64,000 nt of DNA from Candidatus Woesearchaeota archaeon. GTDB lineage: Archaea; Nanobdellota; Nanobdellia; Woesearchaeales; JAFGLG01. The stretch is from assembly GCA_016928155.1 (NCBI GenBank), contig JAFGLG010000009.1:62001-126000 (forward strand). Reading direction: 5' to 3'. The notes beneath the pieces are model-generated. The model was not told the DNA's origin and made no database searches. It was given only the letters and a program-made list of their open reading frames with translations. A program made the translations under genes and the position numbers. Below are positions 1 through 64,000 of this stretch, one piece after another. The stretch's first letter is position 1. The number at the start of each line of letters is the position of its first letter.

Positions 1-2096
1 TAATACAGCTTTCCCCTCTGGATATCCATATAATCCTCTCCCGGATTCCTGACAAGATAAAGGGTCTTTCCGCCAGACTGGGTCTGGGATGCAAAGTCTA
101 TATCATTGAGGATGAAATCAGGCCTGTTCGGATCGACATCAGAAAACCACATGCTGTAGACATCATCAATCCTGGAGGGATAATGATGCACACCATAGAA
201 CTTCACATCAGATGAAGCAGACTTATTCCACTGCACAACAACAGATGATGATGCCTTAGGAAGATCAAAGACCCAAAAATCAAAAGCAGAAGGAGTTGAG
301 TTATCCAGTATGTCCAATGCGAATCTTATTGTGACATTGCGTCCGGCAGTAGAATTCTCAAAATCATCAAACACCCTGAATGACTTATCCTGCACAGCAC
401 ACACCCTTATGGTGCGGTTCTGATACTCGCACTGAGGAAGATTCAGTGATGCGAAACCTGCAGCATCTGTATAATACAGCAAGCCGTCCTTCCTGAAAAG
501 ATAGAGCTTATCTGACCCGAATGATGAATCACCTGCAGAGATGGTGAATGAACCCCCCTTTAGCAACCCATACCTGGAAAAGACAAAGGAAAGAGTGGCA
601 TTTGGCGTGCTGAAATAATTCCCGGCATAAAAGAAATTAAGGCTGATGTTCGGGGCGGAGACATATGAATAATCCTTGAGGCCATCAATGAAATATTCTG
701 TGCCATCATCAGCTGTCCTGTTGACAATGATCACCATAGGCCAGTCCTTGTCGCCTGCAAAATCATCCCGATAATCAAGCTCGAACTCGCAGGTGCAGTT
801 GTCATTAAAGGAGCTCCTGCACAGAGAATGCTTCTCGACTATGTCGAAATAGGCCTTCCTGATATTCTTAGAGCAGTCAAGCTCCCAAGTCAAGCCTTCT
901 GGGGAGAAAGAATTCAAAGCCTCAATCTTCTCCTCTGCACAGGCCTTCACATCATCCTCATCCATGCACTCCCTGAACTTCCCCAGACTTGCATAGACCT
1001 TCTCATACACACCAAGATCATAATCGACTTCAGTGCGGAAATTAGGCTTCACCGAATACTGGGCAAATGATGAGAAAGAGGATGATGCAGAAGAAGACTG
1101 CGCAGAGGAATCCAGACCAAGAACCTGCCTCGGATTTATCCATTCGCCGTTCACATGGACACCGAAGTGCAGATGAGGCTGGCCCTTGGGAAGACCGCAT
1201 GCAGAAGGAAGTCTGCAACCATCCCTGCATCCTGCAGTCAGGCCAGTATATCCTATGATGTCGCTGGCCCTCACGCTCTTCCCGACAGCAATGCCCGGCG
1301 CATACCTGCTGAGATGGGCATAAAAGTAAAGCACACCATTACCATCAACCATCTTTATCATGTCACCGGCTGCACCACGACATCCCATATCCACAATCTG
1401 GCCGTCTGCAACAGCAAAAACAGGTGTGCCGACTGCTGCCCTGAAATCGATGCCCTCATGCCTGCCTGTATAAGGCCTGCCCTGGCTGTCATACCTCTGC
1501 CTCGGCCTGCCGAACTCGCTCGTGACAATAAGCTCCTGAAGAGGAGGATGCTCCAGTGAACCAGCGCCGGCGGAATCCCAGAGACCTACACCTATGAGCC
1601 TTGAAGAGAATCCCAGAACACCCAATGAACCTAACTGCTTCAGCAGGACATCATAACTATCAACAGGCAGAACACCGCCAGGGAATGAGAGCATGTAATA
1701 ATCCATGTTCCTGTTAAAAATTCTTGAATATGAACGGGCAAGATGATCCTGAGGCCTGCACCCCTCATCCCATATGGAATACTGATAGCTTGAACCGCAA
1801 TCCTGTGAATAGATGCCACCATACTGCCCTAAGTCATAAACAGACTTCTCGGCAGACAGGGAGGCTGAGCTGTCCACATAGAACAGGATATCCTCGCCCT
1901 CAGCATACATTGAGAGCAGGCCCATCTGCTTCTCACCAAGGAAGCGATCACGGGTCAAGGCCTTGTATTTCAGATTCAGGCTGATACCTGTGTAGACGAC
2001 AAAAATTATCATTATGAAAAGTATGGTGATAGGATAGACCACAGTCCCTCTCTTTCCCGTAACAATTCCCCTTCCTGATACCCTTCCTGCCAACAT
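1..2096 (-). CDS. Membrane-anchored M23 (LytM-type) metallopeptidase, C-terminus off window
   Basis: The minus-strand frame is open from an ATG at 2096 to the window edge, so at least 698 residues are present and the C-terminus is missing. A short basic N-terminus (GRGIVTGKRGTVV) precedes one membrane helix at about residues 16-36. An M23 domain follows at about residues 190-325 with all zinc ligands: HEGID (HxxxD, near 212), YAHL, and HLHFG (HxH, near 308). M23 enzymes cut peptide cross-links in peptidoglycan, and some act on other proteins. Beyond the domain is a Ser-rich stretch and a long unrecognised, probably extracellular region. The start lies 1 nt after the stop of the upstream gene, so it is the distal member of the surface operon. 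Substrate is unknown, since archaea lack murein. Confidence 0.85.
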   Translation of the reverse strand, partial: MLAGRVSGRGIVTGKRGTVVYPITILFIMIIFVVYTGISLNLKYKALTRDRFLGEKQMGLLSMYAEGEDILFYVDSSASLSAEKSVYDLGQYGGIYSQDCGSSYQYSIWDEGCRPQDHLARSYSRIFNRNMDYYMLSFPGGVLPVDSYDVLLKQLGSLGVLGFSSRLIGVGLWDSAGAGSLEHPPLQELIVTSEFGRPRQRYDSQGRPYTGRHEGIDFRAAVGTPVFAVADGQIVDMGCRGAAGDMIKMVDGNGVLYFYAHLSRYAPGIAVGKSVRASDIIGYTGLTAGCRDGCRLPSACGLPKGQPHLHFGVHVNGEWINPRQVLGLDSSAQSSSASSSFSSFAQYSVKPNFRTEVDYDLGVYEKVYASLGKFRECMDEDDVKACAEEKIEALNSFSPEGLTWELDCSKNIRKAYFDIVEKHSLCRSSFNDNCTCEFELDYRDDFAGDKDWPMVIIVNRTADDGTEYFIDGLKDYSYVSAPNISLNFFYAGNYFSTPNATLSFVFSRYGLLKGGSFTISAGDSSFGSDKLYLFRKDGLLYYTDAAGFASLNLPQCEYQNRTIRVCAVQDKSFRVFDDFENSTAGRNVTIRFALDILDNSTPSAFDFWVFDLPKASSSVVVQWNKSASSDVKFYGVHHYPSRIDDVYSMWFSDVDPNRPDFILNDIDFASQTQSGGKTLYLVRNPGEDYMDIQRGKLY

Positions 2097-2097
2097 C

Positions 2098-2646
2098 TTA
2101 ACAATCATATATACAAAGCATGTATAACCTCACATTAACAGGGTCCCCCCTATCAGCAGAAGGAAGCCAGACAGACTGGGAAGCACCCGGGAACATCCCT
2201 TCAGCCAATGCTGTTGATGACAGCCTGCCACCCTGATAAAAAATCACATTCTCACCCCCGGAAACAGAGAGGTACCATTGCTTATTCGGAAGCCCATATC
2301 TCTCCAATATCGGGGAAACAAAACCCTCAGACCTATCGAAATCACCCTCTTCCATATCCAAGATTATCAAATCTGCAAAAGCCATGCTCTCGCCATCAAC
2401 CTCCACAGGGCTCCTCAGCAGATTCAAAAGGAAAGTGTTCGCATAAGGCACTTCCGAAATCCTGCTCTCAATATTCTGCTCAGAAGGACCGCTGCATCCT
2501 TTCGAGAGAACCAGCACAGACAGAAACAACACTATCACAAGAACAAATATCATATATACAAAAACATCTGTAAAAATATCAGGGATGGTCCCCTTCCTAT
2601 CCATATTCCATGATCCTCTGCGAAAATCCCTCATCTTCCTCCTCAT
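2098..2646 (-). CDS. Pilin-like single-pass membrane protein
   Basis: This is a 182-aa protein that I do not recognise by family. The N-terminal part MDRKGTIPDIFTDVF (second ATG at 2604) followed by a helix rich in V, L and I resembles the class III (type IV pilin-like) signal of its neighbours. The remaining about 130 residues are predicted to be outside the membrane and have no clear motif. The ATG at 2646 overlaps the upstream stop by 4 nt (ATGA), which suggests translational coupling, but initiation at 2604 would give a leader almost identical to the 4446-5084 gene. Its position between an amidase-domain and an M23 gene suggests a role in the same envelope machine (inferred). Confidence 0.65.
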   Translation of the reverse strand: MRRKMRDFRRGSWNMDRKGTIPDIFTDVFVYMIFVLVIVLFLSVLVLSKGCSGPSEQNIESRISEVPYANTFLLNLLRSPVEVDGESMAFADLIILDMEEGDFDRSEGFVSPILERYGLPNKQWYLSVSGGENVIFYQGGRLSSTALAEGMFPGASQSVWLPSADRGDPVNVRLYMLCIYDC

Positions 2647-3176
2647 TGCGCATTCGGCGTAAGCACACTAAAAACAATCCTTCCATCATGCATGCCTGAT
2701 TCATCCATGTAGAGAATGTATCTCTTCTCGCGGTGCTCAGTGATACCCCCTTTCCCTGGAACCCTCAAATCAGCCATGGGAGACCACCGGTCATACCAAA
2801 GCCTGTTGAAATAAGCTGACTTGAGCTCAGCACCAATATCATCATAAAGCGTGACTTTTGCGGCAATCAACTGATTGCGGCCTGGATTCAATGATCGGTT
2901 GATCTTGTAATCATCCAGAGAGTTCTTGACAACAATGCCTGGATAGACACGATCTATAGAACCATCATAGAGGGATATCCCAGTCTTTGAATAGAGCATC
3001 CTGTTCACAAGTATATCTGATTCTGCTGCCTGGGTATTTATGTTCTTTATCACAAAAAAACCAATAATGACCATAACAGAGATGACAGCAAAGATCGTGA
3101 AGATGAGCCTGAAGACCTGAAGCCACATATCAAACACTTCCTGCCCTTTCCTATCTGCCAGCATCCTGATCCCCAT
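2643..3176 (-). CDS. Pilin-like protein with class III signal
   Basis: A 177-aa protein with leader MLADRKGQEVFDMW (ATG at 3164) or the longer MGIRMLADRKGQ form from 3176. A KGQ-type prepilin peptidase site precedes a long helix (about residues 18-45) that would form the pilin stalk or membrane anchor. The rest is a predicted extracytoplasmic domain without recognisable motifs. The upstream stop TGA shares a base with the ATG at 3176 (TGATG), and the downstream gene overlaps by 4 nt, so it is embedded in a tightly coupled operon. Processing by the GxGD peptidase encoded at 32764 is inferred from the leader type. Confidence 0.7.
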   Translation of the reverse strand: MGIRMLADRKGQEVFDMWLQVFRLIFTIFAVISVMVIIGFFVIKNINTQAAESDILVNRMLYSKTGISLYDGSIDRVYPGIVVKNSLDDYKINRSLNPGRNQLIAAKVTLYDDIGAELKSAYFNRLWYDRWSPMADLRVPGKGGITEHREKRYILYMDESGMHDGRIVFSVLTPNAQ

Positions 3177-4051
3177 CAGCCGAATGCCCCCTTAAAACCA
3201 TCCATCAACGCCTTGCCGACTGTGCCGGGCTCGCCGAAGATGTCGTCCGGCTCAAAAGCCTCCAGAGTCTTAAGATTGCCTATCTCAATGTAGAGACCCA
3301 TCTTCTCATTGCCTATGAGGCCATACTCGAGAGGAAACAAATCCTTATCGAGCCTGACCAAAGAGACACCATCAACATAAAGCTCCTCTGAAAGGGAATT
3401 CAGGATATGGCAGGCAAGGACCTCTGACTTATCAGCCTCTGAATTGTTGACATAATAGATCCGGATACTGCTCTCCTCACTCTGATAATAACCGACATGC
3501 AATGTCAGGATGACATTTGAGACCTGCACATGGGCCAGCCTCTCGTTCAAGGTCATCTCATCGCCAGCAGGCAGATCATTCTCAGTAGACCTCGTGAACC
3601 TCAGATCAAATGAAGGGTTCTGGGCCTTAATGGATGCAGCGACCATCCTGACGAACTCTGATTCATTGACCCCGCCGACAGAATATCCTGTATCAGAGCC
3701 TCCATGAGCCGGATCCACAAGCACCCTCAGGGATGAAAGAGATGCCGGGATCTGATCGCCGCAGGGAAGAGCAAGAAGATTCGTGCTGACATCCTTCCCT
3801 CCGATCTCAATCTTAGAGCCCTTCCTCACAAACCTAATGAAAGGTGTCTTGCCGACACTTGAATCATCAAAATCCAGCCCGACAGACATGTCCCTGATGT
3901 ATGGATAGACGATCTGCCTGGAATCAATCCCTGTCTCTGCGAATGTGAAATAATAAAGCGAGAAAAGCACAAACATATATGCGAAGATAAGGATAAGCCA
4001 CACCAGGACTTTCCACTGCATTTCACCGTCCCTGAACATGACAGGCCTCAT
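3176..4051 (-). CDS. Membrane-anchored N-acetylmuramoyl-L-alanine amidase family protein (Amidase_3)
   Basis: A 291-aa protein with an N-terminal membrane helix (about residues 13-35) and a C-terminal Amidase_3 fold from about residue 105. The expected zinc and catalytic residues are visible: DPAHGG (His, near 114), NESEF (Glu, near 130), LTLHVG (His, near 184) and YIEIGN (catalytic Glu, near 256). The TRSTEND and NERLAHVQ segments match the family's TR...R..AN pattern. Amidase_3 enzymes cleave the bond between N-acetylmuramic acid and the stem peptide in bacterial murein. Its presence in an archaeal pilin-like operon, close to an M23 gene, is unusual. The active site looks intact, so it may act on a foreign wall or on another amide bond (inferred). 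Confidence 0.75.
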   Translation of the reverse strand: MRPVMFRDGEMQWKVLVWLILIFAYMFVLFSLYYFTFAETGIDSRQIVYPYIRDMSVGLDFDDSSVGKTPFIRFVRKGSKIEIGGKDVSTNLLALPCGDQIPASLSSLRVLVDPAHGGSDTGYSVGGVNESEFVRMVAASIKAQNPSFDLRFTRSTENDLPAGDEMTLNERLAHVQVSNVILTLHVGYYQSEESSIRIYYVNNSEADKSEVLACHILNSLSEELYVDGVSLVRLDKDLFPLEYGLIGNEKMGLYIEIGNLKTLEAFEPDDIFGEPGTVGKALMDGFKGAFG

Positions 4052-4383
4052 TTCAGGACACCTCCCAACCTATCAGAGAATGTCTGGCCAGTGCCTGCAA
4101 TCACAGAGACCTTCTCATCATCCACAGTCACATTGAAGCCATAAGAAGATATGTTAAGGGGGTAATCATACACCACATAACCGGGAGCTGCATAAAGGGT
4201 GTTGATGAGCAAGGCAATATCCCTTGAGATATAATTCTGCTCAAAATCATCCCCTGTGACCAAAGAATTGACACCATAGAACATCGGGAAAAAAACTGCA
4301 AGGGCAAGGACAAACTGGATTATTATGAATATCACATCCCATATAACCTCACCTCTCCTGCCAGACCTTGTGCCCATATCCAT
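4048..4383 (-). CDS. Small pilin-like membrane protein
   Basis: About 111 aa when started at the ATG at 4383 (MDMGTRSGRRGEVIW); alternative ATGs are 4419, 4392 and 4377. The SGRRGEVIWDVIFIII leader followed by a hydrophobic helix fits the locus-wide class III signal pattern. The C-terminal half is a short predicted extracellular domain (GQTFSDRLGGVLK end). The start was chosen because a TATA-like element at 4421-4428 would place transcription start near 4397, which makes the 4419 ATG unlikely. It overlaps the downstream Amidase_3 gene by 4 nt. The function is unknown. Confidence 0.6.
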   Translation of the reverse strand: MDMGTRSGRRGEVIWDVIFIIIQFVLALAVFFPMFYGVNSLVTGDDFEQNYISRDIALLINTLYAAPGYVVYDYPLNISSYGFNVTVDDEKVSVIAGTGQTFSDRLGGVLK

Positions 4384-4420
4384 CACAACCATAACCAATA
4401 AAAGCAATATTATGTGCAAT

Positions 4421-4428
4421 ATTTAAAT
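4421..4428 (-). promoter_or_regulatory. TATA-like element of the amidase/M23 sub-operon
   Basis: The sequence atttaaat lies in the gap between the stop of the 4446-5084 gene and the ATG at 4383. It is placed for transcription toward 1, starting about 25 nt downstream near 4397. It suggests that the genes from 4383 to the left edge can be expressed separately from the upstream surface genes. Confidence 0.45.
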
Positions 4429-4445
4429 TATTTATGCAAACAGGG

Positions 4446-5084
4446 CTAAGAATCAGCAGAATCCGGGGCTAAAACCGCACAATTCGTGATCTCTTCAGTG
4501 AAATCAGTCCTGTAACCGGCAACAACCTTATCTGGGGCAGTCTTGTTAATAATCAGCTTGGCGACACCGACATCACCACCGAAAAAGCCCTCTTCCCCAT
4601 AAAGGACAAAACCAGGATAATCCTCTTCAAACCTTCCCAGATACAAGCCATCAAAATGCGGATCATCTGCAGGATAACAATGATTCCACTCCCGGCAGTC
4701 ATCACCCTCCACATCGCCAAAACCGCCATGACAGATGCAGATACAGGCCTTGTATCCGCAGACCTCTGGCTTGAATATCTTATCATCGACAAACCACCCT
4801 GCTGTCTCCTTGACAAAAGCCTCTTGGGCAGGAAATCCCACAATCGCAAAATCAGGCTGGATATAGAACGGGATCTCACATACTGCCTTGTCAGAACCAA
4901 GCAGAAAGATGATGCCATCACCAAGCTTCTGAAGGGACTCATCAGTGCCCTGCTCAGAGACCGGAACAAAAATCCTGTAGATATCATAGCCAAGAGGTAT
5001 CAGCACAAACACCAGCACAGCAAGGAAGATAGCAAGACCGATAATTGTCCTAAGGGTATCAGTCAGGGCGCCTTTCCTGTCCAT
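4446..5084 (-). CDS. Pilin-like protein with Cys-rich ectodomain
   Basis: A 212-aa protein beginning MDRKGALTDTLRTIIG and one membrane helix (about residues 12-35), which is the recurrent class III leader of this locus. The ectodomain contains a Cys cluster (CGYKACICICHGGFGD, plus CREWNHC) suggesting disulfides or a small metal site. No known family is recognised. It starts 4 nt after the stop of the next upstream gene. Surface display after prepilin-peptidase processing is inferred. Confidence 0.7.
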   Translation of the reverse strand: MDRKGALTDTLRTIIGLAIFLAVLVFVLIPLGYDIYRIFVPVSEQGTDESLQKLGDGIIFLLGSDKAVCEIPFYIQPDFAIVGFPAQEAFVKETAGWFVDDKIFKPEVCGYKACICICHGGFGDVEGDDCREWNHCYPADDPHFDGLYLGRFEEDYPGFVLYGEEGFFGGDVGVAKLIINKTAPDKVVAGYRTDFTEEITNCAVLAPDSADS

Positions 5085-5088
5085 TTTA

Positions 5089-5280
5089 TCATCCGAAAAG
5101 ATCCTTCAGGGCGCCGGATGCATTCTTAGAAGTCTGGTTAATCATAGGCCCAACAGTGTCATGACCCATGCCCTTGAGCAGGAAAGCGAAGATGAACCAC
5201 AGGATGACAGCTGCAACAACAGCTATCAGGATGTACTTGATGATGGTCTCCAGAGTCATGTCTGCTTTCTTGTCCATCAT
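5089..5280 (-). CDS. Mini-pilin (about 63 aa)
   Basis: Starts at tandem ATGs (5280 or 5277) one base after the upstream stop, giving MMDKKADMTLETIIKYILI. Almost the whole protein is a basic leader followed by one long hydrophobic helix (IAVVAAVILWFIFAFLL) and a short tail ending LKDLFG. Such minimal pilins can form a filament core or an assembly platform component. A longer in-frame start at 5388 would lie inside the upstream gene and is not preferred. Function is inferred only from architecture and location. Confidence 0.6.
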   Translation of the reverse strand: MMDKKADMTLETIIKYILIAVVAAVILWFIFAFLLKGMGHDTVGPMINQTSKNASGALKDLFG

Positions 5281-5281
5281 T

Positions 5282-5599
5282 TTAGCCTGTACTGAAGCAG
5301 CAGACCTGGTTGCTTGTGCAGTCAATCCAGTCATATGTCTCGGGCGAAGTGATACCAAGATCCTGCGGAGGCTGGATATTACATCCACCAGGTATGGTGT
5401 TCATGTCTGCCCTATTCACACACCTGCCCTTGTTCGCCATGCAGACCTTGGCCTTTGCCTGTCCAGTTGTCTCATCTGTCCCTTCACCAAACTGACCGAG
5501 CCGTCCGCTGAAGATGATGACCAGCACAATGAGAACAACCAGTGCAATCGCCGCAATTATGATGACATTCATCGAAAGTTCAGCACCTTTCCTCTCCAT
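5282..5599 (-). CDS. Cys-rich mini-pilin, paralogue 1
   Basis: A 105-aa protein beginning MERKGAELSMNVIIIAAIA with a single helix, then a short ectodomain with seven cysteines. The tail follows the pattern VCMANKGRC ... GGC ... DC ... VCC, which is shared with the next two genes. The arrangement (C, GxC, C, terminal CC) resembles a small disulfide knot. It is one of three tandem paralogues whose helices all read like NVIIIAAIALxVLxVL. Likely a processed surface pilin; the function of the knot is unknown. Confidence 0.7.
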   Translation of the reverse strand: MERKGAELSMNVIIIAAIALVVLIVLVIIFSGRLGQFGEGTDETTGQAKAKVCMANKGRCVNRADMNTIPGGCNIQPPQDLGITSPETYDWIDCTSNQVCCFSTG

Positions 5600-5623
5600 T
5601 TTATTCCTCCAAATCTTTCATGA

Positions 5624-5902
5624 TCATGACTGACCGCCCTTGTCAGCGCCTGTGGGATTTGTAATGTTGATGCAGCATCTCTGCTTGTCAGGGCAGTCGC
5701 CTGCATAGATGGATATCTCGCCTGCAAAACAACCAGACCTGCACTGCCCATTCTTGGCAGAACAGCTTGAGATCTCCTCACGGAAAATACCAGTGCTGTT
5801 GGTGAATATTATTATAAGGACAATCAGCACAATGAGCAGAATCGCAGCTATGATAATCGTCTGCATCGTCATCTCAACGCCTTTTGATCCCATGGACATC
5901 AC
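5624..5902 (-). CDS. Cys-rich mini-pilin, paralogue 2
   Basis: 92 aa with leader MGSKGVEMTMQTIIIAAIL (ATG at 5893; alternatives 5902 and 5899), one helix, and an ectodomain with the Cys pattern SCSAKNGQCRSGC ... DCPDKQRCC. The spacing NGQC ... C ... CC parallels paralogues 1 and 3 although the rest of the ectodomain has diverged. This suggests fast evolution on a conserved disulfide scaffold. It lies 24 nt upstream of paralogue 1. Confidence 0.7.
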   Translation of the reverse strand: MMSMGSKGVEMTMQTIIIAAILLIVLIVLIIIFTNSTGIFREEISSCSAKNGQCRSGCFAGEISIYAGDCPDKQRCCINITNPTGADKGGQS

Positions 5903-5917
5903 AAATCAAAAGAAAAA

Positions 5918-6214
5918 TCATTCAGGCTGCACACAGCACTTGATAGTCGGATCGACCTTGCCGTCTGCACCCATGCACTTCCAAAGAGGATATGCTGTCG
6001 GGAAATTCTGCACAGATGATCCAGGATCGCCGCAAGACTCACCCGGATAAGCGCACTTGCCGCCCTTATTCTCACAATCATTCAGCTGCTGGCCTGTCTG
6101 CCCCATCCTACCAAGAAATATGATGGACAATATGACAAGCACAAGAAGAGCAATGGCTGCAATGACAATAACATTAAGAGAAATTCCCTGACCTTTCTTC
6201 AGCATGCGATTCAC
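5918..6214 (-). CDS. Cys-rich mini-pilin, paralogue 3
   Basis: 98 aa with leader MLKKGQGISLNVIVIAAIA (ATG at 6205 or 6214). The KKGQGIS segment is the clearest class III prepilin peptidase site of the three tandem paralogues. The ectodomain has the pattern DCENKGGKC ... SCGD ... KC ... KCC. It is the first gene after a 189-bp gap that holds TATA-like and palindromic sequences, so it probably heads a transcript of small pilins. Confidence 0.75.
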   Translation of the reverse strand: MNRMLKKGQGISLNVIVIAAIALLVLVILSIIFLGRMGQTGQQLNDCENKGGKCAYPGESCGDPGSSVQNFPTAYPLWKCMGADGKVDPTIKCCVQPE

Positions 6215-6258
6215 CTCAATTTTTTAATGAATAATCCTGAACCAAACAATCCAAAACC

Positions 6259-6275
6259 AACAGTCTCAGACTGTT
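6259..6275. promoter_or_regulatory. Perfect 8-1-8 palindrome upstream of the mini-pilin genes
   Basis: AACAGTCTCAGACTGTT is an exact inverted repeat (8-bp arms, 1-bp centre). It sits 45 bp upstream of the mini-pilin start and downstream of two TATA-like elements read on the minus strand (6316-6324 and 6281-6290). It could be an operator or a 5'-leader hairpin. No regulator is assigned. The rest of the 6215-6403 gap shows nothing else. Confidence 0.5.
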
Positions 6276-6403
6276 ATACCAATAAATATCCTGATGCTGT
6301 TTAGGGCTATACTGGTATTTAAATGTTTTGGTGATTTCAACTCGAGAATTCTTGGGTTATAGAGGCTGAGAAGCCTGAATAAAAGGTTTCCATCATCCGA
6401 ATC

Positions 6404-6991
6404 TCATTTCTCAAAACCGATCACTGACCTGCCCGGATTAAGAGCAAGATTGCCAGAACATGATATAACCGGAGGATTTGCCGGATCCATCTCAAACCTT
6501 ATGGTGTATTCTGCATCACCTTTGTACCAAGAAGATTCCTCAAAACCACTGACAATTATCCTTGAGACATCACCTTCCTTCCCATTGCTGCAAGAAGGAG
6601 AGCATGCTGCAGGGAAAGAAGTGTCTCTCACCTCACCCTTGAAGACCTTTATCATCGACTCCACTTTTGGACAGTCAACCAGCTTATCAAGCTCAATAGC
6701 GACAATCTCACCATCAAGATTGGGGCCTCCGACAGGGAGGCTCTCAGTATAAGCGACGACATCAAGCTGGCTGGACTGGTCAGCAGCATCATAAGCACCA
6801 ACAATATTCACATACCTGTCAGACCCTGCTTCTGAAGGACCTTTGAAAATATTGGAGATATACTGAACAAGATCATCAATCGCCCCCCTTATACCTTTAT
6901 TATTTATGTGAACAACCACCCCAATGACAATTATTAAAACCACCATAAACATAATTTTCTTCAGACCCTGGCCTTTTTTCTTGAATCTCAT
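6404..6991 (-). CDS. Pilin-like protein with class III signal
   Basis: 195 aa. The N-terminus MRFKKKGQGLKKIMFMVVLII has a KKGQG prepilin site followed by one helix. The ectodomain contains four to five cysteines, including CSPSCSNGKEGD, and an Ig-like look near the C-terminus (AEYTIRFEMD), but no family is recognised. The ATG at 6991 overlaps the stop of the 50-aa gene upstream (ATGA). A gap of 189 bp follows, so this gene may end the upstream transcript. Confidence 0.7.
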   Translation of the reverse strand: MRFKKKGQGLKKIMFMVVLIIVIGVVVHINNKGIRGAIDDLVQYISNIFKGPSEAGSDRYVNIVGAYDAADQSSQLDVVAYTESLPVGGPNLDGEIVAIELDKLVDCPKVESMIKVFKGEVRDTSFPAACSPSCSNGKEGDVSRIIVSGFEESSWYKGDAEYTIRFEMDPANPPVISCSGNLALNPGRSVIGFEK

Positions 6992-7140
6992 CTGAACCTC
7001 AGGGCATTAGAGATGCCTTCCCACAATGACTGGATAGTGCCACGCAGAATACCCATCACAATCAGGACTATCAATGCAACTGCTATGACCAGTATCCAGA
7101 TCAAGACAATCTTCTCAGCACCCTTTTTTCCTAATGCCAT
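6988..7140 (-). CDS. 50-aa mini-pilin
   Basis: A very short gene found by reading the minus strand: MALGKKGAEKIVLIWILVIA, a continuous hydrophobic helix, then GTIQSLWEGISNALRFR. The GKKGAEK leader matches the neighbours. The stop TGA overlaps the ATG of the 6404-6991 gene (ATGA), strong evidence that it is translated and coupled. A second in-frame ATG at 7161 would add seven residues (MVDEGVG). Probably a minimal pilin or assembly peptide. Confidence 0.65.
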   Translation of the reverse strand: MALGKKGAEKIVLIWILVIAVALIVLIVMGILRGTIQSLWEGISNALRFR

Positions 7141-7195
7141 CCCAACACCTTCATCAACCATGATTTATTTAGTTTCTGCTTTCAAACACCCAATA

Positions 7196-8128
7196 TCAAT
7201 CATGCTTATAAACCTTCAGGCCCTCTGAAGCCTTGCCCTCAAGGAAAGTGCAATTGATGAAATTCTTATTCTCCACAGGAGTAAGCATGATACCAGCATC
7301 CCAGGCAGTGCTTGTGGGAGAGCCCACGACATAACCAATGGCTGTGCCAGCAGTACCTCCCCCTAAAGAGATCAAACCAACAGAAGAAATGGTCAGAGGG
7401 ATGCCTATCTCAGCAAACACCCCTGTTGCAGTAAGCACAAATCCTGCTGCCAAACCAATGCCGCCGCCTATATACGCAGAAGCAGGCTTGCCCATATAAC
7501 CCTCTTTTGCCATGACAAAGACAACTGCGAGCGGATTCTCTGTGGATATCATGTCATAATCAGCCATGGACGGATCAGGCTTCTGCTCAAAGCCCCTGTC
7601 AGAGCCTGATGACCCATAAAAATACTCAAAATATGTCTGGTTCCTCGTCAGTGAAGGGATCCTCTCTGACATCAGGAATCCTGAAAAATCATGCAGGGTC
7701 GTCTTCTTCCCGAAAGTGAGCTCAGAGCATATGACGCAGTAAGCCTCATCCTCGACATCAAAGATAGGCAGGGTGCCCTGCCAGTACTGGTCATAGCAGT
7801 CGTACATCATATCTGCAATCTCACTCTTGATCTTATCATCAGAGGTCTGCCCTATCTCCTTATAGTCTGTGCTGCATTTTATCTCGACGACATTTCCGAA
7901 AGCATCGCTAAGATCAGTGCCGGCCAGACGCAGCCTCTTGGAATTCTCGAACACAGAATTCCTGCAGATCTCCTTCTTGATTATCCCTTCAGAGTCCCTC
8001 TTCAGCTGATACTCGTGCCTGATGAATATCACAGCAAAGATTATCATAAGTATCAGCATCATTACCAGGCTCAAAGGCGCTGAAACACCTTTCCTCCTTC
8101 CCCTTCCGATCAATAAAGCCTTGAACAT
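7196..8128 (-). CDS. Membrane protein with C-terminal glycine-zipper segment, paralogue A
   Basis: 310 aa. The N-terminal GRGRRKGVSAPLSLVMML leader and helix fit the locus pattern. The body shares EICRxSV ... IxCxTxY with the upstream gene at 8110, showing that they are paralogues. A long Gly/Ala-rich hydrophobic stretch (about residues 225-280, with GGGIGLAAGF and GGGTAGTAIGYVVG) resembles glycine-zipper segments that oligomerise or insert into membranes. Conserved Cys near the end (NCTF) pairs with QC in the paralogue. Function unknown. It overlaps the upstream gene by 19 nt. Confidence 0.65.
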   Translation of the reverse strand: MFKALLIGRGRRKGVSAPLSLVMMLILMIIFAVIFIRHEYQLKRDSEGIIKKEICRNSVFENSKRLRLAGTDLSDAFGNVVEIKCSTDYKEIGQTSDDKIKSEIADMMYDCYDQYWQGTLPIFDVEDEAYCVICSELTFGKKTTLHDFSGFLMSERIPSLTRNQTYFEYFYGSSGSDRGFEQKPDPSMADYDMISTENPLAVVFVMAKEGYMGKPASAYIGGGIGLAAGFVLTATGVFAEIGIPLTISSVGLISLGGGTAGTAIGYVVGSPTSTAWDAGIMLTPVENKNFINCTFLEGKASEGLKVYKHD

Positions 8129-9021
8129 TGTGTGATGAACTCATCATTCGATCTTACCAAAACAATTGCAGGGAGTATCTCCCCCTGGAACTCATGCTTC
8201 GCATGCCCTGCAGCACCACCACTCACTGCACCGATGACCCCACCAATCACGCCTCCGGCAGCGCACCCAATGTGGCCTCCCCAAAGGGCATAGACACAGC
8301 CAGTCGCTGCGCCGGCAGCAGCACCTGCAGCACCAACCTTGGCAATATTCACCCACCAGGAATTCTTGAAGGCATAATAGACCAGGGTATAATCCTGGGC
8401 AAGATCCAGGTCAAAGGTCTGTGTGGGCTCGAAATCCTGGCCGAAAATCATCTCTGAATAGCTCTTCTCCCCGTCCCCTGACTTGATATGATGGTCATTC
8501 AGGAACTGCTGATAATCGACTATCTTGGGGACACCCATGTCCTTAGGAACATTCTCATCAAATTTCAGTTCTGTAAGTATCATGCAACGGAAATCCTCCT
8601 TGAACTCGCCAAATGGGCTAAGCTCCAATGCATAGGCCCAATTGGCCATCTCAGCAGCCAGAGCAAACTGAAGAGTCTCCTTCTTCTCATCCATAGAGCC
8701 CTCCATCTTCTCAATCCTCTTGAACTCCCCATCCTTCATGATGTAAATACCGCCATCCATGACCTTCATATACCTTGTCGGGCACTCAATCCTCTGCTCA
8801 TGCTCCAAAACACCTCCCATAGTTGCCGCATACTTCTTGGCGACAGAAGCCCTGCAGATCTCGCGCCACTTGATTTCATCGTTAACTGTCTTGATCACCT
8901 CGGCAGTGATCACAGATGCGATGAAAAAGAAAAAAAACACCAAAACGACCTTCATCAATACGCTCGGATCCTCAAATCCCCCCCTGCGGCATAATCTCCT
9001 TACCATAAAACAGCACCTCAT
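8110..9021 (-). CDS. Membrane protein with C-terminal glycine-zipper segment, paralogue B
   Basis: 303 aa with an N-terminal helix of mostly Phe/Val/Ile (VVLVFFFFFIASVITA) after a basic leader; the start may be 9021 (ATGA overlap with the upstream gene) or 9006. REICRASV ... RIECPTRYM aligns with the same segment of the downstream paralogue. Residues of about 225-280 are a Gly/Ala zipper (GAAGAAAGAATG and AAGGVIGGVIGAVSGG). Membrane insertion, pore formation or oligomerisation is possible but inferred. Unlike most neighbours it lacks a clear KGQ prepilin site. Confidence 0.65.
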   Translation of the reverse strand: MRCCFMVRRLCRRGGFEDPSVLMKVVLVFFFFFIASVITAEVIKTVNDEIKWREICRASVAKKYAATMGGVLEHEQRIECPTRYMKVMDGGIYIMKDGEFKRIEKMEGSMDEKKETLQFALAAEMANWAYALELSPFGEFKEDFRCMILTELKFDENVPKDMGVPKIVDYQQFLNDHHIKSGDGEKSYSEMIFGQDFEPTQTFDLDLAQDYTLVYYAFKNSWWVNIAKVGAAGAAAGAATGCVYALWGGHIGCAAGGVIGGVIGAVSGGAAGHAKHEFQGEILPAIVLVRSNDEFITQCSRLY

Positions 9022-9521
9022 GAACAGATATCAAGCCTTATTATCATTGTCCCCTTCTCTGTGGGAAGAGGGAATGTCTCTGACTGGCGCTGGGTCATGC
9101 CTTCGCACTCACCATTCTGCTGTACAAAGTAAACATTATCATTCAGAGAGACAGTGAACAGATACTGCTTCTTCCATGTGTTGAGAGTCTGGTTGAATAC
9201 ATCATTGAATATCATGTCCAGCTGCTCCTGGGAAGACCTGTCAGGGCAGACAATCTGCCGGGAGGTCACATAATCCTGCAAGAGCTCTGTCACATCCGTG
9301 CCCCTGCAACCAGTGGATGTCTTCAACAGCGAATTGAGCATGTTAGAGGCCATCTGGGTGTGGGTGAATGTCGCCTTAGAAGTGGAAGGCTTCTCAAGGA
9401 TGACAAACTTGACCACAAAAAGCATGCCGAGACTGACAAGTATCACAATGACTGCCAAACCGAGGATCTCCATCTGGCCTTTCCTTGACCTTCCCGCCTT
9501 TGCCTTTCTCATCGATACCAT
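9018..9521 (-). CDS. Pilin-like protein, RKGQMEILGLA type
   Basis: 167 aa. The leader SRKGQMEILGLAVIVILV is a textbook class III signal: basic residues, G, Q at +1/+2 and a long helix. From memory, proteins with this RGQMEILGLA start recur in DPANN genomes beside the other pilin-like types in this cluster. The ectodomain has four Cys (GCRG, VCPD, ECEG, ICS). It ends with an ATGA overlap into paralogue B. Likely processed by the peptidase encoded at 32764. Confidence 0.75.
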   Translation of the reverse strand: MVSMRKAKAGRSRKGQMEILGLAVIVILVSLGMLFVVKFVILEKPSTSKATFTHTQMASNMLNSLLKTSTGCRGTDVTELLQDYVTSRQIVCPDRSSQEQLDMIFNDVFNQTLNTWKKQYLFTVSLNDNVYFVQQNGECEGMTQRQSETFPLPTEKGTMIIRLDICS

Positions 9522-9530
9522 GCCTCTTCT

Positions 9531-10031
9531 CTACCTCTTGAACACAGTTATATCAAGATAACCGAACGAATAAGCATCCTCCTTGGGATCATACAACGAG
9601 AGAGGGAACTGGGTGCGCCACCCGCCAAGACCGCGGGAAGACTGGCGTTCATAAATGTTCCAGCTCCTGTTCTCCGGATACACCTCATGCACAGTAATAT
9701 TGCTATAGCCAAAATAATCATAGTAATAAAAGCTGCTCTCTGGATCCGAGAGCAATACAGACAATGCCTCAAGCTTCAGTATATCAAAGCATGCATCTGT
9801 GATTATATTGTTAGAGCTGCACTGGAACTCCGGCATGAAAGAAGTCCTCTGGGATATCTCGATAGACTCCTTGACAAAATTCTCCTCTTTCTCGACCTGG
9901 ATATTTGTCTTCTGGATGCTGGTGAAGAAGACAATCCCGAAGATGAGCAGCATGAAGAAAATTATGAGTATGGCAATGTTCTCCCCCATCTTGAGCTGGG
10001 CTTTCGCATACATCTTCTTCATCGACATCAT
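9531..10031 (-). CDS. Pilin-like protein
   Basis: 166 aa from the ATG at 10031, one base after the upstream stop; 10028 and 10022 are alternatives (MKKMYAKAQLKMGENIAIL). A single N-terminal helix follows a KMGEN leader, a variant of the KGxE pattern. The ectodomain contains NNIITDACFDILKLEAL and many aromatics, and its end reads GYLDITVFKR. No family is recognised. It lies in a run of four small pilin-like genes with gaps of 1-10 nt. Confidence 0.65.
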   Translation of the reverse strand: MMSMKKMYAKAQLKMGENIAILIIFFMLLIFGIVFFTSIQKTNIQVEKEENFVKESIEISQRTSFMPEFQCSSNNIITDACFDILKLEALSVLLSDPESSFYYYDYFGYSNITVHEVYPENRSWNIYERQSSRGLGGWRTQFPLSLYDPKEDAYSFGYLDITVFKR

Positions 10032-10032
10032 C

Positions 10033-11085
10033 TCAATACAGCAAAGGGCATGAGTACAGCTGGGCCTGATCATTGTTGTTCTTCATCGCGGTATACATGC
10101 CTTTTATCCTATCCATAGCATCCTCATTGAAGCCATCGACCCCGACAACCAATGATGGATTGTAATATATCAGGCAATTCTGGTTGCCTGACTGGGCAAA
10201 AGACCTGAGCTCAACTATCCTCTGGCGGTATACATCACCCACATGATTAAGGCGCTCCATGACCTGATCCATATTGCAATTATAAGACTCGGGATCCTCT
10301 GAAAACAACACGGCAAGCAAACCCGCCTTCCCGAAAAATGGGACAATCTCTGTCTCTACGAAAGTATCGGACACTGAGCTGAAAAACTTGGCTGAGCCAG
10401 AAACATCAAGTGTCGTGCCTGAGGGTATATCAACACGGACTGCAGTCACATCATACCCCTGGAAAGACTCGTGAAGGGGAGACGGGTTCGCATTGAAAAA
10501 TATGAACCTGGATTTATAATAGTTATTATTGATGACAGAAGGGACCTGCTCAAGAGGCACCACCACCTTGTCAAGATTATTAGGCAAAGTCGCGTTCAGG
10601 AGAGATGCCAGCCTGAAATCCCTTGACTCCTCACCACCAGAATAGGCTATCACATATTTCATCTCAGGAGAAGCCACATACAGCAGATTGGTGACACGGA
10701 AAGGGACATTGAAGTCATAGCTCCAGATCACCATCTGTCTCCCCTTTATGCGACCTGGAGCAAAAATAGCCTTGTCTCCATAAGACTTGGTGACATCACC
10801 AATCCTGTAAAGGCAGTTGCAGTCACTGCAGGAGAAGCTGATATCTACATTCGGTATCTCCAGCAGATGGCTTGTCCTTGTGCTGACCTTTGAACCTGAA
10901 AGTATCGCCTCAAAATCAGAGAGCAGTGTGCCGGCAAGCTTTATCTCAGACGAAGCCTTCTGCTTATAGACGATAGAAAGGAAAAACACAAGGATCACAG
11001 CGCCGACGACAAGCACAAAAATCCAGTTGAACTGGAGCTCAATCACACCCTTCTTCCCGCCCCCGAGACCTTTTTTCCTCTTCAT
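10033..11085 (-). CDS. Pilin-like protein, KGVIELQFNWIFVL type
   Basis: 350 aa. The leader GGGKKGVIELQFNWIFVLVV precedes one helix; this FNWIFVL start is, from memory, a recurrent DPANN signature in such clusters. The large ectodomain includes a CSDCNCLYRIG Cys cluster near residue 85 and a later RLNHVGDVYRQRIVEL helix. The start lies 3 nt after the upstream stop. It is inferred to be an adhesin-like or minor pilin subunit. Confidence 0.75.
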   Translation of the reverse strand: MKRKKGLGGGKKGVIELQFNWIFVLVVGAVILVFFLSIVYKQKASSEIKLAGTLLSDFEAILSGSKVSTRTSHLLEIPNVDISFSCSDCNCLYRIGDVTKSYGDKAIFAPGRIKGRQMVIWSYDFNVPFRVTNLLYVASPEMKYVIAYSGGEESRDFRLASLLNATLPNNLDKVVVPLEQVPSVINNNYYKSRFIFFNANPSPLHESFQGYDVTAVRVDIPSGTTLDVSGSAKFFSSVSDTFVETEIVPFFGKAGLLAVLFSEDPESYNCNMDQVMERLNHVGDVYRQRIVELRSFAQSGNQNCLIYYNPSLVVGVDGFNEDAMDRIKGMYTAMKNNNDQAQLYSCPLLY

Positions 11086-11088
11086 TGC

Positions 11089-11610
11089 CTACCTCACCCT
11101 GGACACGACTGCACCATCTCCGAAACCCTCTATCCTGAGATAGATCTTACCCTGGACAATCGCAGTGCAGAAAAAATAATCCTGCACCCCCATCTTATCT
11201 ATGTGCACAGACTGCTTCATGTCATCATCCACCAGAAAGACATTCTCGCTGGCACCATATGCACCGGTGCCGAGGCTGTCCTGTATAAGCGGAAAAGATG
11301 AGGCCGCAGATGCAGCCAGCTGACGCTTGGCATTGTCTGAAGTGTCAGCAAAGCATACAAGACGGTATCCTGCAGGGACATTCATCGGGTCATTCTCGTT
11401 ATACACTTTTATAGACCCATAATCCATGGCCACCCGGTCCATCACATTCTGAAGATTTGTCTGGAACTTTATTATAGAGACCTCACCGATATCCTTGTTG
11501 AGGCCCCTGACTGCCTTGTATCCGTATATCAATATCATTGAAACAAGCACAATAGCGACCAGATAGATGAATATCTGGCCTTCAATCTGACCTTTTTTCC
11601 TTCGTCTCAT
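11089..11610 (-). CDS. Pilin-like protein, KKGQIEGQIFIYL type
   Basis: 173 aa starting MRRRKKGQIEGQIFIYLVAI, a canonical class III signal (KKGQ) and helix. The ectodomain includes a VCFADTSDNAKRQL segment and ends in FCTAIVQGKIYLRIEGFGDG. The ATG overlaps the stop of the 1253-aa gene by 4 nt, so it is co-translated with that surface protein. The start type is another that recurs in DPANN clusters (from memory). Confidence 0.75.
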   Translation of the reverse strand: MRRRKKGQIEGQIFIYLVAIVLVSMILIYGYKAVRGLNKDIGEVSIIKFQTNLQNVMDRVAMDYGSIKVYNENDPMNVPAGYRLVCFADTSDNAKRQLAASAASSFPLIQDSLGTGAYGASENVFLVDDDMKQSVHIDKMGVQDYFFCTAIVQGKIYLRIEGFGDGAVVSRVR

Positions 11611-14600
11611 TTTTTCCTACCCTTCTTCTTCCCTACAATATCCTCAAGCAATGCCAGGTCATCATCTGAACCCTTCCCTTCTGTCATCTCATCAAGCTTG
11701 GCCAGCGCATCTTCCTTAGCAGCAAGCTTCTTGGAAAGCCTGTCAAGATCCTCCAATGCATCCTGGCTCACAATGCCCTTCGATGCGATATGCTCACCAT
11801 ATTTCTCATGAAGATCGGCAAGATCCCCAAGGGATCCCCTTATGGAATCGGCAGAGACCTTCTCATCCTTCTTGGCAATGCTGGAAAGCCTGCTGAATAT
11901 GCTCTCGGAAGGCAACTTCCCGAGCTTCTTATCCCCTTTCCTGATTTTCTCAATCTGGGCAAAAATATCCTCGGCCTTTATCTGAGAAGGCTTCTTCTCC
12001 ACGACTTCACCTGAAATCTCCGAAAGCTCATCAAATATCCCCCTGCTGACAAGCTTCTTTGTTATCTCCTCTTTCTCAATCTCCTGGGCCGACACTTCCT
12101 TCTTCCTTATCTTCAAAAGACCGCCGACACCCTCCTTAAGGTCAGACAATGAGAAAAACTCCATCTTGCCTTCAGGCTTCCTGATGTCCTCAGCCACCTC
12201 AAGCTTCTTCCTCTTGGCCTCATCCTTTGAGATGCCCTTGAGATCCTTCATCTTCGATTCCGCAGATGTCCTCAGCTTCTCAAGCTTCTCAATATCCTTC
12301 ACAGACAGCTCCTCCCCCTCAGACACCGGACCCTCACTGGGCTTGCCAGCAACCTGGTCCTCGGCAAACCTGTCGAATACAGCAGACCTTGTCCTGCTCT
12401 TCGCAGACCTCTTCTCATCCAGGCGCTGCCTCAGCATCTCCTGCCTCCTCTTCAGATCATCCATCTTCTTCTTCTCAGCCTCGGACACATCAGGCTTCCT
12501 CCTGAAAACCTGAAAACCGGAAGGCTGAGCAGCAGTACCCGGTCTCGAAGGCTGGCCAGGATAAGAAGGCTGGCCCTTAACAGACGGCTGCATGGGCAGA
12601 CCTTTCTTCGGGCTTATCATGTCCTTCAGATACCGGTCATACAATATGTAGCCGCCCACACCAAGAGCCAAAAGAAGCAATATCCACAGCCACACAAGAG
12701 AAACCTTGGGGTGATCCTCAGGATCCGTCGGATCGGTGCCTTCGTCCATCTCCTCACCATCAGGATACTTATCCCCGTCAGTGTCAGGATTCTGAGGATC
12801 AGAGCTCCTGCTCCACTGCCTCTTGACATCTGAATACTCCTGAAGATTGGTCAAACCATCATTGTCCGGATCCTCGCCGGCATCATTGACCTCCGGGTCC
12901 AGGCCGTTCTGGGATTCCCAGGCATCATCCATCAGATCCCCGTCCTTATCGGAATCACACTCGTCGCCGATCCCGTCGCCATCCAGATCCGACTGGTCAG
13001 GATTATAATCATCAGGGCAGTTATCCTCTGAATTCAGGATACCATCGTCATCCCGGTCCTTGTTCTCCACAGGCTCGCCGCAATAACCATCTGCGCAGTT
13101 GCCTGACTGGCAATCGGAATTCACAACACAAGTCTGGTTGAGACCGCATTTCTGCATGCACAGCCCGCCGCCGCAATCCATATCTGTCTCATCCTGATCC
13201 TTGATGCCGTTATTGCACAGGTCTATATAATCCTCGCAGAGATAAGTGCTGGCATCACAGAATCCGGTCATGCAATCCCTGTTCTGCAGACACATCCTGC
13301 CATTCGCGCAGGCGGTGCAAAGCGCCCCCCCGCAATCCACATCAGTCTCTTCACCATCCTTGACAAGATTCGAACAGCTCCTATAAGGATTGAAAACACA
13401 GACATTCAGATCGCAAAGCAAAGACTGGCAATCAGAATTGACCAGACAAGAACCGCCGTCGGCGCATCCAGGACAGCTACCCCCGCAATCCACATCAGTC
13501 TCATCTCCGTCCTTCTTATTGTTGGCACATGTGAGACCTATATCCTTTATGTTGACAAGAACACCATCGCTGAAGCCCTCGCTGCTCCAAATGCCTGCCC
13601 TGTTCTTTGCAATAACCTTGATCCTGTAATTGGTGCTGTTCGTGAGATTGAGATCATCTATATAACCGCTGGTGGCAGTGAACCACGCGGGCTTACCGAC
13701 AGCGGACTCCTCACCATAATTGCCGCTCCTGACCACAGTCACATTATAGCCGGCAATGCCTGATTCATTATCATATGACACCCAGCTGCCATAAATCCTG
13801 TCCTTGTAAGGGCTTTCCTGGGGATTCTCCACACCTATAACAGAATCATTCACGAGCGGATCCGAGGGCGGTGTTGTGTCAACATAAAAGACCATGGTGC
13901 TGTTTACCACGACAATCTCGGCACCTGTGAAAGTGCACATGAAAACATACTGGTTCCTGCCCTCGACAAATGATTCGGATATGCTCACATGATCCATGCC
14001 GACAATCCCGAAAGTGCCGCTGGTACGAAGCGTGGTGAAAGATGGCCCATAATGGCATTTAGCATTCTTGTTCGTCGAGATGTTAAGCTTGCCACTCATC
14101 TCAGATATATATGCATTATGTCCCGGATAGTTCATGGTTATCCTGTTTGGACGCCTGGTCTCTGTCCTTATGGTGACAGTCTGTGGTACCGAGACCAGAC
14201 CTGCAGTGTTCTTGCATGCCACAATAATATTATAGGTGGTATTGTCCTCAAGATTAGTGAGATTCCTCTTCGGGGTCGTCGAGAAGGCGAGCAGGGAATC
14301 CTCATCAAACCTGTCAAAGGTGTGATTCATCAAGGAATACACAGAAACTGAAGGATCATATCTGCATATTACAGGCTCATCTGCCCTGGCAGACAGAACT
14401 GAATTCAGGGGATAGCTCAGGATCTCGCTCGGCATGGCCTTGAGCTCAAGGATGACCGGGGGGGAAGTATCGACCTGCAATGTATATGTCATCGAACGGT
14501 TGTCTCCGAAGACATCACGGCAGAAAATATGTAAACTAAAAGGCTCGCCTTCGGGAAGACTGACATCCTCCAGGATATGCTCAGTATCATTGGTGGAATC

Positions 14601-15368
14601 AAATGGGAAATAATGGGTTCGGACCTCAAAGTTGTAGCCGCACTCTGCGATATCATCTGTGGTCAACAACACATCAAACACAGTGGAGTTCGCCCATCCG
14701 AACCTCGGCCTGACAAGTGTTATCACAGTGGGATAAGCATTGACAGAGAAAGAAGACTGCCTGGTGAGGACATTGCCAGCATAATCCGCGACCTCGACAG
14801 AGAGTGATTTCCTCCCGTCCTTGATATCAATCCTCGCCAAGTAGGTCATATTATCCGAAGAAGAGAACCTGTTGGTTATGTCAGACTCTGTCCCAGTAAG
14901 CAAATCACGCATGGCCACCTTCCTCAGATTCACACCCTCATTGAAAACGAGCTTAAAATCAACTATGCTCTTATTCAGGGTCTTCCCATCCAGCGGCACC
15001 ATGCTTACCAGTTCCGGCGGGGTCAGGTCGACGATAAAATCAAAGAACACATCATCCTCCATGAAATTCTGGCTCTGGTCCTTCGCCTGCGCCTCAAATA
15101 TGTAATAACCGACCGCATAACTTGACCTCGGAGCAACTTCCAGGAGAGTGATATAGGGATTGACCGTGGTCTTCTTCTTTATATCCACATCATAAACCAT
15201 GCCGCTCTCATGCGCCAAGGCATATTCTGTTATCGTGACACCCGGCTCATCAAACTTTAGGAATATTGGCTGCCAAACATCATTCGTATACTGAAGAGGA
15301 TATGCAAGAGGCACTGCAACTAGAAAAAACAGGAATGCAATCAATGTGACTTCCATGCGCCTATTCAC
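11607..15368 (-). CDS. 1253-aa membrane-anchored surface protein with TSP3-like calcium repeats and cytoplasmic coiled-coil tail
   Basis: A signal peptide (MNRRMEVTLIAFLFFLVAVP) opens an extracellular part of about 860 residues with Ig/fibronectin-like modules. Next come four Cys-rich repeats of the type CxNxxKDGxETDVDCGG (about 612-765), then thrombospondin type 3-like Asp-rich repeats (DRDDDGILNSEDNCPDDYN, DSDKDGDLMDD; about 766-880) expected to bind calcium. A helix at about 888-908 anchors it. The remaining about 340 residues are charged, Lys/Glu-rich and probably coiled coil in the cytoplasm. The start overlaps the giant upstream gene by 8 nt. A role in linking the envelope to the cytoplasm is inferred. 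Confidence 0.8.
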   Translation of the reverse strand: MNRRMEVTLIAFLFFLVAVPLAYPLQYTNDVWQPIFLKFDEPGVTITEYALAHESGMVYDVDIKKKTTVNPYITLLEVAPRSSYAVGYYIFEAQAKDQSQNFMEDDVFFDFIVDLTPPELVSMVPLDGKTLNKSIVDFKLVFNEGVNLRKVAMRDLLTGTESDITNRFSSSDNMTYLARIDIKDGRKSLSVEVADYAGNVLTRQSSFSVNAYPTVITLVRPRFGWANSTVFDVLLTTDDIAECGYNFEVRTHYFPFDSTNDTEHILEDVSLPEGEPFSLHIFCRDVFGDNRSMTYTLQVDTSPPVILELKAMPSEILSYPLNSVLSARADEPVICRYDPSVSVYSLMNHTFDRFDEDSLLAFSTTPKRNLTNLEDNTTYNIIVACKNTAGLVSVPQTVTIRTETRRPNRITMNYPGHNAYISEMSGKLNISTNKNAKCHYGPSFTTLRTSGTFGIVGMDHVSISESFVEGRNQYVFMCTFTGAEIVVVNSTMVFYVDTTPPSDPLVNDSVIGVENPQESPYKDRIYGSWVSYDNESGIAGYNVTVVRSGNYGEESAVGKPAWFTATSGYIDDLNLTNSTNYRIKVIAKNRAGIWSSEGFSDGVLVNIKDIGLTCANNKKDGDETDVDCGGSCPGCADGGSCLVNSDCQSLLCDLNVCVFNPYRSCSNLVKDGEETDVDCGGALCTACANGRMCLQNRDCMTGFCDASTYLCEDYIDLCNNGIKDQDETDMDCGGGLCMQKCGLNQTCVVNSDCQSGNCADGYCGEPVENKDRDDDGILNSEDNCPDDYNPDQSDLDGDGIGDECDSDKDGDLMDDAWESQNGLDPEVNDAGEDPDNDGLTNLQEYSDVKRQWSRSSDPQNPDTDGDKYPDGEEMDEGTDPTDPEDHPKVSLVWLWILLLLALGVGGYILYDRYLKDMISPKKGLPMQPSVKGQPSYPGQPSRPGTAAQPSGFQVFRRKPDVSEAEKKKMDDLKRRQEMLRQRLDEKRSAKSRTRSAVFDRFAEDQVAGKPSEGPVSEGEELSVKDIEKLEKLRTSAESKMKDLKGISKDEAKRKKLEVAEDIRKPEGKMEFFSLSDLKEGVGGLLKIRKKEVSAQEIEKEEITKKLVSRGIFDELSEISGEVVEKKPSQIKAEDIFAQIEKIRKGDKKLGKLPSESIFSRLSSIAKKDEKVSADSIRGSLGDLADLHEKYGEHIASKGIVSQDALEDLDRLSKKLAAKEDALAKLDEMTEGKGSDDDLALLEDIVGKKKGRKK

Positions 15369-18300
15369 AGTAAAACCCTATACAAATGAGCTTAGGCCCT
15401 TTTGTATCCCTGAAAACATGCCCGACCACCATGGTCTGATGATCATACCTGTCCTCGGCAAAGAACTTTATGGTGTTCTTGCTCTCCTGCTCGAGCACCT
15501 TGACCACGCTGAACTCATTGTCGACCAGGCTGAGGGCCGACCTCTTGCCATCGATATACAGCTTTGAGTCATTCAGCCGGTAATATGAGAAGAACTCTCC
15601 TTCCAGCAGCACCTCAGGACTGGTTATCACCAAATCTCTGTAAGGCCACTCGCCTTCATAAGGGCTTCTCAGGAAAAGCTGGGCAGAGTTCTCATCAACC
15701 TCAAATATTGAAAGATAACCCTGGCCCCTGCTGCCGAGATTGTTCTTCGGTACAACAACAAGCCTGTATAACCCCTCATCCAACGGCGTATCAGGAACAA
15801 ACCTGAACCTGATATCATCCATCTCGACAATCTGACCAGATAAAGGCTGGGCAGAGCCTGTCCTGAACAACTGGACCTCGGCAGACTGCATGTCCAGACC
15901 AATGTCAGAATAAATCTTTCCGGATATGTACTCCACATAAGGCAGAATGCTGCTGTAGTCAGGGTCGATATACTCCACTGTCGGGCCGATATTATTGTAT
16001 ACCCCTGTGACAAAAGATGAAGCTGTGTTGGAGGCTTTGTCAATGACCTCTACCTTGACCTCGTTTGAGCCATGCTGGAGCACAGCCCAATAAGAAAATG
16101 CCCCGTCCTCTGCAGGTATTGGCTCCGGATTCTGCCTGAGATTGTTCACATAGATGTTTATGCGCGACATCCTCTCGACAGCACCCTCCACATATATCAA
16201 GGTCTCATTGGTCACAAAGCCCTGCTGTGGTGAATAAATGATAGGGCTGTCAACTTTTGTATCGACAGTAAAAGTGACTGTCTTTGAACCCGGCTCGAAA
16301 GTGCCTGACGGATCACTGCATGTCATCCTGAAAGAATAAGTGGCGTTCTCCTCCAGGGACACCTGCGTCGGCGACGATGAATCTCCGGAGACAAGGGTCT
16401 CATGATAGTAATGATCCTTCCTGAACGATGCTGCCATCCTCCCGGCCCCGGTGAATATCTTGCTGACATAATCAAAAATGAAAGCGAACACATTAGAATA
16501 ATCGACCCTCTCTATCCCGCAGACGGTCTCCCTCCTCGTGATGCCGCTTATCTCCGGGGTGAGATCGTTCGTATACCTCTCCGGCGAGATATCATATATG
16601 TGTATCGGATAGAAAATATCAAGGTATATAACCAGCCTCTTGTTGCCTGAAACAAGACCGGCCTGATCCTCGCAGGAGATATAGAATGTATTATTGGTCC
16701 TGTCAACCATCTGGAATGGCCTGGAGATGTCCTCTGCCATGAATCCTGCGCCGAAGTTCATGAAATCAAACCTCATCTCACTGAAAGGGACATCTGCCCG
16801 GTCATATCGGCATCTGACAGGCTCTGATCCCACAACAGACATCTCAGTCTCGTTATACATGAACATTATGAAATATTTCTCTCCGGGGAGATCGTTCACA
16901 AGCTCCTTTGTATTGACTGAAAGATCCCATCCGACTATCCTTGGCGGCTTCTTATCAATCACAACATAGTCATAATCCACTGATTCATAGCCGAACTGGT
17001 CCACACAGATGAACTTAAGCTGGGTCGGTGTCTCCTTGTTCTCATTTGAAGGGAGCTCCTCAAGCTGTGAGTAATGCTTCCTAGAAAATGAAGCTGTCAT
17101 ATGGACAGTCTTCTCGGCACCTGACAGAGGAGTGTACACAAGAGTGCATGTGGCCGGCTCATCAGTCTCCACTGTAATCCTCGGAGCAGGATCAAAGCTG
17201 TGCCTTGGGGCCACAAAAGTGATGATAGGCCCTGTCTTGTCAAGGATGACATTGGCCCTGTGCGACCCCTTGTTACCGGCATCATCTATCGAGAATGCAT
17301 CAACAACATGGAGTGTCTTGAGATCATCAATGGAATATGGGAGCAGAACATTGTCAAGGACAAATACTGCGTGCGCAGCAGAGACGTTTGTGACAATCTC
17401 GCTGATGTATGTCACGGTCCCTTCAGGGCTTGTTATGTTCACAATCAGGTCAGTATTAAGATCTGCTATCCCCTTTATCCTGACAGGGATATAATCAAGC
17501 GTATAATTGACCAGGCCGCCTTCTGCTGAATCACCCTCAACCACCACAAGACTCCCGTCCATCGGCTCTATCTTCGTGATCTCGACAGATGGTGCGACTG
17601 TGTCCACCTCGACATCGATCGACGCTGTCCTGTTGTTGCCGGCCTTGTCGAATGCTGTCGCAAAAATCCTCCTCGTGCCCTGCTCGAACTGCTCGATGAA
17701 ACTGGTAATCGCCCTGAAGAAAGGGCCGTTCAGTGCGGCGTTCCGTGACTCCACATCCCCATGCACAAGGACCCTGTCATTCTCGTCCATGAAATAATCA
17801 TAATAATCCCCATCCACACCGAAATTCTGTATCCTGTTAGTCCTCCCGATATTGTCAAGATACACCTCTGGCGCCACAGTATCCACAACAAACTCCTGGA
17901 AATAAACGCCGTTGCGCGAAGCCTCATTGTCGCTGAAAATCTCATGGGCCTCAATCCGCATAAGATAAAGACTGTCATAAAGCTGGTTCTCCTTCCATGG
18001 ATTCGCATAGAATGTCCAGTCATCGATCCTGCTGAAGACAACACCTATAAGCTCATCCACGAGCACTATCCTCTCGATCGAAGCATAAGTCCTGTTCGTG
18101 AACTTGACCCTGAAAGTCGGGGTGACATCATCAGAATACCAGACATCACGGAACTGCGAGCCATTAAGCAAGACAATCTCAGGATTGTCGGGAACATCCG
18201 GATCTATCTCAAACATCCAATTATAGACGCCGAGATTACCCACCACATCATATGCAATCAGTGTCGCATTGTAGACATCGGTCACCCACCTGGACGGATC

Positions 18301-21300
18301 ATAGGATATGTCGAATTTCCTATCGTCAATCCTCCTGCATTTCAGACCGCTCTGGCAACCGAAAGTCTGGTTGTTCAGCACAAGCTGGATCGATGACATC
18401 TTGACCGGAGAGAACAAATCCTCTATCTTAGCCGTCAGTTTCAGGCGCTTGCCGTTGATCACAGAACCGCCATAAGGCCGAACCTGATATATCTCCGGAG
18501 GGGTGATATCATTTATTATGGTCCTCCTGAGGGTCTTCCCCAGATTTCCGAGCTCATCAACAGCATACATCCCTATGGTGTTGTTGCCGACAAACAAATC
18601 AAGATAGTGCTCAAACCAGCCGGTAGGATAAGGCTCGGCATACGCCTTCACAAGAACACCTTCAGGTATCCCGGATTCCAGACCCGGCGAGATGAACAGG
18701 GTTGTTATCTGATTCCCCTCATCGAAAGATGAATCCATAATCTCATAACGTTCATAGGTGAGCCTCTTGTACGCGTCATTGTTATCGTGGAATTCCAGAT
18801 AGTTCCCCTCAGCAAATTTTGAGGTGACATCATTATTCACGACAATTGACGCCGAACCCTCTGAATGATGGCCATAAAGATTGGAAGCGCCGACGGGGAG
18901 TGAGAGGCCTGCGGTATGTATACCATAGGAATAATGCTGGATGTCCGAAGGCCTCTTTATCCTGCCAGAGATAACTGACATGGTCAGGTTGATGAAGCTG
19001 TTAGGCTCGACAGGCTCTGTTATCCCTGTGATCCTCCTCTGCTCAACGGCCTCATATACAACTTCACCATCCAGATCGGGCTCCAGGATTATATCAGGCG
19101 CTTTTGTGTCAATCTCGAAATACCGGCCATCGACAATGCTCTCCTCTGTACCCTCAATCCCATCCTGACTCAATGCCTTTATCAGGAACTCTGTGTTGTT
19201 ACCGGAAAGCCCGTCAAAATACTCGTTGTTGTAGACCCTCATGGCAAATGTGTAATTATTCCCTGACCCGGATATCGGAGTGAGATGCTTTGTGGTGAAA
19301 GACGATGTCTTCGGGGAGAACACAGAATACTGGAAGAGGCTGATGGAGTCCAACGGCTTATCAGCAAGCACATTCACATAATAATCCCTGTTCCTGCCGA
19401 TCTTGGTCTGGCCGAGAGAATTGACAAAATCAGAATCGACGGTGATGTTGAACTTTGGTGGTATGGAGTCGATTATCCTGAACAGCACATATTCCTCACC
19501 CATATTCCCGAACTGGTCATATGCCCTGAAAACTGCATTGTACCATGCCGAGCCGAGCAGTGCCCTCCCCCCGACAATCTCCGGCTCATAAAGGAAGCTA
19601 TAATAAGTCTTATTCCTGTACTGCCCGACCTCCAGGGTCTTGACCATATCAAATGTCCTGTCGAAGCTGCACTGACCGGGGGCCTGAGTGGTATTCAACA
19701 CAGTATAATCCCCAACTGAACCAGAATCAAACCTTTGGGTGAAAACCAATGACTGGCCCTCGCTCAGGTTCAGGTCAGAAGGGTAATAAGGAACAAGACC
19801 AAAAGGCACAGAGAAATCCACAAATGGGCCGTAGCTGCCGTTGGCCAGGAGCTTCCTTGCAGTGATGAGAAGAGAATAGAACCCTGGCTCTACAGGATCA
19901 GACTTCCATGGTGTCACCAAGTAAGTCATGGAATCATCTGTCGTCGAGACAACACAATTCATGCAGAAGTCCTCCAAAACCATATCTGAGACATGGACCT
20001 CATCATCGAAATAGACGCTGAAGTAAGGGGTCTCATTGAGCATGTACATCGTACCATTGAACACATTGCCGCCGCCATAGGTAAGAATCGGCGTGTCAGG
20101 GTAAAGAGTATCGACTATGACCTGAGGCTCACCTGCCAGATCCTGGCACATAAGCCTGAGCTCCACCTTGGTCACATTGTATGTGTATTTGTAATCCTCG
20201 GCCTCTGTCCTGAAGAACAACGGGAAGCCATACTCCAGAACAGAGTCGCTGTCAGGATCATTGCCATTGTATGTATCAGTTATGGACATGCCAGAGATAT
20301 TCGGGGGGATAAGATCATTGAGTATGATGACATAATCAGAACCTGAGTTATTGAATATGTCAACTGCATTAGCCTGTATAAGATTTGGCCCAGGATAAAG
20401 CAGCACAGATGCATTGAAGCTTGAAGCATCATAGGCTGCTGTGTATGACGACAGGTTCTTCTCGCCGACGACAATGACATTCAAGTGATCAATAGATGGC
20501 TCGACATATGTGCCGAGAACATCCATAGCCTCCTGGGAATACAGCATCTGATCGAGCGGGTGGGTTATGTTCACAAGCGCGCTTAAAGTATCATTGACAA
20601 AGAAATGCCGCATCACAGAATTCGCATTCCCCAGCCTGTCCTCAGCATAGAAAGTGGCATTGTAATCCCCTATCGGGATAAGACCATGCTCAGCCGGCAT
20701 GTAAACCACGCTGTACATGCCTTCATCCATTATCCCTGATGTGACATTGATCTCCGCCATGGGTATCGAAACATCGATAGGAGGATCCGAGGAATTCCTA
20801 TTCCGGATTATCAGGGTGATGTTCCTCAGCTCATGTGTATAATTGGTATCAAAAACAAAAACAGAGAAATTAACAGGATAACCATACTCTGCACCGAGAG
20901 TCGGGCTGTCCGCAATCTTCTTCTTGCGATGGTCCGTTATCTCGGGCGTCTTGAAATCCGGGCCTTCCTGATCAAGTATGACAATTGCCTGGTCAAAGCC
21001 GCGGTTATTGGCTGCATCAATCGCTGTTGCCGTGATTATGTTCTCACCATTGAACAGCTCTGCCTGCTTCCTGAAACCCATCAGGTCATGATTGATCTCC
21101 GCGAGCGCAAAAAATGACCTCACGCCGTGCCTCTCCTCGACCTTTATCCACACATCCACAATATTCTCATCGTTGAATGAGCCGGTGACCCACTGCTGGG
21201 TGCTCCTTGTTATCGGCATCTCATAGACTGTGACATCCGGACCGGTCTTGTCGATCTTCATGGATCTGCAGATGACCTCCTCTGCTGTACCAGCAAGGTC

Positions 21301-24300
21301 AAATGACTGATAGCAAAGAGTGTAATCCCCTGAAGGCTGGGAGATAAAAACAGGATTGGCATATGCAGTGGAAGGCTCGCACCTTGATTCTCCATAACAG
21401 AAAAGGGTCTGCGCGCAGCCGAACTCGGGAGGCGGACCCTGATCAGTGTCAGAACAGTTGAAAATAACAGAAGGCTCCTTATAGAACCTTGATTCATCCA
21501 GCAGATTCCTGTAGGAATTCTCCTCCATAAACACAGCTGTCACAGGGGGCAGGCCATCAACAGTGAAAATCAGGTTGGAGACATCAAGGAGGCTGCCCAA
21601 TCCGTTCTCACCATCCCTGCATTCGACATCAAACTCATAAGTCCCGCTGTCCAGATCATAGAGCGTCTCCTCATAATAGTAATGCCCTGCACCATCAGAG
21701 ATGCCAAGACCCGCGAAGCCCCCATTGAAATTCTTCCAGGAACCATGCTGGGGGGCTGTCTGCATGTACCTGCAATAATCCTGCTCACCGTATGTCTTCA
21801 TGAAAAGCCTGACTTCTGGCTGGACTGGCAGGGTCACATTATTGGGAGACTCGTCAAATATCAGATGGACACGGTCTATCTTCAGTATCTGCTCAATCGC
21901 ACGGATATTACCATAATCATCAGAGCAGTTCAGGAAATAAGTGTAAGTGCCATCCTGCATATCAGGATATACAGTCTCGTATTGCTCATCAATATCAACC
22001 TCTGTTATGAAAAGATTCTGCCAGACATCAGAACCCTTCTTCAGCCGGTCAGTGCAGTAGACATGCTCGGATGCCTCAATCCCGATCGACAGGTTGGAAG
22101 TGAACTCATCTGCGGAACTGTTGATGACAGTGTATGTGACATCAATAGCGGGAATTATAGTATCGACAAAAATAGATTTTATATTCAGGTCCTCGACATT
22201 CTTATGCTTGTCTATTGAATAGAACCTGAGCTCTATGTCCCCCTCAAAATTCTCCAGCGGATATTCCAGGTTAGGCAGGCTTATTGAAGTCTTGCAGGTA
22301 GAAGGATCAGATGAATTGGCACAATCCATAACGATCTCATTTGTAGGACAGCAAGGAGGGAATCCTGTCCCGTTGATGCAATAAAAGCTCTTATCTGAAT
22401 CGACATCAGGCAAGAACTCCAAGGTGGTGCCGGTAGAGATGATGAACATCGGCATATTTGTCAGGATGGTCGCAGGAGGAGTCTGGTCATCACGGCAAGC
22501 GATGCCTTCAGGAGTATCATCGGCAACACAATCCCTGCCATCAAGGTCATTGCCGTCCTTCACGCAAATGCCTTCTCCGGTAGTGCCTATTATCCACCTG
22601 CACCTGCCAAGCCCGCATGCATCATCACTGAGGATGTTCTCCGGGCTTGTCCTGCATACAGGATCAGGCACATCAAAACCCTGCATACCGAGGCCCTCAC
22701 AGGCAATCCTGTCAGAATACTGCTCACACTGCTTGGTCGAATCACATGAATAGCATTGGGTCTCGTCCTCATTGGAATAGCACTTGCCGAGCAATGAACA
22801 TACCCCTGGAGTGCAATGTGTGTTCTCAAAAGGAGGCTTATCAGGACCGCAAAGCCCGCACTTATTGCCATCATAACCCGGCTCATAACAGATGCCTTTG
22901 CCCAACTCACCGAAATAATCCACAAACTGGGCCCATTCACACCCTTTCCCGTTGCCAGCCACACAATTATTGGTTGTGCATGCATATTCAGACCTGTAAT
23001 CATAGCATGAATGCGGCATCCTGCAATCCATGCAGGCATCAACAGATGTCTGCGAGACATCATAATAGCAGTACATGTGCTCCGGCGGATTTGCCGAATT
23101 ATTGTATTCACAGGTCAGGCTGTCATACTCAAGATCATAATACAATCCGAAGAGATTATAGTACTCGCCGAGGTTCTCGCAATAACCGAAAGCCATCTCG
23201 CACCAGGTCAAATTATCAAGCTCAAGACAGAAAGCATCATTGCTCCCAAGCATCTCCCTGCAATCCCCGCCAGAAGAGAAGTTAGTGCCATTCCAGGCAG
23301 CCATCTGGTTCATCTCATTGCAGCGAGCACGGATGTACTTGAGCTCTGCGCCAGGCTGCGGCTCCTCGATGTCATCCATGCAGAACTCTGTCTCCTCAAG
23401 CATATCCTCACACTGATGATCTCCGGGGCTGGCACCTATCCTGTTGCTCTCATTAACATCCATATTATGGCTGAAGACAACAAGGAAATAAGAGTAAGGG
23501 ATATCCCAATGCACATCATAATCAATATAATTTCTCTTCTCTTTTGTGAGCCTGGTCAGAGGGAGGCCATCCTTGAAAAGATAGAACTCCTTGACATTCT
23601 CAGGACATGACTGGTTCCAGGTGAATTCCAGAAGCTCCTCACCCCTGGTCCAGTGCACCCCAAGCTGAGGAGGGGGGATGCCGAACATGCAGCTTGTGTT
23701 CACAGGCACCATCGTGAAATTCCTCTCAGTGACCTGATTCGAAATGATGTTTACTGACTGGTTAATATTCTCAAAAAGATGCTTCTTGATGACAACATCA
23801 TACTCCCCCGGGCTTACGCCGCCTATCGTGAAATAGCCTTCAACATTTGTATAAGTTGAAAACTCATAACTGCCATAAAGCTTGACATAAGCCTCCTCTA
23901 TCGGCGACCCTGAGCTGTTAAGCACATAACCCCTGAACAAGCCACCGGCAACACACATCTGGGTCTGGTAATTCGCGCCGCAGCAATAGCCTGCTGCAGT
24001 GTTCACATTTATGTACTCGTCGCCGCAATAGCAGTATGGGCCGCTCAGACCGGAAATGTTCGTCCTCGAGACAGGAAGATTCGTGGCATTGCCGTTAAGG
24101 CATGGAGGTATCGGCTCGCAAGGCACGTCACAGCAGCCGAAATCAGAGCCCTGATACTGCACATTCTGGCAGTCAAGCGGCAGGCCATAATACTCACCAC
24201 CTGCACCGCTGCACTGATAGCCGAAGACACAGCACTGGCCAAGCATGTCAAGACAAGTCTGCGCGCACCTGCACTGGCCCTCAATGCAGTAACCTTCACA

Positions 24301-25401
24301 CGGGGCGCCATTGAGATAAGTCGGATCGCACTCCTCGCCATCATCAATATCGCTGTTGCCGCAAAGCTCAGAAGACGGAGTCCTGACAAGCTGGAAATCC
24401 AGCTGATTCTGCATCCCTGCAATGACCATCTTCTGCAGGACATTGCTATTGTATCCGGGAGCAGTCGCAGTGAATACCTTAAGGCCCTGCTGAACATTCG
24501 TGATGACATACTGTCCATTCCCCCCAGTATAGGCATTGGGAAGACCTTCTGTAAAAATAGTGGCGCCAACAGGCATACCTGTCTCGAAATCAGTGACATT
24601 ACCGAAGACTATGCCCATATCTGTCGCAATCGTCAAAACCAAAGTGACATCAGCAGCGGCATTCTGCGAGATGGTGACTGTACTGGATACAGGGGCATAA
24701 CCCTGGGCATATGCAGTGACCTCATGCTGGCCGACAGGTATTCTTGGAATGCTGAAAGCACCGGTGCTTGAGCTGGGTATAGCCGCCTTGTCAGCAATCC
24801 TCACTTCCCTATTCGTGGCCGTGATCACCGAATTGCCAGGACCGAACATGTGGCCTGTCAGGTTTCCTGTGGCAGCAGGAGCGCCTATATCGCAGACATC
24901 AACACAGGCCTCATTAGGAAAAAATATCGTGCCATCAAAAGGGCTCGGGGGGACAATGATGCAATTATTCCTGTTTATCGAATCACGGCAATCCTGCACC
25001 TGATTCTGGGCGACATAGGCACAGCAGCCAGTTGTGCAGGGATTAGGAACGATATCAATCATAGAACATGAAAAAGAATCCTCGTCATAGTAGACAAAAC
25101 CATTGGGAGGGGGACAGTCGCTGTGGGTCTCTGTTTTGCATGAATCAACGCAGCAGCCTATCTGATTGCAGATCTCAGTCTGATCGCATGGGCTGTCAGG
25201 ATCATACTGCTCAGGGGTGCATGAGCCGCCAGGACAGCATTGCTCATAAGTTATATGATCAGGGACAGTCTTGCAGAAAAGCGAAGAGGTCTGCTTGAAA
25301 CAACAGCCCCTCAATGACTGGGCCTCAACAGGAGAATAAGAGATGAGCAGATTAAAAAGTAACATAAGTACTATAAGAACTATCAAATACCTCTTTTTCA
25401 T
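15361..25401 (-). CDS. 3346-aa giant secreted surface protein
   Basis: Signal peptide MKKRYLIVLIVLMLLFNLLI, then a Cys-rich N-terminal region (about 25-170). Three carboxypeptidase-regulatory-like modules follow (near 180-250, 260-330 and 490-560; for example NAYTGGNGQYVITNV). More Cys-rich segments extend to about residue 1000, and then a very long chain of Ig-like/Big-type domains with repeated VDTxxP and NNTF-type edges. Many N-x-S/T sequons fit archaeal N-glycosylation. No C-terminal membrane helix is visible, so it may be held by partners encoded next to it. Such proteins typically act as adhesins or S-layer-like fibres, which is inferred here. It has its own TATA-like element. Confidence 0.8.
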   Translation of the reverse strand: MKKRYLIVLIVLMLLFNLLISYSPVEAQSLRGCCFKQTSSLFCKTVPDHITYEQCCPGGSCTPEQYDPDSPCDQTEICNQIGCCVDSCKTETHSDCPPPNGFVYYDEDSFSCSMIDIVPNPCTTGCCAYVAQNQVQDCRDSINRNNCIIVPPSPFDGTIFFPNEACVDVCDIGAPAATGNLTGHMFGPGNSVITATNREVRIADKAAIPSSSTGAFSIPRIPVGQHEVTAYAQGYAPVSSTVTISQNAAADVTLVLTIATDMGIVFGNVTDFETGMPVGATIFTEGLPNAYTGGNGQYVITNVQQGLKVFTATAPGYNSNVLQKMVIAGMQNQLDFQLVRTPSSELCGNSDIDDGEECDPTYLNGAPCEGYCIEGQCRCAQTCLDMLGQCCVFGYQCSGAGGEYYGLPLDCQNVQYQGSDFGCCDVPCEPIPPCLNGNATNLPVSRTNISGLSGPYCYCGDEYINVNTAAGYCCGANYQTQMCVAGGLFRGYVLNSSGSPIEEAYVKLYGSYEFSTYTNVEGYFTIGGVSPGEYDVVIKKHLFENINQSVNIISNQVTERNFTMVPVNTSCMFGIPPPQLGVHWTRGEELLEFTWNQSCPENVKEFYLFKDGLPLTRLTKEKRNYIDYDVHWDIPYSYFLVVFSHNMDVNESNRIGASPGDHQCEDMLEETEFCMDDIEEPQPGAELKYIRARCNEMNQMAAWNGTNFSSGGDCREMLGSNDAFCLELDNLTWCEMAFGYCENLGEYYNLFGLYYDLEYDSLTCEYNNSANPPEHMYCYYDVSQTSVDACMDCRMPHSCYDYRSEYACTTNNCVAGNGKGCEWAQFVDYFGELGKGICYEPGYDGNKCGLCGPDKPPFENTHCTPGVCSLLGKCYSNEDETQCYSCDSTKQCEQYSDRIACEGLGMQGFDVPDPVCRTSPENILSDDACGLGRCRWIIGTTGEGICVKDGNDLDGRDCVADDTPEGIACRDDQTPPATILTNMPMFIISTGTTLEFLPDVDSDKSFYCINGTGFPPCCPTNEIVMDCANSSDPSTCKTSISLPNLEYPLENFEGDIELRFYSIDKHKNVEDLNIKSIFVDTIIPAIDVTYTVINSSADEFTSNLSIGIEASEHVYCTDRLKKGSDVWQNLFITEVDIDEQYETVYPDMQDGTYTYFLNCSDDYGNIRAIEQILKIDRVHLIFDESPNNVTLPVQPEVRLFMKTYGEQDYCRYMQTAPQHGSWKNFNGGFAGLGISDGAGHYYYEETLYDLDSGTYEFDVECRDGENGLGSLLDVSNLIFTVDGLPPVTAVFMEENSYRNLLDESRFYKEPSVIFNCSDTDQGPPPEFGCAQTLFCYGESRCEPSTAYANPVFISQPSGDYTLCYQSFDLAGTAEEVICRSMKIDKTGPDVTVYEMPITRSTQQWVTGSFNDENIVDVWIKVEERHGVRSFFALAEINHDLMGFRKQAELFNGENIITATAIDAANNRGFDQAIVILDQEGPDFKTPEITDHRKKKIADSPTLGAEYGYPVNFSVFVFDTNYTHELRNITLIIRNRNSSDPPIDVSIPMAEINVTSGIMDEGMYSVVYMPAEHGLIPIGDYNATFYAEDRLGNANSVMRHFFVNDTLSALVNITHPLDQMLYSQEAMDVLGTYVEPSIDHLNVIVVGEKNLSSYTAAYDASSFNASVLLYPGPNLIQANAVDIFNNSGSDYVIILNDLIPPNISGMSITDTYNGNDPDSDSVLEYGFPLFFRTEAEDYKYTYNVTKVELRLMCQDLAGEPQVIVDTLYPDTPILTYGGGNVFNGTMYMLNETPYFSVYFDDEVHVSDMVLEDFCMNCVVSTTDDSMTYLVTPWKSDPVEPGFYSLLITARKLLANGSYGPFVDFSVPFGLVPYYPSDLNLSEGQSLVFTQRFDSGSVGDYTVLNTTQAPGQCSFDRTFDMVKTLEVGQYRNKTYYSFLYEPEIVGGRALLGSAWYNAVFRAYDQFGNMGEEYVLFRIIDSIPPKFNITVDSDFVNSLGQTKIGRNRDYYVNVLADKPLDSISLFQYSVFSPKTSSFTTKHLTPISGSGNNYTFAMRVYNNEYFDGLSGNNTEFLIKALSQDGIEGTEESIVDGRYFEIDTKAPDIILEPDLDGEVVYEAVEQRRITGITEPVEPNSFINLTMSVISGRIKRPSDIQHYSYGIHTAGLSLPVGASNLYGHHSEGSASIVVNNDVTSKFAEGNYLEFHDNNDAYKRLTYERYEIMDSSFDEGNQITTLFISPGLESGIPEGVLVKAYAEPYPTGWFEHYLDLFVGNNTIGMYAVDELGNLGKTLRRTIINDITPPEIYQVRPYGGSVINGKRLKLTAKIEDLFSPVKMSSIQLVLNNQTFGCQSGLKCRRIDDRKFDISYDPSRWVTDVYNATLIAYDVVGNLGVYNWMFEIDPDVPDNPEIVLLNGSQFRDVWYSDDVTPTFRVKFTNRTYASIERIVLVDELIGVVFSRIDDWTFYANPWKENQLYDSLYLMRIEAHEIFSDNEASRNGVYFQEFVVDTVAPEVYLDNIGRTNRIQNFGVDGDYYDYFMDENDRVLVHGDVESRNAALNGPFFRAITSFIEQFEQGTRRIFATAFDKAGNNRTASIDVEVDTVAPSVEITKIEPMDGSLVVVEGDSAEGGLVNYTLDYIPVRIKGIADLNTDLIVNITSPEGTVTYISEIVTNVSAAHAVFVLDNVLLPYSIDDLKTLHVVDAFSIDDAGNKGSHRANVILDKTGPIITFVAPRHSFDPAPRITVETDEPATCTLVYTPLSGAEKTVHMTASFSRKHYSQLEELPSNENKETPTQLKFICVDQFGYESVDYDYVVIDKKPPRIVGWDLSVNTKELVNDLPGEKYFIMFMYNETEMSVVGSEPVRCRYDRADVPFSEMRFDFMNFGAGFMAEDISRPFQMVDRTNNTFYISCEDQAGLVSGNKRLVIYLDIFYPIHIYDISPERYTNDLTPEISGITRRETVCGIERVDYSNVFAFIFDYVSKIFTGAGRMAASFRKDHYYHETLVSGDSSSPTQVSLEENATYSFRMTCSDPSGTFEPGSKTVTFTVDTKVDSPIIYSPQQGFVTNETLIYVEGAVERMSRINIYVNNLRQNPEPIPAEDGAFSYWAVLQHGSNEVKVEVIDKASNTASSFVTGVYNNIGPTVEYIDPDYSSILPYVEYISGKIYSDIGLDMQSAEVQLFRTGSAQPLSGQIVEMDDIRFRFVPDTPLDEGLYRLVVVPKNNLGSRGQGYLSIFEVDENSAQLFLRSPYEGEWPYRDLVITSPEVLLEGEFFSYYRLNDSKLYIDGKRSALSLVDNEFSVVKVLEQESKNTIKFFAEDRYDHQTMVVGHVFRDTKGPKLICIGFYCE

Positions 25402-25455
25402 CTATTCACCATATTGGCCGGCAAGGCCATCAAATATGAAAATAAAGCTAAAGGC

Positions 25456-25463
25456 TATTTAAA
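25456..25463 (-). promoter_or_regulatory. TATA-like element of the giant 3346-aa gene
   Basis: In the 137-bp gap upstream of 25401 the minus strand reads CCTTTTTAAATAGCC, with TTTAAATA at 25463-25456. This predicts transcription start near 25430 and a leader of about 30 nt. It suggests that the giant gene can be expressed apart from the two genes upstream. Confidence 0.5.
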
Positions 25464-25538
25464 AAGGTTTTGATTTTGACATGATCAGAGAAAAACAGGC
25501 AGAAAGTCTTAAACCATTCAATAATAGCTTTTTAAGGC

Positions 25539-27926
25539 TTATGTATTACAATAATCTCTCACGCTTGGATCAGGATTCCAATCACAACCATTGGCACACT
25601 CCGGCTGGCAGACATAGGCATAATTGCATTTCCCGTTGCCCCTGCATGATCCTTTGCACAGATATGACCCTCCATTGCTGTAAACCCCATTAGGGCCTGA
25701 AGAGCATTTCAATTGTGAACCACATTCAACATTATCAGACAGAGAAGTGTTCACACAGTGATCAACACCATAAGTGCAACGATTGCATAACGGATGCTGG
25801 CCGGGCTCATCAGCGCATTCCTCAATCAATACAAAATCCTCAACAACATCTCCAGTGCAGGTGTTGCCCCGAGTACCATCACATTCCCTTGTAAAGGTCC
25901 TCTTGTAGACTGCATTTTCTGGACCTGATGGGGGAGGCCTGTTCTGGTCAGGCAGGGGATCATGGTTTGCCCAACCCTGGTTTTTTACAGGATCCTTTAT
26001 CCGACAACCATAGTCGACAAGCTCAAAGCAGAGCTTCGAATCATCAGAAAGGGTGAAATCATCCTCACAGCAGGTATGATTCGCCTGATAAGGATTCGGC
26101 TGATTAGAATATGATAAGAAAGCAAGATTGTTGAATGGATAAGAAGGAGAAGTGCTCCTGTGAGGAAGACATTCCATAACTTCCAGATTAAGCCTCTGCT
26201 CGCCGATCACAGAAGGGGCTCCGGTGTCCCTCGCCCTTGCAATGATCGTGTGATTCTTGACGGGCGAAAAAAAAAAATTATAATCTATACCATGATACGA
26301 TGTGTAATAGTTCCTGAGACCGCCGACCTCGTTGATTGTCCATGGGATGAACTGCTCCTCCACAGTGCTCCAGTCAATGGTGAACGGCTGGGTTATGTCC
26401 ATCCAAGAGAATTCAAGGGCACCTTTCGCATAGGTGTCGGCAGTGTTGCTTGCATTGAAGAGATAAGGATCCTCAGGAGAGGCATAATTATCATTGATAT
26501 CAGCATAGAGATTAGAGCCCTTCACATTCAGCCTCGGCTTGTCGTCGACAAAAATCCTTACATTCTGGAAATCCCTGTTGCCGGCAGCATCTGTCACTGT
26601 TATCGTGACCTCATGGGGGCCGATGTCGCTCCCTGTGGGGACGTATGAAGCGCATCTTGACTTGTCGATGACGCCAGTGACCGGGTTCCTGCAATTCTCA
26701 CCGCTGTTAGCGTAGAGGACTGAACTCTCCCAGACAGCATCAAGCCAGCCGGTATATGAATATCTTATTTCGTCGTCATCAGGATCAAAAGCCAGCGGCG
26801 CCAGGATTATCGGCTCATCCTGGGCAACATATACATCATAATTCTTGGGATCAGGATTAGCCTCCTTCTTTGTGAAATAATCCAGCGCCGGAGGCCTGTT
26901 CCTGACAGCAAAGCTGAACTGATAGACATCACCCCTGAATCTCGAGAACGAATCATTGATTATTATTATTGAATCAAGCGTCTCCGGATCCACAAATTTC
27001 ATCACAGAAATGCCATTAATCTCCTTCTCATTGGCCATATCAAGGATGCCGTTCCGGATATCATAAGTGACATCATTGATCTCAGCATCGACTGCCGGCC
27101 TGACCAGATCCTGGAAGATGTGGAAAAGCCTCACATCCTCATCGGCGGTGAACTCCCGCAGCTCAGCCTCCTTGCCTTCCATCTCGACCCTCAGCGGGAA
27201 AATCAACCTGAAAAGCACATCCTTATGGCCGAAAGACACCTTGACATTCATTATTCCTGGCGAGATGTCATAGCCCAGCGACTCGGAAAAGTAAGAGAAG
27301 TTTATGCACGACTGCGTCCTGTTCAGGACATAATGCTCCATCTGCTCCTGGATGGAATAGCCATCGCACTTGATGCAGCGGCAGTCATAATCAAGGCCTG
27401 TGAGATTGCTGAACTTGCACATCTCAGGGAAAACAGACTTCTGGGGCTCGCCCTTGGAACCGAAAAGATACTGGTCCATGGTATGATCATAAGACCTGAA
27501 GCACTGCTCGCCTGTCCACGCCGGAACACTGCTGTGGGCATAACATGGGTAATAAGGAGGTGAGGAGACAAGATAAGCGCTCGGGCTGTAAACCTGATAT
27601 GCTATTGACCTGTTGTCGAACATAAGGTATGGGATATCCCAGTCGACAAGAGAGCCTTCCACGCTGTGGATGAAGCCTCCCCTGCTGACCATGTCGAGCG
27701 CTTCCTGGCTTGCCTTAGACAGGCATGAATCCACATAATATTTCAACGAAGCCAGCTGTGTGCCTGAAGCGAGGATATCGCTCTGCTGCTCCCCGAGACC
27801 GGTGCCGCGGCTCTTTATGAAGAAAATGAGCGAGAATGCTATGACAACAACAATACCCAACACAATGAAAAGAGTTATCTGGGCCTTACGGGTCCTACTC
27901 TGTCGTGTAGTCATCTTCTTTACCAT
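25539..27926 (-). CDS. 795-aa pilin-like protein with Ig-like and Cys-rich ectodomain
   Basis: The N-terminus TRKAQITLFIVLGIVVVIAF is a class III-like leader plus helix of the RKAQxTLF type, which from memory recurs in DPANN clusters. The ectodomain includes a PKD/cadherin-like module (FDPDDDEIRYSYTGW ... VTITVTDAAGNRDF, about 420-510). A C-terminal Cys-rich part of about 200 residues contains CRGNGKC and CQPECANGC. The start at 27926 (or 27914) overlaps the stop of the 1583-aa gene by 20-32 nt. The large disulfide-rich head on a pilin-like stalk suggests an exposed tip or adhesin subunit (inferred). Confidence 0.75.
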   Translation of the reverse strand: MVKKMTTRQSRTRKAQITLFIVLGIVVVIAFSLIFFIKSRGTGLGEQQSDILASGTQLASLKYYVDSCLSKASQEALDMVSRGGFIHSVEGSLVDWDIPYLMFDNRSIAYQVYSPSAYLVSSPPYYPCYAHSSVPAWTGEQCFRSYDHTMDQYLFGSKGEPQKSVFPEMCKFSNLTGLDYDCRCIKCDGYSIQEQMEHYVLNRTQSCINFSYFSESLGYDISPGIMNVKVSFGHKDVLFRLIFPLRVEMEGKEAELREFTADEDVRLFHIFQDLVRPAVDAEINDVTYDIRNGILDMANEKEINGISVMKFVDPETLDSIIIINDSFSRFRGDVYQFSFAVRNRPPALDYFTKKEANPDPKNYDVYVAQDEPIILAPLAFDPDDDEIRYSYTGWLDAVWESSVLYANSGENCRNPVTGVIDKSRCASYVPTGSDIGPHEVTITVTDAAGNRDFQNVRIFVDDKPRLNVKGSNLYADINDNYASPEDPYLFNASNTADTYAKGALEFSWMDITQPFTIDWSTVEEQFIPWTINEVGGLRNYYTSYHGIDYNFFFSPVKNHTIIARARDTGAPSVIGEQRLNLEVMECLPHRSTSPSYPFNNLAFLSYSNQPNPYQANHTCCEDDFTLSDDSKLCFELVDYGCRIKDPVKNQGWANHDPLPDQNRPPPSGPENAVYKRTFTRECDGTRGNTCTGDVVEDFVLIEECADEPGQHPLCNRCTYGVDHCVNTSLSDNVECGSQLKCSSGPNGVYSNGGSYLCKGSCRGNGKCNYAYVCQPECANGCDWNPDPSVRDYCNT

Positions 27927-30900
27927 ATTCAGGCCTCAGCTTGTTTGTGAGTTCATACCAGTAAGAGAACAGATTATTCTCGTCCATAGAAGAGATGTAA
28001 TACGCATTGTTCTTCTTCTCACATGAGAAGGGCTGCGTGATGTTCAATGAATCGCAGAGATTGACCTCTGTGCCGTGGACTTCCATGATTATGAAAGTCC
28101 TGTCCATCCACTGGTCAGGATCCTCCAGAGAAAAACGATCATAGACAGTCTCATAAACAGCCATTATCCTGACACCATCCGGATTATATGCCATGTAAAT
28201 CTTGTCAAAATCCTTTGTCATGTTCAGGAACCCCTTCTCCAGCGAAGTGCCGAGCATGGGGTCCTTAGGCACAACAATCCTTATCAGATCAAACCACAGC
28301 CTCTTGATCGTGGACTTGAAGATGTCCCAGAAATCAACACTGCCCGGGCTCGCTCCATCCTTTGATGCAAGTATGAGCTGATACTCCCCATTATACCACA
28401 CATCAGCCACCCCGTTGCTGGAATAGCTCCCGCACTTATTGAATGACTCCCCTGTGCCAGAGCAGCTCGTGTTGGCTATATTGAAGACATCAGTGAACCA
28501 CTCTGAGGAATTCTCAAGAACACCATTCAGGCTGGTGCCGAACATCACCTTGCTGGCCTGCTCGCCCGGCTCCTCCTTCTCATTGAACCCGTATTTCAGG
28601 ATGCAGACCCTGTTTGCGCAGGGGACATCGGTTGTCGCATAACGGCAGCCTGAACTCGAGCTGAAATAATAATCAGCCCAGATGGGCTTGTCAAGGACAC
28701 CATAAAGATAAAAATTTACGGCCATGTCATAATCATCACAGTAGAGCGTAAAGGGCTTCGAAGAATAACCCCCGAGAGCATCAAGCATCGACAGAGCCAC
28801 ATACTTTGTCCTGGTTGTCCAGTTCCCCTTCTCGCAGACGTAATCCTTCTCAGTGCCATGGATTATGTCATATACATAAGATGTATCATTAAGGCAGGAA
28901 GGGGTCTTTGACCCATTATAATATGCGAGAACAGACAAATCCTCGAACTGGGCATTGTCCATGTCAGGCAAGACAAGGCACTGTGTGGGATCAGGACAAT
29001 ATCCCTCCAGCTTGTAATCCCAGGTGTATTTTGGCTCAGAAGTAGTCCAGTTGCCATTAATGCACCTGTATCCATGCTGGGGCAGGTCCTGATTATATTT
29101 CATGTTCCTGACACACATTGAGCCGTTCCAGCACTCCATCTGGGCGCAGCACTCAGCCCTCTGATGTGGCTCCTCCTCAGGTATCCATGCAATGAATTTC
29201 AGTGTCTTGTTAAGATCATCATGGGTCTTCCATATCTCCTGATAAGAGCAGTACCACTGCCCCATCTTCTCGCAGTAAGGCTTGTCCTCGACAAGATAAC
29301 CGCTGCTGAGGGAATCCTTGACATCAAGAAGATCATCATTCCTGTCCACAAGCTCACCGCTCAGGTTACAGCCGAATGACTCGTCAAACTCATGGCCGAA
29401 GAAATCAATCAGCTCGGTGAAAGAACCATTATAAGGCTTGTTCGGGTCCTTCGCCTCTGTGTGATAGCTGAAAGGGGGCTTTGAATAGGGATTATCATTA
29501 TAACCTGACCTTATGTAATCATTGCCTATTGCGCAGCCATAGAAGCTGCCATTGAGGTTGATGACCTCCCTGATCTCGCTCTCAATCTCCTCGCCATCAT
29601 CGCTCGCAGTGCAGACAACTGATTCATCATGGTTCACCTTTGTGGAATCCCAGCAGCCGACAGCCTTGTCATCTGCATACAGGGTGTCCTCGATGAAAAA
29701 GCGGATGTCCTCCTCATCATCAGGATTGTTCGGGTCGAGGTCTTCCTCATCAAAGGCCTCACCCCAGTCAAACCAGTCATTTATGTCATCATTATAGACC
29801 TCATTATCATCGCATGGCTCGCCGCAACAATGCTGGCCTGTCCAGCCATCACCATGGCTGTTGCAGGCAGGCTCGTCACCGAGGAAATCAATGTCATCAT
29901 ACCACATCGCATCGGAGGCACAATACCAGCATTCCACTATGCCTGTGGAATTGTCCTCCCTGAGATTCTGCGTCGATCCCACATAAGCAGGAGTATCCCT
30001 CCCCATCCCTGCCTGGTCATAGCTATAGCTCTGATTGCCCTGGCATTCAGAGATTGTGCCGTTAATCTGGGATGTGTCACCTGTAGGCAGATAACAGAGA
30101 TACTGGTGTGGACCAAGCTCAGCATCAGCATCAATATCCTCTAATATGTGATTCATCTCCTCAGAATCTGCGATGGTCTCGAACCACCTGGACCTCTCAC
30201 ATTCCACAAAAGATGAACCTCTCGAAAGGAACTCATTATCAGTATCAATGCACACAAAAGTGAAGATATCCCCGGCGGTGCTGGAATTCGAATTCGTTAC
30301 CTTATTGCTGTTTTCTGTATCGCAGAATGATGCAACTGTGTGGAAGCCGCAGTCACCATCGCTATCACTGCCATCATCGCTATCATAGTAGAAAGGATAG
30401 ACATCATCACCGCAGCAATATGGATACCCGCCACCTTTCGCAGCCATGTGGTCAGAGACAGCATGGCCTGTTATTGAAGACATGCCATGGCCATCATCAG
30501 GGGAATAATCCTGAGCATCACCCCCTGAGAAAAACTGCGGCATACTGATGGAAGAGAGGCGCACAGAGAAACCTGTGATGAGATTCGAGGATGCTGATGC
30601 GAACCTTGAGATGAAATCTCTTATATCTGACTTCGGGGGAGATGTTATTATAATCGGCGTTTTATCAATGGACATAGGGGAACTTCCACCTGGATCAAAA
30701 TATTCACATTGGCCATCATCACAATAATCCTCCTCTTCACAATCATCATCATCCTGACAGCCACAAAGGTTTGATGTAGTGTTGCACCAGTGACCTGAGT
30801 ATGCATTTGAACAATCACCATCATTTGTACAGCGGCATTTTCCATCCTTGCACAACCCTGACAAGCAATCTGCAGGTGCATTGCAATCATACCCATAACC

Positions 30901-32646
30901 CCTCGGCCCGCCTGAATCATCAAAGACACACTTGCCGATAATAGAACAGATATCGCCGCCGCCAAGATGTTCAGCACATCCTGGTTTTTCCAGACATTCT
31001 TCACAATCATCATAATCAGCACATCCGCAGAAACTGCCGCCTGCGGTTGCGACACATCTCTTGGATTTGCAGTCAGTGCATTCAGTGCATGGGTCCCCGA
31101 CCTCGCCCGGGTCTGTCACTTTTTCACACTTGCCTGTGCAGTCATTGCAGACAAGATCGCAATCAGGATCATTTCCTGGACAGCATTCCTCATCCACCAT
31201 GCATTCAGGATCGCTCACAGTAATGCCCGGACCTGCCCAGTTGAAATTCCCGTCAGAGTACCTGTCAAAGAACTCGCAGAAACCAGAGCAGCCATCAGGG
31301 TCAACATTTATCCTATCAAGGCCCTCGTCGCCATAACAGCCATTAGGACAAGAATAAGTATAAACCTTGTAAGTCGGAGCATCTGGATTGTTACAGCTGC
31401 TGTCGTAATAAGAACCATTGTAGAACCACCAACCCATGGCCTTCTCTGAACAGTAATCATTATATCGACAAATGTCAGGCATCTCACCCGGATCCCAATT
31501 ATCCTCATGACAATTAGCACCAGGATCACACCAGTACTGGGAGCCTGCTATGCAGGCATCATGCATTGTATCGAAATCAATCTCAGCCAAAGACTGCCTG
31601 AGATAATTATGCCCATCCCTGGGCTGGTCATTCGTGACAGTCATTTCAAGGAAAAGCTCACCCTCCTCCGATATGCAGTCATAAAAAGGTCCATCATATC
31701 TTATTATATCCTCATTCTTGATGCCAGTTGTCAAGTAAAGAGTCGACGGAACTGTCTTCTCACCCAGGAATTCGTTATATGATTTCTGGTTGACAATCTC
31801 ATCCATCTTGTATGAGGAAAAAGTCTGAGAGGCAATTTTGCAGAAAACCTCATCCCTATCCTCATCATCAGGGACAAGGACAAGATTAATCTCGGCAATC
31901 CCATCATCTTTATTAGGGTCTAACCAACCCTGCGGATCATCATCCTCATCGCTGATGCCTTTACATTGGGGCTCTTTGCAGTAATCAATATTGCAGTAAG
32001 CCTCAAGATAATCATAGGTCATGTAACACAGGAAAAGATATCTAAGCCCGCTATTTATCCTTATTATGCGAAAAACATGACTTCCTTCGGCATTCTCATA
32101 ATCTTCACCCATAGGTGCCATGGCATCTTCCAAATTATTGCATTCAAAATTATTGTCATCAGTGTACACCATAATGATATCATTTATGGGCTTATCAGTA
32201 TCCTCGGTAGCAACAATCGCCTCGCTATATTTTTTCTTCTTAAAATGAATATACTTATCCTGGCCCTGGAAAATTCTTATGCCTCCAGAAGCGGTGTTAG
32301 AGAGTGAGAGGTCTGTTATGACCTGACTATCCGGATCCGTAATAAGCTCTTTCTTGATGCAAAGACGGTTGCAGTGGGCGTGTTCATCCTCGGCGCCTTC
32401 ATCACCGTGTGGTATACAGGCCTCACCTGCAGCAAAATATCCAGCAGGACAAGAATAAGATCCGCCTCCGAAGAAAACACCAAGGTCCTCATACCTATTG
32501 AAAATCTGATTTTTCACTATAATATCTGTCACAGCCATGGGGGCCTCATTCTTGCACTGGATAAGATCCGCTCCGAGAATATCAGGAAGAGAAGCCAAGC
32601 TAACAAGCAGAAAAACTAACAAAAAGCCTCTTTTTTTCAAGTGCAC
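27895..32646 (-). CDS. 1583-aa Cys-rich, acidic secreted protein
   Basis: Signal peptide MHLKKRGFLLVFLLVSLASLP followed by an unusually Asp/Glu- and Cys-rich chain. A compact Cys region near residues 490-660 contains CNDCTGKCEKV, CTECTDCKSKRC and CRCTNDGDCS, resembling EGF/disulfide-knot arrays. Further segments carry many aromatic and acidic residues (for example DDYNDDINDWFDWGEAFDEE). No C-terminal anchor is seen. It is the first gene of the 32-kb minus-strand surface locus, with TATA-like sequence upstream. Function unknown; calcium-dependent folding is plausible from the acidity. Confidence 0.8.
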   Translation of the reverse strand: MHLKKRGFLLVFLLVSLASLPDILGADLIQCKNEAPMAVTDIIVKNQIFNRYEDLGVFFGGGSYSCPAGYFAAGEACIPHGDEGAEDEHAHCNRLCIKKELITDPDSQVITDLSLSNTASGGIRIFQGQDKYIHFKKKKYSEAIVATEDTDKPINDIIMVYTDDNNFECNNLEDAMAPMGEDYENAEGSHVFRIIRINSGLRYLFLCYMTYDYLEAYCNIDYCKEPQCKGISDEDDDPQGWLDPNKDDGIAEINLVLVPDDEDRDEVFCKIASQTFSSYKMDEIVNQKSYNEFLGEKTVPSTLYLTTGIKNEDIIRYDGPFYDCISEEGELFLEMTVTNDQPRDGHNYLRQSLAEIDFDTMHDACIAGSQYWCDPGANCHEDNWDPGEMPDICRYNDYCSEKAMGWWFYNGSYYDSSCNNPDAPTYKVYTYSCPNGCYGDEGLDRINVDPDGCSGFCEFFDRYSDGNFNWAGPGITVSDPECMVDEECCPGNDPDCDLVCNDCTGKCEKVTDPGEVGDPCTECTDCKSKRCVATAGGSFCGCADYDDCEECLEKPGCAEHLGGGDICSIIGKCVFDDSGGPRGYGYDCNAPADCLSGLCKDGKCRCTNDGDCSNAYSGHWCNTTSNLCGCQDDDDCEEEDYCDDGQCEYFDPGGSSPMSIDKTPIIITSPPKSDIRDFISRFASASSNLITGFSVRLSSISMPQFFSGGDAQDYSPDDGHGMSSITGHAVSDHMAAKGGGYPYCCGDDVYPFYYDSDDGSDSDGDCGFHTVASFCDTENSNKVTNSNSSTAGDIFTFVCIDTDNEFLSRGSSFVECERSRWFETIADSEEMNHILEDIDADAELGPHQYLCYLPTGDTSQINGTISECQGNQSYSYDQAGMGRDTPAYVGSTQNLREDNSTGIVECWYCASDAMWYDDIDFLGDEPACNSHGDGWTGQHCCGEPCDDNEVYNDDINDWFDWGEAFDEEDLDPNNPDDEEDIRFFIEDTLYADDKAVGCWDSTKVNHDESVVCTASDDGEEIESEIREVINLNGSFYGCAIGNDYIRSGYNDNPYSKPPFSYHTEAKDPNKPYNGSFTELIDFFGHEFDESFGCNLSGELVDRNDDLLDVKDSLSSGYLVEDKPYCEKMGQWYCSYQEIWKTHDDLNKTLKFIAWIPEEEPHQRAECCAQMECWNGSMCVRNMKYNQDLPQHGYRCINGNWTTSEPKYTWDYKLEGYCPDPTQCLVLPDMDNAQFEDLSVLAYYNGSKTPSCLNDTSYVYDIIHGTEKDYVCEKGNWTTRTKYVALSMLDALGGYSSKPFTLYCDDYDMAVNFYLYGVLDKPIWADYYFSSSSGCRYATTDVPCANRVCILKYGFNEKEEPGEQASKVMFGTSLNGVLENSSEWFTDVFNIANTSCSGTGESFNKCGSYSSNGVADVWYNGEYQLILASKDGASPGSVDFWDIFKSTIKRLWFDLIRIVVPKDPMLGTSLEKGFLNMTKDFDKIYMAYNPDGVRIMAVYETVYDRFSLEDPDQWMDRTFIIMEVHGTEVNLCDSLNITQPFSCEKKNNAYYISSMDENNLFSYWYELTNKLRPEYGKEDDYTTE

Positions 32647-32763
32647 TATTCATCTACCCCATATCAGGACATTTAAAAACAGCTTTATAAATATTTCGTT
32701 AAGAAAACATCAAATCCGGCAAATCTTTATATAGACAGGCGGGTACCGAAAAAAAGGGAAAAA
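32647..32763. promoter_or_regulatory. Divergent promoter region between the surface locus and the prepilin peptidase
   Basis: On the minus strand a TTTATAAAG element at 32683-32691 would start the 27895-32646 gene with a leader of about 14 nt. On the plus strand CTTTATATA at 32725-32733 would start the peptidase gene at 32764 almost leaderless. Placing the presumed processing enzyme divergently from its presumed substrates supports a functional link. Confidence 0.5.
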
Positions 32764-33795
32764 ATGGGGGATATCGGACTTTTCATACCATGCATAATCT
32801 ATCTTGGAGCCATAACCACTTACACAGACCATAAATACAAAAAGATACTCAACAAACATATCGTCTGGGCACTCATCTATGCTGCAGCCATCTATCTGAT
32901 CCTCGCCTTCAGCCATATCCTGACAGATTTTACCACAACAGCAATCTATCTGACAACAGGCGCGGCCATGTCATTCATGATATGGTATCTAGGATACTGG
33001 GGCGCAGGAGATGCAAAACTGTTCATAGCATATACAGCGCTTGTTCCTGCAAACACCTATCCGCTGCACAATGAATATGGGTGGATATATCTCCTGGCAG
33101 GAATATTCTCTGTGGGATTCATACTCCTAGCATTAAAAGCAACTATCAAAAGCCTCAAAAAGCCCAAAGAAACAGCAAAAATGCTCATCAGATATGCAAA
33201 GGAGAGAATGCCCACAGCAATACTCGGGATATTCAGCATATCTTGGGCATTGGAGGGTATATTCAAATTGATTGGGGCGAGCCCAGGTTTCATGCTTAAT
33301 TTTGCAGCAACATATGCTGCCTATGCTGCGTTGGGATATGCATTCAAGGACAAGAAAAAATATCCTCTCATAATATTCGGGGCAATAGCAGCAATCAGGC
33401 TAATCACAGACTTCAGCAGCATGAACATGGATGTCCTCTACGGACTGCTCAAATATCTCATACTGTTCCTTATAATAGGATTCACAGTCAGCGGGACACA
33501 GCCGAAAAAAGCCAGGATAGACCAACTCGAAGCCGGGATGGTGCTTGCGGAGACGATATACAAGGACAAAGAAGGATACAAAAGATGCCAGATAAGCGAT
33601 CAGCATCTCAAGAACAGGGAATTCGTCATAGATTATGAGAAAAACAAGCTTGATGAGAATGATGTGATGAAACTGAGAAAATTATATAAGACAAAAGGTT
33701 TCCCATTCAGGCATCTGAGGATAAAGAAAATGCAGGCATTCGCAGCATTCATGTTCCTCGGGGTGATGATCATAATAATTGCAACCATGATATAA
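32764..33795 (+). CDS. GxGD prepilin/preflagellin peptidase (A24 family)
   Basis: 343 aa, multi-pass membrane aspartic protease. The two catalytic aspartates are visible: Asp22 in TYTDHKYKKI and Asp83 in GAGDAKL (GxGD motif). About seven or eight hydrophobic segments are present. A basic cytoplasmic-looking insertion near the C-terminus (QPKKARIDQLEAGMVLAE ... LRKLYKTKGFPFRHLR) precedes a last helix. Archaeal FlaK/PibD-type enzymes cut class III signals just after the positive residues of pilins. The many KKGQ-type leaders at 2.1-27.9 kb are obvious candidate substrates. The hxs cassette starts 23 nt downstream on the same strand, so it may be co-transcribed. Confidence 0.88.
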   Translation: MGDIGLFIPCIIYLGAITTYTDHKYKKILNKHIVWALIYAAAIYLILAFSHILTDFTTTAIYLTTGAAMSFMIWYLGYWGAGDAKLFIAYTALVPANTYPLHNEYGWIYLLAGIFSVGFILLALKATIKSLKKPKETAKMLIRYAKERMPTAILGIFSISWALEGIFKLIGASPGFMLNFAATYAAYAALGYAFKDKKKYPLIIFGAIAAIRLITDFSSMNMDVLYGLLKYLILFLIIGFTVSGTQPKKARIDQLEAGMVLAETIYKDKEGYKRCQISDQHLKNREFVIDYEKNKLDENDVMKLRKLYKTKGFPFRHLRIKKMQAFAAFMFLGVMIIIIATMI

Positions 33796-33818
33796 ACAAT
33801 ACTTGCGAGGTCTGTGAC

Positions 33819-34166
33819 ATGATGGAAACAAACAGGACAAACATAACTGTGGACAGGGAAAAAGGAAGAGCGATTATCAAGGTGAATGCCCAGATATACA
33901 ACAAGGATATTGTTCTGAATGCAGCTTATGTGTTCCTCGACAAGCATTATGTCCTGATAGACGGGAATCCTGAAGATGAGATAAGCGTGGAGCTGATCCC
34001 GAAAGACGGCAGCGACCCTGAAAAAGCGGCACTGGAATTCAGCAATGAGCTCGTCAATTACGCAGAATACCACGCCCAGCAAGAGAGGAACAAAAGCATA
34101 AGGGACATGATAGTCCACAGAGCCCTCTACGGCAAGCAGGAACAGGCAAAAAATGAGCAGCAATGA
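33819..34166 (+). CDS. hxsD: HxsD-like protein of a His-Xaa-Ser radical SAM system (copy 1)
   Basis: 115 aa (ATG at 33819 or 33822, preceded by GAGGT). From memory it matches HxsD: a strand-rich start, then IYNKDIVLNAAYVFLDKHY, DEISVELIPKDG, and EFSNELVNYAEYHAQQERN, corresponding to the family's late LLNDYxLRE-like helix. It continues to RDMIVHRALYG, as in longer members. HxsD is a small accessory protein always found with the HxsB/HxsC radical SAM enzymes in His-Xaa-Ser peptide systems; its biochemical role is not established. It overlaps the next gene by 14 nt. Confidence 0.75.
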   Translation: MMETNRTNITVDREKGRAIIKVNAQIYNKDIVLNAAYVFLDKHYVLIDGNPEDEISVELIPKDGSDPEKAALEFSNELVNYAEYHAQQERNKSIRDMIVHRALYGKQEQAKNEQQ

Positions 34167-34374
34167 AATCATCTTCTCCCTGAACACAGGATTCTACAGC
34201 AAGGACAGCATAAAGGAGACGATAGACGCTTTCTCACAATTCGGGAAATTCACAATGACAGAAACGCAGGACAGGATCATGATAAGATTCGAACCCTGCG
34301 AAGGGCTAGATGAAGGAACAATAATGAAGGTGGAAAATGAATTCAGGAACCATGCGCTCGCATCAGGATCCTAG
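34153..34374 (+). CDS. Second, shorter HxsD-like protein
   Basis: 73 aa. The layout FSLNTGFYSKDSIKETIDAF, then DRIMIRFEPCEG, then VENEFRNHALASGS mirrors HxsD copy 1 (strand, helix, strands, EF-N-x-L helix) but lacks the last segment. It is probably a diverged duplicate. It overlaps copy 1 upstream by 14 nt and the maturase gene downstream by 23-38 nt, so the three are translationally linked. Assignment rests on pattern similarity only. Confidence 0.6.
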   Translation: MSSNEIIFSLNTGFYSKDSIKETIDAFSQFGKFTMTETQDRIMIRFEPCEGLDEGTIMKVENEFRNHALASGS

Positions 34375-35788
34375 AGCAGGGCGCATCCCAAACAGCTACA
34401 GGACAAGGAAGATAGGCGACAGATACCTGCTGACCACAGAACACGGGCAATGGGTGATGCTCACAGAGAAGGACTTCAGGGCCATGAGAGTGGGGAAAGA
34501 ACCTGAAGATATACACAAAGCGCTCTATGAAAAAGGAATACTTATCGACGAGGGTAATATCGAGAGGATAACCGACCACTACAGGCAGAAGAGCAAGTTC
34601 CTGTTCAACGGCACATCACTGCATATACTCGTAGTCACAGAAAGCTGCAACAACCGGTGCGCTTACTGCCATGCCTCTGCAAAGGCAGGCCGAGAGCTCA
34701 ATATGGATAGGGATATCGCAAAAAAGACAGTCGATTTCATTTTCCAGAGCCCTACCAGGATGATGAATGTCGAGTTCCAAGGAGGGGAGACGCTGATGAA
34801 CTTCGAAACAATAAAGTTCATCGTAGAATATTCTGAAGAAAAGAACAAAAAAGCAGGGAAAAAAATTGAATATTCAATAGTGTCAAACCTCAATACACTC
34901 AATGATGGGATTATCGACTACTGCAAGAGGCATGATGTCAACATATGCACATCCCTCGACGGGCCGAAGGAGATACATGACTGCAACAGAAGATGCCTGA
35001 TTGCAGAGAGCAGCTATGAGAGGACCACCCAGGGCATGAAAAGGCTGACAGAAAAAGGCTTCAAGCCGGGTGCTCTCACAACAGTCACACGGAAATCACT
35101 GAATGACCCAAAAGGGATAATTGACGAGTATGTCAAACAGGGGAAAAAAAGCATACATCTGAGGAATGTCAACAAGCTCGGATATGCAGCCCGAGTCTGG
35201 GAAGATGTCGGGTACAGTGCAGAGGAATTCATAGAGTTCTGGAAAAAAGGCATGGATTATATCCTCGAACTCAACAAAAAGGGAACACTCATGACGGAAA
35301 GGATCGTGATGATATTCCTTAAGAAAATCTTCACAAACTCAGACCCCAATTACCTTGATATAAGAAGCCCGTGCGGCGCAGTCATAGGAATGATGTCATA
35401 CGGGATCAACGGGGACATATATTCATGCGACGAGGGAAGGATGATATCAGAGCCACTGTTCAGGATAGGGAATGTAAAAAAAGATGCATATGATGGAATA
35501 ATCAAGGCAAAAACCACAGCATCACTGATATCCGCATCACTGACTGACACAAAGTTCTGCGACACGTGCGCATACAAACCATACTGCGGGATATGCCCTG
35601 TGCTCCTGTATGCAAAGGACAACACACTCATAGGCAAGATCACAGCATCAGACAAATGCAAGATACAGATGGCACAGCTTGATTACATCTTCGATAAGCT
35701 GGCAAATGACAAAAAGGCATCAGAGATATTCATTGGATGGCTGGACACTGAATACAAAGGAAAAGATTTAAATAAGCATGAGGCTTAG
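34337..35788 (+). CDS. hxsB: HxsB-like radical SAM/SPASM peptide maturase
   Basis: 483 aa (ATG at 34337; 34352 is an alternative). An N-terminal RRE-like region (residues 20-90; ERYLL-type strand and winged helix) precedes the radical SAM motif CNNRCAYC (Cys104, 108, 111; CX3CX2C). Strong HxsB hallmarks follow: EFQGGETLMNFETIKFIVEY, CTSLDGPKEIHDCNRR, IIDEYVKQGKKSIHLR, DIRSPCG and YSCDEGRMISEPLFRIGNV. A C-terminal SPASM-like Cys set (FCDTCAYKPYCGICP, DKC) would hold auxiliary Fe-S clusters. HxsB enzymes are thought to modify His-Xaa-Ser repeat peptides. The precursor candidate overlaps its 3' end. Confidence 0.85.
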   Translation: MNSGTMRSHQDPRAGRIPNSYRTRKIGDRYLLTTEHGQWVMLTEKDFRAMRVGKEPEDIHKALYEKGILIDEGNIERITDHYRQKSKFLFNGTSLHILVVTESCNNRCAYCHASAKAGRELNMDRDIAKKTVDFIFQSPTRMMNVEFQGGETLMNFETIKFIVEYSEEKNKKAGKKIEYSIVSNLNTLNDGIIDYCKRHDVNICTSLDGPKEIHDCNRRCLIAESSYERTTQGMKRLTEKGFKPGALTTVTRKSLNDPKGIIDEYVKQGKKSIHLRNVNKLGYAARVWEDVGYSAEEFIEFWKKGMDYILELNKKGTLMTERIVMIFLKKIFTNSDPNYLDIRSPCGAVIGMMSYGINGDIYSCDEGRMISEPLFRIGNVKKDAYDGIIKAKTTASLISASLTDTKFCDTCAYKPYCGICPVLLYAKDNTLIGKITASDKCKIQMAQLDYIFDKLANDKKASEIFIGWLDTEYKGKDLNKHEA

Positions 35789-35795
35789 TGAGGAC

Positions 35796-36128
35796 ATGAC
35801 AGATTTCCCAAAGATACATAAAAAACTATGCGCATTCCTCAAAGATGAGGATGGAAGGGTCCCTAAAGAGACAATAGTGAAGATAGGAAAAGTGATGGTC
35901 GTGATTGGGATCGGACTAATCACCCAGCCAGAGGTTACAGCAGGCAATACCCACTACAATGAGTGGAAGCTCGAAGACACATATGCCCACCAGAATATGC
36001 TCTCTCTTGACATGCTGCAGGGATGCGATTCGGCAAACATAACAGGATCACATTCACACAACTCCCAGCCTGATGTTGACCATTTGAACAGATACTCTGA
36101 CAGCCATGGCAACGGCGGATGGTTTTAG
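35796..36128 (+). CDS. Probable precursor peptide of the Hxs-like system
   Basis: 110 aa from the ATG at 35796 (preceded by GTGAGG); an in-frame ATG at 35778 overlaps the maturase stop. The leader FLKDEDGRVPKETIVKIG plus the hydrophobic stretch MVVIGIGLITQPEV strongly resembles, from memory, leaders of HxsA-type peptides. The C-terminal core ends with GSHSHNSQPDVDHLNRYSDSHGNGGWF, written here in parts: GSHSHNS and SDSHGNGGWF. This keeps only scattered His-x-Ser elements instead of long tandem HxS repeats, as if the core were degenerate or of a new type. The position directly after hxsB supports the substrate role. Confidence 0.7.
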   Translation: MTDFPKIHKKLCAFLKDEDGRVPKETIVKIGKVMVVIGIGLITQPEVTAGNTHYNEWKLEDTYAHQNMLSLDMLQGCDSANITGSHSHNSQPDVDHLNRYSDSHGNGGWF

Positions 36129-36667
36129 AATATACAAATACAATGAGACCATTAATTGCACTCACTCAAAAGCCAGGGTATATGACGTCCAACACACATC
36201 TAAGAAATGGATTCAGCCTAGATGAACTAGGAGAATCAAGCTTGCCAAACAAACACAGAATAAACAACCTGAATGATAAAAGTAAACTGCCTGATACAGT
36301 TACTATCAAACATATTGAAGACGGCATAAGGAAAGAATTCAAGTATGATCTGAACATACTAAATGATCTTTCTTCAAGAAAAGATATCAAAACCATGAAA
36401 GTTAAAGATATCCCCACTAATATCCATATCGCGCAGACTAACCTGACATTGAGACAATGGCTTGAACATCCATATGGATTACATAAGATAAGGATGGAAT
36501 TGTGCGACTTAAACTACCCCATCTATACACTGAATGATGCCAGAATCGGATTCAGGGTACTGGATGGATATCATAGGGTGGCAAAAGCATTAACACAGGA
36601 CATCAAGACAATAAAGTGCATCGAGTTCACCTCGCTGGAGGAGATAGAACCTGCACTGACCGACTGA
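36119..36667 (+). CDS. ParB/sulfiredoxin-like domain protein
   Basis: 182 aa; the start at 36119 overlaps the precursor gene by 10 nt, with ATGs at 36143 and 36182 as alternatives. The C-terminal half has the ParB-like signature GFRVLDGYHRVAKAL (Asp-Gly-x-His-Arg) preceded by VKDIPTNIHI, as in ParB/Srx nucleotide-binding domains. The N-terminal about 80 residues are unrecognised. ParB-like domains bind nucleotides and can act as CTPases, nucleases or kinases. Because it overlaps the peptide gene, it may take part in the Hxs-like pathway, but that is inferred from position only. Confidence 0.6.
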   Translation: MVLEYTNTMRPLIALTQKPGYMTSNTHLRNGFSLDELGESSLPNKHRINNLNDKSKLPDTVTIKHIEDGIRKEFKYDLNILNDLSSRKDIKTMKVKDIPTNIHIAQTNLTLRQWLEHPYGLHKIRMELCDLNYPIYTLNDARIGFRVLDGYHRVAKALTQDIKTIKCIEFTSLEEIEPALTD

Positions 36668-36682
36668 AAGAGTGAACAGCGA

Positions 36683-37225
36683 TCAGCCGATCTTCAGAAT
36701 TCTTGAGAGTGCAGATAGGTCAGAGGGATTCCTCATGCCATACGGCGTTCTGGCAAATGATGCCAATCCCATCCTGAACCTATATTTCCTGGCAAGCCTT
36801 GATATCATCATTATCCTGCCGATCTTCCTCGCTGCAAAAATCGGGTTCGATGAGATCAGGCCATGCAATGATATCCAGACAGCATGCTCTCGGTCGTGAA
36901 GGAGCTTTGCCAAGACATGGTTAAGGCCGCAGTTCCTGTGATGGATGAAATCCTTATTAGGGCTCGCCTCGAAGTCGAAGAAATTTAGGTGGCGGAACTT
37001 CTCAAGGAACATGCGATTCGGCTCAGCTGAACCGATGAACTGCATCCTCTGATCCCTTGAGGGATTCCCTGCAAGAACTGCAGTGCTGATGGATATGCCC
37101 TTGTCATGGACTGGCTGCGGCTTCGCGCCCTGCGGGTACAAGAAAGTAAGCGAATCATAGCCGAGCAATCCGGCCATAGCGATGAATTCCTTCTCATTCC
37201 CATCTGGCATCACAATATCTTGCAT
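36683..37225 (-). CDS. rnp3: Ribonuclease P protein component 3 (p30)
   Basis: 180 aa from the ATG at 37225 (MQDIVMPDGNEKEF); an upstream in-frame ATG at 37294 would add an A/T-encoded stretch that overlaps the promoter. The protein has the p30 TIM-barrel features: YDSLTFLYP near the start, a central FEASPNKDFIHHRNCGLN, and the C-terminal ASFARTPYGMRNPSDLSAL. Archaeal RNase P p30 pairs with Pop5 to support the catalytic RNA in tRNA 5' maturation. A TATA element at 37251-37260 (minus strand) gives nearly leaderless transcription. It converges on the ParB-like gene. Confidence 0.85.
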   Translation of the reverse strand: MQDIVMPDGNEKEFIAMAGLLGYDSLTFLYPQGAKPQPVHDKGISISTAVLAGNPSRDQRMQFIGSAEPNRMFLEKFRHLNFFDFEASPNKDFIHHRNCGLNHVLAKLLHDREHAVWISLHGLISSNPIFAARKIGRIMMISRLARKYRFRMGLASFARTPYGMRNPSDLSALSRILKIG

Positions 37226-37250
37226 CAAGCAAGCCTTGAGCAGAATGGAT

Positions 37251-37260
37251 TTAAATATAT
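37251..37260 (-). promoter_or_regulatory. TATA element of rnp3
   Basis: The minus strand reads ATATATTTAA about 26-35 nt upstream of the ATG at 37225. This predicts leaderless or near-leaderless transcription and supports the chosen start. Confidence 0.5.
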
Positions 37261-37312
37261 GGTCTAAAATAATAATTTTCAATATTGTAATCAATCTAAA
37301 ACAGAAAGATTT

Positions 37313-37377
37313 AAATATTCCTATTTGGAATATTTTTGATAATTATATTTTAGCAAAAATTATATTATGCTAAAATA
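37313..37377. promoter_or_regulatory. Two inverted repeats in the rnp3/padR divergent region (candidate PadR operators)
   Basis: Repeat 1 (37313-37335) has 9-bp perfect arms, AAATATTCC and GGAATATTT, around a 5-bp centre; a half-like GGAATATA recurs near 37411. Repeat 2 has 10-bp perfect arms, TATTTTAGCA (37346-37355) and TGCTAAAATA (37368-37377), separated by 12 bp. Both lie 70-135 bp upstream of padR in very A/T-rich DNA. PadR proteins often bind such dyads and control their own operon, so these are the best operator candidates. Confidence 0.5.
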
Positions 37378-37446
37378 GTATATTATAATATATTCAATTA
37401 TGGAATATAAATAACAGATCAAATAACCATATCAAGAGCTGCGGGC

Positions 37447-37953
37447 ATGAAGGAGGACACGACAAGACTAATCCTGCTTGGGATCCTGAACAGGCAAGCC
37501 ATGTCAGGGTATGACATCAAGAAGACCCTGAAAGCACACGGCCACATGATAGACCTGTCATTCTCGACATTATACAGCTCAATGAAAAAGCTTGAGAAAG
37601 AGGGCCTGATAACAAGGTTCAAGGAAGTGGAGAGCAACAGGCCAACAAAACTGATATACAGTATCAATCCAAAAGGGAAAGAAGAGCTGGAGAGCGCCAT
37701 AATAAGGACATTCTCGAGGCCGGGCATGCCGGAAGAAGAGTTCAATGCTGCACTGTACTTCTCAGAAATCATCAGCCCAAAAGAACTGAAGAACGCCTTG
37801 GAACACAGGCATGGAGAGCTCAAGAAGATGAAAGAGACAATCGACAGATGCTGCCATAAGGGCAAAGGCATCGGACTGCTGCACGAAAGGGCACTGATAC
37901 ACCTGAAAGCAGAGGAGCAATGGATAATAAAGGCAAAGGGGCAACTAAAATGA
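37447..37953 (+). CDS. PadR-family transcriptional regulator
   Basis: 168 aa. An N-terminal winged helix (residues 5-80: LILLGILNRQAMSGYDIKK, FSTLYSSMKKLEKEGLI, LIYSINPKGKEEL) is characteristic of PadR regulators. The C-terminal half is helical and would form the dimer (ELKNALEHRHGELKKMKE). PadR proteins often repress efflux or exporter operons and respond to small ligands. The ABC transporter genes follow with an ATGA overlap, so it probably controls them. Its ligand is unknown. Confidence 0.85.
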   Translation: MKEDTTRLILLGILNRQAMSGYDIKKTLKAHGHMIDLSFSTLYSSMKKLEKEGLITRFKEVESNRPTKLIYSINPKGKEELESAIIRTFSRPGMPEEEFNAALYFSEIISPKELKNALEHRHGELKKMKETIDRCCHKGKGIGLLHERALIHLKAEEQWIIKAKGQLK

Positions 37954-38696
37954 AGAACACAAAACCCATAATAGAACTGAAAAATGTCTGGAAAACATTC
38001 ACGATGGGGGAAAACCAAGTGCATGCGCTCAGAGGGATAAACCTCAAGGTGATGCCAGGAGAATTCGTGGCAATAAAGGGGCCGAGCGGATCAGGAAAAA
38101 GCACTGCAATGAACCTTGTCGGAGCGCTTGATGTCCCGACAAGAGGGACTGTGCTGCTCGAAGGCGATGACATATCAGAGATGGAAGAGAGCGACCTTGC
38201 ACAGATAAGGGGGAAGAAGATAGGATTCATATTCCAGAAATTCAACCTGATATCGACCCTCACAGCACTGGAGAATGTGATGCTGCCGATGACATTCCAG
38301 GGCACACCAAAAGAAGAAAGGGTGAAGAAGGCCACAAAGCTCCTCGAGATGGTAGGACTCGGAGACAGGACAGACCACAAGCCAGGGGAGCTCTCAGGGG
38401 GACAGAACCAAAGAGTCGCAATAGCAAGAGCCCTCGTCAATAACCCTGATGTCATACTCGCGGACGAACCAACAGGGAACCTTGACTCAAGAAGCGGAGA
38501 AAATGTGCTCAGCTTCCTTGAAGAGCTACATGACAAACAGAACAAGACCATAGTCATGGTCACCCATGATGATGAACTGGCAGAATATGCAGAGAGGATA
38601 GAATACCTCAGGGACGGAACCATAATATCGACAACAAAAGGAAAAAACCATGCCAGAGGACACAACTCAAAATCAAAGAAAAAGGTGAGAAAATGA
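37950..38696 (+). CDS. MacB/LolD-type ABC transporter ATPase
   Basis: 248 aa from the ATG at 37950 (ATGA overlap with padR); an earlier ATG at 37920 lies inside padR. The motifs are intact: Walker A GPSGSGKST, Q-loop FIFQKFNL, signature LSGGQNQRVAIARAL, Walker B VILADEPTGNLD and switch His in VTHDD. This subfamily pairs with FtsX-like permeases for export or mechanotransmission across the membrane. The C-terminal tail (GHNSKSKKKVRK) is basic. It is followed by the CARDB protein and two permeases. Confidence 0.9.
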   Translation: MKNTKPIIELKNVWKTFTMGENQVHALRGINLKVMPGEFVAIKGPSGSGKSTAMNLVGALDVPTRGTVLLEGDDISEMEESDLAQIRGKKIGFIFQKFNLISTLTALENVMLPMTFQGTPKEERVKKATKLLEMVGLGDRTDHKPGELSGGQNQRVAIARALVNNPDVILADEPTGNLDSRSGENVLSFLEELHDKQNKTIVMVTHDDELAEYAERIEYLRDGTIISTTKGKNHARGHNSKSKKKVRK

Positions 38697-40027
38697 AAAA
38701 ACTGTTCGTATATGCAATGATTTCGATGGTGCTGATCGCATCAGCACTCGCCCTGACTGCAGGCACAGACCTGGAACTGAGGGATAAGGCAGACTGGGAT
38801 GAAACCCCGGTAGTGCAGAAATTCGTCAACCAGGACCCTGACCCAGCAGAACCAGGACAATATGTGGAACTGAGATGGAAGATCGAGAACAATGGGGATG
38901 AGACTGCAAATAATGTGATAGTCGAGCTTATCCCGGAATACCCATTCAGCCTCGACCCCAACCAGGAAGCGGTGCAGAGGATCGGATCACTGACTGCAGG
39001 ACAGAATACGAGAGATGCAGTGATAGTGAAGTACAAAGTGAGGGTCGACAAGGATGCAGTTGAAGGAGACAATGAGATAAGGCTGAGATACAGGTGGGGA
39101 AGCTATGAATGGATAGAAGAAGAATTCGCTGTCGCAGTCCAGACCAGAGACGCAAGCCTGAGCATCGAGAAAATCGAGACATACCCGCAAAACCTGGTGC
39201 CAGGAAAGACAGCAAACATTAAGATACATGTGAAGAACCTGGCTGACTCAGTGATCAAGGATGTCACACTGAAGCTGGACCTCGCACTCTCGACTGTGAC
39301 TATGGCTACCGGCGAAACAGGCAATGCAGCATACAGCGACCTGCTCCCGTTCGCGCCAGTGAACTCAGCAACAGAGAAGAGGATAAGATATGTCAATCCA
39401 GGAGAAACAGCGATATTCGAGTATGAGATAATAGCCTACCCTGATGCAGAATCAAGAGTCTACAAGATCCCCATACAGCTGAAGTACTATGACGAGCTGG
39501 AAAAGGAATACACAAAGAATGACATCATAGGCATAAGCGTGGGAGATGAGCCTGAGATGACAATGGTTGTCGATGGACAGACAATATATGGGGAAGGCGA
39601 GAGAGGAGAAGTGCTTGTCAAGATAGTGAACATGGGCACAAATGACCTCAAGTTCATGAACATGATCGTCAGGCCATCAGAAGACTTCGAGCTCTTCGGC
39701 CCTGATTCCATCTATATAGGAAAAGTGGATTCAGATGACTATGAGACAGTATCCCTGGATATCTTCGTGAAGGACATCAAAGATGATATGCTAGTCCTGC
39801 CACTGGAGCTCAAATACAGGGACAGCAACAACAACGAGTTCTTCGATGAGGTCATGCTGGCAGTGGACATGTACGGCTCAGGAGAAGTCAAGGAATACGG
39901 GCTAAGGCAAAGCAGCCCTATTGTGGGATTCCTCATAATAATAGTGATAGTTGTTGTGGGGATATTCGCATACAGGTACTGCAAGAAAAAGAAATGCCTG
40001 AACGGGAAAAAGAAAAAGAGCGAATGA
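38693..40027 (+). CDS. Surface protein with CARDB/COG1361-like domains
   Basis: 444 aa with signal peptide (MISMVLIASALALTAG), two or three CARDB/NEW3-type beta-sandwich domains (for example WKIENNGDETANNVIVELI and IHVKNLADSVIKDVTLKLD), and a C-terminal helix (VGFLIIIVIVVVGIFAY) with a basic cytoplasmic tail. COG1361-like proteins are often encoded between such ATPases and FtsX permeases in archaea and may work as the extracellular adaptor of the complex. It is translationally coupled on both sides (ATGA overlaps). Confidence 0.8.
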   Translation: MKKLFVYAMISMVLIASALALTAGTDLELRDKADWDETPVVQKFVNQDPDPAEPGQYVELRWKIENNGDETANNVIVELIPEYPFSLDPNQEAVQRIGSLTAGQNTRDAVIVKYKVRVDKDAVEGDNEIRLRYRWGSYEWIEEEFAVAVQTRDASLSIEKIETYPQNLVPGKTANIKIHVKNLADSVIKDVTLKLDLALSTVTMATGETGNAAYSDLLPFAPVNSATEKRIRYVNPGETAIFEYEIIAYPDAESRVYKIPIQLKYYDELEKEYTKNDIIGISVGDEPEMTMVVDGQTIYGEGERGEVLVKIVNMGTNDLKFMNMIVRPSEDFELFGPDSIYIGKVDSDDYETVSLDIFVKDIKDDMLVLPLELKYRDSNNNEFFDEVMLAVDMYGSGEVKEYGLRQSSPIVGFLIIIVIVVVGIFAYRYCKKKKCLNGKKKKSE

Positions 40028-41253
40028 GGAACAAGATGTGGGATTATCTCGCCATAGGATGCAAGAACATCACCAAGCGCAGGACAAGAAGCTGGCTCAC
40101 CATGATAGGCATCTTCATCGGGATAGCTGCAGTAGTGGCGCTTGTCTCACTGGGCCAAGGAATGAACAAAGCCATATACGAACAGTTCGAGCTCCTCGGC
40201 ATAGACAAGATCACAGTGCAGCCGGGCGGGATGTTCGGAGCCCCTGGAAGCGATACAATATCCGGCTCATTGAGCGAGGATGATGTGGATCTCATCGAGA
40301 AGATAAAAGGAGTGAAACTTGCGTCAGGCATGGCATTCAGGATAGATGCAATTGAGTTCGAGGATGAGGTGTATTATGCCTGGACAATGGGGCTTCCCAT
40401 GGAAAAGGATGAATTCGACCTGTTCATCGGCAACTTTGACATAGATGCAGAAGAAGGAAGGATGCTCAAGGACAGCGATACAGGGAAGATAGCGATAGGC
40501 TACAACTACAGGTTCAAGAAAGTGTTCGAGGACCAAGTCATGGTCGGGGACAAGCTCAGGATACAAGGGAAGGAATGGGAAGTTGTCGGGATTGCAAGCC
40601 AGATAGGGAACCCGCAGGATGACACAAACATCTACATACCGAAAGATGAATACAATGTAATCTATGATCTGGATGACCAAGTGGATTATCTGATCGCACA
40701 GGTAGAACCAGGAGAGAGCCCCGGAGCGATCGCAAAAGAGATAGAGAGAAAGATGAGAAAAGACAGGGGAGAAGAGATAGGGGAAGAGAGCTTCCAGGTA
40801 GCGACAATAGAAGACCTAATAGCAACATTCAACACAATACTCGGGGCAGTGCAGGCAGTCCTCATCGGGATTGCAGCCATATCACTGATTGTCGGCGGCA
40901 TAGGCATAATGAACACGATGTACACAGCAGTCCTGGAAAGGACAAGCGAAATAGGCATAATGAAAGCCATAGGAGCAAGAAATGAGGATATCAAAAAAAT
41001 ATTCCTCGTCGAATCAGGGCTCCTGGGGCTTGTGGGAGGAGCGATAGGCATAATCCTCGGGCTGATGATGGCCAAGGGGGTCGAGATGCTTATAAGAAAT
41101 GCATGGGGCATAACATACCTAAAACCATACTTCTCTCCGATAATGATAATAGGGGCATTGCTGTTCTCATTCCTGATAGGCTCAGCATCAGGATATTTCC
41201 CAGCAAAGCAGGCAGCAAACATGCACCCAGTAGATGCAATAAGGTATGACTAA
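40024..41253 (+). CDS. FtsX/MacB-like ABC permease 1
   Basis: 409 aa from the ATG at 40024 (ATGA overlap; 39994 is an in-frame alternative). Four membrane helices: one after residue 20 (GIFIGIAAVVALVSLGQGM) and three at the C-terminus (AISLIVGGIGIMNTMYTAV, GLVGGAIGIILGL, and MIIGALLFSFLIGSASGYF). The large periplasm-like MacB_PCD domain lies between. The ERTSEIGIMKAIGARNEDI stretch is the coupling helix to the ATPase. It forms a probable heterodimer with the next gene. Confidence 0.88.
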   Translation: MRNKMWDYLAIGCKNITKRRTRSWLTMIGIFIGIAAVVALVSLGQGMNKAIYEQFELLGIDKITVQPGGMFGAPGSDTISGSLSEDDVDLIEKIKGVKLASGMAFRIDAIEFEDEVYYAWTMGLPMEKDEFDLFIGNFDIDAEEGRMLKDSDTGKIAIGYNYRFKKVFEDQVMVGDKLRIQGKEWEVVGIASQIGNPQDDTNIYIPKDEYNVIYDLDDQVDYLIAQVEPGESPGAIAKEIERKMRKDRGEEIGEESFQVATIEDLIATFNTILGAVQAVLIGIAAISLIVGGIGIMNTMYTAVLERTSEIGIMKAIGARNEDIKKIFLVESGLLGLVGGAIGIILGLMMAKGVEMLIRNAWGITYLKPYFSPIMIIGALLFSFLIGSASGYFPAKQAANMHPVDAIRYD

Positions 41254-42472
41254 AATGATAGCAGACTATTTCAAATTATCATCCCAGAACCTCAGGAAGA
41301 GGGGGAAAAGGACATTCCTCACACTCATAGGGATATTCATAGGCATAGCTGCAGTTGTCGGACTCATGGCGCTAGGACAAGGCCTGCAGAACACAATAAT
41401 GAGCCAGCTATCTGTCATAGGCGGCGACAGGATAACAATACAGAAAAGCGGAAGCTTCGGGCCTCCGGGATCAGGGACAAGCCAAACAGATGTGACCATG
41501 GATGATGTAGAGCTGATAAGGAGAGTGAAAGGGGTGGATGGGGTGGCCTTCATGCTGCTTGAAGCAGACTCTGCAGAATTCAGGGGAAAAAAGATCTACA
41601 CACTGATACAGGGGATACCAGAAGGAGAAGACCGCCGAATACTGGAAGGGACTACACTCCTGCAGACAGAAACCGGGAGATTCCTCAGAAAAGGAGACAA
41701 GTACAAAGCAGTTGTCGGATACAGGTTCAACAGCGAAGAGATATTCGACCGAAAGCTCGTACCGGGCGACAAGATAAAAATGCTGGACCATGACTTTGAG
41801 ATAATAGGCGTGAGGAAGTCCCTTGGCAACCCCATGTTCGACGGGATAATACTCATACCGATAGACACACTTAAGGAGATCACAGGAGAAAAAGAAAAAG
41901 TCTCTGTAATAATGGCTGCAGCAAAAAAAGGAGAGGACATAAACAGAGTTGCAGACAGGATAGAGGAAGCCATGCGAAAAGACCGAGGGCTTGAAGAAGG
42001 AAAAGAAAATTTCCAGGTGTCAACATCGCAGGACACTCTGGAGACATTCAGCACTATACTGCTCATAGTCCAAGGCATAATAATAGGCATCGCCGCCATA
42101 TCCTTGATTGTCGGCGGCATAGGCATAATGAACACAATGTACACAGCAGTCCTGGAAAGAACAAACGAGATCGGCATAATGAAAGCTATAGGCGCAAGGA
42201 ACAGCGACATAATGCTCATATTCCTCATCGAGGCAGGGCTTCTTGGAACTGTCGGAGGAGTGATAGGCGTGCTTATCGGAGTCGGATTGAGCAAAGCTGT
42301 CGAGATAGGGGCAAAAATAGGGCTAGGCCCTGGGATATTGACAGCAGATTACCCGGCATTCCTGATAATCGGAGCATTATTATTCTCATTCCTGATAGGA
42401 TCGCTGTCAGGGCTGCTGCCTGCAAGACAGGCATCAAGGATGAACCCGGTAGATTCACTTAGATATGAATAG
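41246..42472 (+). CDS. FtsX/MacB-like ABC permease 2
   Basis: 408 aa (ATG at 41246 or 41255). Same architecture as permease 1: N-terminal helix, MacB_PCD-like domain, three C-terminal helices and the ERTNEIGIMKAIGARNSDI coupling segment. The segments encoding the coupling region are nearly identical in DNA between the two genes, so they arose by tandem duplication. The transporter probably works as a heterodimer with one ATPase type. The exported substrate is not evident. Confidence 0.88.
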   Translation: MTKMIADYFKLSSQNLRKRGKRTFLTLIGIFIGIAAVVGLMALGQGLQNTIMSQLSVIGGDRITIQKSGSFGPPGSGTSQTDVTMDDVELIRRVKGVDGVAFMLLEADSAEFRGKKIYTLIQGIPEGEDRRILEGTTLLQTETGRFLRKGDKYKAVVGYRFNSEEIFDRKLVPGDKIKMLDHDFEIIGVRKSLGNPMFDGIILIPIDTLKEITGEKEKVSVIMAAAKKGEDINRVADRIEEAMRKDRGLEEGKENFQVSTSQDTLETFSTILLIVQGIIIGIAAISLIVGGIGIMNTMYTAVLERTNEIGIMKAIGARNSDIMLIFLIEAGLLGTVGGVIGVLIGVGLSKAVEIGAKIGLGPGILTADYPAFLIIGALLFSFLIGSLSGLLPARQASRMNPVDSLRYE

Positions 42473-42483
42473 GAGGAGAGAAA

Positions 42484-43548
42484 ATGGACCCAAGAGTAGA
42501 AAGGCTAGCAAAAATTGTCGTCGGACATTCATGCAAGGTAAAAAGAGGAGACACTGTACTGATATCAGGGAGCGAAGATGCCATCCCGCTCATCAAGGCC
42601 ATATACAAAGAAGTGCTGCTGGCAGGGGGGCTTCCGAGATCGAATGTCATATTCAACGGGAGATCATACATATACTACAAGCATGCAGACATGAAACAGA
42701 TAAACAACTTCCCGCAGATCGACTATTATGAAGTCAGGAACACAGACTGCATAATATACATAAGGAGCGGGAACAACAAGAAAGAGCTCTCCAATGTAGA
42801 CGAGAAGAAACTTGCTGCGAGGGCAAGAGTCCTGCATAAGATAGGGACATACAGGGTCAACAATACAAGATGGTGCCTTGTGCCATATCCCACAACAGCA
42901 TATGCGCAGGATGCAGACATGTCACTGGACGAATTCGAGGATTATGTGTACAGGGCCTGCAATGTGGACTATGCAGCAATGACAAGGAAGTGGCAGAAGC
43001 TCAAGCAGATAATGGACAGGGGAGACGAAGTTAGGATAACCGGTCTTGAGACAAACCTGACATTCAGCATAAAGGGAAGGGTCGCAATAGCAAACATGGG
43101 AGAATACAATGTGCCAGACGGAGAAGTCTTCACAGCACCTGTCGAGAACACAGCGAACGGCGAGATACTCTTCGATTATCCGGCAATCTACAACAACAAG
43201 GAAGTTGACATGGTCAGGCTCAAGTTCAGGGACGGGAAATGCATAAAAGCCACAGCAGCAAAGAATGAAGGATACTTAAATTCAGTGCTCAATACAGACA
43301 AGGGCGCAAGATATCTCGGCGAACTCGGGATAGGGGTCAATTTCAACATCGACAGATTCATAAAGGACATACTGTTCGACGAGAAAATAGGCGGAACAGT
43401 GCATCTTGCGCTCGGACAAAGCTACAAGTGGTGCAAAGGGAAGAATGACAGCGCAGTGCACTGGGACATGATAAAAGACCTGCGAAAAGACGGGAAAGTT
43501 ACAATAGACGGAAGGACAATACTCCAGAACGGAAAGTTCAGGATATGA
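42484..43548 (+). CDS. M29-family (AmpS-like) aminopeptidase
   Basis: 354 aa with a strong Shine-Dalgarno (GGAGGAG) 8 nt upstream. M29 hallmarks are visible: NVPDGEVFTAPVE (metal ligand Glu), GELGIGVNFNIDRF, DEKIGGTVHLALGQSY (Glu and His ligands) and the C-terminal VHWDMI. M29 enzymes are cytosolic metallo-aminopeptidases with broad specificity. Placement 11 nt after the ABC permeases may reflect peptide handling (inferred), though housekeeping peptide turnover is equally likely. Confidence 0.85.
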   Translation: MDPRVERLAKIVVGHSCKVKRGDTVLISGSEDAIPLIKAIYKEVLLAGGLPRSNVIFNGRSYIYYKHADMKQINNFPQIDYYEVRNTDCIIYIRSGNNKKELSNVDEKKLAARARVLHKIGTYRVNNTRWCLVPYPTTAYAQDADMSLDEFEDYVYRACNVDYAAMTRKWQKLKQIMDRGDEVRITGLETNLTFSIKGRVAIANMGEYNVPDGEVFTAPVENTANGEILFDYPAIYNNKEVDMVRLKFRDGKCIKATAAKNEGYLNSVLNTDKGARYLGELGIGVNFNIDRFIKDILFDEKIGGTVHLALGQSYKWCKGKNDSAVHWDMIKDLRKDGKVTIDGRTILQNGKFRI

Positions 43549-43563
43549 ATCCAGAGGGAAAGA

Positions 43564-43758
43564 ATGAAACACAACATGATAGCGATCGGGTGGGCAGCCC
43601 TCATAGTAGGGCTGTTAGCATTAGGGTTCTCTGCCGTGTATAATAAGCTATGCCCATACTGCTCAAGCTACTATGCAGTGCTTGGCATCACATACGGCGG
43701 AATCGGAGTAGGAGTCTTCCTCCTGCTTGCAGGATTCATGACAAAGGACAGGCTTTAG
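43564..43758 (+). CDS. Small two-helix membrane protein
   Basis: 64 aa with an SD-like GAGGG upstream. Two hydrophobic segments (IAIGWAALIVGLLALGF and YGGIGVGVFLLLAGFM) flank a short CPYCSSYYAVLG loop whose CxxC could bind metal or be redox active. No family is recognised. It follows the aminopeptidase by 15 nt on the same strand. The 197-bp gap downstream (43759-43955) contains a weak GATTTGCAGAGCAAATC dyad and nothing else I can support. Confidence 0.5.
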   Translation: MKHNMIAIGWAALIVGLLALGFSAVYNKLCPYCSSYYAVLGITYGGIGVGVFLLLAGFMTKDRL

Positions 43759-43955
43759 AGAAGGAAAATCCTGCCAACGCATGTCATTCATGAAAGAAAC
43801 CTGATGAACCGGCACCACTTTTTCGCATCCTTTGCCAGGCCGTCTATTATGATGGAAAATTCAAGAGAAAAATAACCTTGCTTATCCGGATTTGCAGAGC
43901 AAATCTGGTCAGGATCTACTGAATTTTCCTGCAGTAGGAAGAAAGAGGACAAAAA

Positions 43956-44912
43956 TTATTTCCTCTCACCTTTCCTCATGACTTCCAGATACCTTTCTAT
44001 CTTTCCCTTGACCTGAGAATTGAGCCTGTCTTCAAAACCATACTTCTTGAGTTCCTTATCGACGTCAAAATCAGGCATCTCTGTCAGATTGCTTGCAAAA
44101 TCAGATCCGATATTCCTTTCCAATTCTTTTGAATGAGAAGAGCCGAAAAGCCTGAAAGCAGGGTATTTAGTGATAGAATCAGCACCTGCAATAATCATCT
44201 CCCTGATATAATCAACCCTGTCAACCCAATGGCCGGCAACAATATGCAGATCAGGACAGGCTGCTCTTGTCTCTTTTATCCATCTGAGAAAATAATCCTT
44301 ATCAGGGCCTTTCTTGAAAATCGTGCCTCTGATGGGATTCAATGCGTAGAAAGTCATCTTGGATATGCCATGATCCCTTATGAAATCGATGAGCAAAGGA
44401 ATATCATCTTCTGATTCACCAAGTCCGATGATAATGGTAATGGATTTCTTCAGATTGTACCTATCGCAGATCCTGAACTGCTCCAATACCTCGCTGAGCG
44501 GCTTGGAAGGGCAGACCTGGTCGTGGACAACAGGATTTATGCATTCGACAGTGGAACATATGCCTTCTGTTATCGGCAGGAGCTGCCTTATCAGGTCTTC
44601 ATCCAAGACACCGAGGTTCAGCCAGAGCTTCTCTCCGTAGATATTGTATACATGGTTAAGGAGAGAAACCAGCTCTTTCTTTGAGAATGAATGGATCCCG
44701 CCAGAGATGAACTCAATCTTCCAGTTCAACTTCTTTGCAAGAATAGCCTCTGCCAGGATCGAAGGGGTTGATCTCCTGGCCCTGCCTGGATCCGCAATCT
44801 TATCTTTCTGCGTCGACATATAGCAGAACTTGCAGTCGCCCTTGGCGCAGTACCAAGAGATGAAGATGGCGCGCTCAAAGAATACCCTTTTCTTTCCTTC
44901 GCTTGTATTCAT
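43956..44912 (-). CDS. Radical SAM protein, COG2516 (biotin-synthase-related) type
   Basis: 318 aa from the ATG at 44912 (MNTSEGKKRVFFERAIF); a longer frame reaches 45005 but lies inside the NUDIX gene. The cluster motif is WYCAKGDCKFCYMS, spaced CX4CX2C. The characteristic blocks IEFISGGIHSF, VCPSKPLSEVLEQF, TIIIGLGESEDDIPLL and TFYALNPIRGT match the COG2516 family as I know it. The substrate of this family is not established. It overlaps the NUDIX gene by 38 nt, so they may be co-expressed. Confidence 0.75.
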   Translation of the reverse strand: MNTSEGKKRVFFERAIFISWYCAKGDCKFCYMSTQKDKIADPGRARRSTPSILAEAILAKKLNWKIEFISGGIHSFSKKELVSLLNHVYNIYGEKLWLNLGVLDEDLIRQLLPITEGICSTVECINPVVHDQVCPSKPLSEVLEQFRICDRYNLKKSITIIIGLGESEDDIPLLIDFIRDHGISKMTFYALNPIRGTIFKKGPDKDYFLRWIKETRAACPDLHIVAGHWVDRVDYIREMIIAGADSITKYPAFRLFGSSHSKELERNIGSDFASNLTEMPDFDVDKELKKYGFEDRLNSQVKGKIERYLEVMRKGERK

Positions 44913-45378
44913 TGAAAATCTCCAGAGAATCAGGGCAGAATTCCTTTGTTTTGAACATCCCCTCAAGCTGGTCAATTGTGACAAAATAAGCCTCTGCCAC
45001 CTCATCTTCCTGCAGCTTCAGGCCACCATCATATATGCAGGAGAATATCTCCACAAAATAATCATCGATCTCGCAGGTGTAGCGATGCTTGAACAAGAAC
45101 CTGAGATCCGGATCCTTAATGCCGACCTCTTCCTCAACTTCCCTCATCGCAGCTTCCCTATAATCCTCTCCATGCTGGACCCAACCACCGACGAACATAT
45201 CATAAAAGCCAGGGTAGATGCCCTTGATTGAGGCTCTCTTATGGACAAGGATCCCGCCTTTCGAGTTGAACACCAATGCAGCAGCACCGCGATGGAGCAA
45301 GACCATATCATGGGCCTGCTGCTTAGGCACTGTGTCTATGACATTATCTTCCTCATCCACAATATCAACCATCTCCAT
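44875..45378 (-). CDS. NUDIX hydrolase
   Basis: 167 aa from the ATG at 45378 (MEMVDIVDEEDNVIDTVP); a longer reading from 45444 would run through the tRNA-derived repeat and is rejected. The Nudix box GWVQHGEDYREAAMREVEEEVGI fits GX5EX7REUXEEXGU with all key residues. The N-terminal DEEDNVIDTVPKQQAH and HRGAAALVFN resemble IPP-isomerase-like/YfcD-type NUDIX proteins. It hydrolyses a nucleoside-diphosphate-X compound, substrate unknown. Confidence 0.85.
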   Translation of the reverse strand: MEMVDIVDEEDNVIDTVPKQQAHDMVLLHRGAAALVFNSKGGILVHKRASIKGIYPGFYDMFVGGWVQHGEDYREAAMREVEEEVGIKDPDLRFLFKHRYTCEIDDYFVEIFSCIYDGGLKLQEDEVAEAYFVTIDQLEGMFKTKEFCPDSLEIFNEYKRRKEKGIL

Positions 45379-45418
45379 ATTATCCGGGAAGAAGGGGATG
45401 ATATAAAAAAGTGATGAA

Positions 45419-45442
45419 AGCCTCCGGGGAGAGTTGAACTCC
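45419..45442 (-). repeat. 24-nt copy of the tRNA-Thr 3' end
   Basis: Bases 45419-45442 are an exact copy of 45508-45531, which is the 3' part of the tRNA-Thr gene: discriminator, acceptor 3' strand and most of the T arm. The copy stands 89 bp downstream of the original in transcription direction, with no matching 5' half. Between the two lies an unrelated stretch with a strong hairpin (GTGGGACT/AGTCCCAC, loop of 4) and a second weaker stem (GTAGC/GCTAC). It looks like an attachment-site or partial tRNA duplication scar. Confidence 0.7.
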
Positions 45443-45507
45443 ACGCAACTGGTAGCTCGGTTGACACGCTACTTAAGTGGGACTTAACAGTCCCACGAAC
45501 TGAAAAG

Positions 45508-45613
45508 AGCCTCCGGGGAGAGTTGAACTCCCGACCTGCGCTTGGCCCTTCATGCAATCCATCATCAATCACATGATACGAGAGCGCCGCTCCAGCCACT
45601 GAGCTACGGAGGC
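45508..45613 (-). tRNA. tRNA-Thr (CGU) with intron
   Basis: The cloverleaf reads GCCTCCG acceptor pairing with CGGAGGC, D arm GCTC/GAGC, anticodon stem GCGCT/AGCGC, T arm GGGAG/CTCCC around TTCAACT, and U73, as in archaeal tRNA-Thr. CCA is not encoded. The anticodon loop is interrupted by about 33 nt (roughly 45547-45579); removing it at 37/38 gives loop CUCGUAA with anticodon CGU. The intron starts UCAUG and contains CAUGA, which could pair in a bulge-helix-bulge, but the exact junctions are uncertain. It lies 9 nt after a small zinc-ribbon gene. Confidence 0.8.
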
Positions 45614-45622
45614 ATCTGCAAC

Positions 45623-45778
45623 CTACAAACTCGTCAGAATATCCTGCTTTGACTTAAATTTCTTCTGACAATCAAAGCAGACAAGATGCTTCTTGCCCTT
45701 CTGGTCCTTCACATAAGTACCGATAATCTTATTCAGAAAAGTAGTCTGTATCTTAGATTTGCATATCCCGCATTTCAT
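45623..45778 (-). CDS. 51-aa zinc-ribbon protein
   Basis: A short gene read directly on the minus strand: MKCGICKSKIQTTFLNKIIG ... KGKKHLVCFDCQKKF ... LTSL. Two CxxC knuckles (CGIC and CFDC) form a zinc ribbon. The MKCxICxxxIxxTFLxKIxGT opening is, as I recall, a conserved small protein in archaea, of unknown function and possibly associated with translation. It precedes tRNA-Thr by 9 nt on the same strand. Confidence 0.7.
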   Translation of the reverse strand: MKCGICKSKIQTTFLNKIIGTYVKDQKGKKHLVCFDCQKKFKSKQDILTSL

Positions 45779-45809
45779 GAACTCAGTAGAGATAAGAGTT
45801 TTATAAATG

Positions 45810-46142
45810 TTAATAATAAGAAGGAGCTTTTGGAAGACTAGACTTCAAAGATAAGAGCTGGCGGAAAACAGAGTCCATTTTACGCAAATCTTCCTCTAAT
45901 TCTAAGTTATTTAGACCTTGACGCTTCTCACTCGATAAAATCTCCTTTGTTTTGTCAGAAAGATGCTCTAAATACGCCAAATGCTGTTCTGCAGTCTCTT
46001 TGTCTTTGTATTCCTTATCCTTCAGCATCCTCTCGATTTCATAAAGGCTCTGCCTATCATAATAAGGAAGCTTGTAACAAGCTTCACAATATTTCCTGAT
46101 ATACTCATGCGGAGTGTCCTCATCCTTATCGCTCATATGCAA
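45810..46142 (-). CDS. Hypothetical helical protein
   Basis: 110 aa (MSDKDEDTPHEYIRK if started at 46136, MHMSDKD from 46142). Highly charged and predicted all-helical, with heptad-like segments (SLYEIERMLKDKEYKDKETAEQHLAYLEHLSDK, seen in parts) suggesting a short coiled coil. An N-terminal YCEACYKL CxxC might bind metal. No family recognised. A palindromic TATA region at 46156-46173 would give leaderless transcription. Confidence 0.6.
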   Translation of the reverse strand: MHMSDKDEDTPHEYIRKYCEACYKLPYYDRQSLYEIERMLKDKEYKDKETAEQHLAYLEHLSDKTKEILSSEKRQGLNNLELEEDLRKMDSVFRQLLSLKSSLPKAPSYY

Positions 46143-46155
46143 TATATGTTATTTT

Positions 46156-46173
46156 TAAGGTATATATACCTTA
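46156..46173. promoter_or_regulatory. 18-bp perfect palindrome overlapping a TATA box
   Basis: TAAGGTATATATACCTTA is a perfect palindrome that contains the TATA core about 20-30 bp upstream of the hypothetical gene at 46142. Binding of a dimeric repressor here would directly block TBP. The rest of the gap to 46391 contains only a TATA element at 46358-46367 (gatatattta) upstream of ABCE1, fitting leaderless transcription of that gene, and nothing else I recognise. Confidence 0.5.
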
Positions 46174-46391
46174 TGTATGGGGCTCTGTCCGGAATCTTGC
46201 TAATGCTCGATTTCATTGGCTTCAAAATGCTAGTTCATTATCCAGGCAGATGCTGCGTTCCCGTAGGGGCCATCCCCTCGCGATGCATCCAAACTACAAT
46301 AAATAAAGCATTTTGACCCTAAGCCAATGACTTTCCGGAAAGAGCCTGAATATGGGATATATTTATAAACATAAAAATTGGGCTAAACAAC

Positions 46392-48128
46392 ATGACAAGG
46401 ATAGCTGTAATAGACAATACAAAACTGAAAGACATGGACAAGAAGAAGCACATCCAAAGCCTCTGCCCGGTGAACAGGAGAGGAGAAGAGTGCATATATT
46501 TCCAGGGAGAAAAGCTCTTCATAGCAGAGAGCCTGTGCATCGGATGCGGGATCTGCAGCAATACAGCTCCAGAAGCAATACACATAATCAACCTCCCAGA
46601 AGCCCTGAAGGAAGAACCCATCCACAGATACGGCCAGAATGAATTTGCCCTCTATTCCCTGCCGACGCCGATCTTCGGCAAAGTCGTCGGAGTGATCGGA
46701 AAGAACGGAATAGGAAAATCGACTGCAATCAAGGTCTTTGCAGGAGTCCTCAAGCCAAACCTGGGGAATCACAGCAAGGAAGCCGGCTATGATGACCTGA
46801 TACAATTCTTCAAAGGCACAGAATCACAGCTCTTCTTCGACAAGATGAAAAAGGGCGAGATAAAGGTGAGCTACAAGCCCCAGAAAGTCGATGATATACC
46901 GAAGGTATTCTCCGGGACAGTCAGGGAGCTCCTGAAGAAAGTCGACGATAAGAACAAGCTCGACGAGATAACAGAAAAGCTTGACCTGAAGAAAGTGCTG
47001 GAGAATGACGTCAAGAAAATATCCGGGGGAGAGCTCCAGCGCGTCGCAATAGCGGCATGCGTGCTCAGGGATGCGAACCTTTACATCTTCGACGAGCCCA
47101 CATCGTACCTCGACATAAAACAAAGGCTCAATGCCGCAAAATTCATAAGAGAGCTTGCAGACGAGAAAACATCAGTCCTTGTGGTAGAGCATGACCTCAT
47201 AATACTCGACTACATGACAGACCTCATCCACATAATGTACGGAAAGCCGGGGGCATACGGCATAGTATCGCAGCCGAAAGCGACAAGGACAGGCATGAAT
47301 GTCTACCTGAGCGGCTATCTCAAAGAAGAGAATGTGAGATTCAGGGACAAGAAGATAGAATTCCATCTCAGACCGCCATTCAGCAAGAAGAAACTGACAA
47401 CCCTCACAGAATGGAAAAACCTGAAGAAAAAACTCGGCAATTTCGAGCTGAGGGCTGAGGAAGGGGGGCTGCACAAGCAGAATGTCGTGGGCGTGCTCGG
47501 AGAGAACGGGATAGGAAAAACCACCTTTGTCAGGATCCTGGCAGGAGCAGACGAGAAGGACTCCGGAGAGATAACACAGAAGATCAAGGTGTCATACAAG
47601 CCCCAATACCTAGAGACAGGATCAGTGCCTGTCATCGCAGTCCTGAAGGATGCAATGCAACACAAGGAACTGATGACACCATTGCAGATAGAGCCACTGC
47701 TCTACAAGAACCTCAATGAACTGTCAGGAGGGGAGCTGCAAAGAGTGGCCATAACAAGATGCCTGAGCACAGAAGCAGACCTGTTCCTCCTGGATGAACC
47801 ATCAGCATACCTTGATGCAGAGCAAAGGCTGGTTGTCTCAAAAGTGATACGGGACTTCATGGAGCTGAAAGACAAGACCGCCCTTGTCGTAGACCACGAC
47901 CTGCTCTTTGTAGATTATCTATCAGATGAACTGGTGGTATTCACAGGGGAACCTGCTGTGGAAGGCGATGTGAACGGGCCTTATCCTATGGAAGAAGGGA
48001 TGAACATGTTCCTGCATGACATCGGACTTACATTCAGGAGAGATGATGAGAGCCATCGCCCGCGCGCAAACAAGCCAGGATCCCAGATGGACAGGAAACA
48101 GAGATCAGAAGGAAAACTCTATTATTAA
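46392..48128 (+). CDS. abcE1: ABCE1/Rli1 ribosome-recycling ATPase with reduced Fe-S domain
   Basis: 578 aa. Two ABC domains are intact: Walker A GKNGIGKST and GENGIGKTT, signatures KISGGELQRVAIAACV and ELSGGELQRVAITRC, Walker B IFDEPTSYLD and LLDEPSAYLD, and hinge sequences between. ABCE1 splits ribosomes after termination. The N-terminal Fe-S domain is atypical. The usual first motif (C-x4-C-x3-C) is replaced by DNTKLKDMDKKKHIQSL, and the second motif reads CIGCGICSNTAPEA without its last Cys. SLCPVNRRG and the CIGCGIC triple remain. These are the ligands expected for only one of the two [4Fe-4S] clusters. Confidence 0.9.
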   Translation: MTRIAVIDNTKLKDMDKKKHIQSLCPVNRRGEECIYFQGEKLFIAESLCIGCGICSNTAPEAIHIINLPEALKEEPIHRYGQNEFALYSLPTPIFGKVVGVIGKNGIGKSTAIKVFAGVLKPNLGNHSKEAGYDDLIQFFKGTESQLFFDKMKKGEIKVSYKPQKVDDIPKVFSGTVRELLKKVDDKNKLDEITEKLDLKKVLENDVKKISGGELQRVAIAACVLRDANLYIFDEPTSYLDIKQRLNAAKFIRELADEKTSVLVVEHDLIILDYMTDLIHIMYGKPGAYGIVSQPKATRTGMNVYLSGYLKEENVRFRDKKIEFHLRPPFSKKKLTTLTEWKNLKKKLGNFELRAEEGGLHKQNVVGVLGENGIGKTTFVRILAGADEKDSGEITQKIKVSYKPQYLETGSVPVIAVLKDAMQHKELMTPLQIEPLLYKNLNELSGGELQRVAITRCLSTEADLFLLDEPSAYLDAEQRLVVSKVIRDFMELKDKTALVVDHDLLFVDYLSDELVVFTGEPAVEGDVNGPYPMEEGMNMFLHDIGLTFRRDDESHRPRANKPGSQMDRKQRSEGKLYY

Positions 48129-48129
48129 G

Positions 48130-48825
48130 ATGAAATCCCTTAAAATCGCATTAATCATTCTGGTCCTTTCAATATGTGCACTGCTTCTCTTCAGCAATAC
48201 AAAAAGCAACATCTTCAATGAAGAATATTACCACCAAGAATTCGAAAAGCTGGGGGTATATGATAAAATAAACAAAAGCACGGCAGACAGCGCAGTCACT
48301 AATCTCCATGAATATTTCAAGAACAAGGCAGAGCTGGATGAATTCTGGGATGAATCAGAGAAGAGCCATATGCATGATGTCAAAGAATTAATCAGGCGAG
48401 GTGTGTACCTTTATTATGGGCTGATAATAATGATCATAATATTGCTATATCTCATCTATCTGCTGAAACCAGAAGAGTATTTCTTCAACATAAGCATAGC
48501 ATTCATAATGGCCGGAGCAGCAATAGGGGCATCCCAGATAATAACCTACTCACTCAGCAAGAACTTTGAAAGCATATTCATAAAGTTCCATGAGATATTC
48601 TTCCCCCAGGGGAACTGGATGTTCGGCTCTGGGAACATGATACAACTTTTTCCAGAGCAGTTCTTCATGGACATGAGCATAAAAATACTCCATGATACGC
48701 TGATGAGCGGGCTGCTGCTGCTTATCCTCGGAATAGCCGGGATCATATACCATAGGACTAAGAAATCACAAGAACAATCTCACCCTTCAAAGGATGCTGT
48801 GAAATCTCCTGGCAAACATCAATGA
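48130..48825 (+). CDS. DUF1461 (TIGR01906-like) integral membrane protein
   Basis: 231 aa from the ATG at 48130, 1 nt after the ABCE1 stop; the frame is open upstream inside abcE1. Four or five membrane helices are visible. Family signatures seen include NEEYYHQEFEKLGVYDK, an HDVKELIRRG stretch after the first helix, FHEIFFPQGNWMF and QLFPEQFFMDM. The family has no established function. Its last 68 nt overlap the convergent rsmI gene. Confidence 0.7.
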   Translation: MKSLKIALIILVLSICALLLFSNTKSNIFNEEYYHQEFEKLGVYDKINKSTADSAVTNLHEYFKNKAELDEFWDESEKSHMHDVKELIRRGVYLYYGLIIMIIILLYLIYLLKPEEYFFNISIAFIMAGAAIGASQIITYSLSKNFESIFIKFHEIFFPQGNWMFGSGNMIQLFPEQFFMDMSIKILHDTLMSGLLLLILGIAGIIYHRTKKSQEQSHPSKDAVKSPGKHQ

Positions 48826-49414
48826 TCCTGCCCCTGATAAACTCTTCATGCACTTTTGTGAGCTCACGTGCAATGACAATCTGCATATCCGGGATGTGCT
48901 CTTTCAGCAGTTCCATGGTCCTCTGGACCCTATGAGGGCTTTCGTAGAGGACTGTAACCTTGTTTGACTTGATCTTCTCAATGATCTCCATCTGGGATTT
49001 CTGCTTCTTTGGAAAAAAACCATAAAAGGAAAACTCCTGCAAAGAGAACCCTGAACAGACAAGAGCAGACAGCATGGCTGATGCGCCAGGGACAGGAACT
49101 ATCCTGATATCATTCTCAGCGGCAAGCTTCACAATATGATACCCCGGATCAGACAAAAGAGGAGTGCCTGAGTCAGAGACGAGAGCAATATCCAGGCCTG
49201 CCTTGAGAAGATTCAGGAGATGCTTTGACTTATGACGCTCGTTCTTGTCATGATAAGGCTCGAGCTTTGCACTGATGCTGAACCTTGCAAGGAGCTTGCG
49301 GGTCTGCCTTGTATCCTCGCAGGCGATCAATTGGACAGATCTGAGAACATCAAGGGCTCTCAGAGTGATGTCCTGCAGATTCCCTGTGGGTGTTGAGACG
49401 ATGTAGAGTGTCAT
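48758..49414 (-). CDS. rsmI: 16S rRNA (cytidine-2'-O)-methyltransferase RsmI
   Basis: 218 aa. The tetrapyrrole-methylase fold of RsmI is clear: STPTGNLQDITLRALDVL, ACEDTRQTRKLL, VSDSGTPLLSDPGY, VPVPGASAMLSAL, YESPHRVQRTM and ARELTKVHEEF. RsmI 2'-O-methylates C1402 in the bacterial decoding centre. The enzyme is mainly bacterial, so transfer from bacteria is likely (inferred). It is slightly short because it lacks the extra C-terminal domain of some family members. It overlaps the DUF99 gene by 4 nt and the convergent DUF1461 gene by 68 nt. Confidence 0.88.
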   Translation of the reverse strand: MTLYIVSTPTGNLQDITLRALDVLRSVQLIACEDTRQTRKLLARFSISAKLEPYHDKNERHKSKHLLNLLKAGLDIALVSDSGTPLLSDPGYHIVKLAAENDIRIVPVPGASAMLSALVCSGFSLQEFSFYGFFPKKQKSQMEIIEKIKSNKVTVLYESPHRVQRTMELLKEHIPDMQIVIARELTKVHEEFIRGRIIDVCQEISQHPLKGEIVLVIS

Positions 49415-49974
49415 GCATCACCACTTGATTCGCCTTTCGTGACGCCGCTGCCGATTATGTGGGATATCCTTAAAGCTTCTGGAATCTTCGAACGTGTTGA
49501 GCAGACCTTAAGGAATTGGATTGCTTCTTTTGTGTCTATACCTGCAATCTGGCAATACACCCCACCAATATAATGTATAACTCCTGCACCTTCGATCATC
49601 TTCATCTTTTCCTCTCCATCTTTCAGATTCTTGAGCGCCTTCTTTATCTTCACCAAGTCAGGCTTGTTCCTTATCACCACGATCACAGGCAAAGAAGTCT
49701 CCTTGTTGAGCTGTTGAATATCAATAACATTGAATCCGGCAACAGCGATACCGTCAAGGAATATGCACTGGAGCTGAGGGCAGAACTTAGATGATCTGAT
49801 CATCCTAATAATCTTTGATGTGGCATCAGAACCATCCACACTCACATAACAGGAGAGGACACCATCAAGAAAATCACCACCCCTGAACATGGTACCAATG
49901 ACAAGAACCTTATCCTTCTGACCCTTATCAAAAGGAGAGTCATCAATTCCAATAACACGAATCTGGGATTTCAT
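49411..49974 (-). CDS. DUF99 family protein
   Basis: 187 aa from the ATG at 49974 (MKSQIRVIGIDDSPFDKG), the natural start; a longer frame to 50115 crosses the promoter. GIDDSPF, VIGTMFRGGDFLDGVLS and DGIAVAGFNVIDI match the DUF99 family, which is related to endonuclease V (RNase H fold). Its function is not established; it is widely present in archaea. TATATAAAT about 27 nt upstream supports leaderless transcription. It overlaps rsmI (ATGA). Confidence 0.75.
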   Translation of the reverse strand: MKSQIRVIGIDDSPFDKGQKDKVLVIGTMFRGGDFLDGVLSCYVSVDGSDATSKIIRMIRSSKFCPQLQCIFLDGIAVAGFNVIDIQQLNKETSLPVIVVIRNKPDLVKIKKALKNLKDGEEKMKMIEGAGVIHYIGGVYCQIAGIDTKEAIQFLKVCSTRSKIPEALRISHIIGSGVTKGESSGDA

Positions 49975-50001
49975 ATCAATGATATTAGGGCTGTGATTTA
50001 T

Positions 50002-50018
50002 ATAGTTTAATAAACTAT
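50002..50018. promoter_or_regulatory. Symmetric divergent promoter (DUF99 and lipoprotein genes)
   Basis: ATAGTTTAATAAACTAT is a perfect 7-3-7 inverted repeat. TATATAAAT (minus strand) just to its left and ATTTATATC (plus strand) just to its right are the two TATA boxes facing apart. The lipoprotein gene has a GGAGGGATAAC Shine-Dalgarno, so its transcript is leadered; the DUF99 transcript would be leaderless. Confidence 0.45.
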
Positions 50019-50056
50019 TTATATCCCCCCATATTAAAAGGGGATGGAGGGATAAC

Positions 50057-50611
50057 ATGAAAAAGATCATGATGATATTGGCGCTTATCCTCATTATCGG
50101 ATGCACAGCGCCCACAGAAAACAGGACAAAAGATGATCAAATGCCCGGCAATGGGATAACAGCCAAAGAGGCATACCAAAAGATGCTCCCAGATGCACAA
50201 AAATGGAAATCAGATGCAGGACTTGTGCAAATAAACTCGCAATATGCAGACAAAGAAGGAAAATCCATACAATGGACAGCAGTGTTCTACTCACCATCAA
50301 GCGATGAAGGGTATATGTCATTATACATCAATGGGAGACTGCAGGCAAACCCCACACCATCAAGCGGATCCGCACATAAATACCATGTCTCTGGAGAATG
50401 GATAGACTCAGACAAGGTGACTGAAATTGCTGTATCAAAAATAGGGAATGAAGAGAAGGCATACCATCTGGCACTAAGCGACACGCCTGTTATATCAGGA
50501 GCAGACTGCAGGCCATGCTGGCAGGTCATGCAATCAGAATACATAATGAGCATCAAAGCAGACACAGGAGAAGTCATAGAATTAAGGGACACAAGCGTGC
50601 CACCACAATAA
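50057..50611 (+). CDS. Putative lipoprotein
   Basis: 184 aa with a bacterial-style lipobox (MMILALILIIGCTAP, Cys16), preceded by a good ribosome-binding site (GGAGG). The mature part has two similar halves of roughly 70 residues, each with a beta-rich look (IQWTAVFYSPSSDEGYMSLY and SEYIMSIKADTGEVIEL), resembling PepSY-type folds, but I cannot assign a family. A CRPC motif lies near residue 150. It stands alone, convergent with trmI. Confidence 0.6.
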   Translation: MKKIMMILALILIIGCTAPTENRTKDDQMPGNGITAKEAYQKMLPDAQKWKSDAGLVQINSQYADKEGKSIQWTAVFYSPSSDEGYMSLYINGRLQANPTPSSGSAHKYHVSGEWIDSDKVTEIAVSKIGNEEKAYHLALSDTPVISGADCRPCWQVMQSEYIMSIKADTGEVIELRDTSVPPQ

Positions 50612-50634
50612 TCATCCTCTTTTTTTAATCTTCT

Positions 50635-51378
50635 TCATTTCCTAAGCTTCCTGCAGAAGCACAAGAAACCAGTGTGGCCAATGGCCTTGTTATCGGGTCT
50701 GACCTTCTTCCCTTTAGCCTCCCAATCACGATGGATGAGCTCGACAGTCTTGAGATACAAGAATTCCGGATGCTTATCCAGCTCATCAAGGAAAGCAGTG
50801 ACCTGGGTGATGCAAGGATTATAGATAACAAGGAAAGCGCCTGGCTTAAGAGCTTTTGAAGCATTTGCGAGCGCCCTGTGAGGCTCAGGAAGATCAAACA
50901 CAATGAGATCAAGATTCTTCTGCCTGATCCTTTCGTAAACATCCTGCTTGATCACCTCAATATTCTTCATCCCCATGTAATCAACATTGTGCCTGACTGT
51001 GTCCAGATGATCATCCCTGATATCACAGGTATAGACTTTCTTCACATATCTCGCAAGGAAGACAGCAAGATAGCCAGAGCCTGCCCCTGCATCCAACACT
51101 TTGGACTCCCTGCCGACAAGCGTGGTGGCCAGGATGTAGCCGGCATCCTTGAGATGGATTATCTGGGCAGTGCGCTTCATCCTGGAATAATGATCCTTGA
51201 ATCCTGGATCCAAAAAGAAGAACTTCTTGCCTATATTTGACTGCAGGGTGTCGCCAACTTCTGCCCCCTTCAATTCTTCCTTCCTCAAGACACCATAAGT
51301 TGTATGAATATCCTGATCAAGGTTAGTGAAGAATTTCCTGCCATCAGGGGTCATGACGAGATTCTTTGTCTGCTTCAT
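50635..51378 (-). CDS. trmI: tRNA (adenine-N1)-methyltransferase TrmI
   Basis: 247 aa. A small N-terminal domain precedes a class I SAM fold: YILATTLVGRESKVLDAGAGSG (binding loop), the DIRDDHL acidic motif, and the catalytic-region VFDLPEPHRALANASKAL. The C-terminal HRDWEAKGKKVRPDNKAIGHTGFL is typical of TrmI. Archaeal TrmI makes m1A57/m1A58 in the tRNA T loop. Its ATG overlaps the stop of the giant 3053-aa gene by 4 nt, so it may be translated from that transcript. Confidence 0.85.
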   Translation of the reverse strand: MKQTKNLVMTPDGRKFFTNLDQDIHTTYGVLRKEELKGAEVGDTLQSNIGKKFFFLDPGFKDHYSRMKRTAQIIHLKDAGYILATTLVGRESKVLDAGAGSGYLAVFLARYVKKVYTCDIRDDHLDTVRHNVDYMGMKNIEVIKQDVYERIRQKNLDLIVFDLPEPHRALANASKALKPGAFLVIYNPCITQVTAFLDELDKHPEFLYLKTVELIHRDWEAKGKKVRPDNKAIGHTGFLCFCRKLRK

Positions 51379-54300
51379 CTTCGCCCCTTAGACAGACCAT
51401 CAAGATCCTTGAACACCCTTGACTCATGAGAGGAAGCATAATCTTCAAGCAGAGAGACAAAAAGATGCTCGGGCCAGGCAGCATTGACAAGCTGCTCCCT
51501 GATCTCAATCTTTGAGTAACCAAGTTCGAGGCAATGCTGAACATAGATATGGAGATAATCAGCAACCTCATCAAAATCATGACCAGCATGACCAGCATAT
51601 CTTGGCTCTTGCTCTCCGGGGACTACCTGATTGGCATGACCATAATGCGGTTGTTCTGGTTCAGCAGGCTTTGTGTGACCATAATGCGGAGACTCAGGCA
51701 CAATCGGCTTGGCATGACCATGACTTGGGGATGGTGGCCTTCCAGAATATGCAGCTGACTCTGCAACCTCAAATCCAGTATAATCCTCAGCTTCAGGAGC
51801 AGTATCATACCTGCCTCTTGAATAATAGAAAAGCAGGCCGGCAGAGACAAGCACAATAAGCATTATCAGAGACAATACAGAGTAATTCCTCTCAAGAGGG
51901 ATATCAGGATTCACGACAACAGCGCCGGTTATCGGAAGATGCTGGGAATTCTCCTGGAAAATACCTGATTCTTGACTATTCTCCAAAGGACCAGCTACAA
52001 GATCATCAAAAATACCACTCAAACCAGGGTTATCCCCATCATCCTGATCTGTTTCACCCACTGTGTAGAATGTGCCTCCTGAACCTCCGGATCCTGACGA
52101 ACCGCCGGAAGAACCACCAGAGGAACCACCAGAACCTGATGTACCACCTGAACCCATATCCCTGGCAAGCACGAACAGCGAACTCAGCTTAGTGTTTATG
52201 TAAACCAAATAGCCCTCATCGAAATCAATCACACTGGGATCAGAGAAGAGTACGCCTGAAGAATAAACAGGAGAGACAGTGAAAGGCATCTGGAACACCA
52301 CAAGATCAGGATCATGAGACCAGAAGCCGAAATACACATCCCCGTCATAATCCATATCGAATATCTGCGCATCTACAGGCACATACCTCCTGTTAGCACC
52401 AAGACTGAGCGCTGCAGAATCCAACATCGATATGTCATAGCCCCTTGAGAAGACATCGAACGACGGATACGACGAGAGATTTATGATACCGACAGACTGG
52501 ACAAGGAATGTGGTGTTTACACCAGATATCGAAAGGTAAGCCTCCTCAAAAGGCACAAGCCTCTCGACCGGTCCTGATGCATTGAATGAATATGAATCCA
52601 GAGAGTACGGGTCAAGATAGACAAAGCCCAAAACAGCGTCTGTATCGATTCCGATGCTCTGGCCGACCGAAGTCGCGAACTCCACATATGAATCAGCGAC
52701 ATAACCTGCACTGTCAGACACCCTGATATTGGCATAATAATGCCCGATCATATCATTGTCCGAGTATACATAATTGAATGAAGAAGATGTCAAATCCGAC
52801 GCTGAATAGGAGTCAACAGACCCATCAGGCCTTATGATATCAAGATGTATACCATATGGTTTATAGAGCGCAGTTATATCAGCTTTCAGCTCGACATTCT
52901 GATGGAGCCGGACATTATCAGGCGAAGCTGTAAAGCTGGTGACAGCAAGAACACTTGGATTGACATAAAGGATCCCTCCCGGATTGCTGGTAACAGGACT
53001 GAAGCTACGTACATCTCTCCCATAAAACATCAGACCATACACCTGATTTGAGGAATCAAAGAATACAGATTCATCAAAATACATCCAATCCATCACGCCA
53101 GAGTATGTCCTGTTTGAACTGTTCAGGACATACTCTGCATCATAGACATTCTGACCAGTCAGATACCTCAGCTCATCATGGAAAACCCTCTCGAGCTTCG
53201 CACCAGCACCCCAGCTGTACACTGAAGGGAGAGACATCTGCCCTGACAATATGGTATCAGATCCGGCAGAGAAAGTGACCCGCTGCACACTCACATTATC
53301 AAGATGAATCGAATTCTGACCTTCAAACTCCAGGCTTGACAGGACAGAATCTGATATTATGTTCTGCGAACCGCTGCCTGAGACAAATGACGTATCGGCA
53401 AATCCCGCATCTGAGAGAGCCACCCTAAAACCTGTTGACAAGGAGACAATATCCTCATCAAAGATGCCCGGCTTATAACCATCCATCACCAGCCTATTCC
53501 CTTCTTCAGACACGATAGTCAGCCTGTTCAGTGAGACATTTGAGAAAGAGGCCCTTGACTGGCCGCGGACAAGAGCATTCACCTTTGTCAGGGTCGTATT
53601 ATGCAACACCAGATGCGTGGAGCCTGACGACAGATCCCGAGTATGCCTGCCTGATGTGAAATCCTCAAGGCTGAGGTCATAAGCATTGTCAGAGACAAAT
53701 GTTGTCCTATTGAGATATGAATCCCTGAATTCAGACCATGAGCCTCCTTCTATGAACATCAGCACATTGACAGCAGAATGCTCAAATATGACCTTGGCAC
53801 CCGGCTTGATGTAGACATGACCGTTAAGATCGATCACTGTATCCTTACAATACACCTCATGGTCGATCACCCAATCTGTGAGGGGATCATAGCTGCAATG
53901 GCCCACCTGGAACCATGATGAATACGCTTTCTCACCCAGTTTCCCATAATCATACGGGACAACAACCAGGCGATAATCAGTATCAAGAGACAAGAGCGTA
54001 GTATCCCATGCATAATGGATGATGCCCTGACCAGATATCGTGCCAGTGGCATTTGCAATGAACACTTCCGGACCGCCTTCTTCCTGGTAATACAATTTCA
54101 GCAGTATCTGCGAACTGTCAGGATCATAGACACTGACCTGAACATCGATGATATCACCATAGACACCGGAGACAGGACTGATGACAGCAGCACTGGGCGG
54201 TGTGCCTGAAAGATCGATAGGCAAAGTGAGCTCTGTAGAGTTAAATCCGTCAAATGCCTCGACAAAAACATCAACATCAGAGCCGGACTGATAAGTGCAT

Positions 54301-57300
54301 GAGAATGAAGCCTGTGTGCTGTATTCTGAAAGCTGAGAAAGCGGATCATTGATGTTGCAGTCATACCTCAAATAAACAGTGTCGAGGTCATAATCCAGAA
54401 CACCGGATATTGTGTAATCATAATAATATACCGACAAATCCTTTTCGGCGATGTAAGTCAGGGTGAATCCAGGCGGGCTGTTCGATATTGACTTGACAAC
54501 CTCGGCTGTCTCTGATGAGAGATTGTATATGTCATAGGCTTTTGCGGAGCACTTCATCAGATCCCCTCTCTTAAAGAAGCCCTGAGATGCATTCAGCACC
54601 GGCTGAGAAGAGACAAACTGATACACGCCCTGAGAAGTGTCATATTTATACCAGCCGAACTCCCTCCTCGGGATGTCTTCAGGATTGTCATCAGGATCAG
54701 AATAGCTGAAAGAGCAGGAAAGGTCTGAATCTGACCTTGGGGATGATGGGGTTACGGCCAGCGAGACAACAGGCCTGTGATTAACTGAAAATCGGCCGTC
54801 AACAGCATCAGAGCACCTGTTGGTGGAATCACATACCTTGATGTAATAGTCAACAGATGTCTCCTGTGTCGGCAGGACAGCATAATCACAGCTTATCAGC
54901 ATATTCGGAGTGTGGCCAGCAGGATATGGAGCATAACAATATTTCATATTATTGCCGCAGCCGTCGTTATAGGATATTTCCGGATCGCTGCAGACAAAGA
55001 TGTAACCTGACTCATTCACATCAGGATCAGTCCAGTTGACGCTGAATGTGACCTTGCTTCCCTCGCCGACAAACAAGGGATCGGCAGAATGATTTATTAT
55101 GTGAGGCGTATGGGTCTCATTCACATATGGCGGAGGCACAGAGCCAATAATCACAGAGACATTCCTGGCTGAAGATGAGTACGGGTCTGAGGCAATTATC
55201 TCACAAGTCCAATTATCACCAACATCTGTCCATGATGAGCCCAGATAAGGCTGGTCAGGATGATCAATCCAAGTCCCGTTCTGGTACCACCTGAATGCGA
55301 GTGAGTAAGTGTCACCATCAGGATCATCAATCGAGTAGATGCAGTTCAGCTGGTCATCATCACCAGGATAGGCCGGGGATATCGAACTCTGTATCACAGG
55401 AGGCCCATTCTGCACAAGAACAGAAGCTGAAGGACGGAAGACATCATCTGCAAGATCATAAATATCCTTCACCTTCACCTCACATTTTATCCTGTCATTC
55501 CTCCTGTAGTCTGAATAATCAAGCTTATCCTGCTGCACAAGGACAAAGCTGCCATGGCTGTTGGCCTGCTTGTACCAGTTTATGCTATGGGTCTCAAAAA
55601 AGTCATCTATGCCTGCATCATGGCTGATGTAAGTGTAATTGCATGTCAGGGTCTTATCAGAGGTTATCGGAGCAGGGAGGAGTGTCACATTGACAGCAGC
55701 CGGCCTGTGGTTTATTATCAGATCCCCGAACAGGATGTTTGAGCAGTACATGTCACTGTCGCATACCATCCCATAATAATCTGTGAATGTCGCAAGCTGA
55801 TCCTCGATCACATAAGGCACTGACATCATGACGCCTTCACCTGATCCTGTGATGTGATGCTGGATGATCGGCTTGTCAATGCAGCCCGTAGGCTCAATGA
55901 GGCTTGAGTTGCAGATATAAAGCCAGAAGTCTGAAGAATCCGAGTCCTCGAACTCGAAATAGAACTCTATTGCCTGACCCACATTAGACGGGAGTATCTG
56001 GGTTGAGTCAGAGTACAATGAGATAAGCCTCGGGACCTCACCTGTATAGACAGCCGGTCTTATCCTGACAGGCAAGGATGAGACAGGACTGCCAGCCACT
56101 TCCCCGTCATGGGCAAAAGCAGAGCATCTCCAGTACTCGTTCTCACTTGTCCAGCCATGCGACAAAACATTGGACGATGAGTTGATGAAATGCTCAAATG
56201 TTCCTGAATTGTTGTTCATCCAGACATACCTTACCGTGAAATTGTCACCATCAGGATCATATGAACTGTTGATATTGCAGTAGAGGTTAGCATTGTCTGC
56301 GAAATCCCTGTCTGAAGTGATATAAGCATACTGAAGCACCGGCTTATGGTTCACTGAGACCTCCTCTTTCATGAGATTGGAGCACAGCCATGAATCATCA
56401 CAGACCACAAACCATACATCACTGAACCAGTCTTCACCTGATATCACGTGCTCGGCCAAAACAGGATTATCACCTGTGAAACCAGCCCTCATTATCTCGG
56501 TCTCAAGGCACCCGCTCGGATTATAATAGGTGGTGTTGCAGACATACATCCTGACCTGCTGAGAGTTGGCATCTGACCAGTAAAGCGTTGATATCATCTT
56601 CTGGCCCTCATTGAAGAAATCAGAGTTCAGGGAAACATTGATTATCTTAGGATAACCAAAAACAGCAGGACCGATCCTTATCTGCCCTGACTGCTTCCAC
56701 GAGCCAAAACTATTATAGTCATAAGGCCTGACCCGGCAGTACCAGTAATCATTCTCCTGGGTATTCCCGTTTGCAAGGGTGTCATTAAGTATGGTGATAT
56801 AATACTCAAACACATCTGAACCTCCCCTCTTCACATACCACTCATACTCAAAGAAGATCTGATCGCCATCCTTGTCAACGGGAGCATGCACATCACACAC
56901 AATATTCTCTGTGTCCAGGGCATAATCCGGGGAGCCGGACTCGGCACTTATTGATGCAGCAGAGATCGACGGCTGATGATTGACAGAGAAATTGCCCATC
57001 TTCTGATTGGGATCGAGAGTGAGATAATCAGAGCACAGCCAATCCCCCCCGACCTTCCCGCCTGTGTCATCACAGACCATCAGCCAGTATGGAAGTGTGC
57101 CGAAATCCTCATCTTCAACCTGGTATGAGACTGTCAAGTTCTTCTCTGACTCCCACCAGGTCTCATGGAATATCTTCTGGAAACAGCCGGTCTTGTCGAT
57201 AGCAGTCGAATTGCATATGTAGAGCCTGACCTCCTCATCAGGGGTCGCATCATCCCAGACAACAGTGAAATTAATTTCGTCCCCGATGTTGAGCGTAGTG

Positions 57301-60300
57301 AGGGGAGAGTGGCTATAAGAGACAATCCACGGCGCGTGACCGCCAGTGCCGTCATCATTCGTGATCAGGTACCAAGGAGAATAGACAGTCATGCCATTCA
57401 TCGTGCCATCATCGGGAGTGACTGCGCACTGCCACATATCACCATTCAGGGTGTTGCCGTGCGTCACAATATTATGATCCGGGGCATCATAAGGATACAT
57501 GACTCCGGAACGGTTCACGAACCAAGCATATGAAAGCGTGACATTCTCGCCATCGACATCAAGCAGGCTGTAATCCACAGTGCAGTTGAGGTTGGCGCTG
57601 GTCGTGAAGTTCACCTTGTCAGAAACTATAGTGACCGCGTCTATCACAGGGGCGCGATTCACCCAGAACTTATCTGACTGCACAGACGAGCATCTGCCAT
57701 GATCGCAGATCCTGTAATAATAAGTGTTCTCGGCAGAATCAGAAGACCTCGTCTCATATGTGCATGATGAAGGGGATGAACCCAAGGAGGACTGGCAGTA
57801 CACTGAAGCAGAGCATCCTGAAACACCAATATCAGGCGATGAGCAGACAAACAATCTCGCCTGGTCGCTGTCTGTATCAGTCCAATTCACAGTGATGGCG
57901 AGATCATCGCCCTGGTTTATCCTCTGGGATGAATTACGGGAGTTATCAGAGTGGCCGGTGATGACAGGCTCATGATTGCCGCCGATAGTCACATTCGCTG
58001 AATCCGCAAATGAATCATCGCCGAAACCATGGTTATCATAGACCTTCACTTCACAATAGATCATGTCATCCAATGCGAAGTAAGAAGGGCTGAGTGTCTC
58101 TGATGTGACTGCGAGCTTCTGCCACTCATCATTGACAAGCTTGTACCACTGGTACTGCACCAATGAAGTATCTTCCCAGTCATGATCATTTGTGTAGATG
58201 CCCTCATTGTCAGGATCATTGAATGAGTAGGCACATGACAAAGTACTGCCGATGCCGGGTGAGGACGGGATTATCTGAACAGATGAGGCAAAAGGCCTAT
58301 GGTTGATATGAAGCGGAGACTTGCAGGATGAAGTTCCTGGATCACATTGCAGGGGGTTACATAATCCATAATTGTCACAGATGAAGCCCCACCACTCCAC
58401 AGATTCAGGACTGCCTCCCCCTGTGAGCGCATTCAGGGTGTTCCAAGAACATGTGGCCTGGGTGCCGCTCTGCACAAAACCAGAATTACACATGAATGTA
58501 CCTTCACCCTCTTCCATGCACTCATCAATCTCATCAGGACAGCCACTGTAAACCCTCAGCTCATAAGTATTCGGGGAAGGTTGGGTGTTTGGATCAGACG
58601 CAGTAACTGTGAACACGACATTATCACCTTCATCTGTCGGATCAGCGGCAGTGGATGAGTCCTCTGTCATCACAGTCTCGACCGGCGGGTTATTGACATA
58701 AAAATAACCATAACCCAGGCCTCCTGACACAGCAGCGCTCACAAATCCGCCAGTATTGTACTGCTCTCCGTTAGAGCATGAGCCATCCTCATCACAGAGC
58801 ATGACATAATAATCAACCCTGTCAGACATGCCCAGCGTATCTATCTGGCAGGTTCCTGTCGGGGCCTGCATATTCTCCTGATAGCAATAACAGCCAGTAT
58901 AAATGCCGGGATTGCCGGGATGGCAATTATCAAAATCCTGGGTCGGAGCCACAAGCAGCTGGACATTATCTGAATCAGAGAAAGTCACATTGATATCGAC
59001 AAGAGTGCTCTCATTGACCACAGAGCCGTCAGGTACTGACTGGAGCCCGAGGAATTCCGGCTCATGGTTGACAATGAATAGGCTGGATTTCTTCACAAAG
59101 GAATTATCATTAATGGTGTCGACAGCGCTGCAAGTAACAGTATAACGACCTTCATTAAGATCATCAAGACCGGAGCAGGTTATGGAAGATTCAGGATAAC
59201 CATTTGCCCCATAAGATACAGTCTTTGGACCAGCACATGGCAACATTGGATCAAGATGATTACCTGTCAGGTCAGTGACCTCGCATGTGACAGTGACAGG
59301 ATTCCTTGATGGATCCCCTATCCTGAACTTTGTCTGGAAAGCATCAGTGGTTATTATCTGATTCAAGGAAGGCTTGGTGAAGTTCAGCTGGAGACCATTT
59401 ACAATCGTGATTGACTTAGATTTCCAGCCGACAAGACCATACCCCCCATCAAATTCTGATGCTGTGCAATTCACAGTATATGCACCGGCTGCGAGATTCT
59501 CAAGACCTATGCAGTCAATCTGCGCGCCTGATGATGTCTCTGATATTTTCACATTTTTCCAATTGCATGCAACATCGGGCTCATCAAGCACATAGCAAGT
59601 GGCATTCATCTTCTGGTTATCATTAGCATGACTCACCACCAGTGATATGTTCATGAACCTCGCAAGGGAAACAGGCTCGATCTCAGAAATGGAAACAGAA
59701 GGCCCCTGAGCTATATCATAGTCAACGCAATGAACCCCTATCAAAACATCAGTCGGGTCATCACAGCATCTTGAATAATCATCATTAGACTTTAGGTATT
59801 CGCCGTTATCATCGCCGCAACACCCCGTACTTGTACCACTAATATACTCCCCAAATGCAGAAGTCTCACCACCAAAGACCCAAGCATCTTCATACCCGCA
59901 ATATACTTCATCTTCGCAGTAATTATTACCATTATCACAGTCTACCCAAGCGCCATTATATGTACCTGGCACGCATACATCATCTGGTTTGGCACTGTTC
60001 AGGCCCCAGTTATCGACGCTAAAAAGCCCTGAGGCAGGGTCAACACATACTGGATCAGAACCGAGTTCCATATAGATACATGCTTGGGGATTAAGGCAGC
60101 ATGCTGTATGGTTTATATTAGAAAGGCCATATGTCCATTCTGTGCCATCACCCTTGCAATTAGCTAATTTTGAGCAAACCAGCCTTGTGTTATACACAGG
60201 ATCAGGAGAGATGTCCCAGAAATTAGTCAGATAATTTGTATTGCAGAAAAAAATCGTGTCAGATGCTGAGTGCATCTGACAAAGCCCGCCTACACCATAT

Positions 60301-60536
60301 AGAATGCTGCACAAGCGGAATGTAGTGCCAATACAAAGATTCTGGGGCGCTTCAATATCATCTGACTCAACACACATATCCCCTTCAGTCTCGAAATAAC
60401 CGATGTTGCCGCTATCCTGATACTTGCCACCATCCCAACATTCCCAACTATAATATGAAAAATTACTGCAGACCACACCAAGCACAGAAGGCACTGCAAT
60501 AACTGCAATCAACAGCAAAAGAGGCAGCTTCTTCAT
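51375..60536 (-). CDS. 3053-aa giant membrane-anchored surface protein
   Basis: Signal peptide MKKLPLLLLIAVIAVPSVLG, then a Cys-rich N-terminal part. A long chain of PKD/Ig-like repeats follows, each with a conserved core such as NHRPxxxxxxITSDKxLxCxY and DPDGDxxxxxYxWY. After about residue 2150 comes a region like a parallel beta-helix (VIDHEVYCKDTVIDLNGHVY). A Ser/Gly-rich linker near 2780-2820 (GSGGTSGSGGSSGGSSGG) precedes a single helix at about 2885-2908 and a cytoplasmic tail of about 145 residues. The tail has imperfect P-H-Y-G-H repeats and ends in a helical domain (YVQHCLELGYSKIEIREQL) like those in other DPANN surface proteins. Probably an adhesin or fibre. It overlaps the HTH gene by 4 nt. 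Confidence 0.85.
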   Translation of the reverse strand: MKKLPLLLLIAVIAVPSVLGVVCSNFSYYSWECWDGGKYQDSGNIGYFETEGDMCVESDDIEAPQNLCIGTTFRLCSILYGVGGLCQMHSASDTIFFCNTNYLTNFWDISPDPVYNTRLVCSKLANCKGDGTEWTYGLSNINHTACCLNPQACIYMELGSDPVCVDPASGLFSVDNWGLNSAKPDDVCVPGTYNGAWVDCDNGNNYCEDEVYCGYEDAWVFGGETSAFGEYISGTSTGCCGDDNGEYLKSNDDYSRCCDDPTDVLIGVHCVDYDIAQGPSVSISEIEPVSLARFMNISLVVSHANDNQKMNATCYVLDEPDVACNWKNVKISETSSGAQIDCIGLENLAAGAYTVNCTASEFDGGYGLVGWKSKSITIVNGLQLNFTKPSLNQIITTDAFQTKFRIGDPSRNPVTVTCEVTDLTGNHLDPMLPCAGPKTVSYGANGYPESSITCSGLDDLNEGRYTVTCSAVDTINDNSFVKKSSLFIVNHEPEFLGLQSVPDGSVVNESTLVDINVTFSDSDNVQLLVAPTQDFDNCHPGNPGIYTGCYCYQENMQAPTGTCQIDTLGMSDRVDYYVMLCDEDGSCSNGEQYNTGGFVSAAVSGGLGYGYFYVNNPPVETVMTEDSSTAADPTDEGDNVVFTVTASDPNTQPSPNTYELRVYSGCPDEIDECMEEGEGTFMCNSGFVQSGTQATCSWNTLNALTGGGSPESVEWWGFICDNYGLCNPLQCDPGTSSCKSPLHINHRPFASSVQIIPSSPGIGSTLSCAYSFNDPDNEGIYTNDHDWEDTSLVQYQWYKLVNDEWQKLAVTSETLSPSYFALDDMIYCEVKVYDNHGFGDDSFADSANVTIGGNHEPVITGHSDNSRNSSQRINQGDDLAITVNWTDTDSDQARLFVCSSPDIGVSGCSASVYCQSSLGSSPSSCTYETRSSDSAENTYYYRICDHGRCSSVQSDKFWVNRAPVIDAVTIVSDKVNFTTSANLNCTVDYSLLDVDGENVTLSYAWFVNRSGVMYPYDAPDHNIVTHGNTLNGDMWQCAVTPDDGTMNGMTVYSPWYLITNDDGTGGHAPWIVSYSHSPLTTLNIGDEINFTVVWDDATPDEEVRLYICNSTAIDKTGCFQKIFHETWWESEKNLTVSYQVEDEDFGTLPYWLMVCDDTGGKVGGDWLCSDYLTLDPNQKMGNFSVNHQPSISAASISAESGSPDYALDTENIVCDVHAPVDKDGDQIFFEYEWYVKRGGSDVFEYYITILNDTLANGNTQENDYWYCRVRPYDYNSFGSWKQSGQIRIGPAVFGYPKIINVSLNSDFFNEGQKMISTLYWSDANSQQVRMYVCNTTYYNPSGCLETEIMRAGFTGDNPVLAEHVISGEDWFSDVWFVVCDDSWLCSNLMKEEVSVNHKPVLQYAYITSDRDFADNANLYCNINSSYDPDGDNFTVRYVWMNNNSGTFEHFINSSSNVLSHGWTSENEYWRCSAFAHDGEVAGSPVSSLPVRIRPAVYTGEVPRLISLYSDSTQILPSNVGQAIEFYFEFEDSDSSDFWLYICNSSLIEPTGCIDKPIIQHHITGSGEGVMMSVPYVIEDQLATFTDYYGMVCDSDMYCSNILFGDLIINHRPAAVNVTLLPAPITSDKTLTCNYTYISHDAGIDDFFETHSINWYKQANSHGSFVLVQQDKLDYSDYRRNDRIKCEVKVKDIYDLADDVFRPSASVLVQNGPPVIQSSISPAYPGDDDQLNCIYSIDDPDGDTYSLAFRWYQNGTWIDHPDQPYLGSSWTDVGDNWTCEIIASDPYSSSARNVSVIIGSVPPPYVNETHTPHIINHSADPLFVGEGSKVTFSVNWTDPDVNESGYIFVCSDPEISYNDGCGNNMKYCYAPYPAGHTPNMLISCDYAVLPTQETSVDYYIKVCDSTNRCSDAVDGRFSVNHRPVVSLAVTPSSPRSDSDLSCSFSYSDPDDNPEDIPRREFGWYKYDTSQGVYQFVSSQPVLNASQGFFKRGDLMKCSAKAYDIYNLSSETAEVVKSISNSPPGFTLTYIAEKDLSVYYYDYTISGVLDYDLDTVYLRYDCNINDPLSQLSEYSTQASFSCTYQSGSDVDVFVEAFDGFNSTELTLPIDLSGTPPSAAVISPVSGVYGDIIDVQVSVYDPDSSQILLKLYYQEEGGPEVFIANATGTISGQGIIHYAWDTTLLSLDTDYRLVVVPYDYGKLGEKAYSSWFQVGHCSYDPLTDWVIDHEVYCKDTVIDLNGHVYIKPGAKVIFEHSAVNVLMFIEGGSWSEFRDSYLNRTTFVSDNAYDLSLEDFTSGRHTRDLSSGSTHLVLHNTTLTKVNALVRGQSRASFSNVSLNRLTIVSEEGNRLVMDGYKPGIFDEDIVSLSTGFRVALSDAGFADTSFVSGSGSQNIISDSVLSSLEFEGQNSIHLDNVSVQRVTFSAGSDTILSGQMSLPSVYSWGAGAKLERVFHDELRYLTGQNVYDAEYVLNSSNRTYSGVMDWMYFDESVFFDSSNQVYGLMFYGRDVRSFSPVTSNPGGILYVNPSVLAVTSFTASPDNVRLHQNVELKADITALYKPYGIHLDIIRPDGSVDSYSASDLTSSSFNYVYSDNDMIGHYYANIRVSDSAGYVADSYVEFATSVGQSIGIDTDAVLGFVYLDPYSLDSYSFNASGPVERLVPFEEAYLSISGVNTTFLVQSVGIINLSSYPSFDVFSRGYDISMLDSAALSLGANRRYVPVDAQIFDMDYDGDVYFGFWSHDPDLVVFQMPFTVSPVYSSGVLFSDPSVIDFDEGYLVYINTKLSSLFVLARDMGSGGTSGSGGSSGGSSGGSSGSGGSGGTFYTVGETDQDDGDNPGLSGIFDDLVAGPLENSQESGIFQENSQHLPITGAVVVNPDIPLERNYSVLSLIMLIVLVSAGLLFYYSRGRYDTAPEAEDYTGFEVAESAAYSGRPPSPSHGHAKPIVPESPHYGHTKPAEPEQPHYGHANQVVPGEQEPRYAGHAGHDFDEVADYLHIYVQHCLELGYSKIEIREQLVNAAWPEHLFVSLLEDYASSHESRVFKDLDGLSKGRR

Positions 60537-60790
60537 GATCCCGCCCCCTTTATTTCCTTAACATATTTGCCCTGGGCCCTGCGCTTCTGCTGGGTCCTAT
60601 GATAGACAGTCCATATCGTGCGGTCATTACGGTTGAGAAGGACTGCGATCTCGTGGAATGAGAGCTCTTTCCTGTCCTTGAGATACTCCACCATTGCCTC
60701 GAGAACAGAGATAGACCTGTCTTTGAAAACCTCAGAAGGGATGTTGACTGATACTATATTGCCTGCTTCTTTTTCTCCTGACGTTGTCAC
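60533..60790 (-). CDS. Small HTH protein (sigma-region-4-like)
   Basis: 85 aa. A helix-turn-helix is predicted in the C-terminal half: VLEAMVEYLKDRKELSFHEI followed by LLNRNDRTIWTVYHRTQQKR. I recall this LSFHEIAxLLNRxDRTIW segment from small DPANN proteins, but no function is established for it. The DRTIW helix would read DNA. It is translationally coupled to the giant surface gene downstream, and the seven-copy palindrome array lies just upstream, so it is the prime candidate to bind those sites and autoregulate (inferred). Confidence 0.6.
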   Translation of the reverse strand: MTTSGEKEAGNIVSVNIPSEVFKDRSISVLEAMVEYLKDRKELSFHEIAVLLNRNDRTIWTVYHRTQQKRRAQGKYVKEIKGAGS

Positions 60791-60824
60791 AACCTCTTTT
60801 TCTGAAAATCACAAAAATAAAAAA

Positions 60825-61099
60825 TACTTACATTGTAAGTAGGAGGTATATCAAAAATCCGATAAAAACCGGGTTTTGGATTTCGTTGCGGGTTATTACT
60901 CACAATGTAAGTACGCAATAAAGCGATGCACAAATTCTATTACCTACAATGTGAGGTATTTTTTATAAAATTTTCGTTTTTTACTTACATTGTAGTGTAT
61001 ACTTAGCATACATTACTTACAATGTAAGTAAATTGAAGTTTGCTGGTTAATACTTACAATGTAAGTACAAAATGAAGTATTTTACTTACAATGTAAGTA
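60825..61099. repeat. Array of seven 17-bp palindromic operators
   Basis: The 352-bp gap (60791-61142) holds TACTTACAATGTAAGTA (7-3-7 perfect palindrome) at 61014-61030, 61051-61067 and 61083-61099. The same element with centre ATT lies at 60825-60841, a one-mismatch copy at 60897-60913, and diverged copies at 60941-60958 and 60982-60999. Start-to-start spacings are 72, 44, 41, 32, 37 and 32 bp. The two end copies stand directly upstream of the TATA regions of the divergent genes at 60790 and 61143. Irregular spacing and identical spacer-free elements exclude CRISPR. Likely a cooperative operator or iteron-type cluster. Confidence 0.9.
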
Positions 61100-61110
61100 A
61101 TAATTGAAAA

Positions 61111-61120
61111 GATATTTAAC
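61111..61120 (+). promoter_or_regulatory. TATA element of the prenyltransferase-like gene
   Basis: gatatttaac at 61111-61120 is 23-32 bp upstream of the ATG at 61143 and 11 bp downstream of the last palindrome. This predicts leaderless transcription under direct control of the array. Confidence 0.5.
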
Positions 61121-61142
61121 TGAATAAAAGAAACCAGCAAAA

Positions 61143-61922
61143 ATGGAAAATCAGGCAAAAAAGAAGTTCGAATACCACAAGAAAAAATTCGGGATTGAGG
61201 ATTCTGAAGAGCTCAGGAAATTCGAAAAGCTGCTTGAGCTGACAGAATTCGACAAGCTGGAATGCTCAGTAAAACTAGAAGATGGGAAGATAAATGCGAA
61301 CAGATTCCACCTCATATGCTGGAATAAGCCTGACAAGGATTTTGTAAAAATATTTTATGCAATCAGAGAGTTCCTTCAGATAAAAGGGATAAACACTGAG
61401 ATAATAACAAATATGATGCCGAAGCTTGACCTTGACAGGACAGAAAAAATCGGAGTGGGGATAGATCTTAGGGAAAAAAGGGAGGAAAGCAGGGCAAAAA
61501 TATGGTTCAAGATAAAGGACTGGCCTGGGAAGGTTGAAGATATAATAATAAAATACACGAAGACCAAACTTGAGCATCTTTCAGATAAGAAAAGTCTTCT
61601 ATTTGGGATAGATTTCGGATTTGATGGAAAAAATTCAGTAAAGACATATGTCAAATTCAACGAGAAAGCAGCTAAAAAACATCTCTCCAGAGAAACCTTA
61701 GAATTAAGCGGATTGTCAGAAGAAATTTTAGTGACACAAAAAGATGATGAATACATAATTAATTTCTTTACAAAAGAAAGGTCAAAGATAGCAGAAAAAA
61801 CAGGGAACAAATATCTCATACAACTTAATGAACAGATAGATTACCAAGACGGCGGATTCATAACATTGTCAGAGAGAGAGATTAAGCAAGGCGAGGTAAG
61901 AAATGCAACAATATATTATTAA
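61143..61922 (+). CDS. LynF/TruF/PatF-like (ABBA-fold) peptide prenyltransferase homologue
   Basis: 259 aa, cytosolic, no signal or membrane helix. Compared from memory with cyanobactin PatF, several blocks align in order. These are YHKKKFGIED and CSVKLEDGKINANRFHLIC near residues 10-60, GVGIDLREKREESRAKIWF near 115-135, LLFGIDFGFDGKNSVKTY near 158-175 and the C-terminal EREIKQGEVRNATIYY. In cyanobactin pathways these enzymes transfer a C5 prenyl group to Tyr, Ser, Thr, Trp or other side chains, or act on termini. No substrate peptide is visible here. The convergent flavin/toroid gene overlaps its end by 4 nt, and the operator array is its promoter. Assignment is by recall alignment, not by search. 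Confidence 0.65.
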   Translation: MENQAKKKFEYHKKKFGIEDSEELRKFEKLLELTEFDKLECSVKLEDGKINANRFHLICWNKPDKDFVKIFYAIREFLQIKGINTEIITNMMPKLDLDRTEKIGVGIDLREKREESRAKIWFKIKDWPGKVEDIIIKYTKTKLEHLSDKKSLLFGIDFGFDGKNSVKTYVKFNEKAAKKHLSRETLELSGLSEEILVTQKDDEYIINFFTKERSKIAEKTGNKYLIQLNEQIDYQDGGFITLSEREIKQGEVRNATIYY

Positions 61923-64000
61923 TATTTCATACCTTCTAATTTCTTCAGAGCAAGCTCGGCCCAAGCAGAAGTGATCCTGCCCTTGTCCACACAATCATAA
62001 AAGCACTTATCATGCCCATCATCAAACCAATAATAAAGAACAGGCTCACCTTTCCAACCATCAGCCCCCTTCTTCGAAATAAGCCACCCCTTTGCCCTTT
62101 CCTGACTTGCCTCGCCCACACCTAAGCAATTCAATGCCAAGACCGCAGCGGAGGTATCAATAACTGAGCCATTCCAGCTGCCATCATCCTCCTGGGTATT
62201 AAGAATAAACTTTCCGGCCTTATCAACACTATCATGGAACCCCAAATCATGGAGCAACCTGACAGCATAAAAAGTGGTGATCATAAGAGAAGGAAACCAT
62301 TTGCCTCTCCAAAATCCCTTAGACTCCTGAGAGGATGCCACAAAAGCTGCACAAGCCTTAATCTCTGATGAAAAATTATCAGGGGATATCTTGTTAAGAA
62401 GATAGCCAATATGCGCAGTTGCATCAATTGAAGGACCTTTCCAGTAAGGCGCCCTGCCTTTCTGTGTGGTAAGAAAAGCTCCGTGCTCAACATTGTAAAA
62501 TAATTCCTTAAGCCTCTGTAAGCTGTACTTCAAAAAAGCCTTATCTTCACCGAACTCATACAAGCCTTCAATAACCAAAGCACTATCCTCGGCAGTGACA
62601 CCAACTCCATGCTGGTACTCCCACAAACCATCTTTAGAGATATATATCAAATAATCTCTAAGAGAAGCATCATGATTGGCCTTAAGAATGAGCCCATAAA
62701 AAGCTATGTCGCCTTCCTCCTTTGTGCAACGATAGACCGGCTTGTCTGCCATATCAAACACAGAAGCTCTCACCAGATAATCTGACCTAAACTTGGAGCA
62801 TACATCTTCCCTCTCAAGATACCTCCTGACACCCCTGCCAGATATCTTACCAGCATTGAGGGCTGCCCTCATGCCATAAGGCATCATGGAATCAACATCA
62901 ATGTATTCCCCAGAAATGAAAATCCTTTCAGAAGGCCTCTTCACCTTACCTATATCCTCTTTCATCCTCAAAAAACTCTCATCAATCACGGGGCCCACAA
63001 AAGGCCAATAATGCACATCAGAAAAAACCAGCACTTCTCTCCCTACAGGACCTATATTCAACTTGGAAAGGCAATCCGACGATGTCTCTGTCAGCTTATC
63101 CTCAGATAAACATCTCACACCCTCACATTTCTCACCAGCAAAATACACAAGAAACAAAGTATGGTCAGCTTTCCTCTGCTGCATCACAGTACTTGAAGCA
63201 AGATCAGGGGTGACAATGTAAGAAAAATCCTTGAAATCCACGTCCTTAAAACAAAGAGCGACAACAATGCCTGAGCCATATCCCAATGATGCAAGCAGTG
63301 AATCAGGAGGTTTATATCCCACCAGATCTGCTGCAATAGGGGCAGGAACTGTGATTATGACCGCCTTTGCGAAAATGGATCTCACTAAACCATCGTTATC
63401 AAAAATCACCTGGACATTGCCCCCAAATTCCTGGACCAAAAGGACATCAGCTGAAAAATGAATCCTATCCTTCAATACATCCATAAAACCATCAATCACT
63501 ATTGAATTCCCAGCCACACAGTAAGGTGATGAGAAATTGACAAAGGCATCACCCTGCCTGATAGGCAGATATTCTCTGATATCACCTGGGTGGATGACCT
63601 GAAAAAAGGAATTCAAAATCTTGTACAAATTATTAGGAAGATTGCCTGCAGATATCTTGCCAGACCTGAAATCATCAATTATTCTCATATCCTCTGGATC
63701 TAAACCAATACCCCTTAAACAACCCAAGACAGAATCACTGAAAAAAACAGACCCTTTATGCAATATTCCAATATCCTTTGAGGATGGCAACACCTTACAT
63801 TTCATATCAAAAGGCACCCACCTCTTATCAAAAGCAAAAACAGAACCCAAATCATAATAAATCCCATGCTGTGAGCGAGTCAATATCCTGCCACCTGGGA
63901 CCAGGGCCTTCTCAAGAACAAGAATCTCTTTGTCCTTCAACTCAAAAGCGGCATTCAAACCAGAAAGACCTGCGCCGATAATAACCACATCATAGACCCT
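61919..64000 (-). CDS. Flavin amine-oxidase-like protein fused to a terpenoid-cyclase/prenyltransferase-like toroid, N-terminus off window
   Basis: The frame is open to the right edge and reads RVYDVVIIGAGLSGLNAAF, so the true start is probably a few codons beyond the window. An N-terminal FAD-binding Rossmann motif (GAGLSGL), GGRILTRSQHG and a late amine-oxidase-type FISGEYIDVDSM ... ALNAGKISG place it with flavin amine oxidases or phytoene-desaturase-like enzymes (about 420 residues). The rest (about 270 residues) is a helical toroid with repeats such as NTQEDDGSWNGSVIDTSAAVLAL and SSQESKGFWRGKWF, like QW motifs of squalene cyclases or prenyltransferases. No DxDD cyclase motif is seen. It overlaps the prenyltransferase-like gene by 4 nt, convergently. 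Confidence 0.75.
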   Translation of the reverse strand, partial: RVYDVVIIGAGLSGLNAAFELKDKEILVLEKALVPGGRILTRSQHGIYYDLGSVFAFDKRWVPFDMKCKVLPSSKDIGILHKGSVFFSDSVLGCLRGIGLDPEDMRIIDDFRSGKISAGNLPNNLYKILNSFFQVIHPGDIREYLPIRQGDAFVNFSSPYCVAGNSIVIDGFMDVLKDRIHFSADVLLVQEFGGNVQVIFDNDGLVRSIFAKAVIITVPAPIAADLVGYKPPDSLLASLGYGSGIVVALCFKDVDFKDFSYIVTPDLASSTVMQQRKADHTLFLVYFAGEKCEGVRCLSEDKLTETSSDCLSKLNIGPVGREVLVFSDVHYWPFVGPVIDESFLRMKEDIGKVKRPSERIFISGEYIDVDSMMPYGMRAALNAGKISGRGVRRYLEREDVCSKFRSDYLVRASVFDMADKPVYRCTKEEGDIAFYGLILKANHDASLRDYLIYISKDGLWEYQHGVGVTAEDSALVIEGLYEFGEDKAFLKYSLQRLKELFYNVEHGAFLTTQKGRAPYWKGPSIDATAHIGYLLNKISPDNFSSEIKACAAFVASSQESKGFWRGKWFPSLMITTFYAVRLLHDLGFHDSVDKAGKFILNTQEDDGSWNGSVIDTSAAVLALNCLGVGEASQERAKGWLISKKGADGWKGEPVLYYWFDDGHDKCFYDCVDKGRITSAWAELALKKLEGMKY

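Follow-up and report, generated by a model that had tools for sequence, protein, structure and literature searches.

A divergent F-type peptide prenyltransferase in a woesearchaeal archaeon and its suggested link to the His-Xaa-Ser radical-SAM system

F-type prenyltransferases have been described from bacterial cyanobactin and lanthipeptide pathways and serve as tools for peptide lipidation. The presence of a gene resembling them in a genome of the Woesearchaeota raises the question of whether its product belongs to this family and, if so, which peptide pathway it serves in such a host. The gene lies in a stretch of 64,000 nucleotides (the window), which spans bases 62001-126000 of contig C9; the genome measures 1.48 Mb and is 99.7% complete. 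An archaeal-type RLI/ABCE1 ribosome-recycling ATPase is encoded on the same contig (46392-48128, 799.9 bits), and the genome is therefore archaeal. The claim of a sequence-only reading of this DNA that an F-type enzyme is present in an archaeon was borne out. The gene, designated F1, is as follows:

61143-61922, plus strand: F1, predicted F-type (LynF/TruF/PatF family) ABBA peptide prenyltransferase, 259 aa, ATG to TAA

The frame of F1 is intact over its full length and contains every block that had been quoted in likening it to PatF, LynF and TruF, a homology which was confirmed by profile and PDB sequence searches. F1 matched the Pfam family PF19156 (DUF5838) with an E-value of 1.6e-16 and 61 bits, against a gathering threshold of 28.8, and the NCBIfam model TIGR04445 (LynF/TruF/PatF) with an E-value of 1.3e-19 and 70.7 bits, which is below the curated cut-off of 140. 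The F homologue of a related genome, G498, also scored below this cut-off (134.4 bits), and the archaeal members are therefore outliers of the named subfamily. Based on these profile scores, F1 is placed in the wider PF19156 family, outside the TIGR04445 equivalence group. The best PDB sequence match was FjoF (E=4.6e-23), with weaker matches to Fl3F, SmiF, PirF, LimF, KgpF, PagF and DciF. FjoF and Fl3F (PDB 9vtb, 9vta), whose hosts are presumably not archaeal, are the nearest solved relatives and align along its entire length with F1 (E about 5e-23); no paper on FjoF was found in the open-licence literature.

An AlphaFold2 model of F1, for which the input was a three-sequence alignment, had a complete barrel (pLDDT 77.7, pTM 0.74). 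In a Foldseek search of the PDB with this model LimF was ranked first (TMq 0.77) and places 1-19 were all taken by cyanobactin prenyltransferases, followed by AmbP1 and other ABBA enzymes; the probability was 1.00 for LimF, KgpF, DciF, PagF, PirF and PatF. Fifteen invariant columns in an alignment of nine F members, five archaeal and four bacterial, were all kept in F1 (H12, E40, K44, R54, G106, D108, R110, S116, K119, G155, D157, Y169, E246, Y258 and Y259). In the group E40, R54, R110, K119 and Y169 we take the Glu to be the general base and the Arg, Lys and Tyr to be diphosphate contacts, as in the family. A structural check had been proposed in the sequence-only reading, with PatF/PagF-type top matches, an intact barrel and diphosphate-binding residues as the expected outcome, and all of these were obtained. 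By family and modelled fold, F1 is an F-type ABBA prenyltransferase with predicted catalytic activity.

F1 shares with the F-type cyanobactin enzymes (LimF, PagF, PirF, KgpF, DciF and PatF) the sequence family, the ABBA barrel, the invariant Glu, Arg, Lys, Asp and Tyr and a C-terminal YY, but differs from them in its archaeal host, its score below the TIGR04445 cut-off and an identity of about 20-30%. In contrast to cyanobactin pathways, neither PatA/PatG-type proteases nor a PatE-type precursor were found beside F1. In a tree of 11 F proteins the archaeal members were located outside the cyanobacterial clade (support 100/99) on long branches, and a joint origin of the archaeal branches is neither shown nor excluded by this tree. 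Leader-dependent prenylation of lanthipeptides is carried out by MppC, another alpha-beta-beta-alpha enzyme (PMC12715784). MppC is like F1 in being a peptide prenyltransferase of this fold from outside the cyanobactins, with leader recognition (PMC12715784), but has a lanthipeptide (LanM) partner and a Nif11-like leader; the two are set side by side by description, not by sequence.

Genes for F were identified in 5 of 353 genomes of the Woesearchaeota order, and clear carriers numbered two in an even sample of 371 genomes of the phylum; weak matches in G081, G138, G292 and G330 (E about 1e-3 to 1e-4) were left out of the count. No relatives of F1 were found among phage, plasmid and viral contigs. 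The GC content of F1 is 35.5%, against 46.5% for the window, which suggests a recent acquisition, and F1 was probably gained horizontally. A second copy, F2, is located just past the window (C9:126144-126940) and is 31% identical to F1. F2 is broken: its frame shifts near codon 98, and a TAA stands where the SRxK motif should have its conserved Lys. F1 could be a horizontally gained gene decaying into a non-functional one like F2, and the AT-richness of F1, together with its being about 10 residues shorter before the strand at 194-200, would agree with this. Such decay is improbable, however, in view of the intact frame, the retention of every invariant residue and the complete barrel of the model.

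The neighbours of F1 are two giant surface proteins, an HTH protein, a flavoenzyme and the broken F copy. Giant secreted-looking proteins of up to 3346 aa are encoded at 11607-32646 and 51375-60536 of the window; two such genes flank F1, and protease domains are absent from both. The smaller features next to F1 are:

60533-60790, minus strand: 85-aa HTH-like protein, weak HTH matches below cut-offs
60824-61100, unstranded: array of the 15-bp palindrome ACTTACAWTGTAAGT upstream of F1, with four perfect, one one-mismatch and two degenerate sites
61919-64000, minus strand, start beyond the window: protein with an FAD amine-oxidase-like N-terminus (PF01593, 6.9e-13) and a squalene-cyclase-like toroid C-terminus (PF13243, 3.7e-9)

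The array comprises seven sites, compared with 0.95 expected, and none of 100 shuffles reached this number; the sites likely represent one or more operators, as predicted from their sequence. The gene for the 85-aa protein is divergent from F1 across the array and overlaps the start of a giant protein gene, and its product is a regulator candidate only. The palindrome was also identified as a four-copy array at C17:37729-37807 and as a single copy at C6:19348, and was not found at the His-Xaa-Ser (HXS) locus of the window. Because it recurs at these two unrelated loci the array is not dedicated to F1, contrary to what had been claimed. On C17 the array is flanked by two genes that were named by eye, one for a KH-domain protein and one primase-like.

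The flavoenzyme-toroid gene is downstream of F1 and convergent with it, and the stops of the two genes overlap. In the sequence-only reading F1 was thought to form a small cassette with this flavin/toroid protein and the operator array. A more specific version, in which the two proteins carry out prenylation, oxidation and cyclisation, may be drawn by analogy with NctPC, a prenyltransferase-cyclase fusion (PMC13290415). Like NctPC, the locus brings together a prenyltransferase and a terpene-cyclase-like domain; the genes adjoin, the flavoenzyme has F1 on one side and the broken F2 on the other, and the toroid matches squalene-hopene cyclase (SHC) with an E-value of 2.8e-10. NctPC, however, is a single fusion protein acting on Trp, whereas the toroid here is fused to a flavoenzyme and encoded on the strand opposite to F1, in convergent orientation. 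The flavoenzyme-toroid has no orthologue in any of the remaining 352 genomes of the order, among which are the other F carriers, four in number. It is probably not a conserved partner of F1, and as a candidate for that role was ruled out by its occurrence in this genome alone among 353. The DxDD motif was not seen by eye in the toroid, and its PSIDATAH aligns with PSEDVTAH of SHC (from residue 443), not with DxDD. No plausible small precursor-like ORF was found near F1. Since the toroid is without orthologues, the palindrome occurs elsewhere and neither precursor nor protease is adjacent, the cassette reading is unsupported: neither its partner nor its dedicated operator could be upheld, and a prenylation, oxidation and cyclisation cassette has little probability.

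A different peptide pathway is encoded in the window itself, namely the core of an HXS system, which the sequence-only reading had not connected with F1. The HXS system, consisting of HxsA, HxsB, HxsC and HxsD, is attributed to Haft and Basu (cited in PMC9062424). The features of the locus are:

32764-33795, plus strand: A24-type (prepilin-peptidase-like) membrane protease, PF01478 27.6 bits against a cut-off of 26.5
33819-34166, plus strand: HxsD, TIGR03976 50.2 bits against a cut-off of 50
34153-34374, plus strand: 73-aa ORF after HxsD, from translation only, resembling the HxsD N-terminus by eye
34337-35788, plus strand: HxsB radical-SAM/SPASM maturase, TIGR03978 443.8 bits against a cut-off of 370
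35778-36128, plus strand: HxsA3-like precursor of 116 aa ending in NGGWF, NF038309 1.1e-8 and 34.8 bits, below the cut-off of 65

The 73-aa ORF is a possible HxsD-like duplicate. The precursor has the conserved leader and a single HxS motif. HxsC was not found in this locus, and the best non-HxsB match in the genome, on another contig, reached 47.3 bits against a cut-off of 267.9. The locus resembles the HXS system in that HxsB and HxsD score above curated cut-offs and the HxsA-type precursors of relatives carry real HxS repeats; the archaeal version differs in its A24-type protease, which keeps its synteny with HxsD and HxsB in relatives, in the missing local HxsC here and in F being attached or fused in some genomes. 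F1 is 25.4 kb from this core, with housekeeping genes between.

In two relatives the connection is closer. In G258, F is located within a cluster of genes for HxsB (2.1e-138, above cut-off), an HxsC4-like radical-SAM protein, HxsD and an HxsA3-like precursor, which also holds a B12-type radical-SAM/flavodoxin fusion. G498 encodes a triple fusion of 1005 aa (on contig C27; 7713-10730 of the extracted locus) in which a MiaB/RimO-like methylthiotransferase domain (219.7 bits) and an HxsC-like radical-SAM domain (76.4 bits) precede a C-terminal F, the TIGR04445 domain (134.4 bits). The fusion gene is followed by those for the A24-type protease, HxsD and HxsB, and the fusion is independent evidence for a shared F/HXS pathway. 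The F gene of G439 is convergent with an adjoining radical-SAM gene on a short contig. The F gene of G048 borders a glycosyltransferase/exporter cluster and lies 11.6 kb from an HXS locus.

HxsD was identified in 66 of the 353 genomes of the order and in all five F carriers, giving a hypergeometric probability of 2.0e-4 for this co-occurrence, or 1.6e-3 when genera are counted. In the four genomes with F and HxsB on one contig the genes are 25.4, 11.6, 4.7 and 1.9 kb apart (Fisher combined 1.2e-5, or 5e-4 at one genome per genus); these tests assume independence among genomes, and the counts behind them are small. An F-like gene was absent from all 40 archaeal HXS regions taken from genomes without detected F, and F is therefore an optional decoration, accessory at best. 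Statistics, synteny and the fusion suggest that the His-Xaa-Ser radical-SAM system is the pathway of F.

Our best reading, in which we place about even confidence, is that F1 is a leader-guided prenyltransferase for HXS-type peptides, with putative substrate and donor. It builds on the family and fold of F1, its conserved residues, the co-occurrence and linkage of F with HXS and the fusion in G498, and MppC offers a precedent. F1 would transfer a short isoprenyl group (DMAPP or GPP) to a side chain of a peptide of ribosomal origin, and the most likely substrate of F in these archaea would be an HxsA-type precursor. In the putative order of steps, HxsD and leader-binding domains would present the HxsA core, HxsB and HxsC-type radical-SAM enzymes would modify this His/Ser/Gly-rich core, F would attach the lipid to a nucleophile of the peptide, either the conserved Tyr/Trp at the C-terminus or a His/Ser, and the A24-type protease of the HXS locus would mature the peptide. 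For the organism studied here this supposes that F1 may serve an HXS locus 25 kb off. This distance, the missing HxsC of that locus, the 40 HXS regions without F, the different surroundings of F in G048 and the score of F1 under the TIGR04445 cut-off speak against the reading. The gap and its housekeeping genes would also suit an F1 that is functional on a peptide or amino acid but outside HXS, its target being an unlinked peptide, a surface protein or a small molecule, with the HXS links of relatives reflecting a different usage. The position of F1 between two giant surface-protein genes, the glycosyltransferases beside F in G048 and the promiscuity of F-type enzymes (PMC12715784) point the same way, but HXS is present in every one of the five F genomes (p=2e-4), the distances are short, and two relatives have F either among the HXS genes or joined to an HxsC-like domain. 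We regard a role outside HXS as rather unlikely. The wider proposal, that the His-Xaa-Ser peptides of Woesearchaeota are radical-SAM-modified RiPPs to which F adds a prenyl lipid, in one lineage with a triple-fusion polypeptide, is a tentative one, held with somewhat less than even confidence.

HxsA-type precursors with a common leader were identified in four of the five F genomes, and the leader HMM is common to the precursor of the window and 25 or more archaeal HXS precursors. The conserved leader has the pattern KIKKKxxxFLxxEDGxV. True His-Xaa-Ser repeats are present in the precursors of G439 and in one of G048. Tyr or Trp is the last residue of most archaeal HxsA, in genomes with F as in those without. 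The C-terminal aromatic residue was considered as an F-specific mark of the prenyl acceptor and rejected; as such ends are equally common without F, the acceptor is not singled out. Many of the HxsD genomes of the order have true HxS-repeat precursors ending in Tyr or Trp.

No description of an archaeal F-type member, of HXS in archaea or of prenylated archaeal RiPPs was found in open-licence papers, nor was a structure of an HXS product. This agrees with the claim that no archaeal member had been described, and since the search covered open-licence papers only the absence is weak evidence. The main text of an archaeal RiPP mining study is without the words prenyl, His-Xaa-Ser and Woesearchaeota (PMC12144867), and a 2026 review of peptide prenylation presents the F family as cyanobactin prenyltransferases, with archaea only in another context (PMC13290415). 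The family of F1 is known, and F1 is a divergent representative of it; what is new is the archaeal host and the HXS link, which is testable and, for F1 itself, no more than suggested. Being linked, and once fused, to HXS, the DPANN members carry the F family into another domain of life and another class of peptide. The link also provides a handle on the HXS product, for a prenyl mark would appear as a testable mass shift on HxsA; if the wider proposal is true, neither a lipidated HXS product nor an archaeal F-type prenyltransferase would have been known before. Speculatively, lipidated small peptides of host-dependent archaea could affect host attachment or competition.

Contigs C155 and C303 of G439 were considered as halves of one fusion, which was rejected since no overlap of their ends was found and C155 ends in an unrelated frame. 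The HXS region of this genome (C155:17000-23353) contains at least three further HxsC-like radical-SAM domains, and two of them share one 977-aa frame with a ferredoxin-looking stretch. Giant proteins encoded next to the HXS cluster of G258 are homologues of some of those in the window, and HXS and the giant surface proteins may be functionally linked.
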